Under the pieces are notes generated by a model. It was not told the DNA's origin, searched no databases, and saw only the letters and a program-made list of their open reading frames with translations. This document shows, piece by piece, positions 1-52,861 of a stretch of 52,861 nt of DNA. Both the position numbers and the translations under genes were made by a program. Positions within the stretch are counted from its first letter, which is position 1. Each line of letters starts with the position of its first letter. Source of the DNA: an uncultured Clostridia bacterium (GTDB lineage Bacteria > Bacillota > Clostridia > Christensenellales > Borkfalkiaceae); NCBI GenBank assembly GCA_944341075.1, contig CALVLV010000013.1, positions 1 through 52,861 of the forward strand. The letters run 5' to 3'.

Positions 1-396
1 GCGGGGCAAAACAGGGGCGCGCTGGAGGAGGTCATAGCCGAAAATATAGCCGAGTACGGCAACCTTGACCTCTCTTCCGCCGATATGTACGGCGTGGGCG
101 GCACGGCCACCAGCCTCGCCGCGCTGTACCACGGGCTGGGCAAGTACGACCCCAAGGTGGTGGACGGCACCGCGCTTACGGCGGAGTGGCTGGGCAAAGA
201 GGCCGACCTTTTATTATCGCTCACCGTAGAACAGCGCAAACAGCTGAAGGGCATGGACATACGCCGCGCCGACGTTATAGCAGGCGGCTGTCTGCTTTTA
301 TACCGCATACTCACGGCCTTCGGCTGTAAAAAAATAACCGTTTCCGAAAGCGACAATCTTGAAGGTTACGTAATTTTAAAGGGGCTGGCAAAGTGA
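1..396 (+). CDS. Ppx/GppA-type phosphatase, C-terminal part (5' truncated by window edge)
   Basis: The reading frame is open from base 1 and ends at TGA 394-396, so only the last 131 residues are present. The visible part carries the GTATSLAAL and D-G-x-x-L blocks followed by ERKQLKGMDIRRADVI, which is the C-terminal half of the ASKHA-fold Ppx/GppA exopolyphosphatase/pppGpp phosphatase family. Members hydrolyse inorganic polyphosphate or guanosine pentaphosphate in the cytosol. The ATP-type phosphate-binding N-terminus lies outside the window, so Ppx and GppA cannot be separated. The downstream membrane protein starts inside this stop codon (GTGA overlap at 393-396), suggesting one transcript and translational coupling. 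Confidence 0.8.
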   Translation, partial: AGQNRGALEEVIAENIAEYGNLDLSSADMYGVGGTATSLAALYHGLGKYDPKVVDGTALTAEWLGKEADLLLSLTVEQRKQLKGMDIRRADVIAGGCLLLYRILTAFGCKKITVSESDNLEGYVILKGLAK

Positions 397-1112
397 AGGG
401 CGCGCTTATAACGCTTGCGTGCGCCCTGCCCGCGCTTGCGCTGGCCGCGGCGGGCTGCTACTGCGTATATGTTGAATACGGCGTGGCGCAAATGCTCGCC
501 TACCTGCTGTTGTGCGCGCTGTTCTTTCCGCTCGCGTCGCTGCTGCACGAACTGGGGCACATAATTTGCGGCAAGCTGTGCGGCATGCGCGTAAAACTTG
601 TAAAAAATGGCGTCTTCCGCCCGTCGGGCTGCAGCGTGCTGCCCGAACGCCCGGGCAATATGCGCTCAAGGTTTGTGTTTACCGCCCTCGGCGGCCTTAT
701 CGTCAACTTTGTGTTCGCCGTCGTCGGCATGGGCCTGCTGTTTGCAGACGGCGTTGCGCTTTACTTTTCCTTTTTCGCCCCCGCATCGTTCTATCTGTTC
801 ATGATAAACGTTCTGCCCGTCACATACGCAAGCGGCGACACCGATATGTTGCTTGCGCTGCAAGCGATAAAGAATACAGACGTATGGAAGGTGCTCGGGC
901 GTGTGCTCGAGATCCAGGGTATGATAACCGCGGGCACCCCGATAGAGGGTATAGAGGAGGACTTGTTTTTCTCCGTTCCGCAGATCGCCGAATACGAGCC
1001 CGCCTTCATAATGCTTGTGTCCCTGCGTGCCGACTACTATGCGGCCAGGGGTGATGAAGAGAACGCAAAAAAGTGGAGCGACAGGCTGGAGAGCATTAAT
1101 AACGATATCTGA
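393..1112 (+). CDS. Site-2-protease-like (M50) membrane metalloprotease
   Basis: A 239-residue integral membrane protein starting at GTG 393, which overlaps the preceding stop. Seen: an N-terminal hydrophobic pair of helices, then HELGH at residues 52-56 (two His and the catalytic Glu of a zinc metalloprotease) inside a membrane segment. A second hydrophobic region at about residues 95-145 is followed by N-V-L-P and a GDTD stretch at about 148-151, in the position where M50 proteases carry their third zinc ligand (Asp). The C-terminal 90 residues are soluble and helical. The family cleaves membrane-embedded substrates, often anti-sigma factors or signal-peptide remnants. The compact size resembles the minimal SpoIVFB-like group, but substrate and role are not evident from the neighbours. 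Confidence 0.7.
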   Translation: MKGALITLACALPALALAAAGCYCVYVEYGVAQMLAYLLLCALFFPLASLLHELGHIICGKLCGMRVKLVKNGVFRPSGCSVLPERPGNMRSRFVFTALGGLIVNFVFAVVGMGLLFADGVALYFSFFAPASFYLFMINVLPVTYASGDTDMLLALQAIKNTDVWKVLGRVLEIQGMITAGTPIEGIEEDLFFSVPQIAEYEPAFIMLVSLRADYYAARGDEENAKKWSDRLESINNDI

Positions 1113-1157
1113 CACTGTGTTATTAATTATTTTCCGCTTGTACAAATCTGAAGTTGC

Positions 1158-1865
1158 ATGGGCATAAGGGGGCAAAATGTGAAAAAGTTCTGGGGCTTCT
1201 GCAGGAATGAGCATTACAGTGTAGGGTGTACCGGCGGAACAGTATACGTATACGGTTCAAAGGGAGAAGAATTGGCTAAATTCAGGCATTTTCCCTATGC
1301 CTATACCGCCATTTTCAAACCGAACTCAAATATTATTGCCGTAAAATCTACCGAAGGCTTTTTAGGCTTCTATGACCTTGATTCTCTGTCACTGATAAAA
1401 AAGATAACGGTCACAAGGCTTGGCGCGCAGGACGAAGGTTTTGCTTTTACGCCGGACGGAAGGTACTTCTGTAATATCGAAAAGCCTGTAAATTCCTGTC
1501 AGACTCAATTGGGCATATATGACGGAACGTAATTTGAAAAAACGAATACCCTGTTTGCCGATGAGCAAAAAACCGTTCTTGAGGAGCTGGAGTTTTATGG
1601 CTGCGAAACGCATGTCGCTTATGTGCTTGGCTTTATGCGAGGCGGCGGGGGAGCGTTCGGCTATGGCTTTGTGGGAAAACTTGATATTGAAAGCGGTGCG
1701 CTTACAGATATCCGCGCCATTGGCGAAGAGCGGTATAATTATCTTCGCTGGTATAAATCGTGGGAAAGGAGCGGCTTTACGGAAAAATCGCTCGAGTGGA
1801 ACCCTCTGAATAAGCTGAATAATATCGGCAAGACAAGCATTAAGGCGGTTTTCTGTGCAACATAA
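1158..1865 (+). pseudogene. Beta-propeller (WD40/YVTN-like) gene interrupted by an in-frame TAA
   Basis: A single reading frame runs from 1158 to 1865 with one internal stop, TAA at 1530-1532. Upstream of it are 124 codons with propeller-like repeats (short strands ending in VYVYGSKGEE, LGFYDLDSL and FTPDGRYF). Downstream the same frame continues for 110 codons with similar blade-like sequence (VGKLDIESGALTDI) to a stop at 1863-1865. No frameshift is needed to join the halves. The likelier start is GTG 1179, preceded by AAGGGGG, rather than ATG 1158. Codon use and strand-rich composition continue across the stop, so this is either a recent nonsense mutation or a base error. Function unknown; the family forms protein-interaction platforms. 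Confidence 0.6.
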
Positions 1866-1900
1866 AAGCCTGCATTTAGTGCGTACTATGAATATAATAA

Positions 1901-1937
1901 CGGCGCGGCGCCCGCAAATTTTGCGGGCGCCGCGCCG
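1901..1937. terminator. Bidirectional intrinsic terminator
   Basis: A perfect GC-rich hairpin (16 bp arms around an AATTT loop region) followed by a pyrimidine-rich tract on the plus strand and TTATTATATT on the minus strand. It lies between the interrupted propeller gene and the convergent small zinc-binding gene. Confidence 0.8.
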
Positions 1938-1995
1938 TTCTCTCTTTTGCGTAAATGTTTTCGCGGGTGCAGTCTTTTTGCCGCTCACACTGCTT

Positions 1996-2160
1996 TCAGC
2001 TCACCCTGTACAGCTTTGAAAAGCAGTTGGGGCACAGTCCGCCCCAGCTCTTTGCACAGCCCGCGCACACATGGTTGCCGCATGTGGGGCACTCAAAGTC
2101 ATACGTCTTTTCGCCCATAAGGCGGGGCGCGCACAGCCCGTCGAAGTCGTTGTCTCTCAC
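1996..2160 (-). CDS. Small cysteine-rich zinc-binding protein (54 aa)
   Basis: A short minus-strand frame of 54 codons that begins with GTG at 2158-2160, preceded by AAAAAGGGGG about 11 nt upstream; an in-frame TTG at 2169 is a less well spaced alternative. Seven cysteines are present (10, 24, 27, 32, 35, 43, 46), arranged as CPTC, CAGC and CPNC, typical of a two-site zinc ribbon or treble-clef knuckle. Nothing identifies the partner. The gene is divergent from gyrB and convergent with the broken propeller gene, sharing its hairpin terminator. Tiny ribbons like this commonly bind nucleic acid or ribosomes, but that is not shown here. Confidence 0.6.
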   Translation of the reverse strand: MRDNDFDGLCAPRLMGEKTYDFECPTCGNHVCAGCAKSWGGLCPNCFSKLYRVS

Positions 2161-2248
2161 CGTGTTCAATTCCCCCTTTTTTCGCCCTAAAAGTATGTGC
2201 CGTTTTGCAATTTATATGCGCCGCATACGGCAAAATCACAGGTAAAAG

Positions 2249-2277
2249 TTGACAGCCATTATATAATATGGTATAAT
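2249..2277 (+). promoter_or_regulatory. Sigma-A promoter of gyrBA
   Basis: TTGACA at 2249-2254 and TATAAT at 2272-2277 with a 17 bp spacer, a full consensus match about 105 bp upstream of the gyrB start. Confidence 0.85.
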
Positions 2278-2367
2278 AATTCAAACAGTAATATCGCGGC
2301 ATGCGGTAAATACATTTTCCGCCTGCCTGAAAAATTATACGGCGCCTCAGAGCGGACAATTCCGTGA

Positions 2368-4311
<1,944 letters not shown>

Positions 4312-4320
4312 GGAGGAGTT

Positions 4321-6888
4321 ATGGCAAAAAAACAGACCAGCCCCGAGCTTACCGAAGAGTTTAAAAAGACTCTTTCAATGACAAAGATGCTGGAGGTGGA
4401 GGTGGACGAGGAGCTGAAGCGCTCATTCATAGCCTACGCCATGGCGGTAAACGTGTCGCGCGCCATTCCCGACGTGCGCGACGGCTTAAAGCCCGTTCAC
4501 CGCAGAATACTGTATTCCATGCACGAACTCGGCCTGTACAACGATAAGCCCTTCCGTAAGTGCGCGCGTATCGTCGGCGACTGCCTCGGTAAATATCACC
4601 CCCACGGCGACATCTCGGTGTACGACGCCCTCGTAAGGCTTGCGCAGGACTTTTCTATCAACTTCCCGCTCGTGGAAGGCCACGGCAACTTCGGCTCGGT
4701 GGACGGCGACCCTCCCGCAGCCATGAGGTATACCGAGGCAAGGCTTTCAAAGCTCGCCGCAGAGATGCTGCGCGACCTGGATAAGGAGACGGTAGACTTC
4801 TACCCCACGTTCGACGACACGGGCATGCAGCCCTCGGTGCTGCCTTCCCGCTTCCCCAACATGCTTGTAAACGGGTCAGACGGCATAGCCGTGGGCATGG
4901 CGACCAACATACCGCCCCACAACCTCGGCGAGGTGATAGACGGCGTTATAGCCATGATAGACAAGCCCGATATAGACGTGGACGAGCTGATGCAGTACAT
5001 TCCCGCCCCCGACTTCCCCACGGGCGCCATGATAATGGGCCGCAGCGGCATACGCAAGGCATACCGCACGGGCCGCGGCAACATAGTAATACGCTCCAAG
5101 TGCGAAATAGAGGACTACCAGAGCGGCAACCAGACGCGCACCCGCATAATCGTATCGGAAATACCCTATCAGGTCAACAAGGCAAAACTTATAGAAACAA
5201 TTGCCGACCTGGTTAAAGATAAGCGCATAGACGGCATCTCCGACATTCGCGAAGAGAGCGACCGCGACGGCATGCGCATAGTAATAGAGATAAAAAAGGA
5301 CGCCAACCCGCAGGTAGTTTTAAACCTTTTATACAAGCACACCAACCTTCAGGTCTCCGACGGCATAATCATGCTCGCCCTGGTAGACGGCACCCCCAAG
5401 GTGCTCAACCTGCGCGAGTGCATATATTATTACCTTGAGCACCAGAAGGACATAATCACCCGCAGAACAAAGTTCGACCTCAGCAAGACTGAAGAGCGCG
5501 CACATATATTGCGCGGCCTTGTGATAGCCCAGGCCAGCATAGACGAGGTGGTGGAGATATGCAAGACCGCCAAGGACAAGACCGACTGCGTTGAAAAACT
5601 TATGGCCAACTTCGTGCTGGATGAAAGGCAGGCCAACGCCGTTGCCGAACTCCGCCTCTACAGGCTGTCGCACCTGGAAGTTGACAAGCTCACCGACGAG
5701 CTCTCTCAGCTCGAGGCGCAGATCGCCGACTACAAAGATATTCTGGCAAACGAAAGCAGGGTGCTGGAGATAATCAAAAACGACCTTCTCGATATAAAAA
5801 AGAGGTATCCCTCCGAGCGCAAGACGGAGATAGCCGTGGACTACGGCGAAATAGAGGACGCCGACCTCATACCCGTGGAAAACGTGGTAATATCGCTCAC
5901 ACACTCGGGCTACGTAAAGCGCCTTCCCGTATCAGAATACAAGGCGCAGCACCGCGGCGGAATGGGCGTAACGGCGCACAAGCCCAAGGATGAAGACTTT
6001 ATCGAGCAGATGTTCATCTCGTCCACGCACGACGATATTCTGCTGTTCTCCAGCTTCGGCAAGGTGTACTCTATAAAGGGATATACCATTCCTGAAGCCG
6101 CCCGCACGGCGCGCGGCAGGGCCATCGTAAACCTTATACAGATAGTCCAGGACGAAAAGATAACCGCCATGATACCTATAAAGGAGGGGGCAGATGGCTA
6201 TATAGCCTTTGCCACAAAGGGCGGCCTTATCAAAAAGACAAAGATAGAAGAATTCAGCCACATAAACAAAAACGGCAAAATAGCCATAAAACTCAACGAC
6301 GGCGACGAGCTTATCTCCGTTCAGTTCACAACGGGCAACAACGAACTGATGATAGCCTCGTCAGACGGCAAGTGCATACGCTTCCACGAAGACGGCGTGC
6401 GAGCCATGGGCCGCGACACCGCCGGCGTGCGTGCAATGAAGCTTTCTAAAGGCGACAGGCTGGTAGATATGCTCGTAGTAGACGAAAATAAAGATATCCT
6501 CACCGTCACTTCAAACGGCTACGGCAAGCGCACTTCTGTGGAAGATTACCGCCTTCAGGGCCGCGCAGGCAAGGGCATAAAGGCGGGCGTGTTCAACGAG
6601 GCGACCGGCAAGCTTGTCAACATGAAGCAGGTCACTGCCGAAGACGATATAATGATTATCTCCGATGCCGGCGTCATAATCCGCATGCACTGCTCGGATA
6701 TATCGCTCATAGGCAGGGCAACGCGCGGCGTGCGCCTTATGAAGCTCAAGGAAGGTTCGGTTGCTACCGTAGCCGTCACCGAGCGCGACGACGAAGCCGA
6801 GGCCGAAACTCCCGAGCAGGCCACCGCCGAAGATATGGCGGAGGAGGCAGATGCCCCCGAACAGCCCGAAGGCACCTCTGAAGAGTGA
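4321..6888 (+). CDS. gyrA: DNA gyrase subunit A
   Basis: 855 residues with AAGGAGGAG just before the ATG. The breakage-reunion domain is intact: conserved [12 protein letters not shown] (51-62), catalytic Tyr138 in AAMRYTEAR, and the tower/coiled-coil region to about residue 500. The C-terminal beta-pinwheel begins after about 510 and includes QHRGGMG, a GyrA-box variant, which favours gyrase over topoisomerase IV. The last 35 residues are acidic (Glu/Ala-rich). The quinolone-determining loop reads [10 protein letters not shown]: the position equal to E. coli Ser83 is Ile98, while the Asp87 equivalent (Asp102) is kept. Ile at this place is a known cause of reduced fluoroquinolone sensitivity in other species. 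Confidence 0.93.
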
Positions 6889-6940
6889 TTGCCCCCGCAA
6901 TATGGCCGAACTAATGCAAACAACATAAATAAAACAAGCA

Positions 6941-6971
6941 AGCGCGCCGCGGCAAAAAGCCGCGGCGCGCT
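6941..6971. terminator. Bidirectional terminator after gyrA
   Basis: A 13 bp perfect GC-rich stem with an AAAAA loop. It lies 53 bp past gyrA and 86 bp past the convergent ATPase gene; on the minus strand a T-rich run (TGCTTGTTTTATTT) follows it. Confidence 0.75.
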
Positions 6972-7056
6972 TTAAACTTATGATATTTTTATGTTGTTTT
7001 CTGCAACAAATTTATGCTTGTAAAAACGACTGGCCGTGAACAAAAACTGTTGCCGC

Positions 7057-9786
7057 TCACCTTATCTGCGCGGGTTTTTGCGCGGGTTTTTTTCCGCTGC
7101 CAGTGGAGGATGGCATTACTATCTCCATTATCTTTATCAGCGCGGAGGAGAGTGGGAACGCCGCCTCTATCACAACAACTATTACAAGCGCCTTGGCATA
7201 GTCCCAGTCAAGCTCGCCCCAGCCTGCATACAGCAATTCTGCAAGCTGCGGCACGGTCACGCATATCACGGCTATTGCCAGCATTGAAAGGAACAGCACC
7301 AGCCTGTATGCGTTGAACGGCTGGCACACGCGGTACAGCATCACAATCCCGCTGAACGTAAGCGCCAGCATGCACATGGCCTGGCGGTACTGCCCGAATT
7401 CCGCGCTTGCAACGGTGCCCACGGTGTACAGCGTCATAACGCATATTATCATAAGCAGTCCGCCCGCCAGCGCCCTGCTCATAACGTGCGTAATAAACTT
7501 GCCCTGCACGCGCGCATTGTTCGGTTGCAGCGAAAGGAAGAAGGATGGAACGCCTATAACGCACACCTCCAGAAGCAGCACGTTCGACGGCATGAACAGG
7601 TAGGGTTCGCTCATGAATATGCACAGCGCCGCAAGTATGGCGGTGAACAGCGTCTTCATAAGGTACAGGGAGGAGGAGTTCTTTATGTTGTTTATAACGC
7701 GCCTGCCCTCGGCAACTATCTTGGGCATGGAGTTAAAGTTGTTGTCCATAAGCACAAGATGGCTCACGTTCCTTGCCGCCTCGCTGCCGGAGGCTACCGA
7801 TATCGCGCAGTCGGCCTCCTTTAACGCGAGTATGTCGTTTACGCCGTCGCCCGTCATGGCAACGGTGTTGCCCTCAGACTTTATGGTGCGCACAAGTATG
7901 GCCTTCTGCTCGGGCGTTACCCTGCCGAACACCGTATAGCTGTTTGCAACGTTCTCCACTTCCTTGTCGTTCAGCCCCTCAAGCGATATAAACTTGTCGG
8001 CGTTTTCAATGCCCGCCCTGCGCGCAACTTCGGCAACGGTCACGGGGTTGTCGCCCGATATCACCTTTACGGCAACGTCGTTTTCCCTGAACCACTTTAT
8101 AGTTGCAATGGCGTCTTCGCGTATGTTGTCTGCAATGGAAATTATTGCTATCGGCCGCAGCACGTTGGGCAGTTTGTCGCCCGATATGGCGGCGGGGGAG
8201 TGCGCCAGCACAAGCACGCGCATGCCCATCTGGGCATACTGCTTCATTATCCTTTCAACCTTGGCGGGCAGCGGCTTCAGCACGAACTCGGGCGCACCGT
8301 AAACAAAGGTGCCTGCCTCGTCAAAAGTAACTGCAGAAAGTTTTCTCTTTGAAGAGAAGGGTATTTTTGCCTTTGGCGTAAGCTTGTCGCTGTGGCCGAA
8401 GTGGTTGTAAAGCGCTATTGAGGTCTGGTTGTTGTCGTCCAGCGCTGCCAGCATAGACCCCATAATATCATTGAGCGAATAGTCGTTCAGCGTGTTTAAA
8501 ATTATGCAGTCGCTCACCTTCATGCGGCCGTCGGTTATGGTGCCCGTCTTGTCAAGGCACAAAACGTTTACGCGCGCCAGCATCTCCAGCGAATACAGAT
8601 CCTGTACAAGGGTGTTGTGCTTTGCCAGCCTTATAACGCCTACGGCAAGCGCCATGGAGGTAAGCAGCAGCATGCCCGAAGGTATCATGCCTATAACTAC
8701 CGTGCATGTGCGCTGTATGGCATACCTTACGCGCGGCGGGAATATCACACCGTCGCCGCCCGTTATCTGCGCGGGGTCAATGTTTGCGTAAGTGGTCAAA
8801 AAGATGCCTATGGCAATGGGTATTATAAGCACGCCTATCACCTTTATTATCCACTTGGTGCTGTTCATCAGCTCGGAATTGGGGCGCTTATACTTCTTTG
8901 CCCTCGAAGTGAGCTTTTGCAGGTATGTCTCCTTGCCCACCTTTTCCACGCGGAACTTGCCGCTGCCGCTGGAAATAAAGCTGCCCGCATACAGCACGTC
9001 GCCTATATTCTTTTTTACCGAAACGCTCTCGCCGGTAAGCAGCGATTCGTTAACTTCCACGCTGCCCTCTGCAAGAATGCAGTCGGCGGGCACCTGGTTG
9101 CCCGTCTCAAGCAATATAACGTCGTCTAATACTATCTCCGAAAGGGGTATTTCAACTATCTCTCCGTCGCGCACGGCCTTTGCCGTGTTGGCTGCCATTA
9201 TAGAAAGTTTATCTATCGACCGTTTGGAGCGTATCTCCTGTATTATGCCGATTACAATGTTGGCGGTGGTTATAATAATTACAAGGTAGTTGGTTATGCC
9301 CTTGGTTTCGGCAAGCAGTAACGCAATAAACGCCAGCAGGCACAGCAGGTTGAAAAAAGTGCATATGTTGCCTATGAATATGCTTGCGTAAGACTTGGAG
9401 TATTTTTTGTTTGTGTCGTTGAATAAAAACTGCGAAAATCTCGCCTGCACCTGCGCGGCGGTAAGGCCCTTGTCAAGTTCGGGCGTGTACCTGTCGGCAT
9501 GCACGGGCGCCTTGACCCTTTTGGGGTGGCGGCGGAATATCTTCATCAGCCTGTCTTTGTCAAAGTCTTCGTCTGCCGTCTGTCCATTCGCACTGTCGTC
9601 TGCGGGGCGGTTATCTTCGGCTGCCGCAGCCTCTGCCTGCGCCGCGCCGTCGGTCGTCTGTCCGTCCGCCGCTGCGGCCATTTCGGCCTCCGCCTCTGCG
9701 GGCAGTTCCGCGGGCTGCTCATTTTCGGCGGGCTCGCTGCCGTTAACCGTTCTCGCCCTGCCTTTACTGTAATAAATCTTGCTCAT
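7057..9786 (-). CDS. P-type cation-transporting ATPase (CtpE-like)
   Basis: 909 residues from ATG 9786, chosen because AAAGGATAGT lies directly upstream; a longer frame to 9861 has no ribosome site. The first 90 residues are an acidic Ala/Glu/Asp-rich low-complexity stretch not typical of the family. The core has TGES at 251-254 (actuator), the phosphorylated Asp412 in DKTGT, TGDGVND at 645-651 (HAD hinge) and about ten membrane segments. The ion-site helix reads I-P-S-G-M instead of the PEGL seen in most P2 ATPases, a feature of the CtpE-like branch linked to calcium uptake in mycobacteria. The ion specificity here is an inference. It is transcribed divergently from serS. Confidence 0.85.
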   Translation of the reverse strand: MSKIYYSKGRARTVNGSEPAENEQPAELPAEAEAEMAAAADGQTTDGAAQAEAAAAEDNRPADDSANGQTADEDFDKDRLMKIFRRHPKRVKAPVHADRYTPELDKGLTAAQVQARFSQFLFNDTNKKYSKSYASIFIGNICTFFNLLCLLAFIALLLAETKGITNYLVIIITTANIVIGIIQEIRSKRSIDKLSIMAANTAKAVRDGEIVEIPLSEIVLDDVILLETGNQVPADCILAEGSVEVNESLLTGESVSVKKNIGDVLYAGSFISSGSGKFRVEKVGKETYLQKLTSRAKKYKRPNSELMNSTKWIIKVIGVLIIPIAIGIFLTTYANIDPAQITGGDGVIFPPRVRYAIQRTCTVVIGMIPSGMLLLTSMALAVGVIRLAKHNTLVQDLYSLEMLARVNVLCLDKTGTITDGRMKVSDCIILNTLNDYSLNDIMGSMLAALDDNNQTSIALYNHFGHSDKLTPKAKIPFSSKRKLSAVTFDEAGTFVYGAPEFVLKPLPAKVERIMKQYAQMGMRVLVLAHSPAAISGDKLPNVLRPIAIISIADNIREDAIATIKWFRENDVAVKVISGDNPVTVAEVARRAGIENADKFISLEGLNDKEVENVANSYTVFGRVTPEQKAILVRTIKSEGNTVAMTGDGVNDILALKEADCAISVASGSEAARNVSHLVLMDNNFNSMPKIVAEGRRVINNIKNSSSLYLMKTLFTAILAALCIFMSEPYLFMPSNVLLLEVCVIGVPSFFLSLQPNNARVQGKFITHVMSRALAGGLLMIICVMTLYTVGTVASAEFGQYRQAMCMLALTFSGIVMLYRVCQPFNAYRLVLFLSMLAIAVICVTVPQLAELLYAGWGELDWDYAKALVIVVVIEAAFPLSSALIKIMEIVMPSSTGSGKKPAQKPAQIR

Positions 9787-9870
9787 ACTATCCTTTATAT
9801 TCGGCTGCGCGACCCAATAAAACCTGTTGCGCACGCGCCGCCGCTGTCTGCAAAAAATCAAGCTGATAAA

Positions 9871-9899
9871 ATTATAACACGCCGCGCAATTTTTTTCAA
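9871..9899 (-). promoter_or_regulatory. Sigma-A promoter of the P-type ATPase gene
   Basis: On the minus strand TTGAAA (9894-9899) and TATAAT (9871-9876) are separated by 17 bp. It lies back-to-back with the serS promoter. Confidence 0.7.
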
Positions 9900-9927
9900 C
9901 ATTATAGCCGTCTTTTGCTCATTTTAA

Positions 9928-9956
9928 TTGCTTTTGCCCTTTTTTTGGTTTATAAT
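9928..9956 (+). promoter_or_regulatory. Sigma-A promoter of serS
   Basis: TTGCTT (9928-9933), 17 bp spacer, TATAAT (9951-9956). The transcript leader would be only about 35 nt, too short for a T-box. Confidence 0.7.
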
Positions 9957-9996
9957 TTAAACATATTTTGCAGGATTTTGCAGGAGATTATTTACC

Positions 9997-11289
9997 ATGA
10001 TAGATATCAACCTTATAAGGGAAAACCCCGAGCTGGTAAAAGAGAATATCAGAAAAAAGTTCCAGGATAAAAAATTGCCCCTCGTGGACGAGGTGCTCGC
10101 CCTCGATTCAGAAAAGCGCGCCCTTCAGCGCGAAGGGGACGAGCGCAGGGCAAAGCGCAACAGCCTTTCAAAGCAGATAGGCTCCCTTATGAAGGAGGGC
10201 AAAAAGGAAGAGGCCGAAGAGGTAAAGGCCGAAGTAAAGGAGAACAACGACCGCGTCGCACAGATAGAGGCGCGCTCCGCCGAAATAGACCTTCAGCTTA
10301 AAAAGGACATGATGGCCATTCCCAACATCATAGCGGACGACGTGCCCATCGGCAAAGACGACAGCCAGAACGTTCAGTGGAATACCTATCTCGAGGCAAA
10401 GGAAAAGCCCTTCGAAGTCCCCTATCATGTTGACATACTCGAACGCCTCGGCGGCATAGATCTCGACAGCGCAAGGCGCACCTCGGGCAACGGCTTCTAT
10501 TACCTCATCGGCGATGTTGCCCGCCTTCATTCCGCCGTGCTCACCTATGCGCGCGACTTTATGATAGATAAGGGCTTCACCTACGTGATCCCCCCGTTCA
10601 TGATCCGCAGCGACGTCGTTTCCGGCGTAATGAGCTTTGAAGAGATGGACGGCATGATGTACAAGATAGAGGGGGAGGATCTGTACCTTATAGGCACTTC
10701 AGAACACTCCATGATAGGCCGCTTCATGAACACCGTGTTAGACGAAAAGCAGCTGCCGCTCACGCTGACTTCCTATTCGCCCTGCTTCCGCAAGGAAAAG
10801 GGCGCACACGGCATAGAGGAGCGCGGCATCTACCGCATACACCAGTTTGAAAAGCAGGAGATGATAGTTGTCTGCAAGCCCGAGGAGAGCGACTATTGGT
10901 ACGAAAAGTTGTGGTCGTATACCGTAGAGCTGTTCGTATCCATGGGTATACCCGTGCGCACGCTTGTATGCTGCTCGGGCGACCTTGCCGACCTCAAGTA
11001 CCGCAGCCTCGACGTAGAGGCGTGGAGCCCCCGCCAGAAGAAGTATTTCGAGGTAGGCAGCTGCTCCAACCTCACCGACGCGCAGGCGCGCAGGCTGGGC
11101 ATACGCTTCAAAAATTCGGCAACGGGTAAAAACCAGTTTGCGCACACCCTGAACAACACCGTGGTGGCTCCCCCCAGAATGCTCATCGCCTTCCTCGAAA
11201 ATCACCTGCAGGAAGACGGCTCGGTATTCATTCCCGAGGTGCTGCGCAAGTATATGGGCGGCAAGGACTACATTCGCCCTAAAAAATAA
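9997..11289 (+). CDS. serS: Serine--tRNA ligase
   Basis: 430 residues, normal for bacterial SerRS. The N-terminal 110 residues form the long antiparallel coiled coil that grips the tRNA-Ser variable arm. The class II catalytic core follows, with FRKEKGAHG plus IYRIHQFEKQEM (motif 2) and LNNTVVAPPRMLIAFLEN (motif 3, with the invariant Arg). The enzyme charges tRNA-Ser, and the product also feeds tRNA-Sec where present. AGGAGATT precedes the ATG. Monocistronic as far as can be seen, with its own promoter and a repeat-rich stretch downstream. The second half of motif 3 (APPR) differs from the AVGR-like form I would expect in many Firmicutes, a minor lineage variation. Confidence 0.95.
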   Translation: MIDINLIRENPELVKENIRKKFQDKKLPLVDEVLALDSEKRALQREGDERRAKRNSLSKQIGSLMKEGKKEEAEEVKAEVKENNDRVAQIEARSAEIDLQLKKDMMAIPNIIADDVPIGKDDSQNVQWNTYLEAKEKPFEVPYHVDILERLGGIDLDSARRTSGNGFYYLIGDVARLHSAVLTYARDFMIDKGFTYVIPPFMIRSDVVSGVMSFEEMDGMMYKIEGEDLYLIGTSEHSMIGRFMNTVLDEKQLPLTLTSYSPCFRKEKGAHGIEERGIYRIHQFEKQEMIVVCKPEESDYWYEKLWSYTVELFVSMGIPVRTLVCCSGDLADLKYRSLDVEAWSPRQKKYFEVGSCSNLTDAQARRLGIRFKNSATGKNQFAHTLNNTVVAPPRMLIAFLENHLQEDGSVFIPEVLRKYMGGKDYIRPKK

Positions 11290-11370
11290 TTATTTGCGTC
11301 GCAATACTTTGTCGCGTTTACGGGTGCGCGCAGTCACGTACTTCTCTGTACGCTCCTTTGCGCCATGTAA

Positions 11371-11391
11371 GCCTCCCTTATTAAGTGAGGC
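11371..11391. repeat. Hairpin of a dispersed intergenic repeat (CCTCCCTT type)
   Basis: GCCTCCCTT-att-AAGTGAGGC folds into a 9 bp stem with one mismatch. It is followed by a CGTGACGGAG string. A related unit sits at 46155-46176. The 296 bp around it (11290-11585) contains no convincing gene, only this and the next repeat. Confidence 0.5.
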
Positions 11392-11424
11392 GCGCCGCGG
11401 CGTGACGGAGAGCTTTTGCCCTAC

Positions 11425-11464
11425 ATTGTCATTTCGACCGAGCGATAGCGAGTGGGGAAATCTC
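11425..11464 (+). repeat. Dispersed 40 bp intergenic repeat, copy A
   Basis: The unit starts ATTGTCATTTCGACCGAGCG and ends GGGGAAATCTC. Recognisable relatives lie at 14444-14485 (opposite strand) and 46571-46613 (same strand), all in non-coding gaps. Confidence 0.55.
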
Positions 11465-11585
11465 AAAGGGCCTGACGGGCAGCGCAGCAAAATTTTTCGT
11501 GTTTTCCCTTCGGTACCTGGCCGGAACAGCATAATGGCGGGAGTGGTATGGCTAATGGTAAAATAAAGACAATTGAGTAAAAAAT

Positions 11586-12050
11586 ATGATAGTCCGCAGA
11601 GCAGAAAACAGAGATATCCCCGCCATACTCGGTCTTTTAAAGCAGGTAAACGAGGTGCACGCCAAGGCCCGCCCCGACATATTCAAACTTACCACCAAGT
11701 ATAACGCGGAAGAGGTGGAGGCCATAATAGCCGATAAAAACACTCCGGTATTTGTCGGCGGACAAAACGGAAAAATCGCGGGGTACGCTATGTGCAGGTT
11801 TATAGAGCACAGGGGCGAAAATCTGCTTGCAGACATAAAAACACTGTATCTGGACGATTTGTGCGTAGATGAAGATATGCGCGGCAGGGGCGTCGGCTCT
11901 GAAATTTTCAGCCACGTGCTGGCCTTTGCAAAAGACAGCGGTTGCTATAACCTTACACTCAACGTGTGGGCGTGCAACCCTGCGGCAGAGACGTTCTATA
12001 AAAAGTGCGGGTTGCTTGCACAGCGCACTACAATGGAAAAAATTCTTTAA
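11586..12050 (+). CDS. GNAT-family N-acetyltransferase
   Basis: 154 residues with the complete GNAT fold. The acetyl-CoA pyrophosphate loop (motif A) is L-C-V-D-E-D-M-R-G-R-G-V-G at about residues 95-107, followed by the helix SEIFSHVLAFAKDSGC and motif B (NPAAETFYKKCGL, about 134-146), where the aromatic Tyr is the usual general acid position. It transfers an acetyl group to an unknown amine, either a small molecule or a protein N-terminus. It is closest in style to the RimI/YkkB-like stand-alone enzymes. The gene appears monocistronic: a weak ribosome site precedes ATG 11586 and an intrinsic terminator follows at once. Confidence 0.85.
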   Translation: MIVRRAENRDIPAILGLLKQVNEVHAKARPDIFKLTTKYNAEEVEAIIADKNTPVFVGGQNGKIAGYAMCRFIEHRGENLLADIKTLYLDDLCVDEDMRGRGVGSEIFSHVLAFAKDSGCYNLTLNVWACNPAAETFYKKCGLLAQRTTMEKIL

Positions 12051-12066
12051 ATGCACTTTAAAATGT

Positions 12067-12092
12067 GGCGGGCGGCGTGCCCGCCCTTTTTA
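12067..12092 (+). terminator. Intrinsic terminator of the GNAT gene
   Basis: GGCGGGC-ggcgt-GCCCGCC followed by CTTTTTAT, 17 bp after the stop codon. Confidence 0.85.
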
Positions 12093-12107
12093 TATTGCCG
12101 CAAAGTA

Positions 12108-12136
12108 TTGATATTTTTATATTGTTGTGATATAAT
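12108..12136 (+). promoter_or_regulatory. Sigma-A promoter of the exonuclease/methyltransferase pair
   Basis: TTGATA (12108-12113), 17 bp spacer, TATAAT (12131-12136), 44 bp before the start codon. Confidence 0.75.
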
Positions 12137-12180
12137 CGTAGATGATTTACGGCTTATTATAAAGGATTTTACCGCAGTTT

Positions 12181-13131
12181 ATGAATCTGGTATTTTTTGA
12201 TATAGAGTGCGCCAGCGTCTACAAGACTATGGCAAAGATATGCGCCTTCGGGTATGTTGTTTGCGACGAAAACTTCAATATAACCGCAAAGGAGGACATA
12301 CTAATCAACCCCAAAGGTTCCTTTCACCTGACCGACGCCAAGGGCGAAAAGGGGCTGGTGCTGCCGTATAAATACGCCGACTTCAAAAAATACGACGATT
12401 TCCGCACGGTCTATCCCAAAATAAAGGCCCTTTTAGAGGACGAAAACAACGTTGCCGCAGGGCACGCCACCTATAACGACGTAAATTATTTAAACCTTGA
12501 AACACGCCGCTTCAAACTTCCGTCGTTCAACTTCAGCTTTTCAGATACCCAGCTGATATACATGACAATGACGGGCGGCTTTTCGCGCCAGTACGGGCTG
12601 GAATACATCACAAAAGACCTGAACGTGGAGTTTACGCCCCACCGCGCGGCCGACGACGCATACGCCACCATGCGCGTGGCAGAGGCAATGTGCCGCCAGC
12701 ACGGTTGCGGGTTTGCCGAACTTGAAAAAAAGTTCAACATTACCCGCGGCAGGATAGCCGATTACAACATAGTGCGGCCGCGTTCCACGGGGTATTCCGA
12801 ATATACCGAAACGCGCAGGGCGCTTAAAGAGGAGCGCAGCCGCGCCCGCCGCGACTTTTATGTATATCTCTCCCGCAAAAAGCGCCGCCCCGAGGGCAAA
12901 CTCAAGGGCAAGATATTCAACTTTGCGCGCTGCATAGAGGACGATATCGCCCTTTCGGAGGGGCTTCTGGACAAGATCTACGCCGCGGGTGGCGAATATA
13001 CGCAAAAGCTTGCGCAGTGCAACATATACTGCGCGCCCGAAGGCGACGGCTCGGTGCGCACCCGCACGGCCCTTTCAAAGGAGGGGCTGCCCGTTATCAC
13101 ATTAGAACAGCTCAGGGAGCTTTTGCAATGA
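12181..13131 (+). CDS. DnaQ-like DEDDh 3'-5' exonuclease
   Basis: 316 residues. The RNase H-like exonuclease core is at residues 1-170: FFDIEC gives the first acidic pair (Asp7, Glu9), GHATYNDVNYL gives the second Asp, and PHRAADDAYAT gives the closing His and Asp of the DEDDh class. These enzymes bind two Mg ions and trim 3' ends of single-stranded DNA or RNA. The C-terminal half (about 190-316) is a basic, Arg/Lys-rich region with no recognised domain, perhaps a substrate-binding arm. It overlaps the next gene by 4 nt (ATGA), suggesting coupling with an rRNA methyltransferase and a possible role in RNA processing rather than DNA proofreading. That last step is inference. Confidence 0.8.
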   Translation: MNLVFFDIECASVYKTMAKICAFGYVVCDENFNITAKEDILINPKGSFHLTDAKGEKGLVLPYKYADFKKYDDFRTVYPKIKALLEDENNVAAGHATYNDVNYLNLETRRFKLPSFNFSFSDTQLIYMTMTGGFSRQYGLEYITKDLNVEFTPHRAADDAYATMRVAEAMCRQHGCGFAELEKKFNITRGRIADYNIVRPRSTGYSEYTETRRALKEERSRARRDFYVYLSRKKRRPEGKLKGKIFNFARCIEDDIALSEGLLDKIYAAGGEYTQKLAQCNIYCAPEGDGSVRTRTALSKEGLPVITLEQLRELLQ

Positions 13132-14414
13132 ACACAGTTCCGCCTGCAGAATTTTTAAACCGTATGCGCGCTGCGCTCGGCGGTGAGTATGCCGACTTCG
13201 AGGGGGTGTACAGCCTTCCCGCAGAGCGCGCCATCCGCGTAAATACCCTTAAAATAAGCGCGGAGGAGTTTGCAAAAATAAGCCCGTTCCCGCTTGAAGG
13301 CGCCGTGCCTTGGTGCGGGGACGGCTTTTATATCTCGGAAGAAAAGCCCGGGCTGTTCCCAGAACACGCCGCGGGGCTTTACTATGTGCAGGAACCTTCG
13401 GCAATGTGCGCCGCGCCCCTTTTAAAAGACATACGCGGCAAAACCGTGCTCGACCTGTGCTCCGCCCCGGGCGGCAAGGGCACACAGCTGGCCGCGCAGA
13501 TGGCAGGCGAGGGATTGCTTTTTTTGAACGAAATAAACTTTTCGCGCGCTAAAATACTTTCGCAGAACGTTGAAAGAATGGGCATAAAAAACGCTGTGGT
13601 AACGGTGGCAAGCCCCGCCGCGCTGGCGCAAAATTATGCGGGCTTTTTCAACTGCGTGCTGGTGGACGCCCCCTGTTCGGGCGAGGGCATGTTCCGCAAG
13701 GAGCAGACCGCCATACCCGAATGGAGCGAACAGAATGTTGAAATGTGCGCCCGCCGCCAGTCGGAGATACTCGACTGTGCCGAAAGGCTTTTAAAGCCGG
13801 GCGGAAGGATAGTGTATTCCACTTGCACCTTTGCCGAAGTTGAGGACGAAGGGCAGGTACAAAGCTTTTTGTCGCGGCACGGCGCATTTACGCTTTTAAA
13901 GCAGGAAAAGTTGTATCCGCACAGGGTGCGCGGCGAAGGTCACTTTGCTGTACTGCTGCAAAAGGACGGCGCGGGGGAGCAAAGCGTTTGCCGCCCCGCC
14001 CGCGCGGGGGTAAAGCGCGAGGCCGAAAAGTTGTGGCGCGACTTTGAAGGGCAGCATCTGAATACGCGGTTCGGCAACCTGTGCATGGTGGGCGAAGCGC
14101 TCTACAGCCTGCCGCAGGGCATGCCCGAACTATCTGTGCAGACGCTGCGCGCGGGCGTGCGGCTGGGCGAATTTACAAACGGCAGGTTTACTCCCTCACA
14201 TTCGCTCGCCATGTGTTTAAAACAGGGCGAGGCAGGGTTTTTTGAGCTGGACGAAAAGTCTGCAAGGGCGTACATAGGCGGGCTTACGCTGCCCTGCAAT
14301 AAAAGCGGCTGGCTGATCGCGGCATACAATGGCTATCCGCTCGGCTGGGTAAAATCTTCGGGCGGCGTGGCAAAAAACCATTACCCCAAGGCCCTGCGCC
14401 TTATTCTGCAGTAA
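13128..14414 (+). CDS. RsmF-like 16S rRNA m5C methyltransferase (NOL1/NOP2/Sun family)
   Basis: 428 residues from ATG 13128, which overlaps the preceding stop as ATGA. The SAM-binding motif I is LDLCSAPGGKGTQ (residues about 107-119). The two catalytic cysteines sit in VDAPCSGEGMFRKE and in IVYSTCTF, the arrangement of Nop2/Sun RNA cytosine-5 methyltransferases. The GMFRK continuation is typical of the RsmF/YebU-like group that modifies 16S rRNA. The C-terminal 110 residues, ending in GYPLGWVKSSGGVAKNHYPK, form the RNA-binding PUA-like cap of that group. It acts on ribosomal subunits in the cytosol. Its pairing with the exonuclease gene supports a shared RNA-maturation transcript. Confidence 0.88.
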   Translation: MNTVPPAEFLNRMRAALGGEYADFEGVYSLPAERAIRVNTLKISAEEFAKISPFPLEGAVPWCGDGFYISEEKPGLFPEHAAGLYYVQEPSAMCAAPLLKDIRGKTVLDLCSAPGGKGTQLAAQMAGEGLLFLNEINFSRAKILSQNVERMGIKNAVVTVASPAALAQNYAGFFNCVLVDAPCSGEGMFRKEQTAIPEWSEQNVEMCARRQSEILDCAERLLKPGGRIVYSTCTFAEVEDEGQVQSFLSRHGAFTLLKQEKLYPHRVRGEGHFAVLLQKDGAGEQSVCRPARAGVKREAEKLWRDFEGQHLNTRFGNLCMVGEALYSLPQGMPELSVQTLRAGVRLGEFTNGRFTPSHSLAMCLKQGEAGFFELDEKSARAYIGGLTLPCNKSGWLIAAYNGYPLGWVKSSGGVAKNHYPKALRLILQ

Positions 14415-14443
14415 TAAAATATTATTCCTTGTAAAACATAAAA

Positions 14444-14485
14444 AGATTTCTCCGCTCGCTTACGTTTCTTATACAAAATGACAAT
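14444..14485 (-). repeat. Dispersed 40 bp intergenic repeat, copy B (reverse)
   Basis: Read on the minus strand it begins ATTGTCATTTTG and ends GCGGAGAAATCT, matching copies A (11425) and C (46571) at both ends with a diverged middle. Confidence 0.5.
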
Positions 14486-14564
14486 GCAGCGGCAGGCGGA
14501 AACACCGTCTGCCGCTTTTTGCGTAAATCTGCCGACCGCTATTGACGGCGCCCGCTTTCGGGTA

Positions 14565-14593
14565 TTGACAGCGCCATAAAGCGACTGTATAAT
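14565..14593 (+). promoter_or_regulatory. Sigma-A promoter of the InlB-repeat membrane protein
   Basis: TTGACA (14565-14570), 17 bp spacer, TATAAT (14588-14593). A leader of about 90 nt precedes the ATG. Confidence 0.8.
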
Positions 14594-14691
14594 TTAATTG
14601 AAACCTGCGGCAAGGCGCGCATGTTGTCTGTATATTCGTGGCTTTAAAAATAAGTAAATTTTAAATACGGACGCGCAAACAGGGGCATAAT

Positions 14692-15501
14692 ATGAAAAAA
14701 CGTAAAACTTTTGAAAAAATCGGAAAAATAATACTCGCAGTTTTTGCACTGGTTACAATTGGATGGATGATATTTGTGATAGTGCAGTTTGTAAACTGTG
14801 CCACTATGCGCTTTCTTAAGGGCGACGCAAAGGCGACGGACTTGTTTATTTACTCGGAAGAAGATGACGGCATAAGAATACTCGGACTTACAAAAGAGGG
14901 CGGCGACAAAAAATATTTGATTATCCCTTCGGAAATAAACGGCAAACCGGTGCTGTATCTCGGATGCAATACAGGTTTCGACGGCGCCGCGGTTTCATAT
15001 AATTTCGATGACTACGGCTGTATAAATTTTGCAAGCGCTGCCCTGCAAAAAGTTTACGTCATGCCCGACGTCCGTGTAATAGGCTGTTACGCGAACTATG
15101 CAATGGTGCCGGAAAGTAAAAATTTTGTTGGATTTATTCTGCTTTCTGCCACCGCGGACGATGCGACCAAGTCCAATATCGGGAACTTCGTATATTCTGC
15201 TAGCGGCACGCATTTTAAAAGAGCAAACTTATCTTATTGTTATAACTACGAAAACGCCCCGAACGACGGCTATTATTGGATCGATGACTGGGATTATGGC
15301 GCTAAAATAGAATTTATCCCGCCCGAGCCGGAACGGAAAGGTTATACATTTGGAGGGTGGTATAAGGAGCCGGAATGTATAAATAAATGGAATTTTGAAA
15401 CGGATGTTCTGCCGGAAGAGCGCACGGAAATAAATGAAGAAGGTGAAGAGGAGGTGATTTACCAAGAGACAAAACTATATGCACAGTGGATAGGAGACTG
15501 A
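14692..15501 (+). CDS. Membrane-anchored protein with one InlB-type (Flg_new) repeat
   Basis: 269 residues. A basic N-terminus is followed by one membrane helix (about residues 12-35) with no cleavage or lipobox motif, so the protein is probably an N-in, C-out membrane anchor. The extracellular middle (about 40-200) is not recognised. The C-terminal 60 residues contain YTFGGWYKEPEC and end in ETKLYAQWIGD, the signature of the Listeria-Bacteroides/InlB B-repeat, a small beta-grasp-like module usually found in cell-surface proteins. Most surface proteins carry several copies; a single terminal copy is short for the family. It is convergent with the giant surface protein gene and shares its terminator. 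Role unknown. Confidence 0.7.
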   Translation: MKKRKTFEKIGKIILAVFALVTIGWMIFVIVQFVNCATMRFLKGDAKATDLFIYSEEDDGIRILGLTKEGGDKKYLIIPSEINGKPVLYLGCNTGFDGAAVSYNFDDYGCINFASAALQKVYVMPDVRVIGCYANYAMVPESKNFVGFILLSATADDATKSNIGNFVYSASGTHFKRANLSYCYNYENAPNDGYYWIDDWDYGAKIEFIPPEPERKGYTFGGWYKEPECINKWNFETDVLPEERTEINEEGEEEVIYQETKLYAQWIGD

Positions 15502-15530
15502 AGCCATTAAAATAATTTAAACATAATTAA

Positions 15531-15560
15531 AGGCGCCCGCGCAATGTTGCGCGGGCGCCT
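15531..15560. terminator. Bidirectional terminator
   Basis: A 14 bp perfect stem (AGGCGCCCGCGCAA and its complement) with a two-base loop, placed 29 bp after the InlB-repeat gene and 35 bp after the convergent giant gene. Confidence 0.85.
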
Positions 15561-15595
15561 TGCCCTTTTAATTCAAAAGCCTTATTTCATGCTTT

Positions 15596-18500
15596 TTATT
15601 TGTCTTCGCCTTCAGGCTTTTCTGCGGGAGCTTCGGCCTCGGCAGGGGCTTCCGTTGCAGGTGCCTCGGTTTCCTCTGCACCTTCAGCTGCTGCCTCGTC
15701 GGCAGAACCTTCGGCTGCCTCTGCGCTTTCGGCGGGGGCTTCGGTCTCTTCGGGTGCGCTCTCCTCAGCGGGGGCTTCGGTCGTCTCCTCTGCAGGCGCG
15801 GTCACTTCGTCGGCCGTTTCGCCTTCTGCCCTTTCGGCGTCTTCTGCGGGAACTTCTTCCGTAAGGCCGAGCTTGCGGATGTAGTGCTTACGCTTGCCTG
15901 CATATACGTTGCGCTCGGTGTGCTTGCGGGGATTGATGCGCCTCTTTTTAAGCAGATCCCTGATAAACAACGATATCAGCGTAAAGATGAGCGCTACCGC
16001 AAGTATTATCGAAGCTACCAGCAGCCATACGTTGGTATTGCTTGCAGGGGTCTCTTCCTCGTCGGTGCTATCGTCAGCCGTGCCTGTAGAAACGGTAACG
16101 TTGGTTGCCGAATAGTCTACAAATATATACGAAGAGGAGTTTGCCTTATCTCTGTAAGCAAGGTATACAAGCGTTTCGCTGTAATCGTCGGGCGAATAGT
16201 CGTAACCGGTTTCGCCGCTCTCTGCAATGTCGCCGTTGAAGGGGATGTAACCCTCGTCGTCGTACAGAGAGTAGGTGTAGTACATTGCGTCGTAACCTGC
16301 GGGTTCGTCGTCATCTGTCAGGTCGCCGCTTGCAACAAAGCCGTCGAACAGCTCTTCGTAGTAAGCTATGTTCCTGCCTGCCTCGTTTATCATGCCCTCG
16401 GTGAGCAGGCCGTGGCTGTCGAACAGTTCAATGTACTGCCTTATTATCTCGTCGGTGTAGGCCTGAGTGAAGTTGGTGTAGGTGTCTTCGTCGGCAGAAA
16501 TGCTGTTGTAGTCAAATATCACATAGCTGCCGGGCACGCTGCCGTTGGTGCTGTCGGCAACGAATGTGCCGCTGCCCGAGGATGCAACGCCGCTGTATTC
16601 CCTTGCGCCGCTCCACAGTTCAAGCGTGTAGTTGGCACTCTCGTCGCCGGTGTGGACAAAGAAGGTGACTTCCTGCCACTTGTCGGCAACAAATTCGCCG
16701 TCCTTGTTATAGCCGAGCTGGCTTATGTCTGCGGTGTTGGGGTCGCCCGTTTCGCCGAACAATCTGCCATCTGCGTCATACCTGCCGTCTATTGCCATGT
16801 AAAGTTGCTTGGTGCTGTCGGCAGAGGTATTGTTGTAGCGCAGGTCTGCACCGCCATTGTCTTTGCCTTTAACAAAGCTTTCTACAGGGCCGGTATAGCT
16901 GATAGTGGCATTGCCGTCGCTATCTTTTTCGTTGACGATATAATAGTATGCGCCGTTCCTGTATTCGAATACCTTGGTAGTGGTGCCGTCGCTGTTTGTG
17001 GCAACAAGGTAGTGGGGGGACTGCTGTCCTTCATCGCCCTTGGCGGCCTCTTCGGCACTGATATAATATATCTCGTTGCTGTCAAGTTCGTCAAAGCTTA
17101 CTTCTGTGCCCTCTGCATCAAAGTAGCTTGCCGTCTCGTCGAAGTATTCCCTTTCGTAGTTATAAAGGTTGGCAAAGTAGTTGCCGTTCCTGTCTGTGTG
17201 AAGCCCGTTGTTCTGCAGTGTGTACACAACGTGGGCGCGCGCGTCGTAGGTGTCGTCGTTGTAGTCGGGTTCGCCGTCGAGCACGTTGCCCATGCTGTCG
17301 TACCAGAAGCTGTATGCGGGCAGTTCGAATGTGGAAATGTCTGTGCGGGTATCGGGGTCGGTGAGGTATACATAGGCAACTGCGCCCTTGCTTACCTTTA
17401 CCCTTGTGGTTATTGCCTGGTAGCCCGAAGCCGCAACAGTGGTGGCGCTGTCTGCTATAAAGCCGTAGTTGAGCGCGGCGGCCTCGCCTATAGTTCTTAT
17501 GGTGTTTACTATCAGCAGGGGCTGAACTGAAACGCTGCCGAATATCTTGTTCCATGCATCCAGAGCCGAAAGGGCAGATGCCTGGTTGTATTCCACAAGG
17601 GCGTTCAGCCACTGGAACCTGTCGGGATCGGCGGTCAGGCCGTCGAGGTAGTTTTCAAAGTAGTCCTTATTTATAAGGCCTGCATTGTCGTTTGCGTTGC
17701 GTTTGTCGTAGCCGCTTGCGTCAACGCTGTCCCTGAACACTACCGATGCGCTTGCGCCGTTCACGCCGTTATACGATGCGGGACGGGTGATGTTGTCCTT
17801 TATGTTGTTGCTCAGCGCGCCGTAAACTTCGTCCATGAAGTTATTGGAGCGGTTGTCGGTGGTAGAGAATGTGAAGCTTGCGGCATACGTGCCTGTGGAG
17901 GCAAGACCGAATATATCTTCGTTCTCTATATCAAACGTCTGAATGTTGGTAAGCACGGCGTAGCCGGGCCTGTAAGCCGAAATGGTGGTGTCCTTTATGG
18001 TGGAGTTGCCGAAGCTGAAGTCAAGGCGGAATGTCTTTGCCTCGTCAAGCGTGTTTTCAACAAAGAAGAAGCACTGTACCCAGCCGTTGTATATGTCTTC
18101 CTGTTCGCCCACGTCAAAGGTAACGTCGGTGGTGTCTACGGTAAGGGTGGAGTATACGTCCTCGTCGTCGGTGTCCACAATGTCTATCGTGGCGGCGGTG
18201 CTGCCGTCCATGTCCGAAGTCTTTACCCAGAACGATACTATCTTATACTCGCCGGGCTCCATTGTAAAGCTGTCGCCCGTGCCCGTTATCTGCGAGGTGT
18301 ATGCCGCGCCGCGGGAAGAGAGTATCATAAGCGCGTTGCCGTTCTCTTCTGCCCCGGGCAGGTCTGCCGCGCCCGCAAGCGCCTCGGCTATGCGCGCCGA
18401 ATAGTATTCTACGCCGGCTATGCCGCTCGCTGCGTCTATGCTTGCGTCTATGTCGCTCAGCCCGAACGATGCAATAACGTCGTTTTTGGTGTTAATGTCA

Positions 18501-19915
18501 AGGTTGTTGTTGGTAACGGTGCCGCTTACGTCCAGCCTGCCCACCTGATAGAAGGTAGGAACGACGGAGGAGGTGACGTAGTGGTCGGCGTCCTCGGTGA
18601 GCCATGCCTTAACGGTGCTTTCGGTTAAGGGGCTGGCCACCTTTTCGCTGCCGGAGGCAAGGTCTATCAAAAAGCTCCTGTTGCCGCCGAATTCGTCGTA
18701 GCTGTATTCGTTTTCAACGCCGTCTACCGAAAGATTGCACGTTGCGGCAATGCTGTCTTTGTCTGCCTGGTAATTTTCGCTGTCGTCTATGTCGGGGTAT
18801 TGCGTGCAGGTCAGGTCGTCGAAGAAGGCATAGCCCTCTACCGTCTCGGCAAAGTCTTCGTCGTCCTCTGCGCGGCCGAGCCCGAGCTCAACGTTCAGCG
18901 TGCTCGAGGCAAAGTCGCAGCCCTGAACATATATTTTGTACTGCACCCAGCCGTTGTTTTCGGTAACGCTGGCGGTGTTTATGTCGCCGATGTAGAAGGT
19001 ATCTACTTCGTTGCCGCCCACGGTGAGCGAAACGGAGATGTAGGCGCCAAGCCCGCCGTCTACGGCAGCCCCGTTGCGGTCGAACATCAGCGATTCGGTC
19101 TTTACCCATACCGAAAGTTCCGCCGCAGTGTTGGGCTCCAGCGTAATGGTGGAGGCGGAGGTATAGTACTGCGCCGTGCCGTAGCTGTCGTAGTCCAACG
19201 TTGTTTCGTCGCCGCTGTCGTCTTCTTTTACCGTGCTGTTGTAGTAGTTGTGTATCATCAGCACGTGGCTTTCAAAAACGTCCTTTTTGTCGGCGTCTTT
19301 ATAGAACAGCCCGTCGTCGCCCTCGGTCAGTTCAACCTTCTCGCCCTCGTCGTTGTTATAGTAATAGCGCTTGTTGTCGCCCTCGCCCTCAACTATCATG
19401 TTGTGGGTATAGGGGTTTTCTATCAGCGTTTTATCGGCTTCGGTCGCGTCGCTGCGCAGCGCAAGGTGCGGGTTGGCATAGGGTATATCGCGCACGCGCA
19501 TGCCGTTGTAGTCAACGTAATCCTCTTCGTAGTTGTCGTCGTCCTCGTCGAGGTCTTCGTTATGCTGCAGATCGTCGGCAATATGGTCGTTGTCGATTCT
19601 CGCCCAGCCCGCTTTGCTGGTATTGACTATGCCGTTCATAACATAGTTTGTTCTGCCTGCGGTAGAAAGCGACCAGCTGTCGGGCGTGTAGATTATATGG
19701 GTCTTATTGTCGCTGTCGTCAAAGAACTCAAAGTTGCCGTTTAAAATGGTCTGCTTGTCCGTGGAAGAGGAAGTGCTGCCGCCGTTATTTTCGTCATCTT
19801 CTTCGGTGGTGGTGCACGCCGCGGCAAGGCCGAGCGAAACAGCCATCACGCCCGAAAGCAAGGCAATGGCAAACTTTCTCATTCCGGATTTTGAGTGATA
19901 TTTTTTCTTGTACAT
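15596..19915 (-). CDS. Giant acidic surface protein, probable lipoprotein with a C-terminal membrane anchor
   Basis: 1439 residues. A basic N-terminus and a hydrophobic segment end in LAAAC (Cys34), a plausible though not ideal lipobox, followed by a Thr/Asp/Glu/Ser-rich linker. The long extracellular part is rich in Asp and aromatic residues and repeats a jelly-roll-like unit at least three times, each with a late strand such as NGWVQYKIYVQ, NGWVQCFFFVE or DKWQEVTFFVH (about residues 250-375, 520-670 and 1070-1180). This resembles carbohydrate-binding modules. A membrane helix follows at about 1295-1318, then a basic stretch and an Ala/Pro/Glu-rich tail of about 90 residues inside the cell. 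No catalytic domain is recognised. It is probably a cell-surface binding or scaffold protein. GCAGGTG precedes ATG 19915. Confidence 0.75.
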   Translation of the reverse strand: MYKKKYHSKSGMRKFAIALLSGVMAVSLGLAAACTTTEEDDENNGGSTSSSTDKQTILNGNFEFFDDSDNKTHIIYTPDSWSLSTAGRTNYVMNGIVNTSKAGWARIDNDHIADDLQHNEDLDEDDDNYEEDYVDYNGMRVRDIPYANPHLALRSDATEADKTLIENPYTHNMIVEGEGDNKRYYYNNDEGEKVELTEGDDGLFYKDADKKDVFESHVLMIHNYYNSTVKEDDSGDETTLDYDSYGTAQYYTSASTITLEPNTAAELSVWVKTESLMFDRNGAAVDGGLGAYISVSLTVGGNEVDTFYIGDINTASVTENNGWVQYKIYVQGCDFASSTLNVELGLGRAEDDEDFAETVEGYAFFDDLTCTQYPDIDDSENYQADKDSIAATCNLSVDGVENEYSYDEFGGNRSFLIDLASGSEKVASPLTESTVKAWLTEDADHYVTSSVVPTFYQVGRLDVSGTVTNNNLDINTKNDVIASFGLSDIDASIDAASGIAGVEYYSARIAEALAGAADLPGAEENGNALMILSSRGAAYTSQITGTGDSFTMEPGEYKIVSFWVKTSDMDGSTAATIDIVDTDDEDVYSTLTVDTTDVTFDVGEQEDIYNGWVQCFFFVENTLDEAKTFRLDFSFGNSTIKDTTISAYRPGYAVLTNIQTFDIENEDIFGLASTGTYAASFTFSTTDNRSNNFMDEVYGALSNNIKDNITRPASYNGVNGASASVVFRDSVDASGYDKRNANDNAGLINKDYFENYLDGLTADPDRFQWLNALVEYNQASALSALDAWNKIFGSVSVQPLLIVNTIRTIGEAAALNYGFIADSATTVAASGYQAITTRVKVSKGAVAYVYLTDPDTRTDISTFELPAYSFWYDSMGNVLDGEPDYNDDTYDARAHVVYTLQNNGLHTDRNGNYFANLYNYEREYFDETASYFDAEGTEVSFDELDSNEIYYISAEEAAKGDEGQQSPHYLVATNSDGTTTKVFEYRNGAYYYIVNEKDSDGNATISYTGPVESFVKGKDNGGADLRYNNTSADSTKQLYMAIDGRYDADGRLFGETGDPNTADISQLGYNKDGEFVADKWQEVTFFVHTGDESANYTLELWSGAREYSGVASSGSGTFVADSTNGSVPGSYVIFDYNSISADEDTYTNFTQAYTDEIIRQYIELFDSHGLLTEGMINEAGRNIAYYEELFDGFVASGDLTDDDEPAGYDAMYYTYSLYDDEGYIPFNGDIAESGETGYDYSPDDYSETLVYLAYRDKANSSSYIFVDYSATNVTVSTGTADDSTDEEETPASNTNVWLLVASIILAVALIFTLISLFIRDLLKKRRINPRKHTERNVYAGKRKHYIRKLGLTEEVPAEDAERAEGETADEVTAPAEETTEAPAEESAPEETEAPAESAEAAEGSADEAAAEGAEETEAPATEAPAEAEAPAEKPEGEDK

Positions 19916-20130
19916 ATAACACCTGCAAATATTTGTAGTAAAGCAAAAACTTTAAAAACCGTACTATGATATTTTAATATAAAAGGTGATTATAAGCAAG
20001 CATTTTTCCAGCCGTTTGAATGAAAAAACGGTTAAATTTAGTGAATTTGCTCAAACTTGCTGTATAGGGCGCCGCCCGCAGGGTAAAAGCGGCGCTTTGA
20101 TAATACTGTAAGGGGGTACATGCAGGCTGT

Positions 20131-20511
20131 ATGGAAAGGCATACCGCAGAAAAAATTAAAACTGTCGCGCGCGGCGTGTGCGCGGGCGCGGCGATAGGGG
20201 CGGCAAACGGCCTGTTCGGCGGGGGAGGCGGCATGATAGCCGTGCCCGTTCTTGGCGGGCTTCTGGGCTATCCGCAGCGGTGCGCGCACGCTACTGCAAT
20301 ACTCATCATCGCCCCGGTAAGCCTTGCGGGCGTAATAGCCTATGCCTTTGCCGGCTACCTTTGGCTGAATATCGCCCTCCCCGCCTCCGTGGGCATGGTC
20401 ACGGGCGGGGCGCTGGGCGCGCTCGGGCTGAACAAGCTCCCGCTGAATGCCGTGCGGCTGATATTCATAGCCGTAATGCTTGCCGCGGGCATAAGGATGG
20501 TGCTGCCGTGA
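20131..20511 (+). CDS. Half-size TSUP (TauE/SafE-type) transporter, first subunit
   Basis: 126 residues, about half the usual 250 of the TauE/SafE (DUF81) family, with four predicted membrane helices. The Gly-rich N-terminal signature (FGGGGGMIAVPVL, about residues 30-42) is typical of one TSUP repeat unit. The family exports or imports sulfur-containing anions such as sulfite, taurine breakdown products or sulfoacetate; the substrate here is unknown. The start at 20131 follows GCAGG. A stronger site, AAGGGGG at 20109-20115, sits before an out-of-frame ATG and is disregarded. Its stop overlaps the GTG of an equal-sized partner, implying a heterodimer that rebuilds the two-repeat transporter. 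Confidence 0.75.
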   Translation: MERHTAEKIKTVARGVCAGAAIGAANGLFGGGGGMIAVPVLGGLLGYPQRCAHATAILIIAPVSLAGVIAYAFAGYLWLNIALPASVGMVTGGALGALGLNKLPLNAVRLIFIAVMLAAGIRMVLP

Positions 20512-20888
20512 GCTTTATAGTGGTGATGCTTCTCGCCGCCGCGGCGGGGCTTCTGGGCGGAATGGGCATGGGAGGCGGCACCGTACTCATTCCCGCGCTT
20601 ACAATATTTCTCGGGGTTCCGCAGCACGTGGCGCAGGCGGCAAATCTGTTCGCTTTTCTGCCCATGGCTGCCGTCAGCCTCAAAATACATTCGGCAAACG
20701 GACTGGTTCGCACGCGCGGCGCATTGCCCGTAATAATCCCCGCCGTGCTGCTATCGGTCGCGGGCGCGCTGGCCGCCTCGTTCACCCCGCCGCAGCTTTT
20801 AAAAAGGCTGTTCGGCGCGTTCCTAATAGTTCTCGCGTTGAAACAGTTATACGACATGCGTTCGCTGCTCAAGGGCAAAAAGCAATAA
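20508..20888 (+). CDS. Half-size TSUP (TauE/SafE-type) transporter, second subunit
   Basis: 126 residues from GTG 20508, overlapping the preceding stop as GTGA. It has the same four-helix layout as its partner and its own signature GGMGMGGGTVLIPAL (about residues 16-30), followed by VPQHVAQAANLFAF, the second conserved TSUP block. The pair therefore looks like the N and C repeats of a classical TSUP carrier made as two polypeptides from one mRNA. An upstream in-frame ATG would lie deep in the first gene and is not used. A strong hairpin terminator follows. Confidence 0.75.
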   Translation: MSFIVVMLLAAAAGLLGGMGMGGGTVLIPALTIFLGVPQHVAQAANLFAFLPMAAVSLKIHSANGLVRTRGALPVIIPAVLLSVAGALAASFTPPQLLKRLFGAFLIVLALKQLYDMRSLLKGKKQ

Positions 20889-20906
20889 TTTTTGTCTATA
20901 AATAAA

Positions 20907-20954
20907 AAAGCGCCACGGTGCGGCTCGCTTCATTCTGCCGCACCGTGGCGCTTT
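20907..20954. terminator. Bidirectional terminator
   Basis: A 17 bp stem (AAAGCGCCACGGTGCGG and its complement) with a 14 nt loop between the TSUP pair and the convergent flippase gene; TTTTTT follows on the minus strand. Confidence 0.85.
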
Positions 20955-20964
20955 ATGTAAAACT

Positions 20965-22518
20965 TTATTTCTGTATCTGTACGGCGCTGCCTGCCCGCTT
21001 TTTCTTCGGCCGCTTAAAAAGTTTTGTCTTTAAAAAGTTTATTGCCGGTTCGGGCGAATACGCGCCCGCCGCAAGAAAGGCTGCCGCCGCAAATGCGGCC
21101 ACCGCCAGTGCCGCAACTATCAGGCAGGCAAGCGGCGGCATATAATTTTTTATCAGCCCCATCAGCACTCTTCCAAAGGCGCAGCACAGCGCGCACGCCG
21201 CCGCGCACCTTAAAGAGTAGCCGAACACCTTTACGCGCGGGCACAGCTTTTTCAAAAGCCGCATGTTCAGCGCCGCGGTTATCACAAAGCTCGCCGCCTG
21301 CCCCGCAACGTAGGAATACACCCCTATTACGGGCGTCAGGGCGGCAAGGCAGGCAAGCATTGCCGCCGCGCCGAAAAAGTAGTAAACAAGCGTAGATTTT
21401 TCCCTGTTCATGGAATTGAGCACCGTGCCGGTTATCATCGAAAGACACATCGGCACGAGTATAAGGCAGCAGTTCTGCACTATTTCGCCGCTCAGCGCGT
21501 CAGAAAACAGTACTTCGCCCACCGTGCCGCCCAGCGCAAACAAAAAGGGTATCAGCGCAAAGGCTATTGCCACAGCGGCCCTCAGCGACTTTTCCACGTC
21601 GGCGCGTAAAAGTTCGGTGCGGTTTTTGTAAAAGTTTTCCGAAAGTTCTGGCGCAAGCACAACGGCTATGCTGCCTATCAGCGAAGAGGGAATGAACAGT
21701 ATGGGCACCGCCATGCCCGCCGCCACGCCGTACAGCGCCACGGCCTCAGAATCGCTCATGCCGCACATCTTTACCAGCAAAAAGGGCATCAGCACCGCCA
21801 CCAGCGAGTTTAAAAGGGAGGAAGAGGTGCGCATCGCCGTTATCGGCAGCGAGGATGAAAGCAGCGGCTTGAGCTGTTTTGAAGGGTTTACAAGCTTTCC
21901 GCCCTTTTTAAAGTACCATATAAGCGACACTGCAAACGAAAACACGTAAGATACGAACACCGCAATGCCCGCAAGCCGCGCGCCGTCGGCGGCGTCCGCC
22001 GCCCCTGCCACCAGTATGCTGCCCAGCACCACCATCAGCCCGTCCTCGGCAAGCTCTATCAGCGAATAGGGCATGAACTGCCTGTCTCCCCAGAACGCGC
22101 CGCGCATCACCGCGTATACAGAGGTGAGTATCAGCCCGGGCAGTATTATAAGAAAGACTTCAAGGCACCTTCCGTCTGAAAACAAAAAGCCGAAGTAATC
22201 GCGCAGGCAGAATATCAGTATGCATATGGGCAGGGTGAATATCAGCGTGCTCACTATACCTGCCGTTACCACGGCGTTTTTGCCCGCCGTGTTGCCAAGC
22301 GCGTTCTGCTTGGTTATCAGCCGCGAAACCGTGACAGGCACGCCGCTGGAAGATACCGTAAGGAATACCGAAAAAACCGAAAGCGCTATCTGGTATATGC
22401 CCAGCCCCTCGGCGCCTATCAGCCTTGAAAGCACTATGCGGTATATAAAGCTAAGCGTCTTTTCAATGGTGGAAAAGACTGTGACCTGTGCGGTCGTCTT
22501 GTAGATACTTGTACTCAT
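20965..22518 (-). CDS. spoVB: SpoVB-like polysaccharide/lipid II flippase (MOP superfamily)
   Basis: 517 residues from ATG 22518, matching the usual 518 of SpoVB. An upstream in-frame extension to 22713 lacks hydrophobic or conserved sequence and is rejected. The N-terminus (TVFSTIEKTLSFIYRIVLSRLIGAEGLGIYQ) is the classic MurJ/SpoVB/Wzx opening, and 13-14 membrane helices follow. SpoVB translocates lipid-linked precursors for spore cortex; vegetative paralogues (YkvU, MurJ/Ytg) are similar, so the precise substrate is inferred. The C-terminus is basic, as expected for a cytosolic tail. The ribosome site is weak. Spo0A lies nearby (23.9 kb), in keeping with a sporulating host. Confidence 0.75.
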   Translation of the reverse strand: MSTSIYKTTAQVTVFSTIEKTLSFIYRIVLSRLIGAEGLGIYQIALSVFSVFLTVSSSGVPVTVSRLITKQNALGNTAGKNAVVTAGIVSTLIFTLPICILIFCLRDYFGFLFSDGRCLEVFLIILPGLILTSVYAVMRGAFWGDRQFMPYSLIELAEDGLMVVLGSILVAGAADAADGARLAGIAVFVSYVFSFAVSLIWYFKKGGKLVNPSKQLKPLLSSSLPITAMRTSSSLLNSLVAVLMPFLLVKMCGMSDSEAVALYGVAAGMAVPILFIPSSLIGSIAVVLAPELSENFYKNRTELLRADVEKSLRAAVAIAFALIPFLFALGGTVGEVLFSDALSGEIVQNCCLILVPMCLSMITGTVLNSMNREKSTLVYYFFGAAAMLACLAALTPVIGVYSYVAGQAASFVITAALNMRLLKKLCPRVKVFGYSLRCAAACALCCAFGRVLMGLIKNYMPPLACLIVAALAVAAFAAAAFLAAGAYSPEPAINFLKTKLFKRPKKKRAGSAVQIQK

Positions 22519-22632
22519 CACCAATATTCTACAGTTTTCGCGCGCGGGATATGAGCGGCGGGGAATATTGCTTTGAAAAAATGTTTGCGTACATGCACTT
22601 ATCGCCGCCCTGCGGCATAAAATATACCTGTC

Positions 22633-22932
22633 ATGTGTTCCTATAAACTTCAGCCTGAAAAAAACAGGTTCTGCAGGGTGCCCGAAGGCTGCACCCAAGC
22701 AGCGCTTGCACAATTTTTATGCGCGCCCTTTTGCGGCGAAGTGCACGCGGGCGCGGTAGTCACCGTGTCGCAGGGGGAATTTTTTGCGTATTCCGCGCGC
22801 GTTGGCGACGACTATGCCTCGCTCGCCTCAAAATTCGGAGTGGAGGAGGAGCTTTTAAAAAGGGTGAACGCAGGCCGCGTAATCTACCCTACATGCACTG
22901 TATATATACCCTCCCCGCCGCAGAAACCGTAA
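22633..22932 (+). CDS. Small LysM-domain protein
   Basis: 99 residues without a signal peptide. The C-terminal half (about residues 50-95: YSARVGDDYASLASKFGV, then a Leu/Asn-Ala region and YPTCTVYIP) fits a single LysM fold, which binds N-acetylglucosamine chains in peptidoglycan or spore cortex. The N-terminal half has five cysteines and repeats the same rhythm weakly (CRVPEGCTQAALAQFLCA), so it may be a second, degenerate LysM. Lack of a secretion signal is common for forespore or mother-cell LysM proteins that assemble on the spore. It is divergent from the SpoVB-like gene. A sporulation role is inference from context only. Confidence 0.5.
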   Translation: MCSYKLQPEKNRFCRVPEGCTQAALAQFLCAPFCGEVHAGAVVTVSQGEFFAYSARVGDDYASLASKFGVEEELLKRVNAGRVIYPTCTVYIPSPPQKP

Positions 22933-23033
22933 AGGCGGGCAGTAAATTTAATCGCGTACTCTACATATAATGTAATTATAAAGGGCGCCCCGCCACAGCG
23001 GCGGGAGCGGCCGTATCAGAAACGGAGGTCAAA

Positions 23034-23687
23034 ATGTCATTCTTTTCCAATTTTCAGTCGGATAAGTGTCCCGGCGCAATAAGCGGAAACCCGCTTAACG
23101 GACTGTGTGAAAAAGTGTGCATTCAGGCACAAAAGATTTTCGATGCCTGCATAAAGCAGATACAGCTTGAAAATTACACGCTTACCCTCACAGACCTCGT
23201 TCCCGCCGATCCTACATACCCCATGACTTTTATAAGCGCAAAATCGCTAACTTCCGCGGGCACGCTCACAGCTCTCAGCGTAGACCGCCTTGCAGATAAG
23301 CCCGGCTGCGCCCGCGTGCAGGCAACCGTCAACATCCCCGTGGAAGTGCTCTATACAGACGCCAACGGCACGGACGGCAGCGCCCAGGCCACCATAAGCG
23401 TAAAACAGGATGTGCTCCTTCATGTGCCCGCCCCTTCGATAATGCCGTATAAAATTACTGCCGAAGTGAGCGCCGTGTGTGCCGAGGGCACGTTCAACGA
23501 GGGCGAAAATACCTTTACCGTAAACGCGTGCGTGACCATCATTTTAAAGGTGTCAACTGATGTTCAGCTGCTTTTGCCCAGCTACGGGTATTGCGCCATT
23601 CCGCCTGCACAGGACTATTCTCAGGAGGTATGCGCGGGATTTTTTGAACTGCCCCTCTATCCTCAGGGCAAAAACTGCTCCCGCTGA
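23034..23687 (+). CDS. Hypothetical protein, possibly spore-coat related
   Basis: 217 residues, no signal peptide, no membrane helix, preceded by a good ribosome site (ACGGAGG). The N-terminus contains paired cysteines around CEKVCIQAQKIFDACIKQIQ. The remainder is beta-rich with alternating hydrophobic and Thr/Ser residues and evenly spaced Val/Ile strands, including a long run of TVNACVTIILKVSTDVQLLL. This composition reminds me of the SPOCS/DUF3794-like proteins attached to spores in clostridia, but I cannot confirm a domain. It sits between a LysM protein and Spo0A, which is the main reason to suspect a sporulation link. An AT-rich stretch upstream contains TATAAT at 22966-22971 without a good -35 partner. 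Confidence 0.45.
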   Translation: MSFFSNFQSDKCPGAISGNPLNGLCEKVCIQAQKIFDACIKQIQLENYTLTLTDLVPADPTYPMTFISAKSLTSAGTLTALSVDRLADKPGCARVQATVNIPVEVLYTDANGTDGSAQATISVKQDVLLHVPAPSIMPYKITAEVSAVCAEGTFNEGENTFTVNACVTIILKVSTDVQLLLPSYGYCAIPPAQDYSQEVCAGFFELPLYPQGKNCSR

Positions 23688-23828
23688 ATATTGCCTTGCC
23701 TGAACTTCTGCATACCTGCGGTTGTAAGGCTTTTCAATAGGCTGCAGGCACTTAAGCATCGGCTTTTTTCGGGGCAATCTAATATATACCCACGGGTTGC
23801 CGTTAAAAATAAATTCTCCTTAAAAATA

Positions 23829-23856
23829 ATCGGGCGCGCCGTGCGGCGCGCCCGAT
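23829..23856 (-). terminator. Terminator, mainly for the spo0A transcript
   Basis: A 12 bp perfect stem around GTGC. On the minus strand it is followed by ATTATTTTTAA. It also lies 141 bp after the plus-strand hypothetical gene. Confidence 0.65.
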
Positions 23857-23952
23857 TAAGCTGTGTTTTGGTGAATTATCATATCAAGTGCAACAGGAGA
23901 GATAATTTGATTTGTTTTATTCCCGCTTTACATGCGAGGGTGCCTGTGGCGT

Positions 23953-24732
23953 TCAGAATTCGTTGTTCAGCTTCTGGGCATAGTGAAAAACAAACTCGGT
24001 TATAGTGGGCACGCCCTTTGCAGACTTTATCCTTGCCGTATAATTTGCGGCAAGTTCCCTTTTGTCGGTGCTTGCCCAGGCGCGGTTTATGGCGTTCTGC
24101 ATGGCGCGCTCAACGCTGTTTTCCGTCTTTCCGTAATTTTTGCCGATTATCCTGCACACATGCTGAACAGGCTGTTTCATTATTATCGCGATAGCTTCTG
24201 TAAGATATCTGTAACCCACGCATTTAGAGCTTATCCCTACCTTGTCAAGCTCGCCCGTTATGCGCCTTAACAACCTTTTTTCGTCAAGTTTTTCCGGCGG
24301 CGACGCGGTTGTTTTGACAGTGCGCTCTCTGCGCGAAGATATCACCGTCATTGTTATGCAAAGGAAGTCGGCCACCGACTTTGCCGAAAAGCCGTTGCGG
24401 TTCTTATCCAGTATAAAGTCTGCGCCGTTTTCCCTCGCTGCGTCGCAGCAAGGTTTGTTTTCGCCGTCGCATATGGCAAGCGTGTAGGGGTGGGGAGCAG
24501 CCCCTGCCTTTTTAAGCTTTTTTAAAAATTCAAGGCTTTCGCCGCTGCCGGCGCAGTCCATGTCCAATACGGCACAGTCGGGCTGCATATCTTTTATGCA
24601 TTGCATCGCCCTTTCTGAATTGTTTGTTACACCCACTATGGCAAAACTTTCATTCTGCGCGATCTCGTTGATTATTTTACCGCATGCTTCCGGGTCGTCC
24701 TCAATCAGCATTATGGTCAGTTTGTCGTCCAT
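23953..24732 (-). CDS. spo0A: Sporulation master regulator Spo0A (diverged receiver)
   Basis: 259 residues. N-terminal receiver domain (1-120): acidic pocket E11-D12-D13, phospho-acceptor Asp57 in AVLDMDC, and Lys in FILDKN. The usual Pro after the Asp and after the Lys are both missing, so the receiver is diverged. C-terminal domain (about 150-259) is clearly Spo0A-type: VGISSKCVGYRYLTEAI, then TENSVERAMQNAINRAW (recognition-helix region) and KGVPTITEFVFHYAQKL. In Bacillota the phosphorylated protein binds 0A boxes and starts sporulation. GAGGTT precedes ATG 24732, and TATAAT at 24764-24769 (minus) is a possible -10 without a sigma-A -35. No SpoIVB gene is visible next to it, unlike the common clostridial order. 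Confidence 0.8.
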   Translation of the reverse strand: MDDKLTIMLIEDDPEACGKIINEIAQNESFAIVGVTNNSERAMQCIKDMQPDCAVLDMDCAGSGESLEFLKKLKKAGAAPHPYTLAICDGENKPCCDAARENGADFILDKNRNGFSAKSVADFLCITMTVISSRRERTVKTTASPPEKLDEKRLLRRITGELDKVGISSKCVGYRYLTEAIAIIMKQPVQHVCRIIGKNYGKTENSVERAMQNAINRAWASTDKRELAANYTARIKSAKGVPTITEFVFHYAQKLNNEF

Positions 24733-25268
24733 AGTTCAACCTCTGTTTTTCGTTCATTGCAAAATTATAGGGCAGGGCAGATATTCTGCCCGCGGCGGGC
24801 CGCAACATGAGCGCCCTGCGGAGGGGGGAGGATACGCTGTTGCACAGTCATGCCTTATTGTAATTGCTTATAACCAGATCCGTATATATAATAACATTTT
24901 ACAAGTCAAAAAACAACATTAAATTAAAATAATAATAAAAACTTCTTTTTTATTTCATTTTCTTCATGCGATTTTTCCGGGAACATAATATTTCCGGCCA
25001 TTACGCTGCGCGTTCATTAAATACTTTTTGCGTGCGGAATGTGACATCTGCGTGCCCGTTATTTAATAATTTTGAAGGACTTTTTCGGCATTTTTGGCTT
25101 ATTTCGCAGTACTATGTGTAACATAATTCAAAAAACTCTGCTCAATTCCCTTCGGGTGCGGCTTTGGGAGCGCGAGCGCTGTCAGTGCTTAAGTAGAATA
25201 TAAATTGTCTTTTTTTGGTTAAAAAAACGCTTTTCAAAACAGGGTGCTCTGTGCTATTATTTTTATAT
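24733..25268. other. Long AT-rich intergenic region upstream of spo0A and the phosphoesterase
   Basis: 536 bp with no supported gene. It holds a minus-strand TATAAT (24764-24769), a poly-A/T tract around 24895-24960 and a 19 bp motif with a dyad (25108-25126) repeated elsewhere in the window. A region this long is normal for the multi-promoter control of spo0A, but no clear 0A box was found by eye. Confidence 0.5.
25108..25126 (+). repeat. 19 bp dyad-containing motif, copy 1
   Basis: AGTACTATGTGTAACATAA is identical at 39300-39318. Its core TATGT-gta-ACATA is an inverted repeat, like a regulator operator. This copy lies between divergent spo0A and the phosphoesterase gene. Confidence 0.6.
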
Positions 25269-25964
25269 ATGACAGTTTATTCAATAAGCGATCTGCACCT
25301 TTCCGGCGTGAACCCCAAGCCCATGAACATATTCGGCGAAGGCTGGGAAGGGCACTTTGAAAAAATATGTGCCGATTGGAACGAAAAAGTTTCAGATGAA
25401 GACATCGTTCTCATCTGCGGCGACATAAGCTGGGGCATCACCCTTGAAGAGGGATTGTTCGACTTAGGGCGCCTTAAGCCCCTTAAGGGTAAAAAGGTCT
25501 TTATAAAGGGCAACCACGACTATTGGTGGAACGGCATTACAAAGCTCCGCGACCGCGCGCCCGACGATACCTTCTTTTTCCTTCAGAACGACTGCGTAAA
25601 GTTCGGGGGCGTCGTCATCTGCGGTTCGCGCGGCTGGACTTGCCCCGGCAGTCCCGACTATACCGAACAGGACAACAAGATCTACCTGCGCGAGGCCGAG
25701 CGCTTCAAATTATGTTTTGCCCAGGCGGCAAAGGTGCGGGAAGAGGGCGACAGGCTGGTCGCCATGATCCACTATCCGCCATACAGCTTAAAGTACGGCG
25801 ATACGCTGTTCACGCAGCTGTTTGAAGAGAACGGGGTAGACGTGGCGGTGTTCGGGCACATTCACGGCGAGGCGTTTTTCCCTTTCCGCAGCCAAAAAAA
25901 CGGAGTGGAGTACGTGCTCACTTCGTGCGATAAAGTCGGCTTTAGGCTGCAGAAAATATTGTGA
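25269..25964 (+). CDS. Calcineurin-like metallophosphoesterase
   Basis: 231 residues from ATG 25269. A longer frame from TTG 25215 adds an unconvincing hydrophobic leader. The dinuclear metal site motifs are all present in order: SDLH (Asp8, His10), GDISWG, GNHDYWW, an MIHYPPYS block and FGHIHG near the C-terminus. The enzyme hydrolyses a phosphomono- or diester in the cytosol; the WW after the GNHD and the short length place it with the YkuE/predicted clostridial phosphohydrolase group rather than YfcE or SbcD. Substrate unknown. There is no Shine-Dalgarno sequence; TATTAT lies 8 bp upstream of the start, so the mRNA may be nearly leaderless. Confidence 0.8.
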   Translation: MTVYSISDLHLSGVNPKPMNIFGEGWEGHFEKICADWNEKVSDEDIVLICGDISWGITLEEGLFDLGRLKPLKGKKVFIKGNHDYWWNGITKLRDRAPDDTFFFLQNDCVKFGGVVICGSRGWTCPGSPDYTEQDNKIYLREAERFKLCFAQAAKVREEGDRLVAMIHYPPYSLKYGDTLFTQLFEENGVDVAVFGHIHGEAFFPFRSQKNGVEYVLTSCDKVGFRLQKIL

Positions 25965-26041
25965 TATCTTTTGCCTCATGCCCGTTCCGCGCGCGGCGCA
26001 CGGCATGCTGTAAATTTACTTGCTCAAATTTTATTTTTTGC

Positions 26042-26070
26042 TTTACTTTACCCTTCGGGTATGGTATAAT
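26042..26070 (+). promoter_or_regulatory. Promoter of the pyr operon
   Basis: TTTACT (26042-26047), 17 bp spacer, extended -10 TGGTATAAT (26062-26070). The start point would leave a leader of about 315 nt before pyrB. Confidence 0.65.
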
Positions 26071-26390
26071 CTACAACAAAGAAAAATTCAGTTTGCGCCG
26101 TGCCTTTTGTGCTTGTCTGCACATGCCGCGGCGCGACGTTCAAGAGAAGGTTATGGCGGCGATTTTTGCTGGTGCGCAGGCCCTTTGCCCGTGCAAAAAA
26201 AATATATCGGCACACGTTATCAGGCGGACTTACCGTTCGGTTTTTGCTTTTTAAGCCGTGCGGAATAGCCGCCTTTTTTGTGTGCGGCGCGCAGGCGCGC
26301 TCATATTTTTCCGCGCGCCGTCGCCGGGCGTAAGCGCGCTATCGTTTATAACCAATTTTACATAGTCAACAAAAGTTTAAAGAGGATCTT
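26071..26390 (+). promoter_or_regulatory. Structured leader of the pyr operon, possible attenuator
   Basis: 320 nt without a supported gene. Features seen: TTCAAGAGAAGGTT (26138-26151), weakly like the PyrR-binding loop; AGGCGG (26222-26227) able to pair with CCGCCT (26269-26274), followed by a six-T run; and a second 8 bp stem CGGCGCGC/GCGCGCCG (26285-26320). Long leaders that end transcription when UMP is high are standard for pyr operons of Bacillota. The match to the PyrR site is imperfect and pyrR is not in this window, so the mechanism is an inference. Confidence 0.4.
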
Positions 26391-27320
26391 ATGCTTAAAG
26401 GAAAAGACTTGCTGGGGCTGTATGGCGCCTCGGCGGAGGAGATCTGCGAAATTCTTGACAGAACTGCGCAGATGAAGGCGCTTTTGCTGCGCGGCGGCAA
26501 GGCCGAAAGCGTGCTCCGCGGCTGCGCGCTTGTAACGCTCTTCTACGAAAACAGTACCAGAACGCGCACATCTTTCGAACTTGCCGGCAAATATCTCGGC
26601 GCTGCCGAGGTAAACGTGTCCGCCGCCTCAAGCTCGGTGCAGAAGGGCGAAACGCTCATAGATACCGGCCGCACGCTCGACGATATGAAGATAGACTTCA
26701 TCGCCATCCGTCATCCGCTTGCGGGCGCGCCCAAGCTGCTTGCCGAAAACGTGCACGCCTCGGTCATCAACGCGGGCGACGGCATGAACGAACACCCCAC
26801 GCAGGCGCTTTTGGATATGTTCACCATGCGCGAAAAGTTCGGCGGAATAAAGGGGCTTAAAGTTGCCATTCTCGGCGACATAAAGCACAGCCGCGTGGCA
26901 AAGTCCAACCTGTTCGGGCTTACAAAGCTGGGTGCCGAAGTATATATGTATGCTCCCCGCACGTTGATGCCCAGGGACATAGAAAAGTTGGGCGCGCATG
27001 TATGTTCGTCCATGGAAGAGGCGATAGAGGGCGCCAACTGCATAATGGGGCTGAGAATACAACTCGAGCGTCAGAAGGGCGGGCTTTTCCCTTCTCTCTC
27101 CGAATACAGCAAATTTTACGGCGTAAAGGACGGCATGCTCGGCAGGGCTGCAAAGGGCGCCATAGTAATGCACCCCGGCCCCGTCAACCGCGGCATCGAG
27201 CTTACGCCCTCGCTGATAGACGGCGAAAGCAGCGTGATAAACGAACAGGTCACCAACGGCCTGGCAACGCGCATGGCTCTTTTAAGCCTGCTCAGGGAGT
27301 ACAGGGAGAAGAATTTATGA
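26391..27320 (+). CDS. pyrB: Aspartate carbamoyltransferase catalytic subunit
   Basis: 309 residues, standard length. STRTRTSFELAGKYLGA (about residues 47-63) is the carbamoyl-phosphate binding loop, HPTQALLDMFT (about 131-141) contributes to the active site, and HPGPVNRGIEL near the C-terminus is the aspartate-binding loop. It condenses carbamoyl phosphate with aspartate to give carbamoyl-aspartate, the committed step of pyrimidine synthesis. No pyrI regulatory chain is encoded nearby, so the enzyme is probably an unregulated trimer as in Bacillus. GAGGATC precedes the ATG. First gene of the operon; its stop overlaps pyrC (ATGA). Confidence 0.95.
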   Translation: MLKGKDLLGLYGASAEEICEILDRTAQMKALLLRGGKAESVLRGCALVTLFYENSTRTRTSFELAGKYLGAAEVNVSAASSSVQKGETLIDTGRTLDDMKIDFIAIRHPLAGAPKLLAENVHASVINAGDGMNEHPTQALLDMFTMREKFGGIKGLKVAILGDIKHSRVAKSNLFGLTKLGAEVYMYAPRTLMPRDIEKLGAHVCSSMEEAIEGANCIMGLRIQLERQKGGLFPSLSEYSKFYGVKDGMLGRAAKGAIVMHPGPVNRGIELTPSLIDGESSVINEQVTNGLATRMALLSLLREYREKNL

Positions 27321-28585
27321 AATATGTAATAAAGAACGGCAGCGTCGTATTCCGCGACGGCGTAAAAAAGTGCGATATACTGGTAGAGGACGGCAAAATA
27401 GCAAGGCTGGCGGAAGATATTCCCGCCGAAGGCGAGGTAATAGACGCCGAGGGGATGCATGTGTTCCCCGGGCTTATAGATATGCACGTCCACCTGCGCG
27501 AACCGGGATTTGAGGGCAAGGAAGATATCGAAAGCGGCTCCAGGGCCGCCGTTGCGGGCGGCTTTACACAGATATGCTGCATGCCCAACACCAACCCCGT
27601 AAACGACAACGCCGTTGTCACCACCTATATAAAGTACCGCGCACAGCAGGTAAACTTGTGCAAAGTGCACCCCATAGGCAGCATAACCAAGGGCGAAAAG
27701 GGCGAGGAGCTTGCCGAAATAGGCAAGATGGCACAGGCAGGCGCCGTTGCCATAAGCGACGACGGCCGCTCCGTAATGGATTCCAAGATAATGCGCCTTG
27801 CCATGGAGTATGCCGCAGGCTTCAATTTAAAGTGCCTGTGCCACTGCGAAGACGAAAACCTTGTAGACGGTGGAGTGGTGAACGAGGGGCTCAACTCAAC
27901 GCTCACCGGTCTCAAGGGCAGCATACGCGCGGCGGAAGATATAATGATCGCCCGCGAGATCTGCCTTTCGGAGAGTCTTGATATCCCCGTGCACATATGC
28001 CACGTGTCCACATACAGCGGTATAGAGCTCATCCGCAGCGCCAAGGCGCGCGGCGTAAAGGTGACTGCCGAAAGCTGCCCGCACTACTTTTGGCTGACTG
28101 ACGACGTGATCACGGGCTTTGATACCTATACCAAGGTAAACCCGCCCATCAGGGAAGAGGTCGACAGACAGGCCGTGGCCGCCGCGCTCAAGGACGGCAC
28201 TCTCGATTGCATAGTCACCGACCACGCCCCCCATTCCAAAAAGGATAAGCAGGTGGAATACAGCCTTGCGGCGTTCGGCATCAGCGGAATAGAGACCAGC
28301 TTTTCGCTTTCTTATACAAAGCTGGTAAAGGAGGGCGACCTCACTCTGCCCGAACTTGCCGAAAGAATGAGCGGAGCGCCCGCGCGCATACTCGGCCTTG
28401 ACGGCGGAAAGATAGAGGAAGGCGGCGTTGCCGACCTTACAATAGCCGACCTTGCGGCAAGGTATGTTATAGACGGAGAAAAGTTTATTTCAAAGGGCAA
28501 GAACACGCCCTTTAACGGAACGGAAGTTTACGGCAAAGTGGCTTATACCATAGTTGACGGAAACATAAAATACAGGGCGGAATAA
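27317..28585 (+). CDS. pyrC: Dihydroorotase
   Basis: 422 residues from ATG 27317, overlapping the pyrB stop; frames extending further upstream run through pyrB and are not used. It is a class I amidohydrolase with a TIM barrel: DMHVHLREPGFEGKED (metal-binding HxH and substrate Arg), CMPNTNP, a His in HCEDENL, HICHVST, and the catalytic Asp in DHAPHSKKDK. It closes carbamoyl-aspartate to dihydroorotate in the cytosol. AGGGAGAAGAA is the ribosome site inside the end of pyrB. Coupled translation with pyrB suggests channelled production. Confidence 0.95.
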   Translation: MKYVIKNGSVVFRDGVKKCDILVEDGKIARLAEDIPAEGEVIDAEGMHVFPGLIDMHVHLREPGFEGKEDIESGSRAAVAGGFTQICCMPNTNPVNDNAVVTTYIKYRAQQVNLCKVHPIGSITKGEKGEELAEIGKMAQAGAVAISDDGRSVMDSKIMRLAMEYAAGFNLKCLCHCEDENLVDGGVVNEGLNSTLTGLKGSIRAAEDIMIAREICLSESLDIPVHICHVSTYSGIELIRSAKARGVKVTAESCPHYFWLTDDVITGFDTYTKVNPPIREEVDRQAVAAALKDGTLDCIVTDHAPHSKKDKQVEYSLAAFGISGIETSFSLSYTKLVKEGDLTLPELAERMSGAPARILGLDGGKIEEGGVADLTIADLAARYVIDGEKFISKGKNTPFNGTEVYGKVAYTIVDGNIKYRAE

Positions 28586-28642
28586 GCTGCTGCAAAAGGG
28601 CTGCTTTAAAAGAGAGAATAATTTTTGTGTGAGGATCAGAAA

Positions 28643-29557
28643 ATGATAGACAGACTGATAAAAAAGATAATCGACATGCAGAACCCCACCTGCGTGGGGC
28701 TGGATACAAGCTTTGAATATCTCCCCGACGACATGCGCGAGGATATGGCAACGTTCGAGGGCGTGTCTGAGGTGATAACCGAATTCAACATGAATATCGT
28801 AGATAAAATAAGCGACATAGTCCCCGCAATCAAGGTGCAGGTCGCTTACTACGAAATGTACGGCTACGAGGGGCTTAAGGCGTTCAACTATACCATAAAC
28901 TATGCGCTCGGTCGCGGAATGATAGTAATTGCCGACTGCAAGCGCAACGACATCGGCTCCACGGCGGGCTGCTATGCAAAGGCGTTCCTCGGCAAAACGA
29001 AGATCAACGAACAGAACCTGCGCGCCTTCCCCGCCGACATGCTCACAATAAACGGCTACCTCGGCACAGACGGCATACAGCCCTTTGTAGACGAATGTAA
29101 GGCCAACAACAAGGGCGCGTTCGTGCTTGTAAAGACGTCCAATCCCTCCAGCGGCGAAATTCAGGATCTCATGCTGGAAAACGGCAAAAAGGTGTACGAA
29201 CACATGGGCGACCTTGTTGCCGAATGGGGCAAAGATCTCATCGGCAAATACGGCTATTCGGATATCGGCGCCGTTGTGGGCGCCACCTATCCCGAACAGG
29301 GCGCTCAGCTGCGCAAACGTCTGCCCCACACGTTCTTCCTCATACCCGGCTACGGCGCCCAGGGCGGCTCTGCCGAATCTATCAAAGGCTGCTTCGACGA
29401 GCGCGGTCTGGGCGGCATCGTCAACAACTCCCGCGGCATAATCTGCGCGTATAAAAAGCCCCGCTACAGCGGAATGAGCTATTACCAGGCCGCGCGCGCC
29501 GCCTGCCTTGACATGAAGGAAGACATACTTAAAACTCTCGGCAAAATAGGTCGCTGA
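28643..29557 (+). CDS. pyrF: Orotidine 5'-phosphate decarboxylase (long form)
   Basis: 304 residues from ATG 28643, preceded by GTGAGGATC at a good distance; a TTG six codons earlier is disfavoured. The active-site motif DCKRNDIGST (about residues 94-103) holds the Asp-Lys-Asp catalytic set. The size and the STAGCYAKAFL continuation mark the type 2 OMP decarboxylases of about 300 residues rather than the short 235-residue Bacillus type. GGIVNNSRGIICAY near the end is the phosphate-binding loop. It converts OMP to UMP, the last de novo step, yet sits third in the operon. Confidence 0.95.
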   Translation: MIDRLIKKIIDMQNPTCVGLDTSFEYLPDDMREDMATFEGVSEVITEFNMNIVDKISDIVPAIKVQVAYYEMYGYEGLKAFNYTINYALGRGMIVIADCKRNDIGSTAGCYAKAFLGKTKINEQNLRAFPADMLTINGYLGTDGIQPFVDECKANNKGAFVLVKTSNPSSGEIQDLMLENGKKVYEHMGDLVAEWGKDLIGKYGYSDIGAVVGATYPEQGAQLRKRLPHTFFLIPGYGAQGGSAESIKGCFDERGLGGIVNNSRGIICAYKKPRYSGMSYYQAARAACLDMKEDILKTLGKIGR

Positions 29558-29658
29558 ACAGCGGCGGGCAAATGACGCAATATTAAGCGGCGCGCGGTAA
29601 ATTATCGCACAGGCACTCGCCGCCTTGCGACATATTTAAATTTTAATATTTAAACCTT

Positions 29659-30420
29659 ATGAAAGAACTTCTTGCAACCATAAAGCAAAACAAATGTATA
29701 GCGGAGGGGATATGGGCCATAACGCTCACCCTGCCCGAATCCGTCGGCAAAATAAGGGGCGGGCAGTTTGCCAACCTGTCGGTGGGCGACGGTTCCTTTC
29801 CGCTCAAGCGCCCTTTGGGTATCTGTTCGGCAGATGGCGACGATATCACGCTGTGCTATCAGCTCAAGGGCGACGGTACGCACCTTCTGTTGCAGCGCAA
29901 GGCGGGCGAAAAGCTCTCCGTTCTTCTGCCGCTCGGCAACGGTTTCGACCTCGGCGACGCAAAAAATATTGCCGTGGTAGGGGGCGGCGTGGGCATATTT
30001 CCGCTTGCCGCCGTCGTGCGGGAGTATGCGGGCAAGCGCAACTTTTACTCATACATAGGCTTCCGCGGCAGGCAGTATGCCTGCCTTGAGAACGTGTTTG
30101 CAGAGGGCGGCAGGCTCACCGTCGCCACAGACGACGGCAGCATGGGCGTAAAGGGCAATGCCGTGCAGGCCTTTCTTGCAGACTATAAAAATACAGACGC
30201 CGACCTTATAATCTCCTGCGGGCCTCCCGTAATGCTCCGCGCGCTCAAGTCGGCGCTCAAAGAGCGCGGCATAACCACAAAGTGCCTTGTTTCTTTGGAA
30301 GAGCGCATGGGCTGCGGCATAGGCGCCTGCCTTGTGTGCGCCTGCAAAAAGACCGACGGTCACAACGCCCGCGTATGCAAAGACGGCCCCGTGTTCGATA
30401 TAGACGAGGTAGAACTGTAA
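29659..30420 (+). CDS. pyrK: Dihydroorotate dehydrogenase electron-transfer subunit
   Basis: 253 residues. The N-terminal ferredoxin-reductase-like beta-barrel carries an FAD-binding block (KRPLGICSADGD region, about 54-65). A nucleotide-binding half follows (VVGGGVGIFPLA, about 107-118). The C-terminal 2Fe-2S site is formed by cysteines in RMGCGIGACLVCACKK plus a later Cys in NARVCKDGPVF. PyrK passes electrons from PyrD's FMN to NAD, defining a class 1B dihydroorotate dehydrogenase. No strong ribosome site is visible, and a 101 bp gap separates it from pyrF, so an internal start of transcription is possible. Its stop overlaps the next ATG (TAATG). Confidence 0.93.
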   Translation: MKELLATIKQNKCIAEGIWAITLTLPESVGKIRGGQFANLSVGDGSFPLKRPLGICSADGDDITLCYQLKGDGTHLLLQRKAGEKLSVLLPLGNGFDLGDAKNIAVVGGGVGIFPLAAVVREYAGKRNFYSYIGFRGRQYACLENVFAEGGRLTVATDDGSMGVKGNAVQAFLADYKNTDADLIISCGPPVMLRALKSALKERGITTKCLVSLEERMGCGIGACLVCACKKTDGHNARVCKDGPVFDIDEVEL

Positions 30421-30902
30421 TGGAGCGCGAAGTCATAGCCGCAAGGAACGGCAAGGCCGTGGTGATGAATATCGTCATTGCCGCTGTGGCGCTTGCGGCG
30501 CTCGCCTACCTTGTATATCTTGCCTGCACGGGCGAAGATACGGGCAGCATAGTGGTCGGGGCGCTCCTTTCGGCGCTTGCGCTCGCCGTAGCGCTGTGGT
30601 ACGGTATTCCCGCCGTGCTCATACTGTGCAAGCCGAAGGATATCATCGTAAAGAGCGGCACCGAATTTGTCATAAACGGCAAAAAATACGCTCTTTCGGA
30701 TATCTCCACCGCCCAGCTGAAGATGCACAGGGTAAACAGCGGCGAATTTGCCTTCGGTGATATAGTCATAGAACTTAAAAAGGGCGGCAAAGTCACCTGC
30801 CGCGGCATAGAAAACGCCAAGGACTGCTACGAAAGATTCTGCGCCGTATTTACGGGCGGGAAGCTTAAGCAAAAGTCCACGGGCGACAAAAGAGGGAAGT
30901 AA
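30420..30902 (+). CDS. Membrane protein with PH-like domain embedded in the pyr operon
   Basis: 160 residues from ATG 30420, sharing one base with the pyrK stop and ending immediately before pyrD, so it is translated as part of the operon. Two membrane helices lie at about residues 16-38 and 43-65. The remaining cytosolic part (about 70-150) has the strand pattern of a bacterial PH-like domain: DIIVKSGTEFVINGKKYALS, then DIVIELKKGGKVTCRGIENA and a closing helix DCYERFCAVF. The tail is Lys-rich. I know of no established role for such a protein in pyrimidine synthesis. It might hold PyrK/PyrD at the membrane or be an unrelated passenger. Confidence 0.7.
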   Translation: MEREVIAARNGKAVVMNIVIAAVALAALAYLVYLACTGEDTGSIVVGALLSALALAVALWYGIPAVLILCKPKDIIVKSGTEFVINGKKYALSDISTAQLKMHRVNSGEFAFGDIVIELKKGGKVTCRGIENAKDCYERFCAVFTGGKLKQKSTGDKRGK

Positions 30903-31811
30903 ATGGCAAATTTATCGGTTAAAATATGCGGCGTCGGGTTTTACAACCCCGTCATCGCTGCAAGCGGCACATTCGGTTTCGGCAGGGAGTATAACGAGCT
31001 GTACGATATATCGCTTGTAGGCGGCGTCAGCACCAAGGGGCTTACCTTGGAGCCCCGCCCCGGCAACCCCGTGCCAAGGATAGCAGAGGGCAAATCGGTC
31101 ATACTCAATGCCGTAGGGCTTCAGAACCCCGGCGTGGAGGAGTTTATCAAAAACGACCTCGAATGGCTCAGGACAAAAACAAAGGTAGTAGCCAACGTTG
31201 CGGGCAGAACGCTTGAAGATTATCAGGGCATCTGCGCGCGGCTTGACGGGCTTGTGGACATGATTGAGCTGAACATCTCCTGCCCCAACGTGCGTGCGGG
31301 CGGCATGGCGCTGGGTATTAAGCCCGAAAACGTGGAGGAGGTTACAAGGCTGTGCAAGGCGCAGCTTAAAAGCACACCGCTTATAGTAAAGCTTTCGCCC
31401 AATGTGGAGAGCATTGCCGTAAACGCGCAGGCGGCCCAGCGGGGCGGCGCGGACTGCATTTCGCTTATAAATACGCTGACGGGCATGGTTATAGATATCG
31501 AAAGGAGGCGGCCCGTCATTGCAAACAACACGGGCGGAGTTTCGGGCGCGGGCATAATGCCGATAGCGCTGCGCATGGTGTACGAGGCCGCGCACGCGGT
31601 CAGCATACCCGTTATAGGAATGGGCGGCATAACCTGCGGAAGGGACGCCATAGCCTTTATGATGGCGGGCGCGCGCGCCGTTCAGGTGGGTACGGCCAAC
31701 TTTACCGACAGCTACGCTATCCCCCGCATTGTAAGGGAAATGGATGAGTGGCTGAACTCTCACAAAATTGAAGATGTGAACGAAATAGTCGATACTTTAA
31801 AATTAAACTGA
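30903..31811 (+). CDS. pyrD: Dihydroorotate dehydrogenase, class 1B catalytic subunit
   Basis: 302 residues; the ATG directly abuts the previous stop (TAAATG). It is an FMN-binding TIM barrel. NISCPNVRAGG (about residues 121-131) contains the catalytic Cys that marks class 1 enzymes, where class 2 enzymes have Ser. INTLTG and NNTGGVSGAGIMPIAL bind substrate and FMN phosphate, and IGMGGITCGRDAIAFMMAGA completes the phosphate site. With PyrK it oxidises dihydroorotate to orotate using NAD. The order pyrK, extra gene, pyrD differs from the common directly adjacent pyrK-pyrD. Confidence 0.95.
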   Translation: MANLSVKICGVGFYNPVIAASGTFGFGREYNELYDISLVGGVSTKGLTLEPRPGNPVPRIAEGKSVILNAVGLQNPGVEEFIKNDLEWLRTKTKVVANVAGRTLEDYQGICARLDGLVDMIELNISCPNVRAGGMALGIKPENVEEVTRLCKAQLKSTPLIVKLSPNVESIAVNAQAAQRGGADCISLINTLTGMVIDIERRRPVIANNTGGVSGAGIMPIALRMVYEAAHAVSIPVIGMGGITCGRDAIAFMMAGARAVQVGTANFTDSYAIPRIVREMDEWLNSHKIEDVNEIVDTLKLN

Positions 31812-31826
31812 AACGGAGGGTGTAAA

Positions 31827-32489
31827 ATGACAGAACTTACATACAAACAACGCTTTATAAAATTTATGGTTGAAAACGGCGTGCTCACCTTCGGCGAATT
31901 CACGCTCAAAAGCGGCCGCAAGGCGCCCTACTTTATAAATACGGGCAACTACAAAACGGGCGCGCAGCTTGCCCGCCTCGGCGAATATTATGCCGAGTGC
32001 ATCGCTGAAAACAAAATAGAGGGGCAAACGCTGGTCGGCCCCGCGTACAAGGGCATACCGCTCGCCGTTACCACGGCAGTTGCGCTCTGGAACAATCACG
32101 GCAAAGACCTCAACTACTGCTTCGACCGCAAAGAGGTGAAGGATCACGGCGAGGGCGGCCTGTTCGTCGGCAAACAGCTTGAGGACGGAGAAAAAGTCAT
32201 ACTGATAGAGGATGTGATGACGTCGGGCAAGGCCCTGCGCGAAATGCTCCCCAAACTTGCCGCCGCCGCAAAGGTAGAGGTGACGGGCATGGTCATAAGC
32301 GTGGACAGGCAGGAAAAGGCGCTCAACTCCGACCTCTCCGCCGTGCAGGAAGCTTTTAAGGAATTTGGCGTAAAAGTATATTCTATAGTCACCATGCAGG
32401 ACATCATAGACGCCATCGAACAGGGCGTCATCGGCGGCAGCGAATATCTTGAAAAGATGAAGGAGTACCGCGCGGTGTACGGCGCATAA
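31827..32489 (+). CDS. pyrE: Orotate phosphoribosyltransferase
   Basis: 220 residues, preceded by ACGGAGGG. The PRPP-binding motif VILIEDVMTSGKAL (about residues 125-138) and the flexible catalytic loop DRKEVKDHGEGG (about 96-107, with Lys and His that touch pyrophosphate) are present. The fold is a type I phosphoribosyltransferase with an N-terminal hood; KSGRKAPYFINTG binds orotate. It makes OMP from orotate and PRPP, so it feeds PyrF. It is the last gene of the operon and is followed at 49 bp by a clear terminator. carA, carB and pyrR are not in this window. Confidence 0.95.
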   Translation: MTELTYKQRFIKFMVENGVLTFGEFTLKSGRKAPYFINTGNYKTGAQLARLGEYYAECIAENKIEGQTLVGPAYKGIPLAVTTAVALWNNHGKDLNYCFDRKEVKDHGEGGLFVGKQLEDGEKVILIEDVMTSGKALREMLPKLAAAAKVEVTGMVISVDRQEKALNSDLSAVQEAFKEFGVKVYSIVTMQDIIDAIEQGVIGGSEYLEKMKEYRAVYGA

Positions 32490-32537
32490 ATTGCGTTATT
32501 TATTATTGCAAGGTATTTGATTTAATTAAATAATATC

Positions 32538-32566
32538 AAAAAAACGCCCCTCAAAAGGGCGTTTTT
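32538..32566. terminator. Terminator of the pyr operon (bidirectional)
   Basis: AAAAACGCCC-ctcaaaa-GGGCGTTTTT: a ten-pair stem with T-tracts on both strands, so it can also end the convergent deacetylase transcript. Confidence 0.9.
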
Positions 32567-32720
32567 AATTGTATTTCAAGTATTATGTCACGCATAATTG
32601 ACTAAAAATCGGCGTTCTATCGGGTTTTTCGCCGTTTTTGCGGTTATACGCACGTTGTGCTGAAATTTACGCTCGGGACAAAAAATAATATTTTTATTTT
32701 TGATTAATTCAATATTTAAC

Positions 32721-33548
32721 TCAGAAAGTCCCAAAGGTGTAGCCCTTCTGCTTGTAATATTTGATTATTTTTCTCGTCGCTTCGGGGGTATACTTTTTAT
32801 CTGTGGAGTCGTGCGATAAAAGTACTATGTTGTTGCAGTTTGCCGAAGTTTCAACGGCGTTCCTGTACAGGTCGTCCGTGCCGCCCGCGCCCCACTCTGC
32901 GTCGCGCGTGCTGGCGTTCCAGTCAACATACCTCATGCCGTGTTCGGCCGCCGCGGCGATAATGTCGCTCTTCAGCCCGTAGGAGCCTCCGGGGAAACGG
33001 TATACGCAAGACCTCCTGCCCGTTATGCTCTCGATAACGTCGTTGCACCTGTCTATGTCCTCTATAAGGCTCTGCGGGGAGCGGTATATCTTTTTATAGT
33101 CATGCGTATAGGAGTGGACTGCCACGGTGTGCCCGCTTTCCGCCTCGCGCCTTATAAGGTAGCGCCTGCGTTCGGCCTGTTGCCCCACTATAAAAAAGGT
33201 GGCTTTTACGTTTTCGCTGTCCAGAATGTCTAAAATTTTTGGCGTTATCCTGTCGCTCGGCCCGTCGTCGAATGTAAGGTAAACTGTCTTTTCGGTTGTG
33301 TGACTTACCTTTTCTGTCGTCTGAGCGTCGGCGGGGTATGTTTGTATGCCCGATGAAAAGGCCTCTTCATATTCATTTGACGGCAATACAGCTAAAGTCG
33401 GAATTGATTGCGCGCAGTTGAATGTCTGTCTTGTTTTGCCTTCCAGTCCGTATGCCACCCACAGTACGGCAAAGGCCACGGCAAGTATCGCCGCCGCGGC
33501 GGCAAAATATTTTCTGTTCATACAATAAGGTTGTGCGGTTTCAGTCAT
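32721..33548 (-). CDS. Membrane-anchored polysaccharide deacetylase (NodB domain)
   Basis: 275 residues from ATG 33548. Other starts (33521, 33611) are possible because none has a clear ribosome site; longer frames collide with the divergent YjzC-like gene. An N-terminal membrane helix (about residues 13-35) is followed by a linker and the NodB domain: TFDDGPSDRITPKIL (catalytic and metal Asp), HSYTHDYKKIY (metal His pair), RFPGGSYG and a final LLSHDS with His. Such enzymes remove N-acetyl groups from peptidoglycan or other surface glycans outside the cell, and several act on spore cortex (PdaA). The role here is inferred from the family. Confidence 0.85.
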   Translation of the reverse strand: MTETAQPYCMNRKYFAAAAAILAVAFAVLWVAYGLEGKTRQTFNCAQSIPTLAVLPSNEYEEAFSSGIQTYPADAQTTEKVSHTTEKTVYLTFDDGPSDRITPKILDILDSENVKATFFIVGQQAERRRYLIRREAESGHTVAVHSYTHDYKKIYRSPQSLIEDIDRCNDVIESITGRRSCVYRFPGGSYGLKSDIIAAAAEHGMRYVDWNASTRDAEWGAGGTDDLYRNAVETSANCNNIVLLSHDSTDKKYTPEATRKIIKYYKQKGYTFGTF

Positions 33549-33671
33549 TTTAAAATCGCGTAAAATTTTTTTGCTCAAATTTTTTGTTTTTACGGTTAAT
33601 TTGCCTTTCATGGCGCATACTGCTTTTGTAACGGGCGGCACTTGCCCGCACTTAACACAAGGAGGATTGTT

Positions 33672-33830
33672 ATGAGACTGAACAGCGGCGATTACGCTCC
33701 CCGCAGCGGCTCTTACAAAGTGGTCGACGGTCAGGGCAAAACGGTGAACACCATCTATATTGCAGAGGGCGAAACTATGCCCCCTACGCAGACCAGCGGC
33801 TGCCACTACGAATTCTGCGGTGAGGAATAA
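33672..33830 (+). CDS. YjzC-like small protein (52 aa)
   Basis: 52 residues starting at ATG 33672 behind a perfect AAGGAGG. The layout, with a Gly-Asp-x-x-Pro start, GSYKVVDGQGK, NTIYIAEGE and MPPTQ then GCHYEF, resembles the short YjzC-type proteins common in Bacillota, whose function is unknown. There is no membrane segment. It is divergent from the polysaccharide deacetylase, with a hairpin terminator 73 bp downstream. The strength of the ribosome site suggests abundant production. Confidence 0.6.
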   Translation: MRLNSGDYAPRSGSYKVVDGQGKTVNTIYIAEGETMPPTQTSGCHYEFCGEE

Positions 33831-33902
33831 GGCTTTCAATTGAATTTACTGTTCCGCAGTAAAATAATGCTTAAGATAAAATAAATACAGATGCACAATG
33901 CA

Positions 33903-33934
33903 AAAAAGGTGTCCGCAGTTGCTGACGCCTTTTT
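33903..33934 (+). terminator. Terminator of the YjzC-like gene
   Basis: AAAAAGGTGTC pairs with GACGCCTTTTT (one G-U) across a 10 nt loop, ending in a five-T run. Confidence 0.75.
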
Positions 33935-33974
33935 GTGTTGCATATTTTGGTGGGATTATTTTTTTGTTGCGGCA

Positions 33975-34018
33975 TAAAACAAATGCCCTTTGAGGTATCG
34001 CTCAAAGGGCTTGTAATG
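33975..34018 (-). repeat. 44 bp terminator-type repeat, copy 1 (original tRNA-Thr terminator)
   Basis: The hairpin GCCCTTTGAG/CTCAAAGGGC is followed on the minus strand by ATTTGTTTT. It sits directly downstream of the 22 bp tRNA-Thr remnant, so it is probably the terminator that once followed the intact tRNA. 38 of 44 positions match copy 2 at 34115-34158. Confidence 0.7.
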
Positions 34019-34037
34019 GAGCTACTGGCCGGATTCG
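34016..34037 (-). repeat. attL-like remnant: 3' end of tRNA-Thr
   Basis: 22 bases identical to and in the same orientation as 38293-38314 inside the intact tRNA-Thr gene (T-loop to CCA plus one base). This is the typical displaced 3' end left by integration at a tRNA gene. Confidence 0.75.
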
Positions 34038-34114
34038 TAAGGAGCGAAGCGACGGAATAGCGATTGTTGCGCATAGCGCCAATCGCGTCCATATTTCGTT
34101 CTCGGACAGCAGCT

Positions 34115-34158
34115 TAAAACAAATGCCCTTTGAGATGCTTCTCAAAGGGCTTGTAATG
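34115..34158 (-). repeat. 44 bp terminator-type repeat, copy 2
   Basis: Same hairpin arms as copy 1 with a different six-base loop, exactly 140 bp away. It lies 76 bp after the AAA+ gene and probably ends its transcript. Confidence 0.7.
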
Positions 34159-34233
34159 TCTTTAGTGTACGAAAAAGCTGCGCTCACAAGCGCTTGTGCA
34201 AGAAAAAAGCCGCGGGAAATAGCTGGAGACTAT

Positions 34234-35685
34234 TTATGACAGTGTTTTTATTCCTCCGAGTTCATTCAATATTTTCTCGCACTCGGGCTTGAAGATGTTT
34301 CCTTTCTCGACAAGTATGGGTATGAGCTTTTTGATGAGCTCAGCGTTTGCCTCAATAATCGGTTTTGCCTTTTTGTAGCAATCGTCGATTATTTTGTCAA
34401 ACTCGGCATTAACCTTATTCAGCTTTTCCTGTGTATATTTGATGTCATCATTACGGTCGCTCGAGTATCTCAAATCCAGCCCCATCAGCCCGTCTCTTGA
34501 CATTCCAGAAAGGATACAGTCCACCGTTGTAAGCAGATAATATGTATTGTCGTAAAGTTTATTCAGTACCAATTCTTCGGCAACGTAACCGCCCATAAGC
34601 GCACAAATGGCATTCAGATAGTCTGCCTTCGTGTAGTAGAAACTGCAATTGTCATCATCTTCATCATCGTTATAATTATCGTCCTCATTGTCGTAGTTTC
34701 TGTCGCGGAACCCTATTCCGCCCGTTTCGCTATCTTCGTCATCGGGCTGTATGCCAAAGTCAATGCCGTCCTCGTCATCAAAGTCGTCATCATACTGGCT
34801 TATAGTTGCATTGAAATACAGGTTGCAGACTGTATTATTGCCGAGCCTGAGCAGATAATCGCCGGAATTTAAGCTTCTCGCCACTATAAAGCAACCTATG
34901 TTGCGGCAGGCATTTATCATGTCGGCCTGTGTTGGCATTCTTCGCGGCAAATCTTCCGATTTGCTTTCAAGTATGCGTTCCTTTATCAGTTTTTCCGAAA
35001 TAAAACCGTTTTTGTCCGATTGTAAAACGCATTCGTTTACCAGCGTTTCGAGCGCCGCGCACGAAAATCTGTTGCATAACTTAGCAAGTTCTTCCATTGT
35101 CATTTCAAATGTGCAGCTCGTCTTTCCCGCATAAAATTTGAGAATTTCCACGCGCGAGGGGTAGTCTGGCCGCCCGATATGTATTTTCTTGTCGATTCTG
35201 CCGGGACGGACGAGGGTAGAGGGGAGATTTTCGTAGTCATTGCATGTCGCTACAAAAATAAAATTCTTATTGCTGTTCATGCCGTCGATAAGGGTGAGCA
35301 ACTGTGCAAGAATGGCTTTTGAGTGGTCGGAGTAGTATTCTTCGCTTACGTTGGGCAACACTTTGTCCATTTCATCAAAGAAAATCATTGTTGGTTTGTT
35401 GGATTTTCGTGCACTGTCAAAGGCTTTCTTTATCCTTTTAAGAAGCGAACTTTTGTCTGCCATGTTGCCAAGGTCTATGTTAATCATTTCAAGTTTGCAT
35501 ATGCTCGCCATTACCTTGGCAAACAACGTTTTGCCCGTTCCAGTTTCGCCATAAAAAATTATGCCTTTTGGCAGTTTCGCTCCGCGCTCCAGGTATATAT
35601 CCCTGTTATTTATTATTTCGCAAAGCCTTTTAAGTTCCTCCTTTTCTTGTGCATAACCCGCTATATCCGCTAATCTGTAATTCAT
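34234..35685 (-). CDS. Soluble FtsH-like AAA+ ATPase with an inactivated M41 protease domain
   Basis: 483 residues, no membrane helix. AAA+ module (1-245): Walker A GETGTGKT (46-53), Walker B FFDEMD (102-107), sensor ATCND (146-150), Arg fingers in RPGR (160-163). What follows matches FtsH's M41 region in order, but the zinc site HEAGH is replaced by RNIGC (261-265). The GGYVAEELV helix (365-373) is kept, yet the third zinc ligand (the Asp of FtsH GASND) appears lost. A 50-residue Asp/Glu/Asn-rich insert (about 298-347) splits the domain. The C-terminal helices resemble FtsH's. It probably remodels proteins without cutting them. Good ribosome site (GGAGGTG). Divergent from the RHH-WYL regulator, which may control it. 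Confidence 0.8.
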   Translation of the reverse strand: MNYRLADIAGYAQEKEELKRLCEIINNRDIYLERGAKLPKGIIFYGETGTGKTLFAKVMASICKLEMINIDLGNMADKSSLLKRIKKAFDSARKSNKPTMIFFDEMDKVLPNVSEEYYSDHSKAILAQLLTLIDGMNSNKNFIFVATCNDYENLPSTLVRPGRIDKKIHIGRPDYPSRVEILKFYAGKTSCTFEMTMEELAKLCNRFSCAALETLVNECVLQSDKNGFISEKLIKERILESKSEDLPRRMPTQADMINACRNIGCFIVARSLNSGDYLLRLGNNTVCNLYFNATISQYDDDFDDEDGIDFGIQPDDEDSETGGIGFRDRNYDNEDDNYNDDEDDDNCSFYYTKADYLNAICALMGGYVAEELVLNKLYDNTYYLLTTVDCILSGMSRDGLMGLDLRYSSDRNDDIKYTQEKLNKVNAEFDKIIDDCYKKAKPIIEANAELIKKLIPILVEKGNIFKPECEKILNELGGIKTLS

Positions 35686-35769
35686 GTTTTCACCTCCGTA
35701 AAATTTAATTGTACTTCCATTTTATACTATCGGCTCCAAAAAGGAATACCGCAATATGTATAATTTTTT

Positions 35770-35832
35770 TGACCCCTTTTTTAAAGGTACGATAATTAAA
35801 TTTTGCTTGATTTATGACCCCTTTTAGGGTAC
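35770..35832. promoter_or_regulatory. Paired operator-like repeats between the AAA+ and RHH-WYL genes
   Basis: TGACCCCTTTTTTAAAGGTAC (first 20 of its 21 bases end GTA) at 35770-35790 and TGACCCCTTTTAGGGTAC at 35815-35832 share TGACCCCTTTT and a GGTAC end and are each partly palindromic. The second fills the spacer of the regulator's promoter. Confidence 0.6.
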
Positions 35833-35835
35833 AAT
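35807..35835 (+). promoter_or_regulatory. Promoter of the RHH-WYL regulator
   Basis: TTGATT (35807-35812), 17 bp spacer, TACAAT (35830-35835). An operator-like repeat overlaps the spacer, as expected for autoregulation. Confidence 0.7.
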
Positions 35836-35857
35836 ACAAATAAATGGAGGGAATTTT

Positions 35858-36850
35858 ATGGACGAAAAAATAAAAATCAGTGCTCCAAAATCGGTCTATG
35901 AACTTTTAAAGAAGGACTGTGAAGATTTCAAGATAACTAAACCGGACGGTTCTCCCAACATGAATGCATTTTTGAATGCTGTCGTTTCTGATTTCTATGA
36001 GGAATTTGCGGGTGCGGAAGAAAAATTGCGCGACGATGTCAGAAAAGCTGTCGAAATAGTGCCGGATCGCTATCGGGAGACGGTGTTTTTAAATACATTG
36101 AAGATACTTAATAAAAAGCAGACTGATAGCGAAAATAAACAAAGCAAGGTCTTTGCTTTCAAACCTACAAGGAACACGGAAAAAGCGGTAATATACATAG
36201 AAAATTTGTTGTTGCAGAATGAATCACTCTCCTCGTATTACAGAAGATTGTTTACTGCATATTCGCAGAAGACGAAAAACGAGCGGGAAAAGATACTCTT
36301 CAGGGAAAATTATTCCCTTTTGATGAAAGCTGTTAAAAAGGGAGTAAAGGTCTGCATTTCATTTGCAAACGGGAACGTTATAAAGGGAGCGTCCGTTTAC
36401 TCTATAAGCGCGGCAAAAGAGGAGCTTTTTAATTATGTGCTTTTCTATAACGGCAAACAGAATGTCACGGTAAGACTTGCTTCGGTAAAAACAGTATCTC
36501 TGCTTGCCGAAAGAAGTGAAATTCCCGAAGAAAATGCCGAGTTGTTCAGGCGCCAGGTGGAGTGTGCGCCGCAGTATCCCATGTATAATACAGACAGGGA
36601 ATCTATAAAAGTGCAGCTTACGGAAAAGGGCAAAGAGCTGTTCAAAAAAATTTATCTGTATCGGCCGACGCCCGTCAGCGTAGAAGGCGATATATATACG
36701 TTTAATTGTTCTGCAAACCAGCTTTTATATTACTTTGAACGCTTCGGAGACAGTGCAATCATTCTCTCTCCCAAAAAACTTGGTATTTTTATGCGTAACT
36801 ATTACTATTTTGCCTATAAAAAATATAAGTCGCTTTATAGCAGAGATTGA
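35858..36850 (+). CDS. Ribbon-helix-helix / WYL-domain regulator
   Basis: 330 residues, strong ribosome site (TGGAGGG). Residues 1-55 (KIKISAPKSVYELLKKDC, then PNMNAFLNAVVSDFY) fit a ribbon-helix-helix DNA-binding unit. A helical linker follows to about 165. Residues about 165-235 look like a WYL domain (VKVCISFANG, then KEELFNYVLFYNG and RLASVKTVSLL), an Sm-like fold that senses nucleic acid or other ligands. The last 90 residues form the usual C-terminal extension. RHH-WYL proteins include the WYL1 accessory proteins found beside Cas13d and regulators of phage-defence loci, but no Cas gene is seen here. It most likely binds the paired repeats in the divergent promoter. AT-rich, consistent with the island. 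Confidence 0.7.
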   Translation: MDEKIKISAPKSVYELLKKDCEDFKITKPDGSPNMNAFLNAVVSDFYEEFAGAEEKLRDDVRKAVEIVPDRYRETVFLNTLKILNKKQTDSENKQSKVFAFKPTRNTEKAVIYIENLLLQNESLSSYYRRLFTAYSQKTKNEREKILFRENYSLLMKAVKKGVKVCISFANGNVIKGASVYSISAAKEELFNYVLFYNGKQNVTVRLASVKTVSLLAERSEIPEENAELFRRQVECAPQYPMYNTDRESIKVQLTEKGKELFKKIYLYRPTPVSVEGDIYTFNCSANQLLYYFERFGDSAIILSPKKLGIFMRNYYYFAYKKYKSLYSRD

Positions 36851-36892
36851 ATAACGTAGAAACTCTGCTAACTGGAATCAGTCAGATATTAT

Positions 36893-36930
36893 AAAAACCC
36901 GAACCGTTTAATTTTATCGGTTCGGGTTTT
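36893..36930 (+). terminator. Terminator of the RHH-WYL gene
   Basis: AAAAACCCGAACCG pairs with CGGTTCGGGTTTT over an 11 nt AT loop. Confidence 0.9.
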
Positions 36931-36966
36931 ATAATGTAAAAAAAATTATTTAAAAGGAGAAAGACA

Positions 36967-38091
36967 ATGAGGATTTACACAGAAACTGAACGCAAAAAGA
37001 TTTATGAATTATGGCAAACCAATCAACCTGTAAGCCGTATCACAGAGCTTACAGAAGCATCGCGTAGTACGGTGTATCGGACAATTAAGGGTTACGAACT
37101 TAAAGGGAACAGCGAATCTATTTTACGAAAATACGTTGCTAAACTAGAGACTAAGATAAGAAGGCTTGAACAAAAATTAGAAATTATCAAGCAAGTTGGG
37201 TGTTCGCCCAATGCTCCTTTGCGGGAAAAGTTGGTTGCTCTTGAAACATTGTATGGAAAGTACAGCGTTCATTTGTTGTGCGAAACGATGGAAGTGTCCG
37301 GAGGGACGTTTTATAATCACATATTACGAAATAAGCGCGACAATACGTGGTATGCAAAACAGCGCGAAATACTCCGTGTAGAAATAAAAAGAGTGTATGA
37401 TGATAGTAATCAGGTGTTTGGTGCAGGCAAAATTACAGCTGTACTTAAAGAGCGTGGTTACAATACGTGCGAGGAAACTGTACGGAGACTTATGAAGGAT
37501 ATGGGGCTTGTGAGTATAAGGCAGAGGGCAAAAGCTCTATATGAACAAGAGAAAAGGAGGGTGCCAAATAATGTGTTGAACCAGCAATTTACTGTCAAAA
37601 GACCAAACAGTGTATGGGTGAGCGATGTTACATGTTATAAGTTCGGAAATAAGATATTCTATATATGCGCAATTCTTGACCTGTATGCTCGAAAGGTTGT
37701 AGGATGCAGAGCGGGGTTGAGTAACAGTACCCAACTCGTAAAGAGAACATTTAAGGAAGCGTATGAGAATAGAAAACCTGAAAAGTTGCTTTTGCATACG
37801 GACAGGGGAAGCAATTACAGCTCCTATACATTCAACTCGTATTTAAAATCTATTGCCGTAACGCATTCCTTTTCGCGGGCGTATGTGCCTTATGATAATT
37901 CTGTAATGGAGTCGTTCTTTTCAAACATGAAGAGGGAAGAGTTATACAGGCGCAAATACCGTTCCGAAAGAGAAATACATAAAGCCATAACCGACTATGT
38001 AACCTTTTATAATGATAAGCGCCCGCATATAAGCAACGGGTATAAAACGCCGACAGCAAAAGAAGAGCTGTATTTTAAGAATTTGTCCTGA
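36967..38091 (+). CDS. IS3-family transposase, single-ORF form
   Basis: 374 residues. N-terminal helix-turn-helix (about 1-45), a leucine-rich coiled coil (about 55-75), an HTH_21-like region (about 120-185: VYDDSNQVFGAGKITAVL) and a C-terminal integrase core with the DDE triad in VWVSDVTCYK, LLHTDRGSNYSS and MESFFSNMKREEL. Most IS3 members make this product by -1 frameshifting between orfA and orfB; here it is one uninterrupted frame. It has a good ribosome site (AAAAGGAGA). Clear terminal inverted repeats were not found; TGAGACA at 38089-38095 and TGTCTCA at 38160-38166 are possible remnants. It may be a passenger of the island rather than the enzyme that integrated it. Confidence 0.88.
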   Translation: MRIYTETERKKIYELWQTNQPVSRITELTEASRSTVYRTIKGYELKGNSESILRKYVAKLETKIRRLEQKLEIIKQVGCSPNAPLREKLVALETLYGKYSVHLLCETMEVSGGTFYNHILRNKRDNTWYAKQREILRVEIKRVYDDSNQVFGAGKITAVLKERGYNTCEETVRRLMKDMGLVSIRQRAKALYEQEKRRVPNNVLNQQFTVKRPNSVWVSDVTCYKFGNKIFYICAILDLYARKVVGCRAGLSNSTQLVKRTFKEAYENRKPEKLLLHTDRGSNYSSYTFNSYLKSIAVTHSFSRAYVPYDNSVMESFFSNMKREELYRRKYRSEREIHKAITDYVTFYNDKRPHISNGYKTPTAKEELYFKNLS

Positions 38092-38230
38092 GACAGGGGG
38101 TTCAGATTGTAAGGATTTTTACTTTTACTTTTCGGTTTGAAGGTTTTTTCAAAACTGCTGTCTCAATGCCTCATTTTGAAAAGTAGCAAAAATGAGGTTT
38201 AATCACGTAAAACAAGCTCAAAAATTGCAT

Positions 38231-38290
38231 AAAAAAAGAATCACCTTAACGACTGTCCCAACTTAGGGGTTAAGATTGTTAAGGTGATTC
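38231..38290 (-). terminator. Current terminator of tRNA-Thr (island-derived)
   Basis: On the minus strand GAATCACCTTAAC pairs with GTTAAGGTGATTC (13 bp, 27 nt loop) and a seven-T run follows. It starts three bases after the encoded CCA and replaces the displaced original at 33975-34018. Confidence 0.8.
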
Positions 38291-38292
38291 AG

Positions 38293-38314
38293 ATGGAGCT
38301 ACTGGCCGGATTCG
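38293..38314 (-). repeat. attR-like repeat inside tRNA-Thr
   Basis: Direct repeat of 34016-34037; covers the T-loop, T-stem 3' arm, acceptor 3' arm and CCA. Confidence 0.75.
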
Positions 38315-38369
38315 AACCGGCGACCTGCTGATTACGAATCAGCTGCTCTACCAGCTGAGCCACAGTAGC
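38294..38369 (-). tRNA. tRNA-Thr(CGU)
   Basis: A complete 76 nt cloverleaf on the minus strand. Acceptor arms GCTACTG/CAGTAGC, D-stem GCTC/GAGC, anticodon arm GCTGA-TTCGTAA-TCAGC with anticodon CGT (reads ACG, Thr), T-arm GCCGG-TTCGAAT-CCGGC, discriminator T and encoded CCA. It is the integration site of the 4.3 kb island. Confidence 0.93.
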
Positions 38370-38391
38370 ATTTTCTTTAGCTGACCTAAAT

Positions 38392-38419
38392 ATTATAACA
38401 TATTTTTATTATTTTGCAA
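38392..38419 (-). promoter_or_regulatory. Promoter of tRNA-Thr
   Basis: On the minus strand TTGCAA (38414-38419), 16 bp spacer, TATAAT (38392-38397), about 23 bp upstream of the mature 5' end. Confidence 0.6.
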
Positions 38420-38473
38420 GCATTTTAGTGTGTACGGCCACATATTTTTTGCTCAATGTAAGTAAAATACGGT

Positions 38474-39163
38474 ATGTTGCTATCCAGGCGTTTTTACGGC
38501 GTTTCAAGGCTGTGTTGTTGTGTGCTGTCCGTGATAATCATTTTGCTTTGCGCGGGGCTTTCGTCGTCATGCGCGCAGGCATACGGCGCTGTCAGGTTGC
38601 GGGTAAAATGTTATATGGCATATTGCACCGCATCTCCCGATGGGGAGGGTAATTGTGATATAGGAACCGCCGTGCGCGCATATGGAGGTGCCGGCTATAA
38701 CTTCAGTTACGATGGAACAGATTACGTTGCGGTTGGTTGTTTTATGCTCAAAGGTGAGGCGCAGGACTTTGTTCAAAAGCTGGATGTCGTCGGCTTTTCT
38801 GCAGACGTAAAGGAGCTTTCGGAACACAGGTTTGAACTTTATAATTATTCTGCGGCTCAGAACGCCGAGGGCTATACGGAAACCTTGAAACAACTGTATG
38901 AACTTATTCGGGAGCTGTGCGGTATAGCCGAGGCGCTCGATTACCGCGGAGGAGAAGGGGAGGCGCGCAGTCGGCTTGTAGTGATCGCACAGGATATGTC
39001 TGCATTGCTTGCCGAAAATGAAGGCAATTGCTTCACGCCGCCACTTGCCCGCCTCTCCGTGCTTGCCGCCGACTGTGCGTACAGGCGGTTGCTCTACGCG
39101 CGAGACGTCCGCTATCTGCAGATGGGCGTGGCGGATGTGCTTTTCAATACACGGCTGACATAG
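38474..39163 (+). CDS. Secreted SPOR-like protein
   Basis: 229 residues. A signal peptide spans residues 1-35 (RRFYGVSR, a hydrophobic core rich in Cys/Leu/Ile, then SSSCAQA with probable cleavage after AQA). The next 80 residues resemble a SPOR fold (RVKCYMAYCT, then DYVAVGCFMLKGEAQDFVQKL and VGFSADVKEL), a module that binds denuded peptidoglycan glycan at division or spore septa. The C-terminal half (about 120-229) is an unrecognised helical domain. There is no obvious ribosome site before ATG 38474, so the exact start is uncertain. The neighbouring convergent murG also concerns cell wall. Confidence 0.55.
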   Translation: MLLSRRFYGVSRLCCCVLSVIIILLCAGLSSSCAQAYGAVRLRVKCYMAYCTASPDGEGNCDIGTAVRAYGGAGYNFSYDGTDYVAVGCFMLKGEAQDFVQKLDVVGFSADVKELSEHRFELYNYSAAQNAEGYTETLKQLYELIRELCGIAEALDYRGGEGEARSRLVVIAQDMSALLAENEGNCFTPPLARLSVLAADCAYRRLLYARDVRYLQMGVADVLFNTRLT

Positions 39164-39235
39164 CCGAGTGCTAGGGGAAGTAGGCAGCCGTAAAATAATC
39201 AATTAAATCAATTTAATAACAAAGGGTCTGTAATA

Positions 39236-39269
39236 TAAAATTCCCCGTATTTTTTTGCGGGGAATTTTA
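39236..39269. terminator. Bidirectional terminator
   Basis: TAAAATTCCCCG pairs with CGGGGAATTTTA over a T-rich loop, between the SPOR-like gene and convergent murG. Confidence 0.85.
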
Positions 39270-39299
39270 GTGCAATTTACATATTTTATTTATTTTTAA

Positions 39300-39318
39300 A
39301 GTACTATGTGTAACATAA
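39300..39318 (+). repeat. 19 bp dyad-containing motif, copy 2
   Basis: Identical to 25108-25126. Here it lies between two convergent genes, 26 bp from the end of murG, so a promoter-operator role is less obvious. Confidence 0.6.
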
Positions 39319-39343
39319 AAGTAGAAAATAAAGGCATTTTTTG

Positions 39344-40393
39344 TTATACGGCACCGTGAATTGCAATGCGCTCTATCTCTGCCTCTATGCGTCTGTTTCC
39401 GCTTTTTATCGGGTAATTCATCAAATTTTTCCTTAAGGCGGTGTCGGCGGTAAGCGCAAAAAGCTCTTTTATAAGCCTTTCGGGCGAAAGCTCGTTTTCG
39501 TGCAGCACGCGGCACACCCCGGCGCGTTCAAAGTATTGCGCGTTCTTTACCTGGTCGCCGCGTGTCGCTCTGTTTTCAAGCGGAATAAAAAGGGTGGGGA
39601 TGCTGTTTGCCAGAAGTTCGAACGCGGAATTGGAACCGGCCCTTGCCACGGCAAAATCTGCACAGGCATACACGGCTCCCATGTCGGGGGTGTACTCTAT
39701 CTGCCTGTAGCCCTCTATGCGTGCGCCCTGCACGTTCCCCTTTCCGCAGATGTGAAGAAGGTTATATTCTTTGCATATCTGCGGCGCCGCCGCGCGCACA
39801 GCGCCATTTATGGTGCGCGATCCGCTTCCGCCGCCGAAAACTATCACTGTCTGCCGCGCGTCCAGCCCGAATTTCTCCATTGCGCGCAGTCTGCTGGTCT
39901 TATATGCCCCTTTTCTTATTGGCGGGCCCGCATATACGCCACGCTTGAACTTTTCTGCCGTTTCAGGGAACGAGGTCAGAGTAACGCAGGCAAAGCGCGA
40001 AATTATTTTGTTGGCTAGTCCCGCGCTCAGGTCTGATTCATGTGCAACGACGGGTATTTTCAGCCGCTTTGCCGCCAGTGCGGGCGGGAGGGAGGCATAG
40101 CCGCCCTTGCAGAACAGCAGGCACGGCTTTTCGCGGCGTAAAATGGCCTCGGCCTCAGCTACCGATTTTTTCAGTCTGCAGGGCAGGGTCAAATTTCCGA
40201 TTATTTTCCCGCGCACAAATTTTGGCGCGCAGAACATGTGGAATTTATAATTTTCTGCCTTTATAACGGAGTATTCTATTCCGTCCGTCCCCATATATTC
40301 AACTGAGTACCGCCCTTCCAGCTCGTTCATTATTGCCACGTTTGGTATAACGTGCCCGGCGCTTCCGCCGCCGCAGAACATGATCTTTTTCAT
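39344..40393 (-). CDS. murG: MurG N-acetylglucosaminyltransferase
   Basis: 349 residues, a GT-B enzyme. The N-terminal glycine-rich loop GGGSAGHVIPN (about 8-18) binds the lipid I diphosphate; VAHESDLSAG is the second conserved block; VFGGGSGSRTIN and a later AGSNSAFELL with LFIPLENRATRGDQ bind UDP-GlcNAc. It adds GlcNAc to lipid I to make lipid II on the inner face of the membrane. The gene usually sits in the division/cell-wall cluster; here it stands alone, which suggests either a relocated or a second copy. Some sporulating clostridia keep stand-alone murG paralogues, so the dcw copy should be sought elsewhere in the genome. Confidence 0.9.
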   Translation of the reverse strand: MKKIMFCGGGSAGHVIPNVAIMNELEGRYSVEYMGTDGIEYSVIKAENYKFHMFCAPKFVRGKIIGNLTLPCRLKKSVAEAEAILRREKPCLLFCKGGYASLPPALAAKRLKIPVVAHESDLSAGLANKIISRFACVTLTSFPETAEKFKRGVYAGPPIRKGAYKTSRLRAMEKFGLDARQTVIVFGGGSGSRTINGAVRAAAPQICKEYNLLHICGKGNVQGARIEGYRQIEYTPDMGAVYACADFAVARAGSNSAFELLANSIPTLFIPLENRATRGDQVKNAQYFERAGVCRVLHENELSPERLIKELFALTADTALRKNLMNYPIKSGNRRIEAEIERIAIHGAV

Positions 40394-40515
40394 ATGATTA
40401 GTTTATTTAATTGCGTGCAATAATATGAGGGGTATTCCGCTGCAAAAAAACATATTTTAAGCGGATAGCTGTCTGCCGCGGTTAGTTGACAGTCGGGCCG
40501 CAAGGTGGTAAAATA

Positions 40516-40872
40516 ATGTACGATATGAAACCGGTTTACATTGTTGCAATAGCAGTGGGGTCGCTTATTCTTCTGCTGCTTATAATATGCTTTTATGTTA
40601 TCGCCAAGCGGCGTAAGCAGGAAGAGGAACTGCGTGCCGAACAGGAGGCCGTGTATTCCGATCCCGCACTTGCCAAAATGGAGTACGATACCGCCGCATA
40701 CGATATAACCCCGCGCCCTGCCGTTCCTGCAGAAGAAAAGCAGGTAACTATCGAAGATGTGATAGAAGAGGGGAGGGCCGAAAATGGCGACGCCTCGCTT
40801 TCAAAGGACGCGTTCGGCAAGCCTGATGACGGAATGGAGGAAATTTCGGGGCACTACGAACCTGAGGAATAA
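40516..40872 (+). CDS. Small single-pass membrane protein
   Basis: 118 residues from ATG 40516, preceded by AAGGTGG. One membrane helix (about residues 6-27: YIVAIAVGSLILLLLIICFYVI) is followed by a basic stop-transfer KRRKQ and an acidic, Glu/Asp-rich soluble part of about 85 residues without a recognised domain. Topology is probably N-out, C-in. It is followed after 3-9 nt by the PAP2 phosphatase, so the two are co-transcribed. TTGACA (40486-40491) and TAAAAT (40509-40514) with 17 bp spacing overlap the ribosome site and would place the transcript start after this ATG, so they are probably coincidental. Function unknown. Confidence 0.65.
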   Translation: MYDMKPVYIVAIAVGSLILLLLIICFYVIAKRRKQEEELRAEQEAVYSDPALAKMEYDTAAYDITPRPAVPAEEKQVTIEDVIEEGRAENGDASLSKDAFGKPDDGMEEISGHYEPEE

Positions 40873-40875
40873 GCT

Positions 40876-41526
40876 TTGATAATGGAAATTGAAATACTCA
40901 ACCGCGTGCACGAAATTTTTCATTCGCAGGTCTGGCTGAACTATGCAATGAAATATATCTCCATGCTGGCGGCGGGCGGCGCCATAAGCATAGCGCTGTG
41001 CGCCGTTCTGCTTGTATTCAAAAAGACCCGCCGCTGCGGCCTTGCGCTTGCCGTTGCGCTCATTCTGGACGTTCTTGTTGTAAACGTAATACTCAAAAAT
41101 GCCGTCGGAAGGGAGCGCCCGTGGACGCATGAAGAGCTGTACTGGGCGCAGGATTTTTATGCGCAATACGGCATAGAGCTTTCGCAAGATTATTGTTTTC
41201 CCTCGGGGCACACGGCCGTCACATTCTGTGCAGCGGCAGTGCTTGTCATATTCTACCGCGCCAAGGCCATACCGGCGGTGATTCTCGCCGCGCTCATAGG
41301 GCTTTCGCGCATCTACCTCGGCGAACACTACGTTACCGACGTGGCGGCGGGGCTGGTGATAGGCACGCTGTGCGGTATAGCGGGCTACTATATTTATAAG
41401 CTCATTGAAAAGCGCGTACGCGGCTGGTATTCCGTCAACAGATACCGCATAAAGGCGCGCGCTTTCCGCACCCGTCTGCCCGCAACATACCGCAAAAAAT
41501 CGGCGTTTTTCAACCTCTTTATATAA
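40876..41526 (+). CDS. PAP2-family membrane phosphatase
   Basis: 216 residues with about five or six membrane helices. The three-part phosphatidic acid phosphatase signature is complete: KNAVGRERPW, then FPSGHTAV and SRIYLGEHYVTDV, with the catalytic His pair. Such enzymes dephosphorylate lipid phosphates, including undecaprenyl pyrophosphate recycled during wall synthesis (BcrC-like), or phosphatidylglycerol phosphate. Start choice: TTG 40876 has GAGG at a good distance, while ATG 40882 is two codons later with poorer spacing; either is possible. The basic C-terminal tail of about 40 residues is cytosolic. The proximity of murG suggests a wall-lipid role. Confidence 0.85.
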   Translation: MIMEIEILNRVHEIFHSQVWLNYAMKYISMLAAGGAISIALCAVLLVFKKTRRCGLALAVALILDVLVVNVILKNAVGRERPWTHEELYWAQDFYAQYGIELSQDYCFPSGHTAVTFCAAAVLVIFYRAKAIPAVILAALIGLSRIYLGEHYVTDVAAGLVIGTLCGIAGYYIYKLIEKRVRGWYSVNRYRIKARAFRTRLPATYRKKSAFFNLFI

Positions 41527-41533
41527 AATATGT

Positions 41534-41565
41534 AAAAAGCCGGCACCGCTTTGGTGTCGGCTTTT
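41534..41565. terminator. Bidirectional terminator
   Basis: AAAAAGCCGGCACC pairs with GGTGTCGGCTTTT (one G-U) around GCTTT, between the PAP2 gene and the convergent lipoprotein gene. Confidence 0.85.
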
Positions 41566-41593
41566 ATATGTGGCGGCGTGTTGTTCTGCTGTT

Positions 41594-42004
41594 TCAGCTT
41601 TCAAAACGCATTATCAGCTGTCTGCCTGCAAGCGGGTACGAAAAGGTGAATTTTCCGTTTTCTATCTTCACTTTGCCGTTGTAATTCACCCCCAAAAATC
41701 CCGCTTCGGCGCTCAGTTCGCCCGTCTTTTCGTCGTACTCGTATGTGCAGGTATAGCTTTTAGGCTCTTCGCCCCTGTACTTATAGCTCAACTCCATATT
41801 CTCTTTGTCGGTGAGCGTCACGCGGATGTAGTCGAACCTTTCCAAAATGTCCTGCCCGCCGTATTCGGCGAGCGTGCACTCGTAGCGGGTGATGTACGGG
41901 TCGGTCAGTTCCTTCAGCGAGCTCTGTGTGTCTATTCCGCAGCCGCAGAGCGCGGCGCAGGCGGCGGCAAGCGCCGCCGCGGCAAACCATTTCAATTTAA
42001 CCAT
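41594..42004 (-). CDS. Small lipoprotein
   Basis: 136 residues from ATG 42004; the frame stays open to 42073 but lacks a better start. The signal peptide (MVKLKWFAAAALAAACAALCG) ends in the lipobox LCGC, so Cys22 would be lipidated and the protein held on the outer face of the membrane. The mature part is a small beta-rich domain with alternating charged and aromatic residues (YITRYECTLAEYGGQDIL, and a GKFTFSYP strand near the end) that I do not recognise. It is downstream of fba on the same strand but separated by that gene's opposite-facing order, so it is likely a separate unit. Confidence 0.7.
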   Translation of the reverse strand: MVKLKWFAAAALAAACAALCGCGIDTQSSLKELTDPYITRYECTLAEYGGQDILERFDYIRVTLTDKENMELSYKYRGEEPKSYTCTYEYDEKTGELSAEAGFLGVNYNGKVKIENGKFTFSYPLAGRQLIMRFES

Positions 42005-42077
42005 GCAGGCAGTATGTGCATTTGCGGCACAATTAATCGTCACGGGCGCGCTCCGCGGGAAAAATGCGTACAAAAAC

Positions 42078-42097
42078 GGCGGGGCCGCGGCCCCGCC
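42078..42097 (-). terminator. Terminator of fba
   Basis: A perfect 20 bp palindrome (GGCGGGGCCG and its complement) followed on the minus strand by CGTTTTTG, 21 bp after the fba stop codon. Confidence 0.8.
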
Positions 42098-42118
42098 TGT
42101 AAGTTGTTGAGTTTTGTT

Positions 42119-42985
42119 TTACGCCTTGCCTATGCAGCCGAAGATCTCCATCTTTTCTTTAACGGTATCTTTTATGGCCTGTGCGCCGGGCGCAAGCAGT
42201 TTGCGGGGGTCGAAGCCCTTGCCTGCAAGGTCTTTGCCCTCTTCGATATACTTTCTCGTTGCGGCTGCAAATGCAAGCTGGCACTCGGTATTTACGTTTA
42301 TCTTTGCCACGCCGAGGGAGATGGCCTTTTTGATCTGGTCGGTGGGGATACCCGTGCCGCCGTGAAGAACGAGGGGCATGTCGCCCACTTTTTCTTTTAC
42401 GGCTGCAAGCGTTTCAAACGAAAGGCCGGGCCAGTCTGCAGGGTACTTGCCGTGTATGTTGCCTATGCCTGCGGCCAGCATGGTAACGCCAAGGTCGGCT
42501 ATCTTTTTGCACTCTTCGGGGTCTGCACATTCGCCCTTGCCTATAACGCCGTCCTCTTCGCCGCCTATGGCGCCCACTTCGGCCTCAAGGCTCATGCCCT
42601 TTTCGGTGCATACCTTAACAAGTTCCTTTGTCTTTTCTATATTTTCTTCAATGGGGAAGTGCGAGCCGTCGAACATGATGGAGGAGAAGCCTGCCTCTAT
42701 GCACTTGTAGCAGCCCTCGTAAGTGCCGTGGTCAAGGTGCAGCGCAACGGGAACGGTTATCTTCATCTCTTCTATCATGGCCTTTACCATGGCGGCAACC
42801 GTCTTAAAGCCCGTCATGTATTTGCCGGCGCCTTCGGAAACGCCGAGAATGACGGGAGCGTTGAGTTCCTGCGCGGTGGCAAGTATGCTCTTTGTCCATT
42901 CAAGGTTGTTTATGTTGAACTGGCCGACTGCGTATTTGCCGTCTCTTGCCTTTTCAAGCATCTCTTTTGCCGAAACTAATCCCAT
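42119..42985 (-). CDS. fba: Class II fructose-bisphosphate aldolase
   Basis: 288 residues, the usual length. HLDHGT (about residues 83-88) supplies the catalytic Asp and a zinc-binding His; FDGSHFP, AEVGAIGGEED, and LVLHGGTGIP carry further zinc and phosphate-binding residues; KINVNTECQ closes the barrel. It splits fructose 1,6-bisphosphate to the two triose phosphates in glycolysis, and the zinc dependence separates it from class I enzymes. The ribosome site GGAGGTATATA is excellent. Tagatose-bisphosphate aldolases are close relatives, but nothing near it indicates sugar-specific use. gap, the next glycolytic enzyme, lies 1.4 kb away in its own unit. Confidence 0.93.
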   Translation of the reverse strand: MGLVSAKEMLEKARDGKYAVGQFNINNLEWTKSILATAQELNAPVILGVSEGAGKYMTGFKTVAAMVKAMIEEMKITVPVALHLDHGTYEGCYKCIEAGFSSIMFDGSHFPIEENIEKTKELVKVCTEKGMSLEAEVGAIGGEEDGVIGKGECADPEECKKIADLGVTMLAAGIGNIHGKYPADWPGLSFETLAAVKEKVGDMPLVLHGGTGIPTDQIKKAISLGVAKINVNTECQLAFAAATRKYIEEGKDLAGKGFDPRKLLAPGAQAIKDTVKEKMEIFGCIGKA

Positions 42986-43044
42986 TATATACCTCCGGAA
43001 GTTGCGGGCGGTTTTCAGCCCGTATTAAATTTTTTACCTTACCC

Positions 43045-43073
43045 ATTATAATCTATTGCGGCACAAAATTCAA
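43045..43073 (-). promoter_or_regulatory. Promoter of fba
   Basis: On the minus strand TTGAAT (43068-43073), 17 bp spacer, TATAAT (43045-43050), 60 bp before the start codon. Confidence 0.75.
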
Positions 43074-43114
43074 GTGCATTTGATAAATTTGTTATAAAAA
43101 TAGCTAAAAACGAT

Positions 43115-43142
43115 TTGACTGCCGCAATAATGGGTATATAAT
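43115..43142 (+). promoter_or_regulatory. Promoter of the M29 aminopeptidase gene
   Basis: TTGACT (43115-43120), 16 bp spacer, TATAAT (43137-43142), 44 bp before the start codon. Confidence 0.8.
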
Positions 43143-43186
43143 CTGTGAATGATACTAAAAATTTATAAAGGAGCTGTTTTTTCAGT

Positions 43187-44305
43187 ATGAGAGATCCCAG
43201 ACTTGACAAGCTTGCCGAAGGGCTGGTAAATTATTCGGTGCACCTCCAAAAGGGCGAAAAGGTGTTCATCGAGGCCACCGACGTTCCCGAAGAGCTTGTG
43301 TGCGCCCTGCTTGAAAAGGTGTACGCCGCGGGCGGCATACCCTACGTAAAGCTGTGCGCCAACCGCGTTCAGCGCTCCCTTCTCATGGGCGCAAACAAAG
43401 AGAGCATACAAAAGCTCGCCGAATACGAAAAGTTTATAATGAACGACATGGACGCCTACATAGGCGTGCGCGGCTTTAAAAACAACTTCGAGCTTTCAGA
43501 CGTTCCCGCCGAAACTACCGCCGAATACCAGCGCTCGTTCTTCTTCCCCGTTCACCACGAAATAAGGGTAAAGAAGACCAAGTGGGTGATACTCAGGTTC
43601 CCCACCGACGGAATGAGCCAGCTTTCGGAGATGTCCACCGAAAAGTTCGAAGATTTCTATTTCAACGTGTGCACGCTCGACTATGCAAAGATGTCGCGTG
43701 CCATGGACGCGCTGGTTGAGCTTATGAACAGGACGGATAAGGTGCGCCTTGTCGCAAAGAACACCGACCTTACTTTCTCCATTAAGGGTATTCCCGCCGT
43801 AAAGTGTGCGGGCAGCTGCAACATTCCCGACGGTGAGGTGTACACCGCGCCCGTCAGGAACAGCGTAAACGGCGTTATCACATATAATGCGCCCACAATG
43901 GAAGGGGGGAAGAAGTACGAAAACATCTCCCTCACATTCAAAGACGGCAAGATAGTAAATGCCACCTGCGACGGCGACGACGAGGAGCTGAACAAGATAT
44001 TCGACACAGACGAGGGCGCCCGCTACGTGGGCGAGTTTGCCATAGGAGTAAACCCCTATGTGACAAAGCCCATGCTGGACATTCTGTTCGACGAAAAAAT
44101 ATCCGGCTCCATACACTTTACGCCCGGCTGCTGCTACGACGACGCGTGGAACGGCAACCAGAGCGGCGTGCACTGGGATCTTGTGCTTATAATGACGCCC
44201 GAATTCGGCGGCGGCGAGATCTGGTTCGACGACGTGCTTATAAGAAAGGACGGCCTGTTCGTTTTGGATAGCTTAAAAGCGCTTAACCCTGAAAATCTCA
44301 AATAA
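43187..44305 (+). CDS. M29-family aminopeptidase (AmpS/PepS type)
   Basis: 372 residues from ATG 43187. The family's C-terminal dinuclear metal site can be followed: NIPDGEVYTAPV (Glu), GEFAIGVNP (Glu), GSIHFTPG (His) and GVHWDLVL (His and Asp). The N-terminal half forms the dimer lid. M29 enzymes are cytosolic, release N-terminal residues from peptides with broad specificity and use cobalt, zinc or manganese. AAAGGAGCTG precedes the start at a slightly long distance. No terminator separates it from gap, so some read-through into gap is possible in addition to gap's own promoter. Confidence 0.9.
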   Translation: MRDPRLDKLAEGLVNYSVHLQKGEKVFIEATDVPEELVCALLEKVYAAGGIPYVKLCANRVQRSLLMGANKESIQKLAEYEKFIMNDMDAYIGVRGFKNNFELSDVPAETTAEYQRSFFFPVHHEIRVKKTKWVILRFPTDGMSQLSEMSTEKFEDFYFNVCTLDYAKMSRAMDALVELMNRTDKVRLVAKNTDLTFSIKGIPAVKCAGSCNIPDGEVYTAPVRNSVNGVITYNAPTMEGGKKYENISLTFKDGKIVNATCDGDDEELNKIFDTDEGARYVGEFAIGVNPYVTKPMLDILFDEKISGSIHFTPGCCYDDAWNGNQSGVHWDLVLIMTPEFGGGEIWFDDVLIRKDGLFVLDSLKALNPENLK

Positions 44306-44309
44306 ACTG

Positions 44310-44338
44310 TTGACTTGAAAAAAAGTATTTGATATAAT
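44310..44338 (+). promoter_or_regulatory. Promoter of gap
   Basis: TTGACT (44310-44315), 17 bp spacer, TATAAT (44333-44338), leaving an mRNA leader of about 95 nt before gap. A near-consensus promoter fits a highly expressed gene. Confidence 0.85.
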
Positions 44339-44440
44339 AATAGCGGATTAAGGAAAGGGGCAAAACAGTGCAGTGCTTTCCGCCGCAAAAACTTAGTTTT
44401 CAATATCATTTTATATTTAAATCGGAGGAATATAAACATT

Positions 44441-45457
44441 ATGGCAAACGTAAAAGTTGCAATCAACGGCTTTGGCCGTATCGGTCGTCTTGCATTCAGG
44501 CAGATGTTCGATGCCGAAGGTTACGAAATCGTGGCTATCAACGATCTGACAAGCCCCAAAATGCTGGCTCATCTTCTCAAGTACGATTCCGCTCAGGGCA
44601 GGTACAAGTATGCCGACAGCGTTACCGCAGGCGAAGATTCCATCACCGTAAACGGCAAGACCATAAAGATCTATGCAGAAAAGGACGCTGTCAACCTTCC
44701 CTGGAAGGAACTTGACGTAGACGTTGTTCTCGAGTGCACCGGCTTCTACACCTCCAAGGAAAAGGCCTCCGCACACATCAAGGCAGGCGCCAAAAAGTGC
44801 GTTATCTCCGCACCTGCAGGCAACGATCTTCCCACCGTTGTATTCAGCGTAAACGAAAAGTCCTTAAAGCCTACCGATACCGTTATATCCGCAGCAAGCT
44901 GCACCACCAACTGCCTTGCTCCCATGGCCGACACCCTCAACAAGTTCGCCAAGATCAAAAAGGGTTACATGACAACCATACACGCCTACACCGGCGACCA
45001 GATGGTTCTCGACGGCCCTCACCGCAAGGGCGATTTAAGGCGTGCAAGGGCTGCTGCCGTTAACATCGTTCCCAACAGCACCGGCGCCGCAAAGGCTATC
45101 GGCCTTGTTATCCCCGAACTCAACGGCGTGCTCGACGGCTGCGCTCAGCGCGTGCCCGTACCCACTGGTTCGCTTACCCAGCTCATCGCTATCTGCGAAG
45201 GCGAAGTAGACGCTAAGTCTGTAAACGCAGCCATGAAGGCAGCTTCTTCCGCTTCCTTCGGCTACACCGAAGAGGAGATAGTATCTTCCGATATCGTCGG
45301 CATGACCTATGGCTCTCTGTTCGATGCTACCCAGACCAAGTGCATGCCCATGGGCGACGGCACTACTCTTGTAAAGGTAGTTTCATGGTACGATAACGAA
45401 AATTCGTACACTTCGCAGATGGTACGCACCATCAAGTATTTCGCAGAACTCAAGTAA
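44441..45457 (+). CDS. gap: Glyceraldehyde-3-phosphate dehydrogenase
   Basis: 338 residues with ATCGGAGGA as ribosome site. NAD-binding GFGRIGR at residues 9-15, catalytic Cys in [12 protein letters not shown] (about 151), the basic phosphate-binding region near [13 protein letters not shown], and the C-terminal [12 protein letters not shown]. It oxidises glyceraldehyde 3-phosphate to 1,3-bisphosphoglycerate in glycolysis. The choice of codons is noticeably optimised (frequent CTT, GCA, AAG, ATC) compared with neighbours, fitting high expression. It is transcribed from its own consensus promoter and ends at a strong hairpin. Confidence 0.96.
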
Positions 45458-45476
45458 TTTATTGATCGCTTAAATC

Positions 45477-45506
45477 GGGGCGTCCGTTTTTCGGGCGCCC
45501 CTTAAT
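45477..45506 (+). terminator. Terminator of gap
   Basis: GGGGCGTCCG pairs with CGGGCGCCCC (one G-U) around a TTTTT loop, then TTAATTT. Confidence 0.85.
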
Positions 45507-45543
45507 TTAAACTTTTGCGCCGCGTGCGCTGAATGGGGGGAAT

Positions 45544-46108
45544 ATGAACAGAAAGGCGCTTATGTGGTCTTTGTGCGCGCTGCTGTATCTTGATGCATAT
45601 ACCGTTTGCCGTCGCGGTCATCATAGTGGCGGTCGACCCGAACTTTTCAGATACTATATTCCGCGCCATAACAATAGCGAGCATAGTCGTGTGCGTAGCG
45701 GCGATAGTGCTGTGCGTACTCAACATTGTGGCGGCCGTAAGGGACTTCAGATACGGGGCCGACTGCCCGTGCGCAACTACAGTTAAGGTCAAACTTGCCC
45801 TTATACCGTTCTTTATAATAAATTTTATAATATGGGGGCTGTTCTGGCTGGGCACGTTCAACCCGCTTCTAATATGGGCCGCGCCCGTAGTGTGGGTAAT
45901 TTCGCTTTTCACCACTTACATGTTCATGCTGGGAAACGGCGTTCAGAACATAGCATACCTCGCAAGGCGCTTTTTTACGGAAAAAAAGCTCAGATATGCC
46001 GTGTATGCCGTTCTGCACTTTATATACATAGCCGACGTCATAGCCGCAGTGCTTGCCTGTTTTGACATGAAAAACCAACTTATTTCCATGCCCGCAGAAG
46101 AAATTTAG
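45544..46108 (+). pseudogene. Four-helix membrane protein, probably frameshifted near its start
   Basis: The long open frame (from ATG 45593, 171 codons) encodes a hydrophobic protein with four membrane helices and an acidic end, but its ATG has no ribosome site. ATG 45544 has a strong GGGGGG site and begins MNRKALMWSLCALLYL, a good start of a membrane helix, but its frame soon turns to charged nonsense. Joining the two frames near base 45590 by removing one G gives a continuous first helix (LLYL-MHIPFAVAVIIV). I therefore read the gene as 45544-46108 with a one-base insertion, either a true mutation or a base error. If intact, the protein would be about 187 residues, function unknown. Confidence 0.5.
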
Positions 46109-46120
46109 CGGCACGCCAAA

Positions 46121-46176
46121 GCCTCTCTTGTGTAAAGGGCTAAACCTCTATCTTGCCTCCCTTGTGTAAAGGGAGG
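46121..46176 (+). repeat. Tandem 19 bp repeat with CCTCCCTT hairpin
   Basis: GCCTCTCTTGTGTAAAGGG (46121-46139) and GCCTCCCTTGTGTAAAGGG (46155-46173) differ at one base. The second extends to GGGAGG and folds as CCTCCCTT-gtgt-AAAGGGAGG. It is related to the hairpin at 11371-11391. Confidence 0.6.
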
Positions 46177-46196
46177 ATGAAAGGAGGGATTGTGTA

Positions 46197-46520
46197 ATGA
46201 ATTTTAAACAATTATGGAATGATATAGTTTCCTTTTTTAAATCTGCTCCGCAAGACGTATGTACGGCGCCCATGACCAGAGGCAGGGCAAAGTGGTTCTA
46301 TGTGTATGTGGAACATGGCAATCTCTATGCAGAAAGCGGCAGACAACATCTCGACGTATCTAAGATATCGGCGAGAAGAAATCTCAAAGAGGAGGAGTTG
46401 CCCGCTGTGTACGAGCTGTATCTTCAAAGAAAGCAGAGTAAATCGGTCAGTCGCGAAGCCACTCAAACTACATATAACGCCTCTTATTGGTTTGGAATTT
46501 TAAAATTTTTAGGGTTATAA
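46197..46520 (+). CDS. Hypothetical protein (107 aa)
   Basis: 107 residues starting at ATG 46197, eight bases after GGAGGG. No signal peptide; a weakly hydrophobic last stretch (SYWFGILKFLGL) could be a membrane-associated amphipathic end. The middle is basic and has an alternating pattern (WFYVYVEHGNLYAESG) suggesting a small beta-sheet followed by a helix (LKEEELPAVYELYLQRK). I do not recognise a family. The gene sits directly downstream of repeat units and in front of a bidirectional terminator, so it appears to be a single-gene unit. Confidence 0.55.
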   Translation: MNFKQLWNDIVSFFKSAPQDVCTAPMTRGRAKWFYVYVEHGNLYAESGRQHLDVSKISARRNLKEEELPAVYELYLQRKQSKSVSREATQTTYNASYWFGILKFLGL

Positions 46521-46528
46521 TAAAAACA

Positions 46529-46563
46529 GCCGCCCGCGCAAATTTGCACGGGCGGTTTGGTTT
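46529..46563. terminator. Bidirectional terminator
   Basis: CCGCCCG pairs with CGGGCGG, with inner GCAAATTTGC self-complementarity. TTTGGTTT follows on plus, TGTTTTTATT on minus, serving the 107-aa gene and the convergent ychF. Confidence 0.8.
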
Positions 46564-46570
46564 GCTGTGG

Positions 46571-46613
46571 TTGTCATTTTGAGCGGAGGCGGTAGGCGCA
46601 GCCTGAAAATCTC
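46571..46613 (+). repeat. Dispersed 40 bp intergenic repeat, copy C
   Basis: Starts TTGTCATTTTGAGCGGAGGC and ends CTGAAAATCTC, parallel to copy A at 11425-11464 with a different centre. Confidence 0.5.
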
Positions 46614-46663
46614 TGCCGTAAGGACGCCTGCCGCGGGCTTTGCTGTTGCCATTAAAAATTATT

Positions 46664-47761
46664 TTACACGTTGAAGCGGAACAGCACCACGTCGCCGTCC
46701 TTTATAACGTAGTCCTTGCCCTCTGAGCGCACCTTGCCCTTTTCGCGCGCGCCGTTGTAGCCGCCGCACTCCAAAAGCGTCTCATAGTCTACAACTTCTG
46801 CGCGTATAAATCCGCGCTCAAAGTCGCTGTGTATCTTGCCCGCCGCCTGGGGCGCCTTTGTGCCCTTTACTATAGTCCATGCGCGCGTCTCCTTTTCGCC
46901 CGCGGTTAGATAGGAGATGAGGCCGAGCAGTTCGTAGCTCTTTTTTATCAGCCTGTTCAGGCCGCTCTCTTTAAGGCCTAACTCTTCAAGGAACATGGCG
47001 CTGTCCGCGGGATCCATCTGCGAAAGTTCTTCTTCGGTCTTGGCGCATATAACCAGCACTTCGCTGCCCTCGGCCTTTGCGTACTCTTTCACCTTTACAA
47101 CGTTGGGTATGTCGTCCTCGGGCTTGCCCATGTCCATTTCAGATATGTTGGCTGCGTATATCACGGGCTTTGCCGTAAGCAGGAACAGGTTGTCCATAAA
47201 GGGCTGTTCCTCTTCGGTGCACTCAAACAGCCTTGCGGGCTTTTCCTCGCCGAGGAAGTTATTCAGCCTTTCAAGAAAGGCGTATTCGGCCGCGGCCTCT
47301 TTATTGCCGCCCTTTGCCGTGTTGCGTATCCTGTCCTCGCGCTTGGAAACGGCCTCCATGTCGGCAAGTATAAGTTCAATGGTTATGGTCTTTATGTCGG
47401 CAATGGGGTCTATTTTGTTTGAAACGTGCGTAACGTTGGGGTCTTCAAAGCAGCGCACAACGTGTACTATGGCGTCACACTCGCGTATGTGCGATAAAAA
47501 TTTGTTGCCCAGGCCCTCCCCCTGCGAAGCGCCCTTTACAAGGCCTGCTATGTCCACAAATTCCACAACGGCGGGGGTGACCTTTTTGCTGTTGTAAAGC
47601 GCGGCCAGTTTATCAAGCCTTTCGTCGGGCACGGCAACCACGCCCACGTTGGGCTCGATAGTGCAGAATGGGTAGTTGGCGGCCTCTGCGCCCGCGTGCG
47701 TTATTGCATTGAAAAGAGTGGACTTGCCCACGTTGGGCAGTCCCACAACGCCTAATTTCAT
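46664..47761 (-). CDS. ychF: YchF/OLA1-type redox-regulated ATPase
   Basis: 365 residues, the standard length. GLPNVGKSTLFNAIT (Walker A, about 7-21), the switch II DIAGLVKGASQGEGLGNKFL, and NMSE-type base motif replaced by ANISEMD, which is the hallmark of this OBG subfamily that prefers ATP over GTP. A coiled coil occupies about 125-200, and the last 85 residues form the TGS domain (RAWTIVKGTKAPQAAGKIHSD ... DGDVVLFRFNV). YchF binds ribosomes and modulates stress and redox responses. It is divergent from argS, and both have near-consensus promoters in the shared 171 bp gap. Confidence 0.95.
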   Translation of the reverse strand: MKLGVVGLPNVGKSTLFNAITHAGAEAANYPFCTIEPNVGVVAVPDERLDKLAALYNSKKVTPAVVEFVDIAGLVKGASQGEGLGNKFLSHIRECDAIVHVVRCFEDPNVTHVSNKIDPIADIKTITIELILADMEAVSKREDRIRNTAKGGNKEAAAEYAFLERLNNFLGEEKPARLFECTEEEQPFMDNLFLLTAKPVIYAANISEMDMGKPEDDIPNVVKVKEYAKAEGSEVLVICAKTEEELSQMDPADSAMFLEELGLKESGLNRLIKKSYELLGLISYLTAGEKETRAWTIVKGTKAPQAAGKIHSDFERGFIRAEVVDYETLLECGGYNGAREKGKVRSEGKDYVIKDGDVVLFRFNV

Positions 47762-47828
47762 ATGTCGTCCTTCAAAGCGGCAGCGGCCTTATCGCCAGCT
47801 CCGCCATAACAGTATTTTTAACACAGCC

Positions 47829-47856
47829 ATTATACCTTATTTTCAAAAATAGTCAA
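47829..47856 (-). promoter_or_regulatory. Promoter of ychF
   Basis: On the minus strand TTGACT (47851-47856), 16 bp spacer, TATAAT (47829-47834). Confidence 0.75.
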
Positions 47857-47874
47857 AACGCTTTGCGGCTTAAG

Positions 47875-47903
47875 TTGCCAAATTTTGCCCTGTATGTTAA
47901 AAT
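47875..47903 (+). promoter_or_regulatory. Promoter of argS
   Basis: TTGCCA (47875-47880), 17 bp spacer, TAAAAT (47898-47903), 30 bp before the start codon. There is no room for a T-box leader. Confidence 0.6.
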
Positions 47904-47932
47904 TATTGCAGACTATTTCAAGAGAGTAAAGT

Positions 47933-49609
47933 ATGGACTATAAAAAGTATATTGCACAGAAAATAAAGGTGGAGGGCGTAAGCGAGGACGAGGTGTATTC
48001 CTCTATAGCCCTGCCGCCCAACCCGGAGATGGGCGACTACGCCCTGCCCTGCTTTAAGTTTGCAAAGGTGCTGCGCAAAAGCCCCGCAATTATCGCGCAG
48101 TCGCTCGCCGCGGAGTACCCTGCGGACGACGTGATAGAAAAGGCGGAGGCGGTCAACGGATATGTAAATTTCACCATAAACAAGTTGGCGCTCGCCCGCG
48201 AAACTATAGACGAAGCGCTCTCGCAGGGCGAAAAATACGGCTCGTCCGATATCGGCGGCGGCAGAACGGTCTGCATAGATTATTCCTCGGTGAATATCGC
48301 CAAGCCCTTCCATATAGGTCACCTTTCCACAACTGCCATAGGCAGCGCTCTGTATAAAATTTTCAACTTCCTCGGCTTTAAGGCGGTGGGTATAAACCAC
48401 CTCGGCGATTACGGCACGCAGTTCGGCAAGCTCATATGCGCATACAAGCACTGGGGAAACAGGGATGAAGTGGAAAAGGGCGGCATACACGCCATAAACG
48501 ACCTGTACGTTCGCTTCAACAGCGAGGCGACGGAGGAGATGGAGCACGAGGCTCGCGAATACTTCCGCCTTATAGAGAGCGGCGACAAAGAGGCAAACGA
48601 GCTGTTCGACTGGTTCAAGGAACTCACATTAAAGTACGTAAAGGGCATATACCAAAAGCTCAACGTTCAGTTCGACAGCTATGCGGGCGAGCGCTTCTAT
48701 ACAGATAAGATGCAGCCCGTGATAGACGAACTGCGCGAAAAGGGACTTTTAAAGGAGAGCGAGGGCGCGCAGATCGTCGACCTTGAGCCCTACGGAATGC
48801 CGCCCTGCCTTATACTCCGTTCTGACGGCGCGTCGCTGTACGCCACCCGCGACCTTGCCGCGGCCATCTACCGCAAAAAGACTTATGATTTTTATAAGTG
48901 CCTGTACGTTGTGGCTTACCAGCAGAACCTGCACTTCAAGCAGGTGTTCAAAGTGCTGGAGATCATGGGCAGGGAGTGGGCAAAGGATCTCGTGCATGTG
49001 GCATACGGCATGGTGTCGCTGGAAGACGGCGCAATGTCTACCCGCAAGGGCAAGGTCGTATGGCTGGAGGACGTCATCAACCGCTGCGTGGAAAAGGCGT
49101 ACGGCATAATCTCCGAAAAGAATCCCGAACTTGAAAACAAGCAGGACGTCGCCCAAAAGGTGGGTATAGGCGCAGTCATCTTCGGCGCGCTGTACAACAA
49201 CAAGATAAAGGACATAGTCTTTTCCTACGATAAGGTGCTCAGTTTCGAAGGCGAAACCAGCGTATATGTGCAATACACATGTGCGCGCGCAAATTCCGTC
49301 ATCTCCAAGGGCGGCGTGCCCGCAAGCTATGCGGTGGGCGAACTGCTCCCGCAGGAGGCAGAGGTGGTAAAGGCGATAGCCGCCTTCCCGCAGGCCGTAC
49401 AGGACGCGGCGGAAAAGTACGAGCCGAGCATCGTCGCCCGCTATGCGGTAGACCTTGCGCAAAAGTTCAATAAATTCTATTTCGACTGCAAAATACTCAC
49501 CGCCGAAGGCGATAAAAAGAATTTCCGCTTGGCGCTCACCTCGGCAGCACTCACCGCGCTTAGAAATGCGCTCACGCTTCTCGGCATAGGCGTACCCGAA
49601 CAGATGTGA
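47933..49609 (+). CDS. argS: Arginine--tRNA ligase
   Basis: 558 residues, usual size. The N-terminal Add-1 domain (1-95) recognises the tRNA D-loop. The class I signature HIGH is in KPFHIGHLSTTAIG (about 121-134), and the KMSK-equivalent loop reads MSTRKGKVVWLED (about 368-380), a replacement common in ArgRS. The all-helical anticodon-binding domain ends the protein (about 440-558). It charges tRNA-Arg and, unusually for the class, needs the tRNA for activation. The ribosome site is modest (AAGAGAGTAAAGT). A terminator follows the stop codon. Confidence 0.95.
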   Translation: MDYKKYIAQKIKVEGVSEDEVYSSIALPPNPEMGDYALPCFKFAKVLRKSPAIIAQSLAAEYPADDVIEKAEAVNGYVNFTINKLALARETIDEALSQGEKYGSSDIGGGRTVCIDYSSVNIAKPFHIGHLSTTAIGSALYKIFNFLGFKAVGINHLGDYGTQFGKLICAYKHWGNRDEVEKGGIHAINDLYVRFNSEATEEMEHEAREYFRLIESGDKEANELFDWFKELTLKYVKGIYQKLNVQFDSYAGERFYTDKMQPVIDELREKGLLKESEGAQIVDLEPYGMPPCLILRSDGASLYATRDLAAAIYRKKTYDFYKCLYVVAYQQNLHFKQVFKVLEIMGREWAKDLVHVAYGMVSLEDGAMSTRKGKVVWLEDVINRCVEKAYGIISEKNPELENKQDVAQKVGIGAVIFGALYNNKIKDIVFSYDKVLSFEGETSVYVQYTCARANSVISKGGVPASYAVGELLPQEAEVVKAIAAFPQAVQDAAEKYEPSIVARYAVDLAQKFNKFYFDCKILTAEGDKKNFRLALTSAALTALRNALTLLGIGVPEQM

Positions 49610-49631
49610 CCCGGCAATAAAATAATCTGAT

Positions 49632-49660
49632 AAAAACGGCGGCTCATTGTCGCCGTTTTT
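49632..49660 (+). terminator. Terminator of argS
   Basis: AAAAACGGCG pairs with CGCCGTTTTT over nine bases, followed by GTTTTG. Confidence 0.9.
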
Positions 49661-49696
49661 GTTTTGCCGCCGCGTTGCGGGTTTATAAATAACTGT

Positions 49697-50359
49697 ATGG
49701 TAAAAGCTATCATCTTTGACCTGGACGGCACGCTGGTAAATTCCGCGCCCGATATTCGCACCGTTTTAAACGGCAGTCTGGCAAAGTTCGGGTTGCCGCC
49801 CGTCAGTCTTGAAAAATTGTATTCCATTCTCGGCGACGGCGCCTATAATCTTGTAGACCGCGCCGTCCCTGCAGATAAAAAACAGCTGGTAAAAGCTGTT
49901 TACGACGACTATGTTCCCGCCTACGCCGCGTGGGACAATTCGGCAACCGCTCTGTACGAAGGCGAGGCCGAAGCGCTCACCCGCCTTAAAGCGGCGGGCG
50001 TAAAACTTGCAGTGCTTTCAAACAAGCCGCAGGATGCAACTCTTGCCGTCTGCAACCAAAAGCTCGACGGCTTCGGGTTCGACATTGTGGTGGGGCAGGG
50101 GCGTTTTCCGCTCAAACCCGACCCTGCGGGCGCGCTGTACATAATGGAACAGCTCGGCGTAAAAAAAGATGAGTGCGTGTTTACGGGCGACGGCGAAACC
50201 GACTTTCTCACGGCAAAAAATGTGGGCATCGCCTGCATATCTGCACTATGGGGGTTCAGAACGCGCGAACGCCTTGCAAGCTTCGGCGCAACGCTTTTTG
50301 CAGACAATTACGCTCAGTTTTTACAAATTTTACAAGAAAAATTTTCCCTTAAAGCTTGA
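49697..50359 (+). CDS. HAD-family hydrolase, phosphoglycolate phosphatase-like
   Basis: 220 residues from ATG 49697, where the HAD motif I (IIFDLDGTLV, nucleophile Asp at about residue 8) begins at once; the frame extends upstream to TTG 49664 without conserved sequence. A four-helix cap covers about 18-85. Motif II is VLSNKP, motif III the Lys in PLKPDP, and motif IV FTGDGETDFLTA. The order and cap type match Gph/PpaX-like phosphatases that clear phosphoglycolate or pyrophosphate. Substrate not proven. It has no clear ribosome site. Its last codons overlap the rubrerythrin -35 box. Confidence 0.85.
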   Translation: MVKAIIFDLDGTLVNSAPDIRTVLNGSLAKFGLPPVSLEKLYSILGDGAYNLVDRAVPADKKQLVKAVYDDYVPAYAAWDNSATALYEGEAEALTRLKAAGVKLAVLSNKPQDATLAVCNQKLDGFGFDIVVGQGRFPLKPDPAGALYIMEQLGVKKDECVFTGDGETDFLTAKNVGIACISALWGFRTRERLASFGATLFADNYAQFLQILQEKFSLKA

Positions 50360-50384
50360 TTTTTTTAAAAGTGTATGATATAAT
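50356..50384 (+). promoter_or_regulatory. Promoter of the rubrerythrin gene
   Basis: TTGATT (50356-50361, overlapping the preceding stop codon), 17 bp spacer, extended -10 TGATATAAT (50376-50384). A strong promoter. Confidence 0.85.
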
Positions 50385-50429
50385 CTTATTAAGATTGATT
50401 TCTAATAAAATTTAAAGGAGTTTTTTATT

Positions 50430-50963
50430 ATGAAAAGATGTACTGTTTGCGGCGAAATCGTAGCAGATGATGTAGAAGTGTGCCCCGTATGCGGCGCTAA
50501 AACCTTTGTTCCCGTAGAGGAGACCAACGGCCCCAAGTTTGCATGCGAGCATCACGTAGGCGACGGCGTGGTTGAAGATAAGGAGGTTATGGACGGTCTC
50601 CGCGCCAACTTCACCGGCGAATGCACCGAAGTAGGCATGTATCTTGCAATGGCAAGGGTTGCAGAAAGGGAAGGCTATCCCGAAGTTGCAGAAGCTTACA
50701 AGCGCTATGCGTTTGAAGAGGCTGAGCACGCATCCAAGTTTGCAGAACTTCTCGGCGAAGTTGTTACCGACAGCACCAAGAAGAACCTTGAGCTCCGTGT
50801 TGCTGCAGAAACGGGCGCATGCGAAGGCAAGTTTGCCCTTGCAAAGCGCGCTAAGCAGCTCGGTTACGACGCCATTCACGACACCGTTCACGAGATGGCT
50901 AAGGACGAAGCCCGCCACGGCGCAGGTTTTGCAGGTCTTCTCAAGAGGTATTTCAACAAGTAA
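50430..50963 (+). CDS. Reverse-type rubrerythrin
   Basis: 177 residues behind AAAGGAG. The order of domains is inverted relative to classical rubrerythrin: an N-terminal rubredoxin-like Fe(SCys)4 site (CTVCGE with CPVCGA, residues 4-7 and 18-21) precedes a ferritin-like four-helix domain with the di-iron motifs [32 protein letters not shown] and DEARHGAGF. Proteins of this layout in clostridia are peroxidases that reduce hydrogen peroxide and, with a flavoprotein, oxygen. Codon use is optimised and the promoter is strong, so it is probably abundant. A structured RNA element and a terminator follow. Confidence 0.92.
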
Positions 50964-51001
50964 TCTTGTTGCGGCACGTCAAAAAGTTAAAAAAATATAC
51001 A

Positions 51002-51054
51002 GGGGACAGGCCCTTACCGCAATTCCGATAGGGAATATAGGTAAAGGCCGCCCT
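51002..51054 (+). ncRNA. Nested long hairpin downstream of rubrerythrin
   Basis: Four stems nest exactly inside one another: GGG/CCC, GGCC/GGCC, TTACC/GGTAA and ATTCC/GGAAT, separated by small internal loops and closed by GATAG. No coding frame runs through it and the T-run that follows is only TTT, so it is not a typical terminator; the real terminator follows 15 bp later. It could be a 3' UTR stabiliser, a processed small RNA or an attenuating structure. The class is unknown. Confidence 0.45.
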
Positions 51055-51068
51055 TTGAAAAAGAGAGC

Positions 51069-51095
51069 AGGCGTGGCGTGAAAGCCACGCCTTTT
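51069..51095 (+). terminator. Terminator of the rubrerythrin transcript
   Basis: AGGCGTGGC pairs with GCCACGCCT around GTGAAA, followed by TTTCTT. Confidence 0.85.
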
Positions 51096-51133
51096 CTTAT
51101 GCCTTATGCTATGCCCGCATCAGCGGGCTGTTT

Positions 51134-51370
51134 TTAACAGCTCAAACCGTCGTACTCATCGTCGCCGAGAAAGTCGGGTATGTAATCCATATAACGCTCC
51201 GACCGATGAACGGTGTGATAGTTTTTTCCCGTCCTGGACAGGTCGATGTTCGGGTTATCGGGCGTGTAGCTTTCGTCGCGCTCGTTTTCCAACTCGATGG
51301 GCGTTACCTTGTCCTTGTTCTTTTCGTTTCTTATCTTTTTCAAATTACAAACTAAATACGATATGGCCGT
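51134..51370 (-). pseudogene. Remnant of a MobV/Pre-type relaxase N-terminus
   Basis: The minus-strand frame is open from a TAG at 51374-51376 to the stop at 51134-51136. It reads (T)AISYLVCNLKK, then ELENERDESY, NPNID and RTGKNYHTV, followed by acidic sequence. This spacing (Asn-Pro-Asn-Ile-Asp, then Arg and Asn-Tyr-His) resembles the start of plasmid mobilisation/recombination (MobV, Pre) proteins, which nick oriT. The expected start codon appears as ACG (51368-51370), the catalytic part is missing and the frame ends after about 79 codons, so it is a decayed fragment. An in-frame TTG at 51343 could still start a 69-residue peptide. Confidence 0.4.
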
Positions 51371-51920
51371 TTCCTACGAAATATTTTTGTTTTCCTGTTA
51401 AAAGCCCCCTGCAAGGGCGAACGGAACTTATGGAGCGAAGTGCAATAAGTATAGTGAGCTATACTTATCGCAGATAAGGAGAGATTCTCTTAAATTTTGC
51501 TCCCTGTTTGCTTGCAGGAGAGGGGCTTGCATTTTTACTGTTGACTGCTGTTTGCTTGGTATCTTGCTTGGCTCGTCTTTCAGACGGCTCGGGTGCAGCG
51601 CTGCTCGCGCTGTTGCGGAGAGTATCTCGCTCCGCGGCGCAATCCTGTTATGCGCCCTTCCTCCCGCAAGGGGGAGTACGCCATACCTGAAATCAATGTA
51701 TGGCAAAAGAGTACAGGCAACTTTCACGCCTGTACTCTTGCATTATACCATATTAACCTTGTTATTGTCAATTAAATACGAACATATGTTTGCGACATTT
51801 TGTTTGTTGGCTTACAACTCATTCAATTTACGAAAATAGTGAACCACATATATTCACTCTTCTTGATTTTTTCTATGCTGAATGTTATAATACAGTTAAT
51901 TATTGAAGGAAAATTCGCGC
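51371..51920. other. Non-coding stretch with inverted repeats
   Basis: 550 bp with no supported gene; open frames here are short and unlike proteins. Inverted repeats seen: ATAAGTATAG-tgag-CTATACTTAT (51445-51468) and AAGAGTACAGGC with GCCTGTACTCTT (51707-51739, a terminator-like hairpin whose T-run lies on the minus strand). The stretch is next to the MobV remnant and may be debris of the same mobile element. Confidence 0.5.
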
Positions 51921-52706
51921 GTGATTAAACAAGATAAAGTCAAGAAATACAAATTTGTCATAAAAGTATTTTCCCTTTTTGCGTCAATCGTTATGATTGC
52001 GTCAATTACCATGTTCACGTCCGCGTGTTCATTTTTGCCTAAATATAGTAATCCGGAAAGTATTGAAATTGATGGCGAAACGTATATGACCGGATTTTAT
52101 GAGAATTTATGGGTGGAAGGCATTGTTTTCAGTGAAGATGATACTCCGAATTTTGAAACGGAATATCATATTTGGTGGAAAGTAGAAAATGCTCTGTTCG
52201 ATTTATATTGCGCTCAAAATAAGGAAGCGCTGTGGTGGAATCCGGCTATTTACTGTAAAAAAAGTCAATTTGATAAGGTGAAAAACTATTATGCGGACAC
52301 AGACAATTTCAATTATTATACGGGATTGTACGGCGACAGCAACAAAAGCAACCGTATTCTTTTGGACGGGAATCTGAATTATTCCCTTTTGGAAGAGGCG
52401 ATTGTTTTGAATATGCAGATCGAGGCAAATTTAGGGAAAGGTTTGCTGACAGGCAAAGAAGATTTTTCTGATATAGAAGTTCATGTTCCATCTGACGAGA
52501 TTTTACCGGTTCAACCTGTTTTATATAGGGTAAGCAAGGATGGCTTTTTTACGACCATTCAAAACAGTTGGATTGTAACAAAAAAAGAAATATATATAGA
52601 GGGAATGTATGACGGAGAAACGGAACAAAGTTATACCGCCTATAAAATCAGTAGTAAATCAAACGAATACATCTTGAAATTGCTTTCTGAAAACGGCATA
52701 GTGTAA
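51921..52706 (+). CDS. AT-rich hypothetical lipoprotein
   Basis: 261 residues from GTG 51921, preceded at about 10 nt by GAAGGA; a TTG six codons upstream is less likely. The signal peptide (basic KVKKYKFVIK, a hydrophobic core, then FTSAC) has a lipobox-like TSAC, so it is probably a membrane-attached lipoprotein. The mature part is rich in Tyr, Asn, Trp and acidic residues (ETEYHIWWKVENALFDLY) with no family that I recognise. Its codon use (many AAA, TTT, ATT) and low GC differ from the housekeeping genes and resemble the island at 34-38 kb, suggesting recent transfer. A very strong hairpin follows. Confidence 0.6.
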   Translation: MIKQDKVKKYKFVIKVFSLFASIVMIASITMFTSACSFLPKYSNPESIEIDGETYMTGFYENLWVEGIVFSEDDTPNFETEYHIWWKVENALFDLYCAQNKEALWWNPAIYCKKSQFDKVKNYYADTDNFNYYTGLYGDSNKSNRILLDGNLNYSLLEEAIVLNMQIEANLGKGLLTGKEDFSDIEVHVPSDEILPVQPVLYRVSKDGFFTTIQNSWIVTKKEIYIEGMYDGETEQSYTAYKISSKSNEYILKLLSENGIV

Positions 52707-52805
52707 AGATGTCATATAAGCCTATAGTGATTTGACTGCCGGCAAGAGTGGTGTATTTATGTTTTTCTGATGAGCCGTCACATTGCGATAGATATTTGAT
52801 AACAG

Positions 52806-52850
52806 AAAAGAGAGCGAACTATCGGAAACGATAGTTCGCTCTCTTTTCTC
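52806..52850. terminator. Strong bidirectional terminator
   Basis: A 19 bp perfect stem with a GAAA tetraloop. The arm ends in TTTTC on plus and, by symmetry, in TTTT on minus, so it can work both ways; a convergent gene is expected just beyond the window. Confidence 0.85.
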
Positions 52851-52861
52851 GCTTGAAAGTG

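Follow-up and report, generated by a model that had tools for sequence, protein, structure and literature searches.

Within a 52,861-nucleotide contig of an uncultured Clostridia bacterium (the window, meaning the whole stretch analysed), two divergent genes, one for an FtsH-like AAA+ ATPase and one for a WYL1-like regulator, lie beside a tRNA-Thr(CGU) gene together with an intact IS3-family transposase gene (Table 1). We confirmed the tRNA gene and the AT-rich cargo reported in a first-pass annotation, G+C content being ~35–46% at 34000–38500 against ~43–59% in the profiled flanks. The transposase gene is single-copy in the window's genome and is present in the G002 locus; we rejected the IS3 element as the carrier of the pair, since the pair occurs in the G039 locus and the element does not. 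The divergent arrangement recurs elsewhere and is not rare, with the AAA+ gene divergent from the regulator gene in 30 of 35 testable loci (37 regulator loci, less two truncated by the end of a contig; the 30 include three in genomes of the same genus), and it is also found in a Bacilli locus, L115. Of 92 other genomes of the genus, four have AAA+ orthologues and a fifth has a fragment. We found no publication on the pair, or on a link between RHH-WYL proteins and RtcB, in the open-access PMC literature.

Table 1. Features at the tRNA-Thr(CGU) locus, with positions in the window.
Feature	Position	Strand	Basis or remark
Terminator-like hairpin, array copy 1, after displaced tRNA end	33969..34018	-	86% alike to 34109-34158
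tRNA-Thr 3'-end copy	34016..34037	-	exact 22-bp direct repeat of 38293-38314
Dispersed short repeat of genome, within array unit	34035..34092	.	
Second terminator-like hairpin, array	34109..34158	-	
Left module junction	34157..34179	.	same 23-bp stretch present in pair-free G037
FtsH-like AAA+ ATPase, degenerate M41 domain	34234..35685	-	Pfam AAA 4e-28, Peptidase_M41 1.2e-8; Foldseek FtsH 2ce7 1.5e-21
Acidic insert, predicted disordered, ~residues 297-347, pseudo-protease domain	34645..34797	-	
CRNIG, AAA+ residues 260-264, at FtsH HEXXH position	34894..34908	-	alignment with FtsH
Conserved box O1 TGACCCC	35770..35776	+	
Regulator promoter TTGATT, 17 bp, TACAAT, around box O2	35807..35835	+	sequence; conserved in relatives
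Conserved box O2 TGACCCC, between -35 and -10	35815..35821	+	
RHH-WYL regulator, RspWYL1-like	35858..36850	+	6oaw profile and Foldseek matches; PADLOC WYL 3.1e-5
Terminator-like hairpin 3' of regulator	36894..36930	+	
IS3-family transposase, intact	36967..38091	+	NF033516, 1e-84
Current tRNA-Thr terminator-like hairpin	38230..38290	-	stem GAATCACCTTAAC / GTTAAGGTGATTC seen in sequence
tRNA-Thr(CGU)	38294..38369	-	

The first-pass annotation had called the regulator an RHH-WYL protein; the WYL part was matched, whereas no RHH model in Pfam was, and the RHH designation is based on resemblance to RspWYL1 (PDB 6oaw), an accessory protein of the type VI-D CRISPR-Cas13d system. A profile search recovered 6oaw as the only informative PDB match (E = 5.1e-9, residues 122–318), with the RHH part lying outside the matched region. 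The N-terminus is predicted to fold as strand-helix-helix (E5-10, H11-23, H35-65), and no Pfam helix-turn-helix or winged-helix model matched. The predicted model of the regulator (pLDDT 87) likewise had 6oaw as its best Foldseek match (3.2e-14, 380 columns, TM 0.62/0.54), at an rmsd of 8.1 that leaves the domain arrangement uncertain. By sequence and predicted fold, the regulator is thus a WYL1-like RHH-WYL protein, sharing with RspWYL1 an RHH-type N-terminal domain, an Sm-like WYL barrel and a C-terminal domain, but differing in that its gene diverges from an AAA+ gene and carries a conserved box inside its own promoter. RspWYL1 is reported to boost Cas13d and to bind ssRNA far better than dsDNA (PMC6547453), so DNA binding by the RHH-WYL family is only predicted. 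The next fold matches were the wHTH-WYL proteins PafBC, DriD, CapW and BrxR, described as controlling DNA-damage or defence genes; the regulator differs from these in lacking a winged-helix match and in having boxes arranged as direct repeats, those of BrxR being described as inverted repeats.

All 38 regulator loci have at least one TG(A/C)CC(A/C)C box no more than 170 nt from the regulator start, and 31 have at least two, against 0.02 boxes per locus in a shuffle control for a motif that was chosen from the same data. Start-to-start spacing is 44–45 in 18 loci, 55–56 in 11, 48 in one and 33 in one. In the window's genome, O2 is the only site within two mismatches of the extended box pattern, and the boxes stay with the regulator in loci without the AAA+ gene (L098, L104, L105, L113 and L114). 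Because a box is found upstream of every regulator and one copy lies within the regulator's own promoter, we consider the protein, from these sequence patterns, to be probably a local autoregulator.

The AAA+ protein had been described as carrying a dead protease, and indeed the zinc-protease motif HEXXH is missing from it and from all 120 of its relatives. The FtsH-type pore loop is also absent from all 120, whereas the same expression matches 42 of 52 FtsH-like proteins. In contrast, the ATPase motifs are largely retained (Walker A in 116, Walker B in 118 and RPGR-D in 115 of the 120). The protein shares the AAA and M41 folds with FtsH, and chains of FtsH and of the Ycf2-FtsHi complex are among its top Foldseek matches; plant FtsHi proteins are protease-dead. 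It departs from FtsH in further respects: the N-terminal part of FtsH is unmatched, residue 4 aligning with position 160 of the FtsH model, its score against the curated model TIGR01241 is 164.3 against a cut-off of 600, its gene is divergent to a WYL gene, and it has an acidic insert. In 120 of 121 rows, D and E make up 30% or more of this insert, whose median net charge is -21; pLDDT falls below 50 at residues 307–347 of the predicted model. These proteins form an AAA+ branch in which HEXXH and the FtsH-type pore loop have been lost and the ATPase motifs kept; a sister branch in Bacilli has HEXXH in 34 of 34 proteins.

The first-pass annotation had read the 22-bp repeats as bounding an integrated segment, with the old tRNA terminator behind the displaced end. 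The exact repeat was verified, and a terminator-like hairpin does follow the displaced tRNA end on the tRNA strand, where it is present twice. Pair-free tRNA-Thr sites exist in relatives, one of which, G045, has an array unit 89% identical over 119 bp beside its tRNA-Thr (L061:5702-5820) and no AAA+ or WYL genes, whereas G002 and G039 have the pair at the tRNA-Thr site with no tRNA-end copy on the far side. We therefore rejected an island bounded by att repeats as stated: tRNA-end copies occur where there is no pair, and sister insertions lack a far copy, so the repeats are not scars of this insertion. By sequence comparison, the copy at 34016..34037 is part of a pre-existing array unit. Such copies (at most 4 mismatches in 20) lie 102–176 nt downstream of the tRNA in 5 of 19 pair-free tRNA-Thr loci, two of which offered less than 1500 nt to scan, and direct copies of a tRNA's own 3' end lie within 1.4 kb downstream of 4 of the 25 tRNA genes scanned in the window's genome. 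The left 22-bp copy runs into a dispersed repeat. At least 39 further matches to this repeat were recorded, partial and adjoining ones included, with 40 of the 54 first-look candidates scored. The array resembles, by description, that at E. coli tyrT, where tRNA-end repeats are associated with RtT RNA, in that tRNA 3'-end copies are repeated downstream of the tRNA in both; Rfam gave no match to a tyrT/RtT-type family at the array, and other hits were below cut-off (ctRNA_pGA1, 28 versus 45; IS128, 22 versus 80; Plastid-ycf2, 34 versus 66). In these genomes, tRNA-end repeats alone are no evidence of integration.

Six of the 38 loci (the window, L081, L082, L084, L085 and L111, which are partly related) have the pair next to a tRNA 3' end, so arrays of tRNA ends may be favoured sites of insertion. 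These include tRNA-Thr(CGU) again in another genus (L081) and tRNA-Leu(TAA) in L084 and L085. Since tRNA-end arrays adjoin the pair in L081, L084 and L085 too, we retained as a rival a mobile island that a site-specific recombination enzyme supplied from elsewhere would insert at tRNA 3' ends. The exact 22-bp repeat and the recurrence at tRNA ends in different genera agree with this, as do putative serine recombinase-like genes (N-termini read by eye) beside the tRNA-Thr of the pair-free genome G091. Transfer itself is likely in G043, judged from sequence, where 153 bp at the module start show full identity, as against 73% for pyrE. Yet we recognised no integrase between the 22-bp repeats, the recognised genes being those for the AAA+ protein, the WYL protein and the IS3 transposase; the array unit is already in G045; the far copy is missing in L081, L084 and L085, where all tRNA-end copies are on the tRNA side, as it is in G002 and G039; and similar end copies occur at other tRNAs of the genome. 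Site-specific insertion is accordingly quite improbable. A candidate recombination site, TCTTTRRTGTACRAAA, was also rejected. It occurs at 9 places in 7 of 93 genomes of the genus, and the six places inspected all lie in tRNA-Thr arrays.

We also weighed a regulated anti-phage defence module, in which the WYL protein would sense an infection signal and derepress an AAA+ effector. The sporadic presence of the pair and its likely transfer fit this reading, as do the homology of the regulator to the Cas13d helper WYL1, the defence loci reported to be under CapW and BrxR control, a TIR/NACHT-like LRR protein adjoining L113 and at least one near neighbour that matches methyltransferase models. The AAA+ protein is similar to IetA-type AAA proteins in PADLOC (4e-22), but its curated score is far under the cut-off (NF042959, NCBIfam, 59.6 bits versus 510); in IetAS, the partner IetS is a protease. 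Contrary to the expected enrichment in defence islands, there was no visible PADLOC excess near the pair (79 families among 133 near ORFs versus 83 among 117 far ORFs), a weak control in that the distance ranges of the near and far sets overlap and the family tallies cover the best 25 of 79 and of 83. Neighbour ORFs were picked mechanically as the longest non-overlapping ones of at least 120 aa, which probably let in antisense artefacts. The set leaves out ORFs that reach 1000 aa, fragment L118, and loci L082 and L111, which represent the same site. The regulator had no match in the viral contigs and phage records searched, and among plasmids it had two distant Fusobacterium matches (24–25% identity), the one inspected lying among ordinary genes. 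With its paralogues facing RtcB as well, a defence role appears somewhat unlikely. Of the regulated defence or stress module originally proposed, what stands is a conserved, site-variable divergent pair of gut bacteria; the defence part was not borne out by the PADLOC, IetA and viral or phage searches.

A paralogous regulator in the same genome has a similar box and faces genes for S165 and the RNA ligase RtcB. The paralogue box, MCCCCTTTTTRTGGTA, occurs once in 12 of 13 paralogue loci; S165 is divergent in 12 of 13, and RtcB is present in 6 of 13 fetched stretches, the window's own genome included. The two locus types also share accessory genes: S165 lies between the regulator and AAA+ genes in L097 and L108, and U317/ACC proteins, overlapping families gathered iteratively from the same locus set, occur in AAA+ loci (L054, which has no regulator, L086, L097, L106, L110, L112 and L117), in AAA-less regulator loci (L098, L104 and L105) and in paralogue loci (L148, L149, L150, L154 and L157), with none in 20 control loci, which are fewer and shorter. 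The common box and accessory genes thus indicate a link to RtcB; because RtcB itself is in only 1 of 38 regulator loci (L110, in the fetched stretches) and an RlaP gene in one (L092), the RNA link rests mostly on paralogy. A parallel by description is TrcR of Anabaena, reported as an autoregulated RHH repressor of rtcB and a trn tRNA operon that is relieved under translation stress; an AAA ATPase gene, too, is reported as raised in its deletion mutant (PMC10272220). It differs in its binding motif, the main text of that paper does not mention WYL, and its authors ascribe relief to probable degradation and not to ligand release.

Taken together, our tentative best reading, a little short of an even chance, is a stress module of two genes under local autoregulation, which came into a variable site lying between tRNA-Thr(CGU) and a pre-existing tRNA-end/terminator array unit. 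We favour a role in RNA damage or translation stress over a repeat-bounded defence island, with a conjectural trigger and AAA+ target. The RHH-WYL protein would bind both TGMCCMC boxes, shutting its own promoter from the box between -35 and -10 and reaching the AAA+ promoter from the distal one, until RNA, for example cleaved tRNA or other damaged RNA, on its WYL or C-terminal part released it. The AAA+ protein would then act as an ATP-driven ring or switch that, with the FtsH pore loop and HEXXH missing, would not thread or cleave substrates and would instead remodel a partner, perhaps by means of the acidic insert; the partner could be the basic regulator itself (pI 9.3 versus 4.8) or an RNA-protein complex. 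Alternatively, the AAA+ protein might serve mainly for feedback, by stripping or remodelling its own regulator, with another gene as the true output. An acidic insert facing a basic regulator, an HEXXH-bearing Bacilli sister branch whose ancestor may have cleaved the regulator, boxes kept in AAA-less loci and accessory genes often following the AAA+ gene would suit such a device. We think it unlikely, as the protein-protein interaction is purely conjectural, a conserved third gene is absent from many loci and a single Bacilli regulator locus was seen.

With the stress-module reading, a gene pair that has had no name acquires a defined regulatory layout: two boxes a fixed distance apart, of which one sits within a promoter. 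To our knowledge, WYL1-type proteins are known only as Cas13d helpers, and these loci link them to RtcB genes, which makes it directly testable what WYL1-type proteins sense. A broader proposal, possible though we lean against it, is that RHH-WYL (WYL1-like) proteins are RNA-damage-sensing autoregulators, the Clostridia counterpart of RtcR/TrcR, whose branches would switch on either S165-RtcB RNA repair or a new kind of ATP-driven pseudo-FtsH ring that lacks both pore loop and protease. The WYL1 of Cas13d would have been recruited from the same family. If true, recruitment from an RNA-damage-sensing family would explain ssRNA binding by Cas13d's WYL1.

By sequence comparison, the divergent pair of an FtsH-like AAA+ gene and an RHH-WYL regulator is genuine and conserved. 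Screening GTDB species genomes once with a regulator profile turned up 38 loci, every one in a MAG whose title names Clostridia or relatives of these, Mollicutes or Bacilli; 37 cover the regulator and one (L118) is a fragment. The arrangement that the first-pass annotation had described, and which the window sequence bears out, recurs widely: the AAA+ gene adjoins the regulator divergently in 30 of the 37 loci, three of these being same-genus genomes that also figure in the genus count below (L082, L083 and L111), and two further loci are cut at a contig edge. Five carry other partners, namely small uncharacterised proteins in the AAA+ place (L098, L104 and L105) or ClpP-like and type IV coupling genes among those on the AAA+ side (the Mollicutes loci L113 and L114). 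On the other side of the RHH-WYL gene, L113 and L114 encode LRR proteins, with TIR and weak NACHT matches in L113; in L112 the regulator gene is broken into two overlapping frames. We found no description of the pair in the open-access papers searched.

Coordinates of features in the window (first ten rows) and in compared loci
Feature	Position	Strand
Left 22-bp repeat copy	34016-34037	
Dispersed short repeat	34035-34092	
FtsH-like AAA+ gene	34234-35685	-
Box O1	35770-35776	
Box O2	35815-35821	
RHH-WYL regulator	35858-36850	+
IS3-family transposase	36967-38091	
Right 22-bp repeat copy	38293-38314	
tRNA-Thr(CGU)	38294-38369	-
Gene beside tRNA-Thr	38474-39163	
Paralogous regulator, window's genome	G000:C6:24438-25430 (L146:6436-7446)	
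Broken regulator gene	L112:8592-9580	
tRNA-Lys(TTT)	L089:2947-3023	
tRNA-Lys(TTT)	L101:5404-5480	
HEXXH-bearing AAA gene, Bacilli	L115:2252-3568	
tRNA-end copies	L084:11673, 11987, 12301	
tRNA-end copies	L081:11182, 11364	

By fold and sequence the AAA+ protein is close to classic AAA proteins, FtsH among them, its best matches being Cdc48-type chains by sequence and FtsH by fold. In line with the earlier reading of its protease as dead, HEXXH is present in none of 120 AAA+ relatives; the FtsH-type pore loop is likewise found in none, by an expression matching 42 of 52 FtsH-like proteins. Expressions for Walker A, Walker B and RPGR-D match 116, 118 and 115 of the relatives, respectively. Of 121 rows, 120 have an acidic insert that is predicted to be disordered (median 42 residues, 53% D/E, net charge -21). 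In a sister branch around the Bacilli locus L115, HEXXH occurs in 34 of 34 proteins and the FtsH-type pore loop in 0 of 34; the FtsH-like AAA branch with HEXXH comprises the L115 protein and P0241-P0274.

For the regulator, the only informative match in a PDB profile search was RspWYL1 (6oaw; 5.1e-9, residues 122-318), which was also the first fold match of its AlphaFold model (pLDDT 87; 3.2e-14), followed by PafBC, DriD, CapW and BrxR. RspWYL1 is reported to have two RHH motifs in one chain with an Sm-like WYL domain, to bind ssRNA far better than ssDNA or dsDNA, and to boost Cas13d (PMC6547453).

Upstream of the regulator, all 38 loci have TG(A/C)CC(A/C)C no more than 170 nt from the start (31 of them twice or more), versus 0.02 per locus in mononucleotide shuffles, a descriptive contrast, the pattern having been picked from the same sequences in which it was counted. 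Box spacing is 44-45 in 18 loci and 55-56 in 11, classes about one DNA turn apart, with 48 and 33 seen once each. O2 of the window sits between TTGATT and TACAAT, themselves 17 bp apart, and the boxes are kept at loci without the AAA+ gene. Genome-wide, an extended pattern is matched once exactly, never with one or two mismatches, and 31 times with three, versus 23 for a reversed control. On these sequence counts the pattern is that of a purely local autoregulator, with the boxes as its putative binding sites. In L089 and L101 the AAA+ gene is separated from the conserved promoter region by a tRNA-Lys(TTT) gene; this tRNA gene is on the AAA+ strand and so may be co-transcribed with that gene.

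Regulators fall into two classes. Among 301 family genomes, 17 (the window's own included) have a match above 500 bits and 13 others only one of 92-250 bits, the window's genome holding one of each; weaker-class matches number 14 with that genome included, and 13 of these loci were fetched. The classes separate on a tree with support 1.0, L098, L104 and L105 nesting within the AAA+ class and L113-L114 and L115 branching outside it with mixed support. In the window's genome the paralogue faces genes for RtcB and S165, a 161-aa protein that is weakly DIP1984-like, below cut-off. S165 adjoins the paralogue divergently in 12 of 13 loci, the thirteenth contig ending there, and RtcB is present in 6 of the 13 fetched stretches. 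A box, MCCCCTTTTTRTGGTA, occurs exactly once near the regulator start in 12 of 13 paralogue loci, L158 having a one-letter variant; a pattern almost identical to this box is matched exactly once in the window's genome, and at eight places with three mismatches versus two for a control. In L097 and L108 an S165 gene also stands between the regulator and the AAA+ gene, and U317/ACC proteins occur in AAA+, AAA-less and paralogue loci; 20 control loci contained none of the three families (S165, U317 and ACC). U317/ACC is an unnamed superfamily seen, among the loci examined, only in those with the regulator or AAA+ gene (L054, L086, L097, L098, L104-L106, L110, L112, L117, L148-L150, L154 and L157), with several tandem copies in L112.

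The proposal of a 4.3-kb island bounded by copies of the tRNA-Thr(CGU) 3' end fared less evenly. The tRNA gene, the exact 22-bp repeat and the AT-rich cargo, the last by composition, are all present in the window, together with an intact, single-copy IS3-family transposase gene between regulator and tRNA on which that proposal was silent; we recognised no integrase between the repeats. The left copy passes directly into a dispersed repeat, for which 39 other genome-wide matches are listed, some partial or adjoining; then comes the terminator hairpin again, as a second near-copy. This dispersed repeat is roughly 48-60 bp and is often linked to a longer palindrome-like element that ends in GAGATTTCTCC. 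Contig C23 ends in tandem units of the same design as the window's tRNA-end unit.

The repeat is not a scar of this insertion. In the pair-free, same-genus genome G045 an orthologous unit (89% over 119 bp) adjoins tRNA-Thr, and an exact far copy is absent by BLAST from the loci of G002 and G039 (L051 and L052), both with the pair at this site; G039 has a degenerate unit on the tRNA side. Pair-free sites were found in 19 of 22 tRNA-Thr loci scanned over up to 1500 nt. A 3'-end copy lies 102-176 nt downstream in five of the 22, all pair-free (0, 0, 0, 1 and 3 mismatches in 20 nt), and upstream, on the control side, in none; the window's own far copy lies beyond the scanned range and is not among the five. 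Of 25 tRNA genes scanned in the window's genome, several at contig ends, 4 are followed within 1.4 kb by direct copies of their own 3' end, and two more have an inverted 16-nt copy just past the terminator. The direct copies are at L130, L134, L137 and L142 (Ser-CGA, Ser-GCT twice, Ser-GGA, Leu-CAG) and the inverted ones at L133 and L128 (Ser-TGA, Glu-TTC). These findings indicate that tRNA-end copies arise without the pair as cargo, and that the insertion separated one tRNA-end unit from its tRNA.

Placement at tRNA 3' ends does recur: the regulator end faces one within about 1.5 kb in 6 of 38 loci (the window plus 37), a raw count drawn from loci partly related on the tree. These are at tRNA-Thr(CGU) in the window, L082 (G002), L111 (G039) and L081, from another genus (G118, genus g10, by coordinates), and at tRNA-Leu(TAA) in L084 and L085. 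Between tRNA and pair, L081 and L084 have evenly spaced tRNA-end copies, exact or nearly so and 314 nt apart in L084, and L085 a weak one with four mismatches; the AAA+ side of these three showed no copy. The pair may prefer tRNA ends, and this part of the island proposal may hold.

Several near relatives share the order pyrD-pyrE-deacetylase-YjzC-like gene-variable part-tRNA-Thr-38474 gene-murG, the variable part differing in gene content. The gene beside tRNA-Thr is fast-diverging: 77 of 93 genomes have a match, usually at 25-42% identity, and no Pfam family scores above cut-off. Four of 92 other genomes of the genus have AAA+ orthologues: G002 (88%), G039 (87%), G034 (66%; pair located elsewhere) and G013 (41%; no regulator). 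The window's AAA+ gene and pyrE show the same degree of DNA identity to their counterparts in G002 or G039 (84-85%), consistent with descent in place. G002 also has the IS3 gene, which the G039 locus lacks. G043, also among the 92, has a 24-residue C-terminal AAA+ fragment at the end of a draft contig that stops inside the AAA+ gene; its module starts with 153 bp identical to the window's, with pyrE at 73%, which suggests recent transfer as far as a draft contig ending there allows.

Anabaena TrcR is reported to be an RHH repressor that autoregulates and controls rtcB, whose deletion raises an AAA ATPase gene and whose relief under translation stress is, per the authors, probably by degradation (PMC10272220); we liken the RHH-WYL regulator to it by that description, not by sequence. 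The anatomy of the pair is well supported. We consider an RNA-damage or translation-stress module more likely than a phage-triggered one, readings that overlap because phages and defence nucleases also damage RNA, with trigger and target as proposals.
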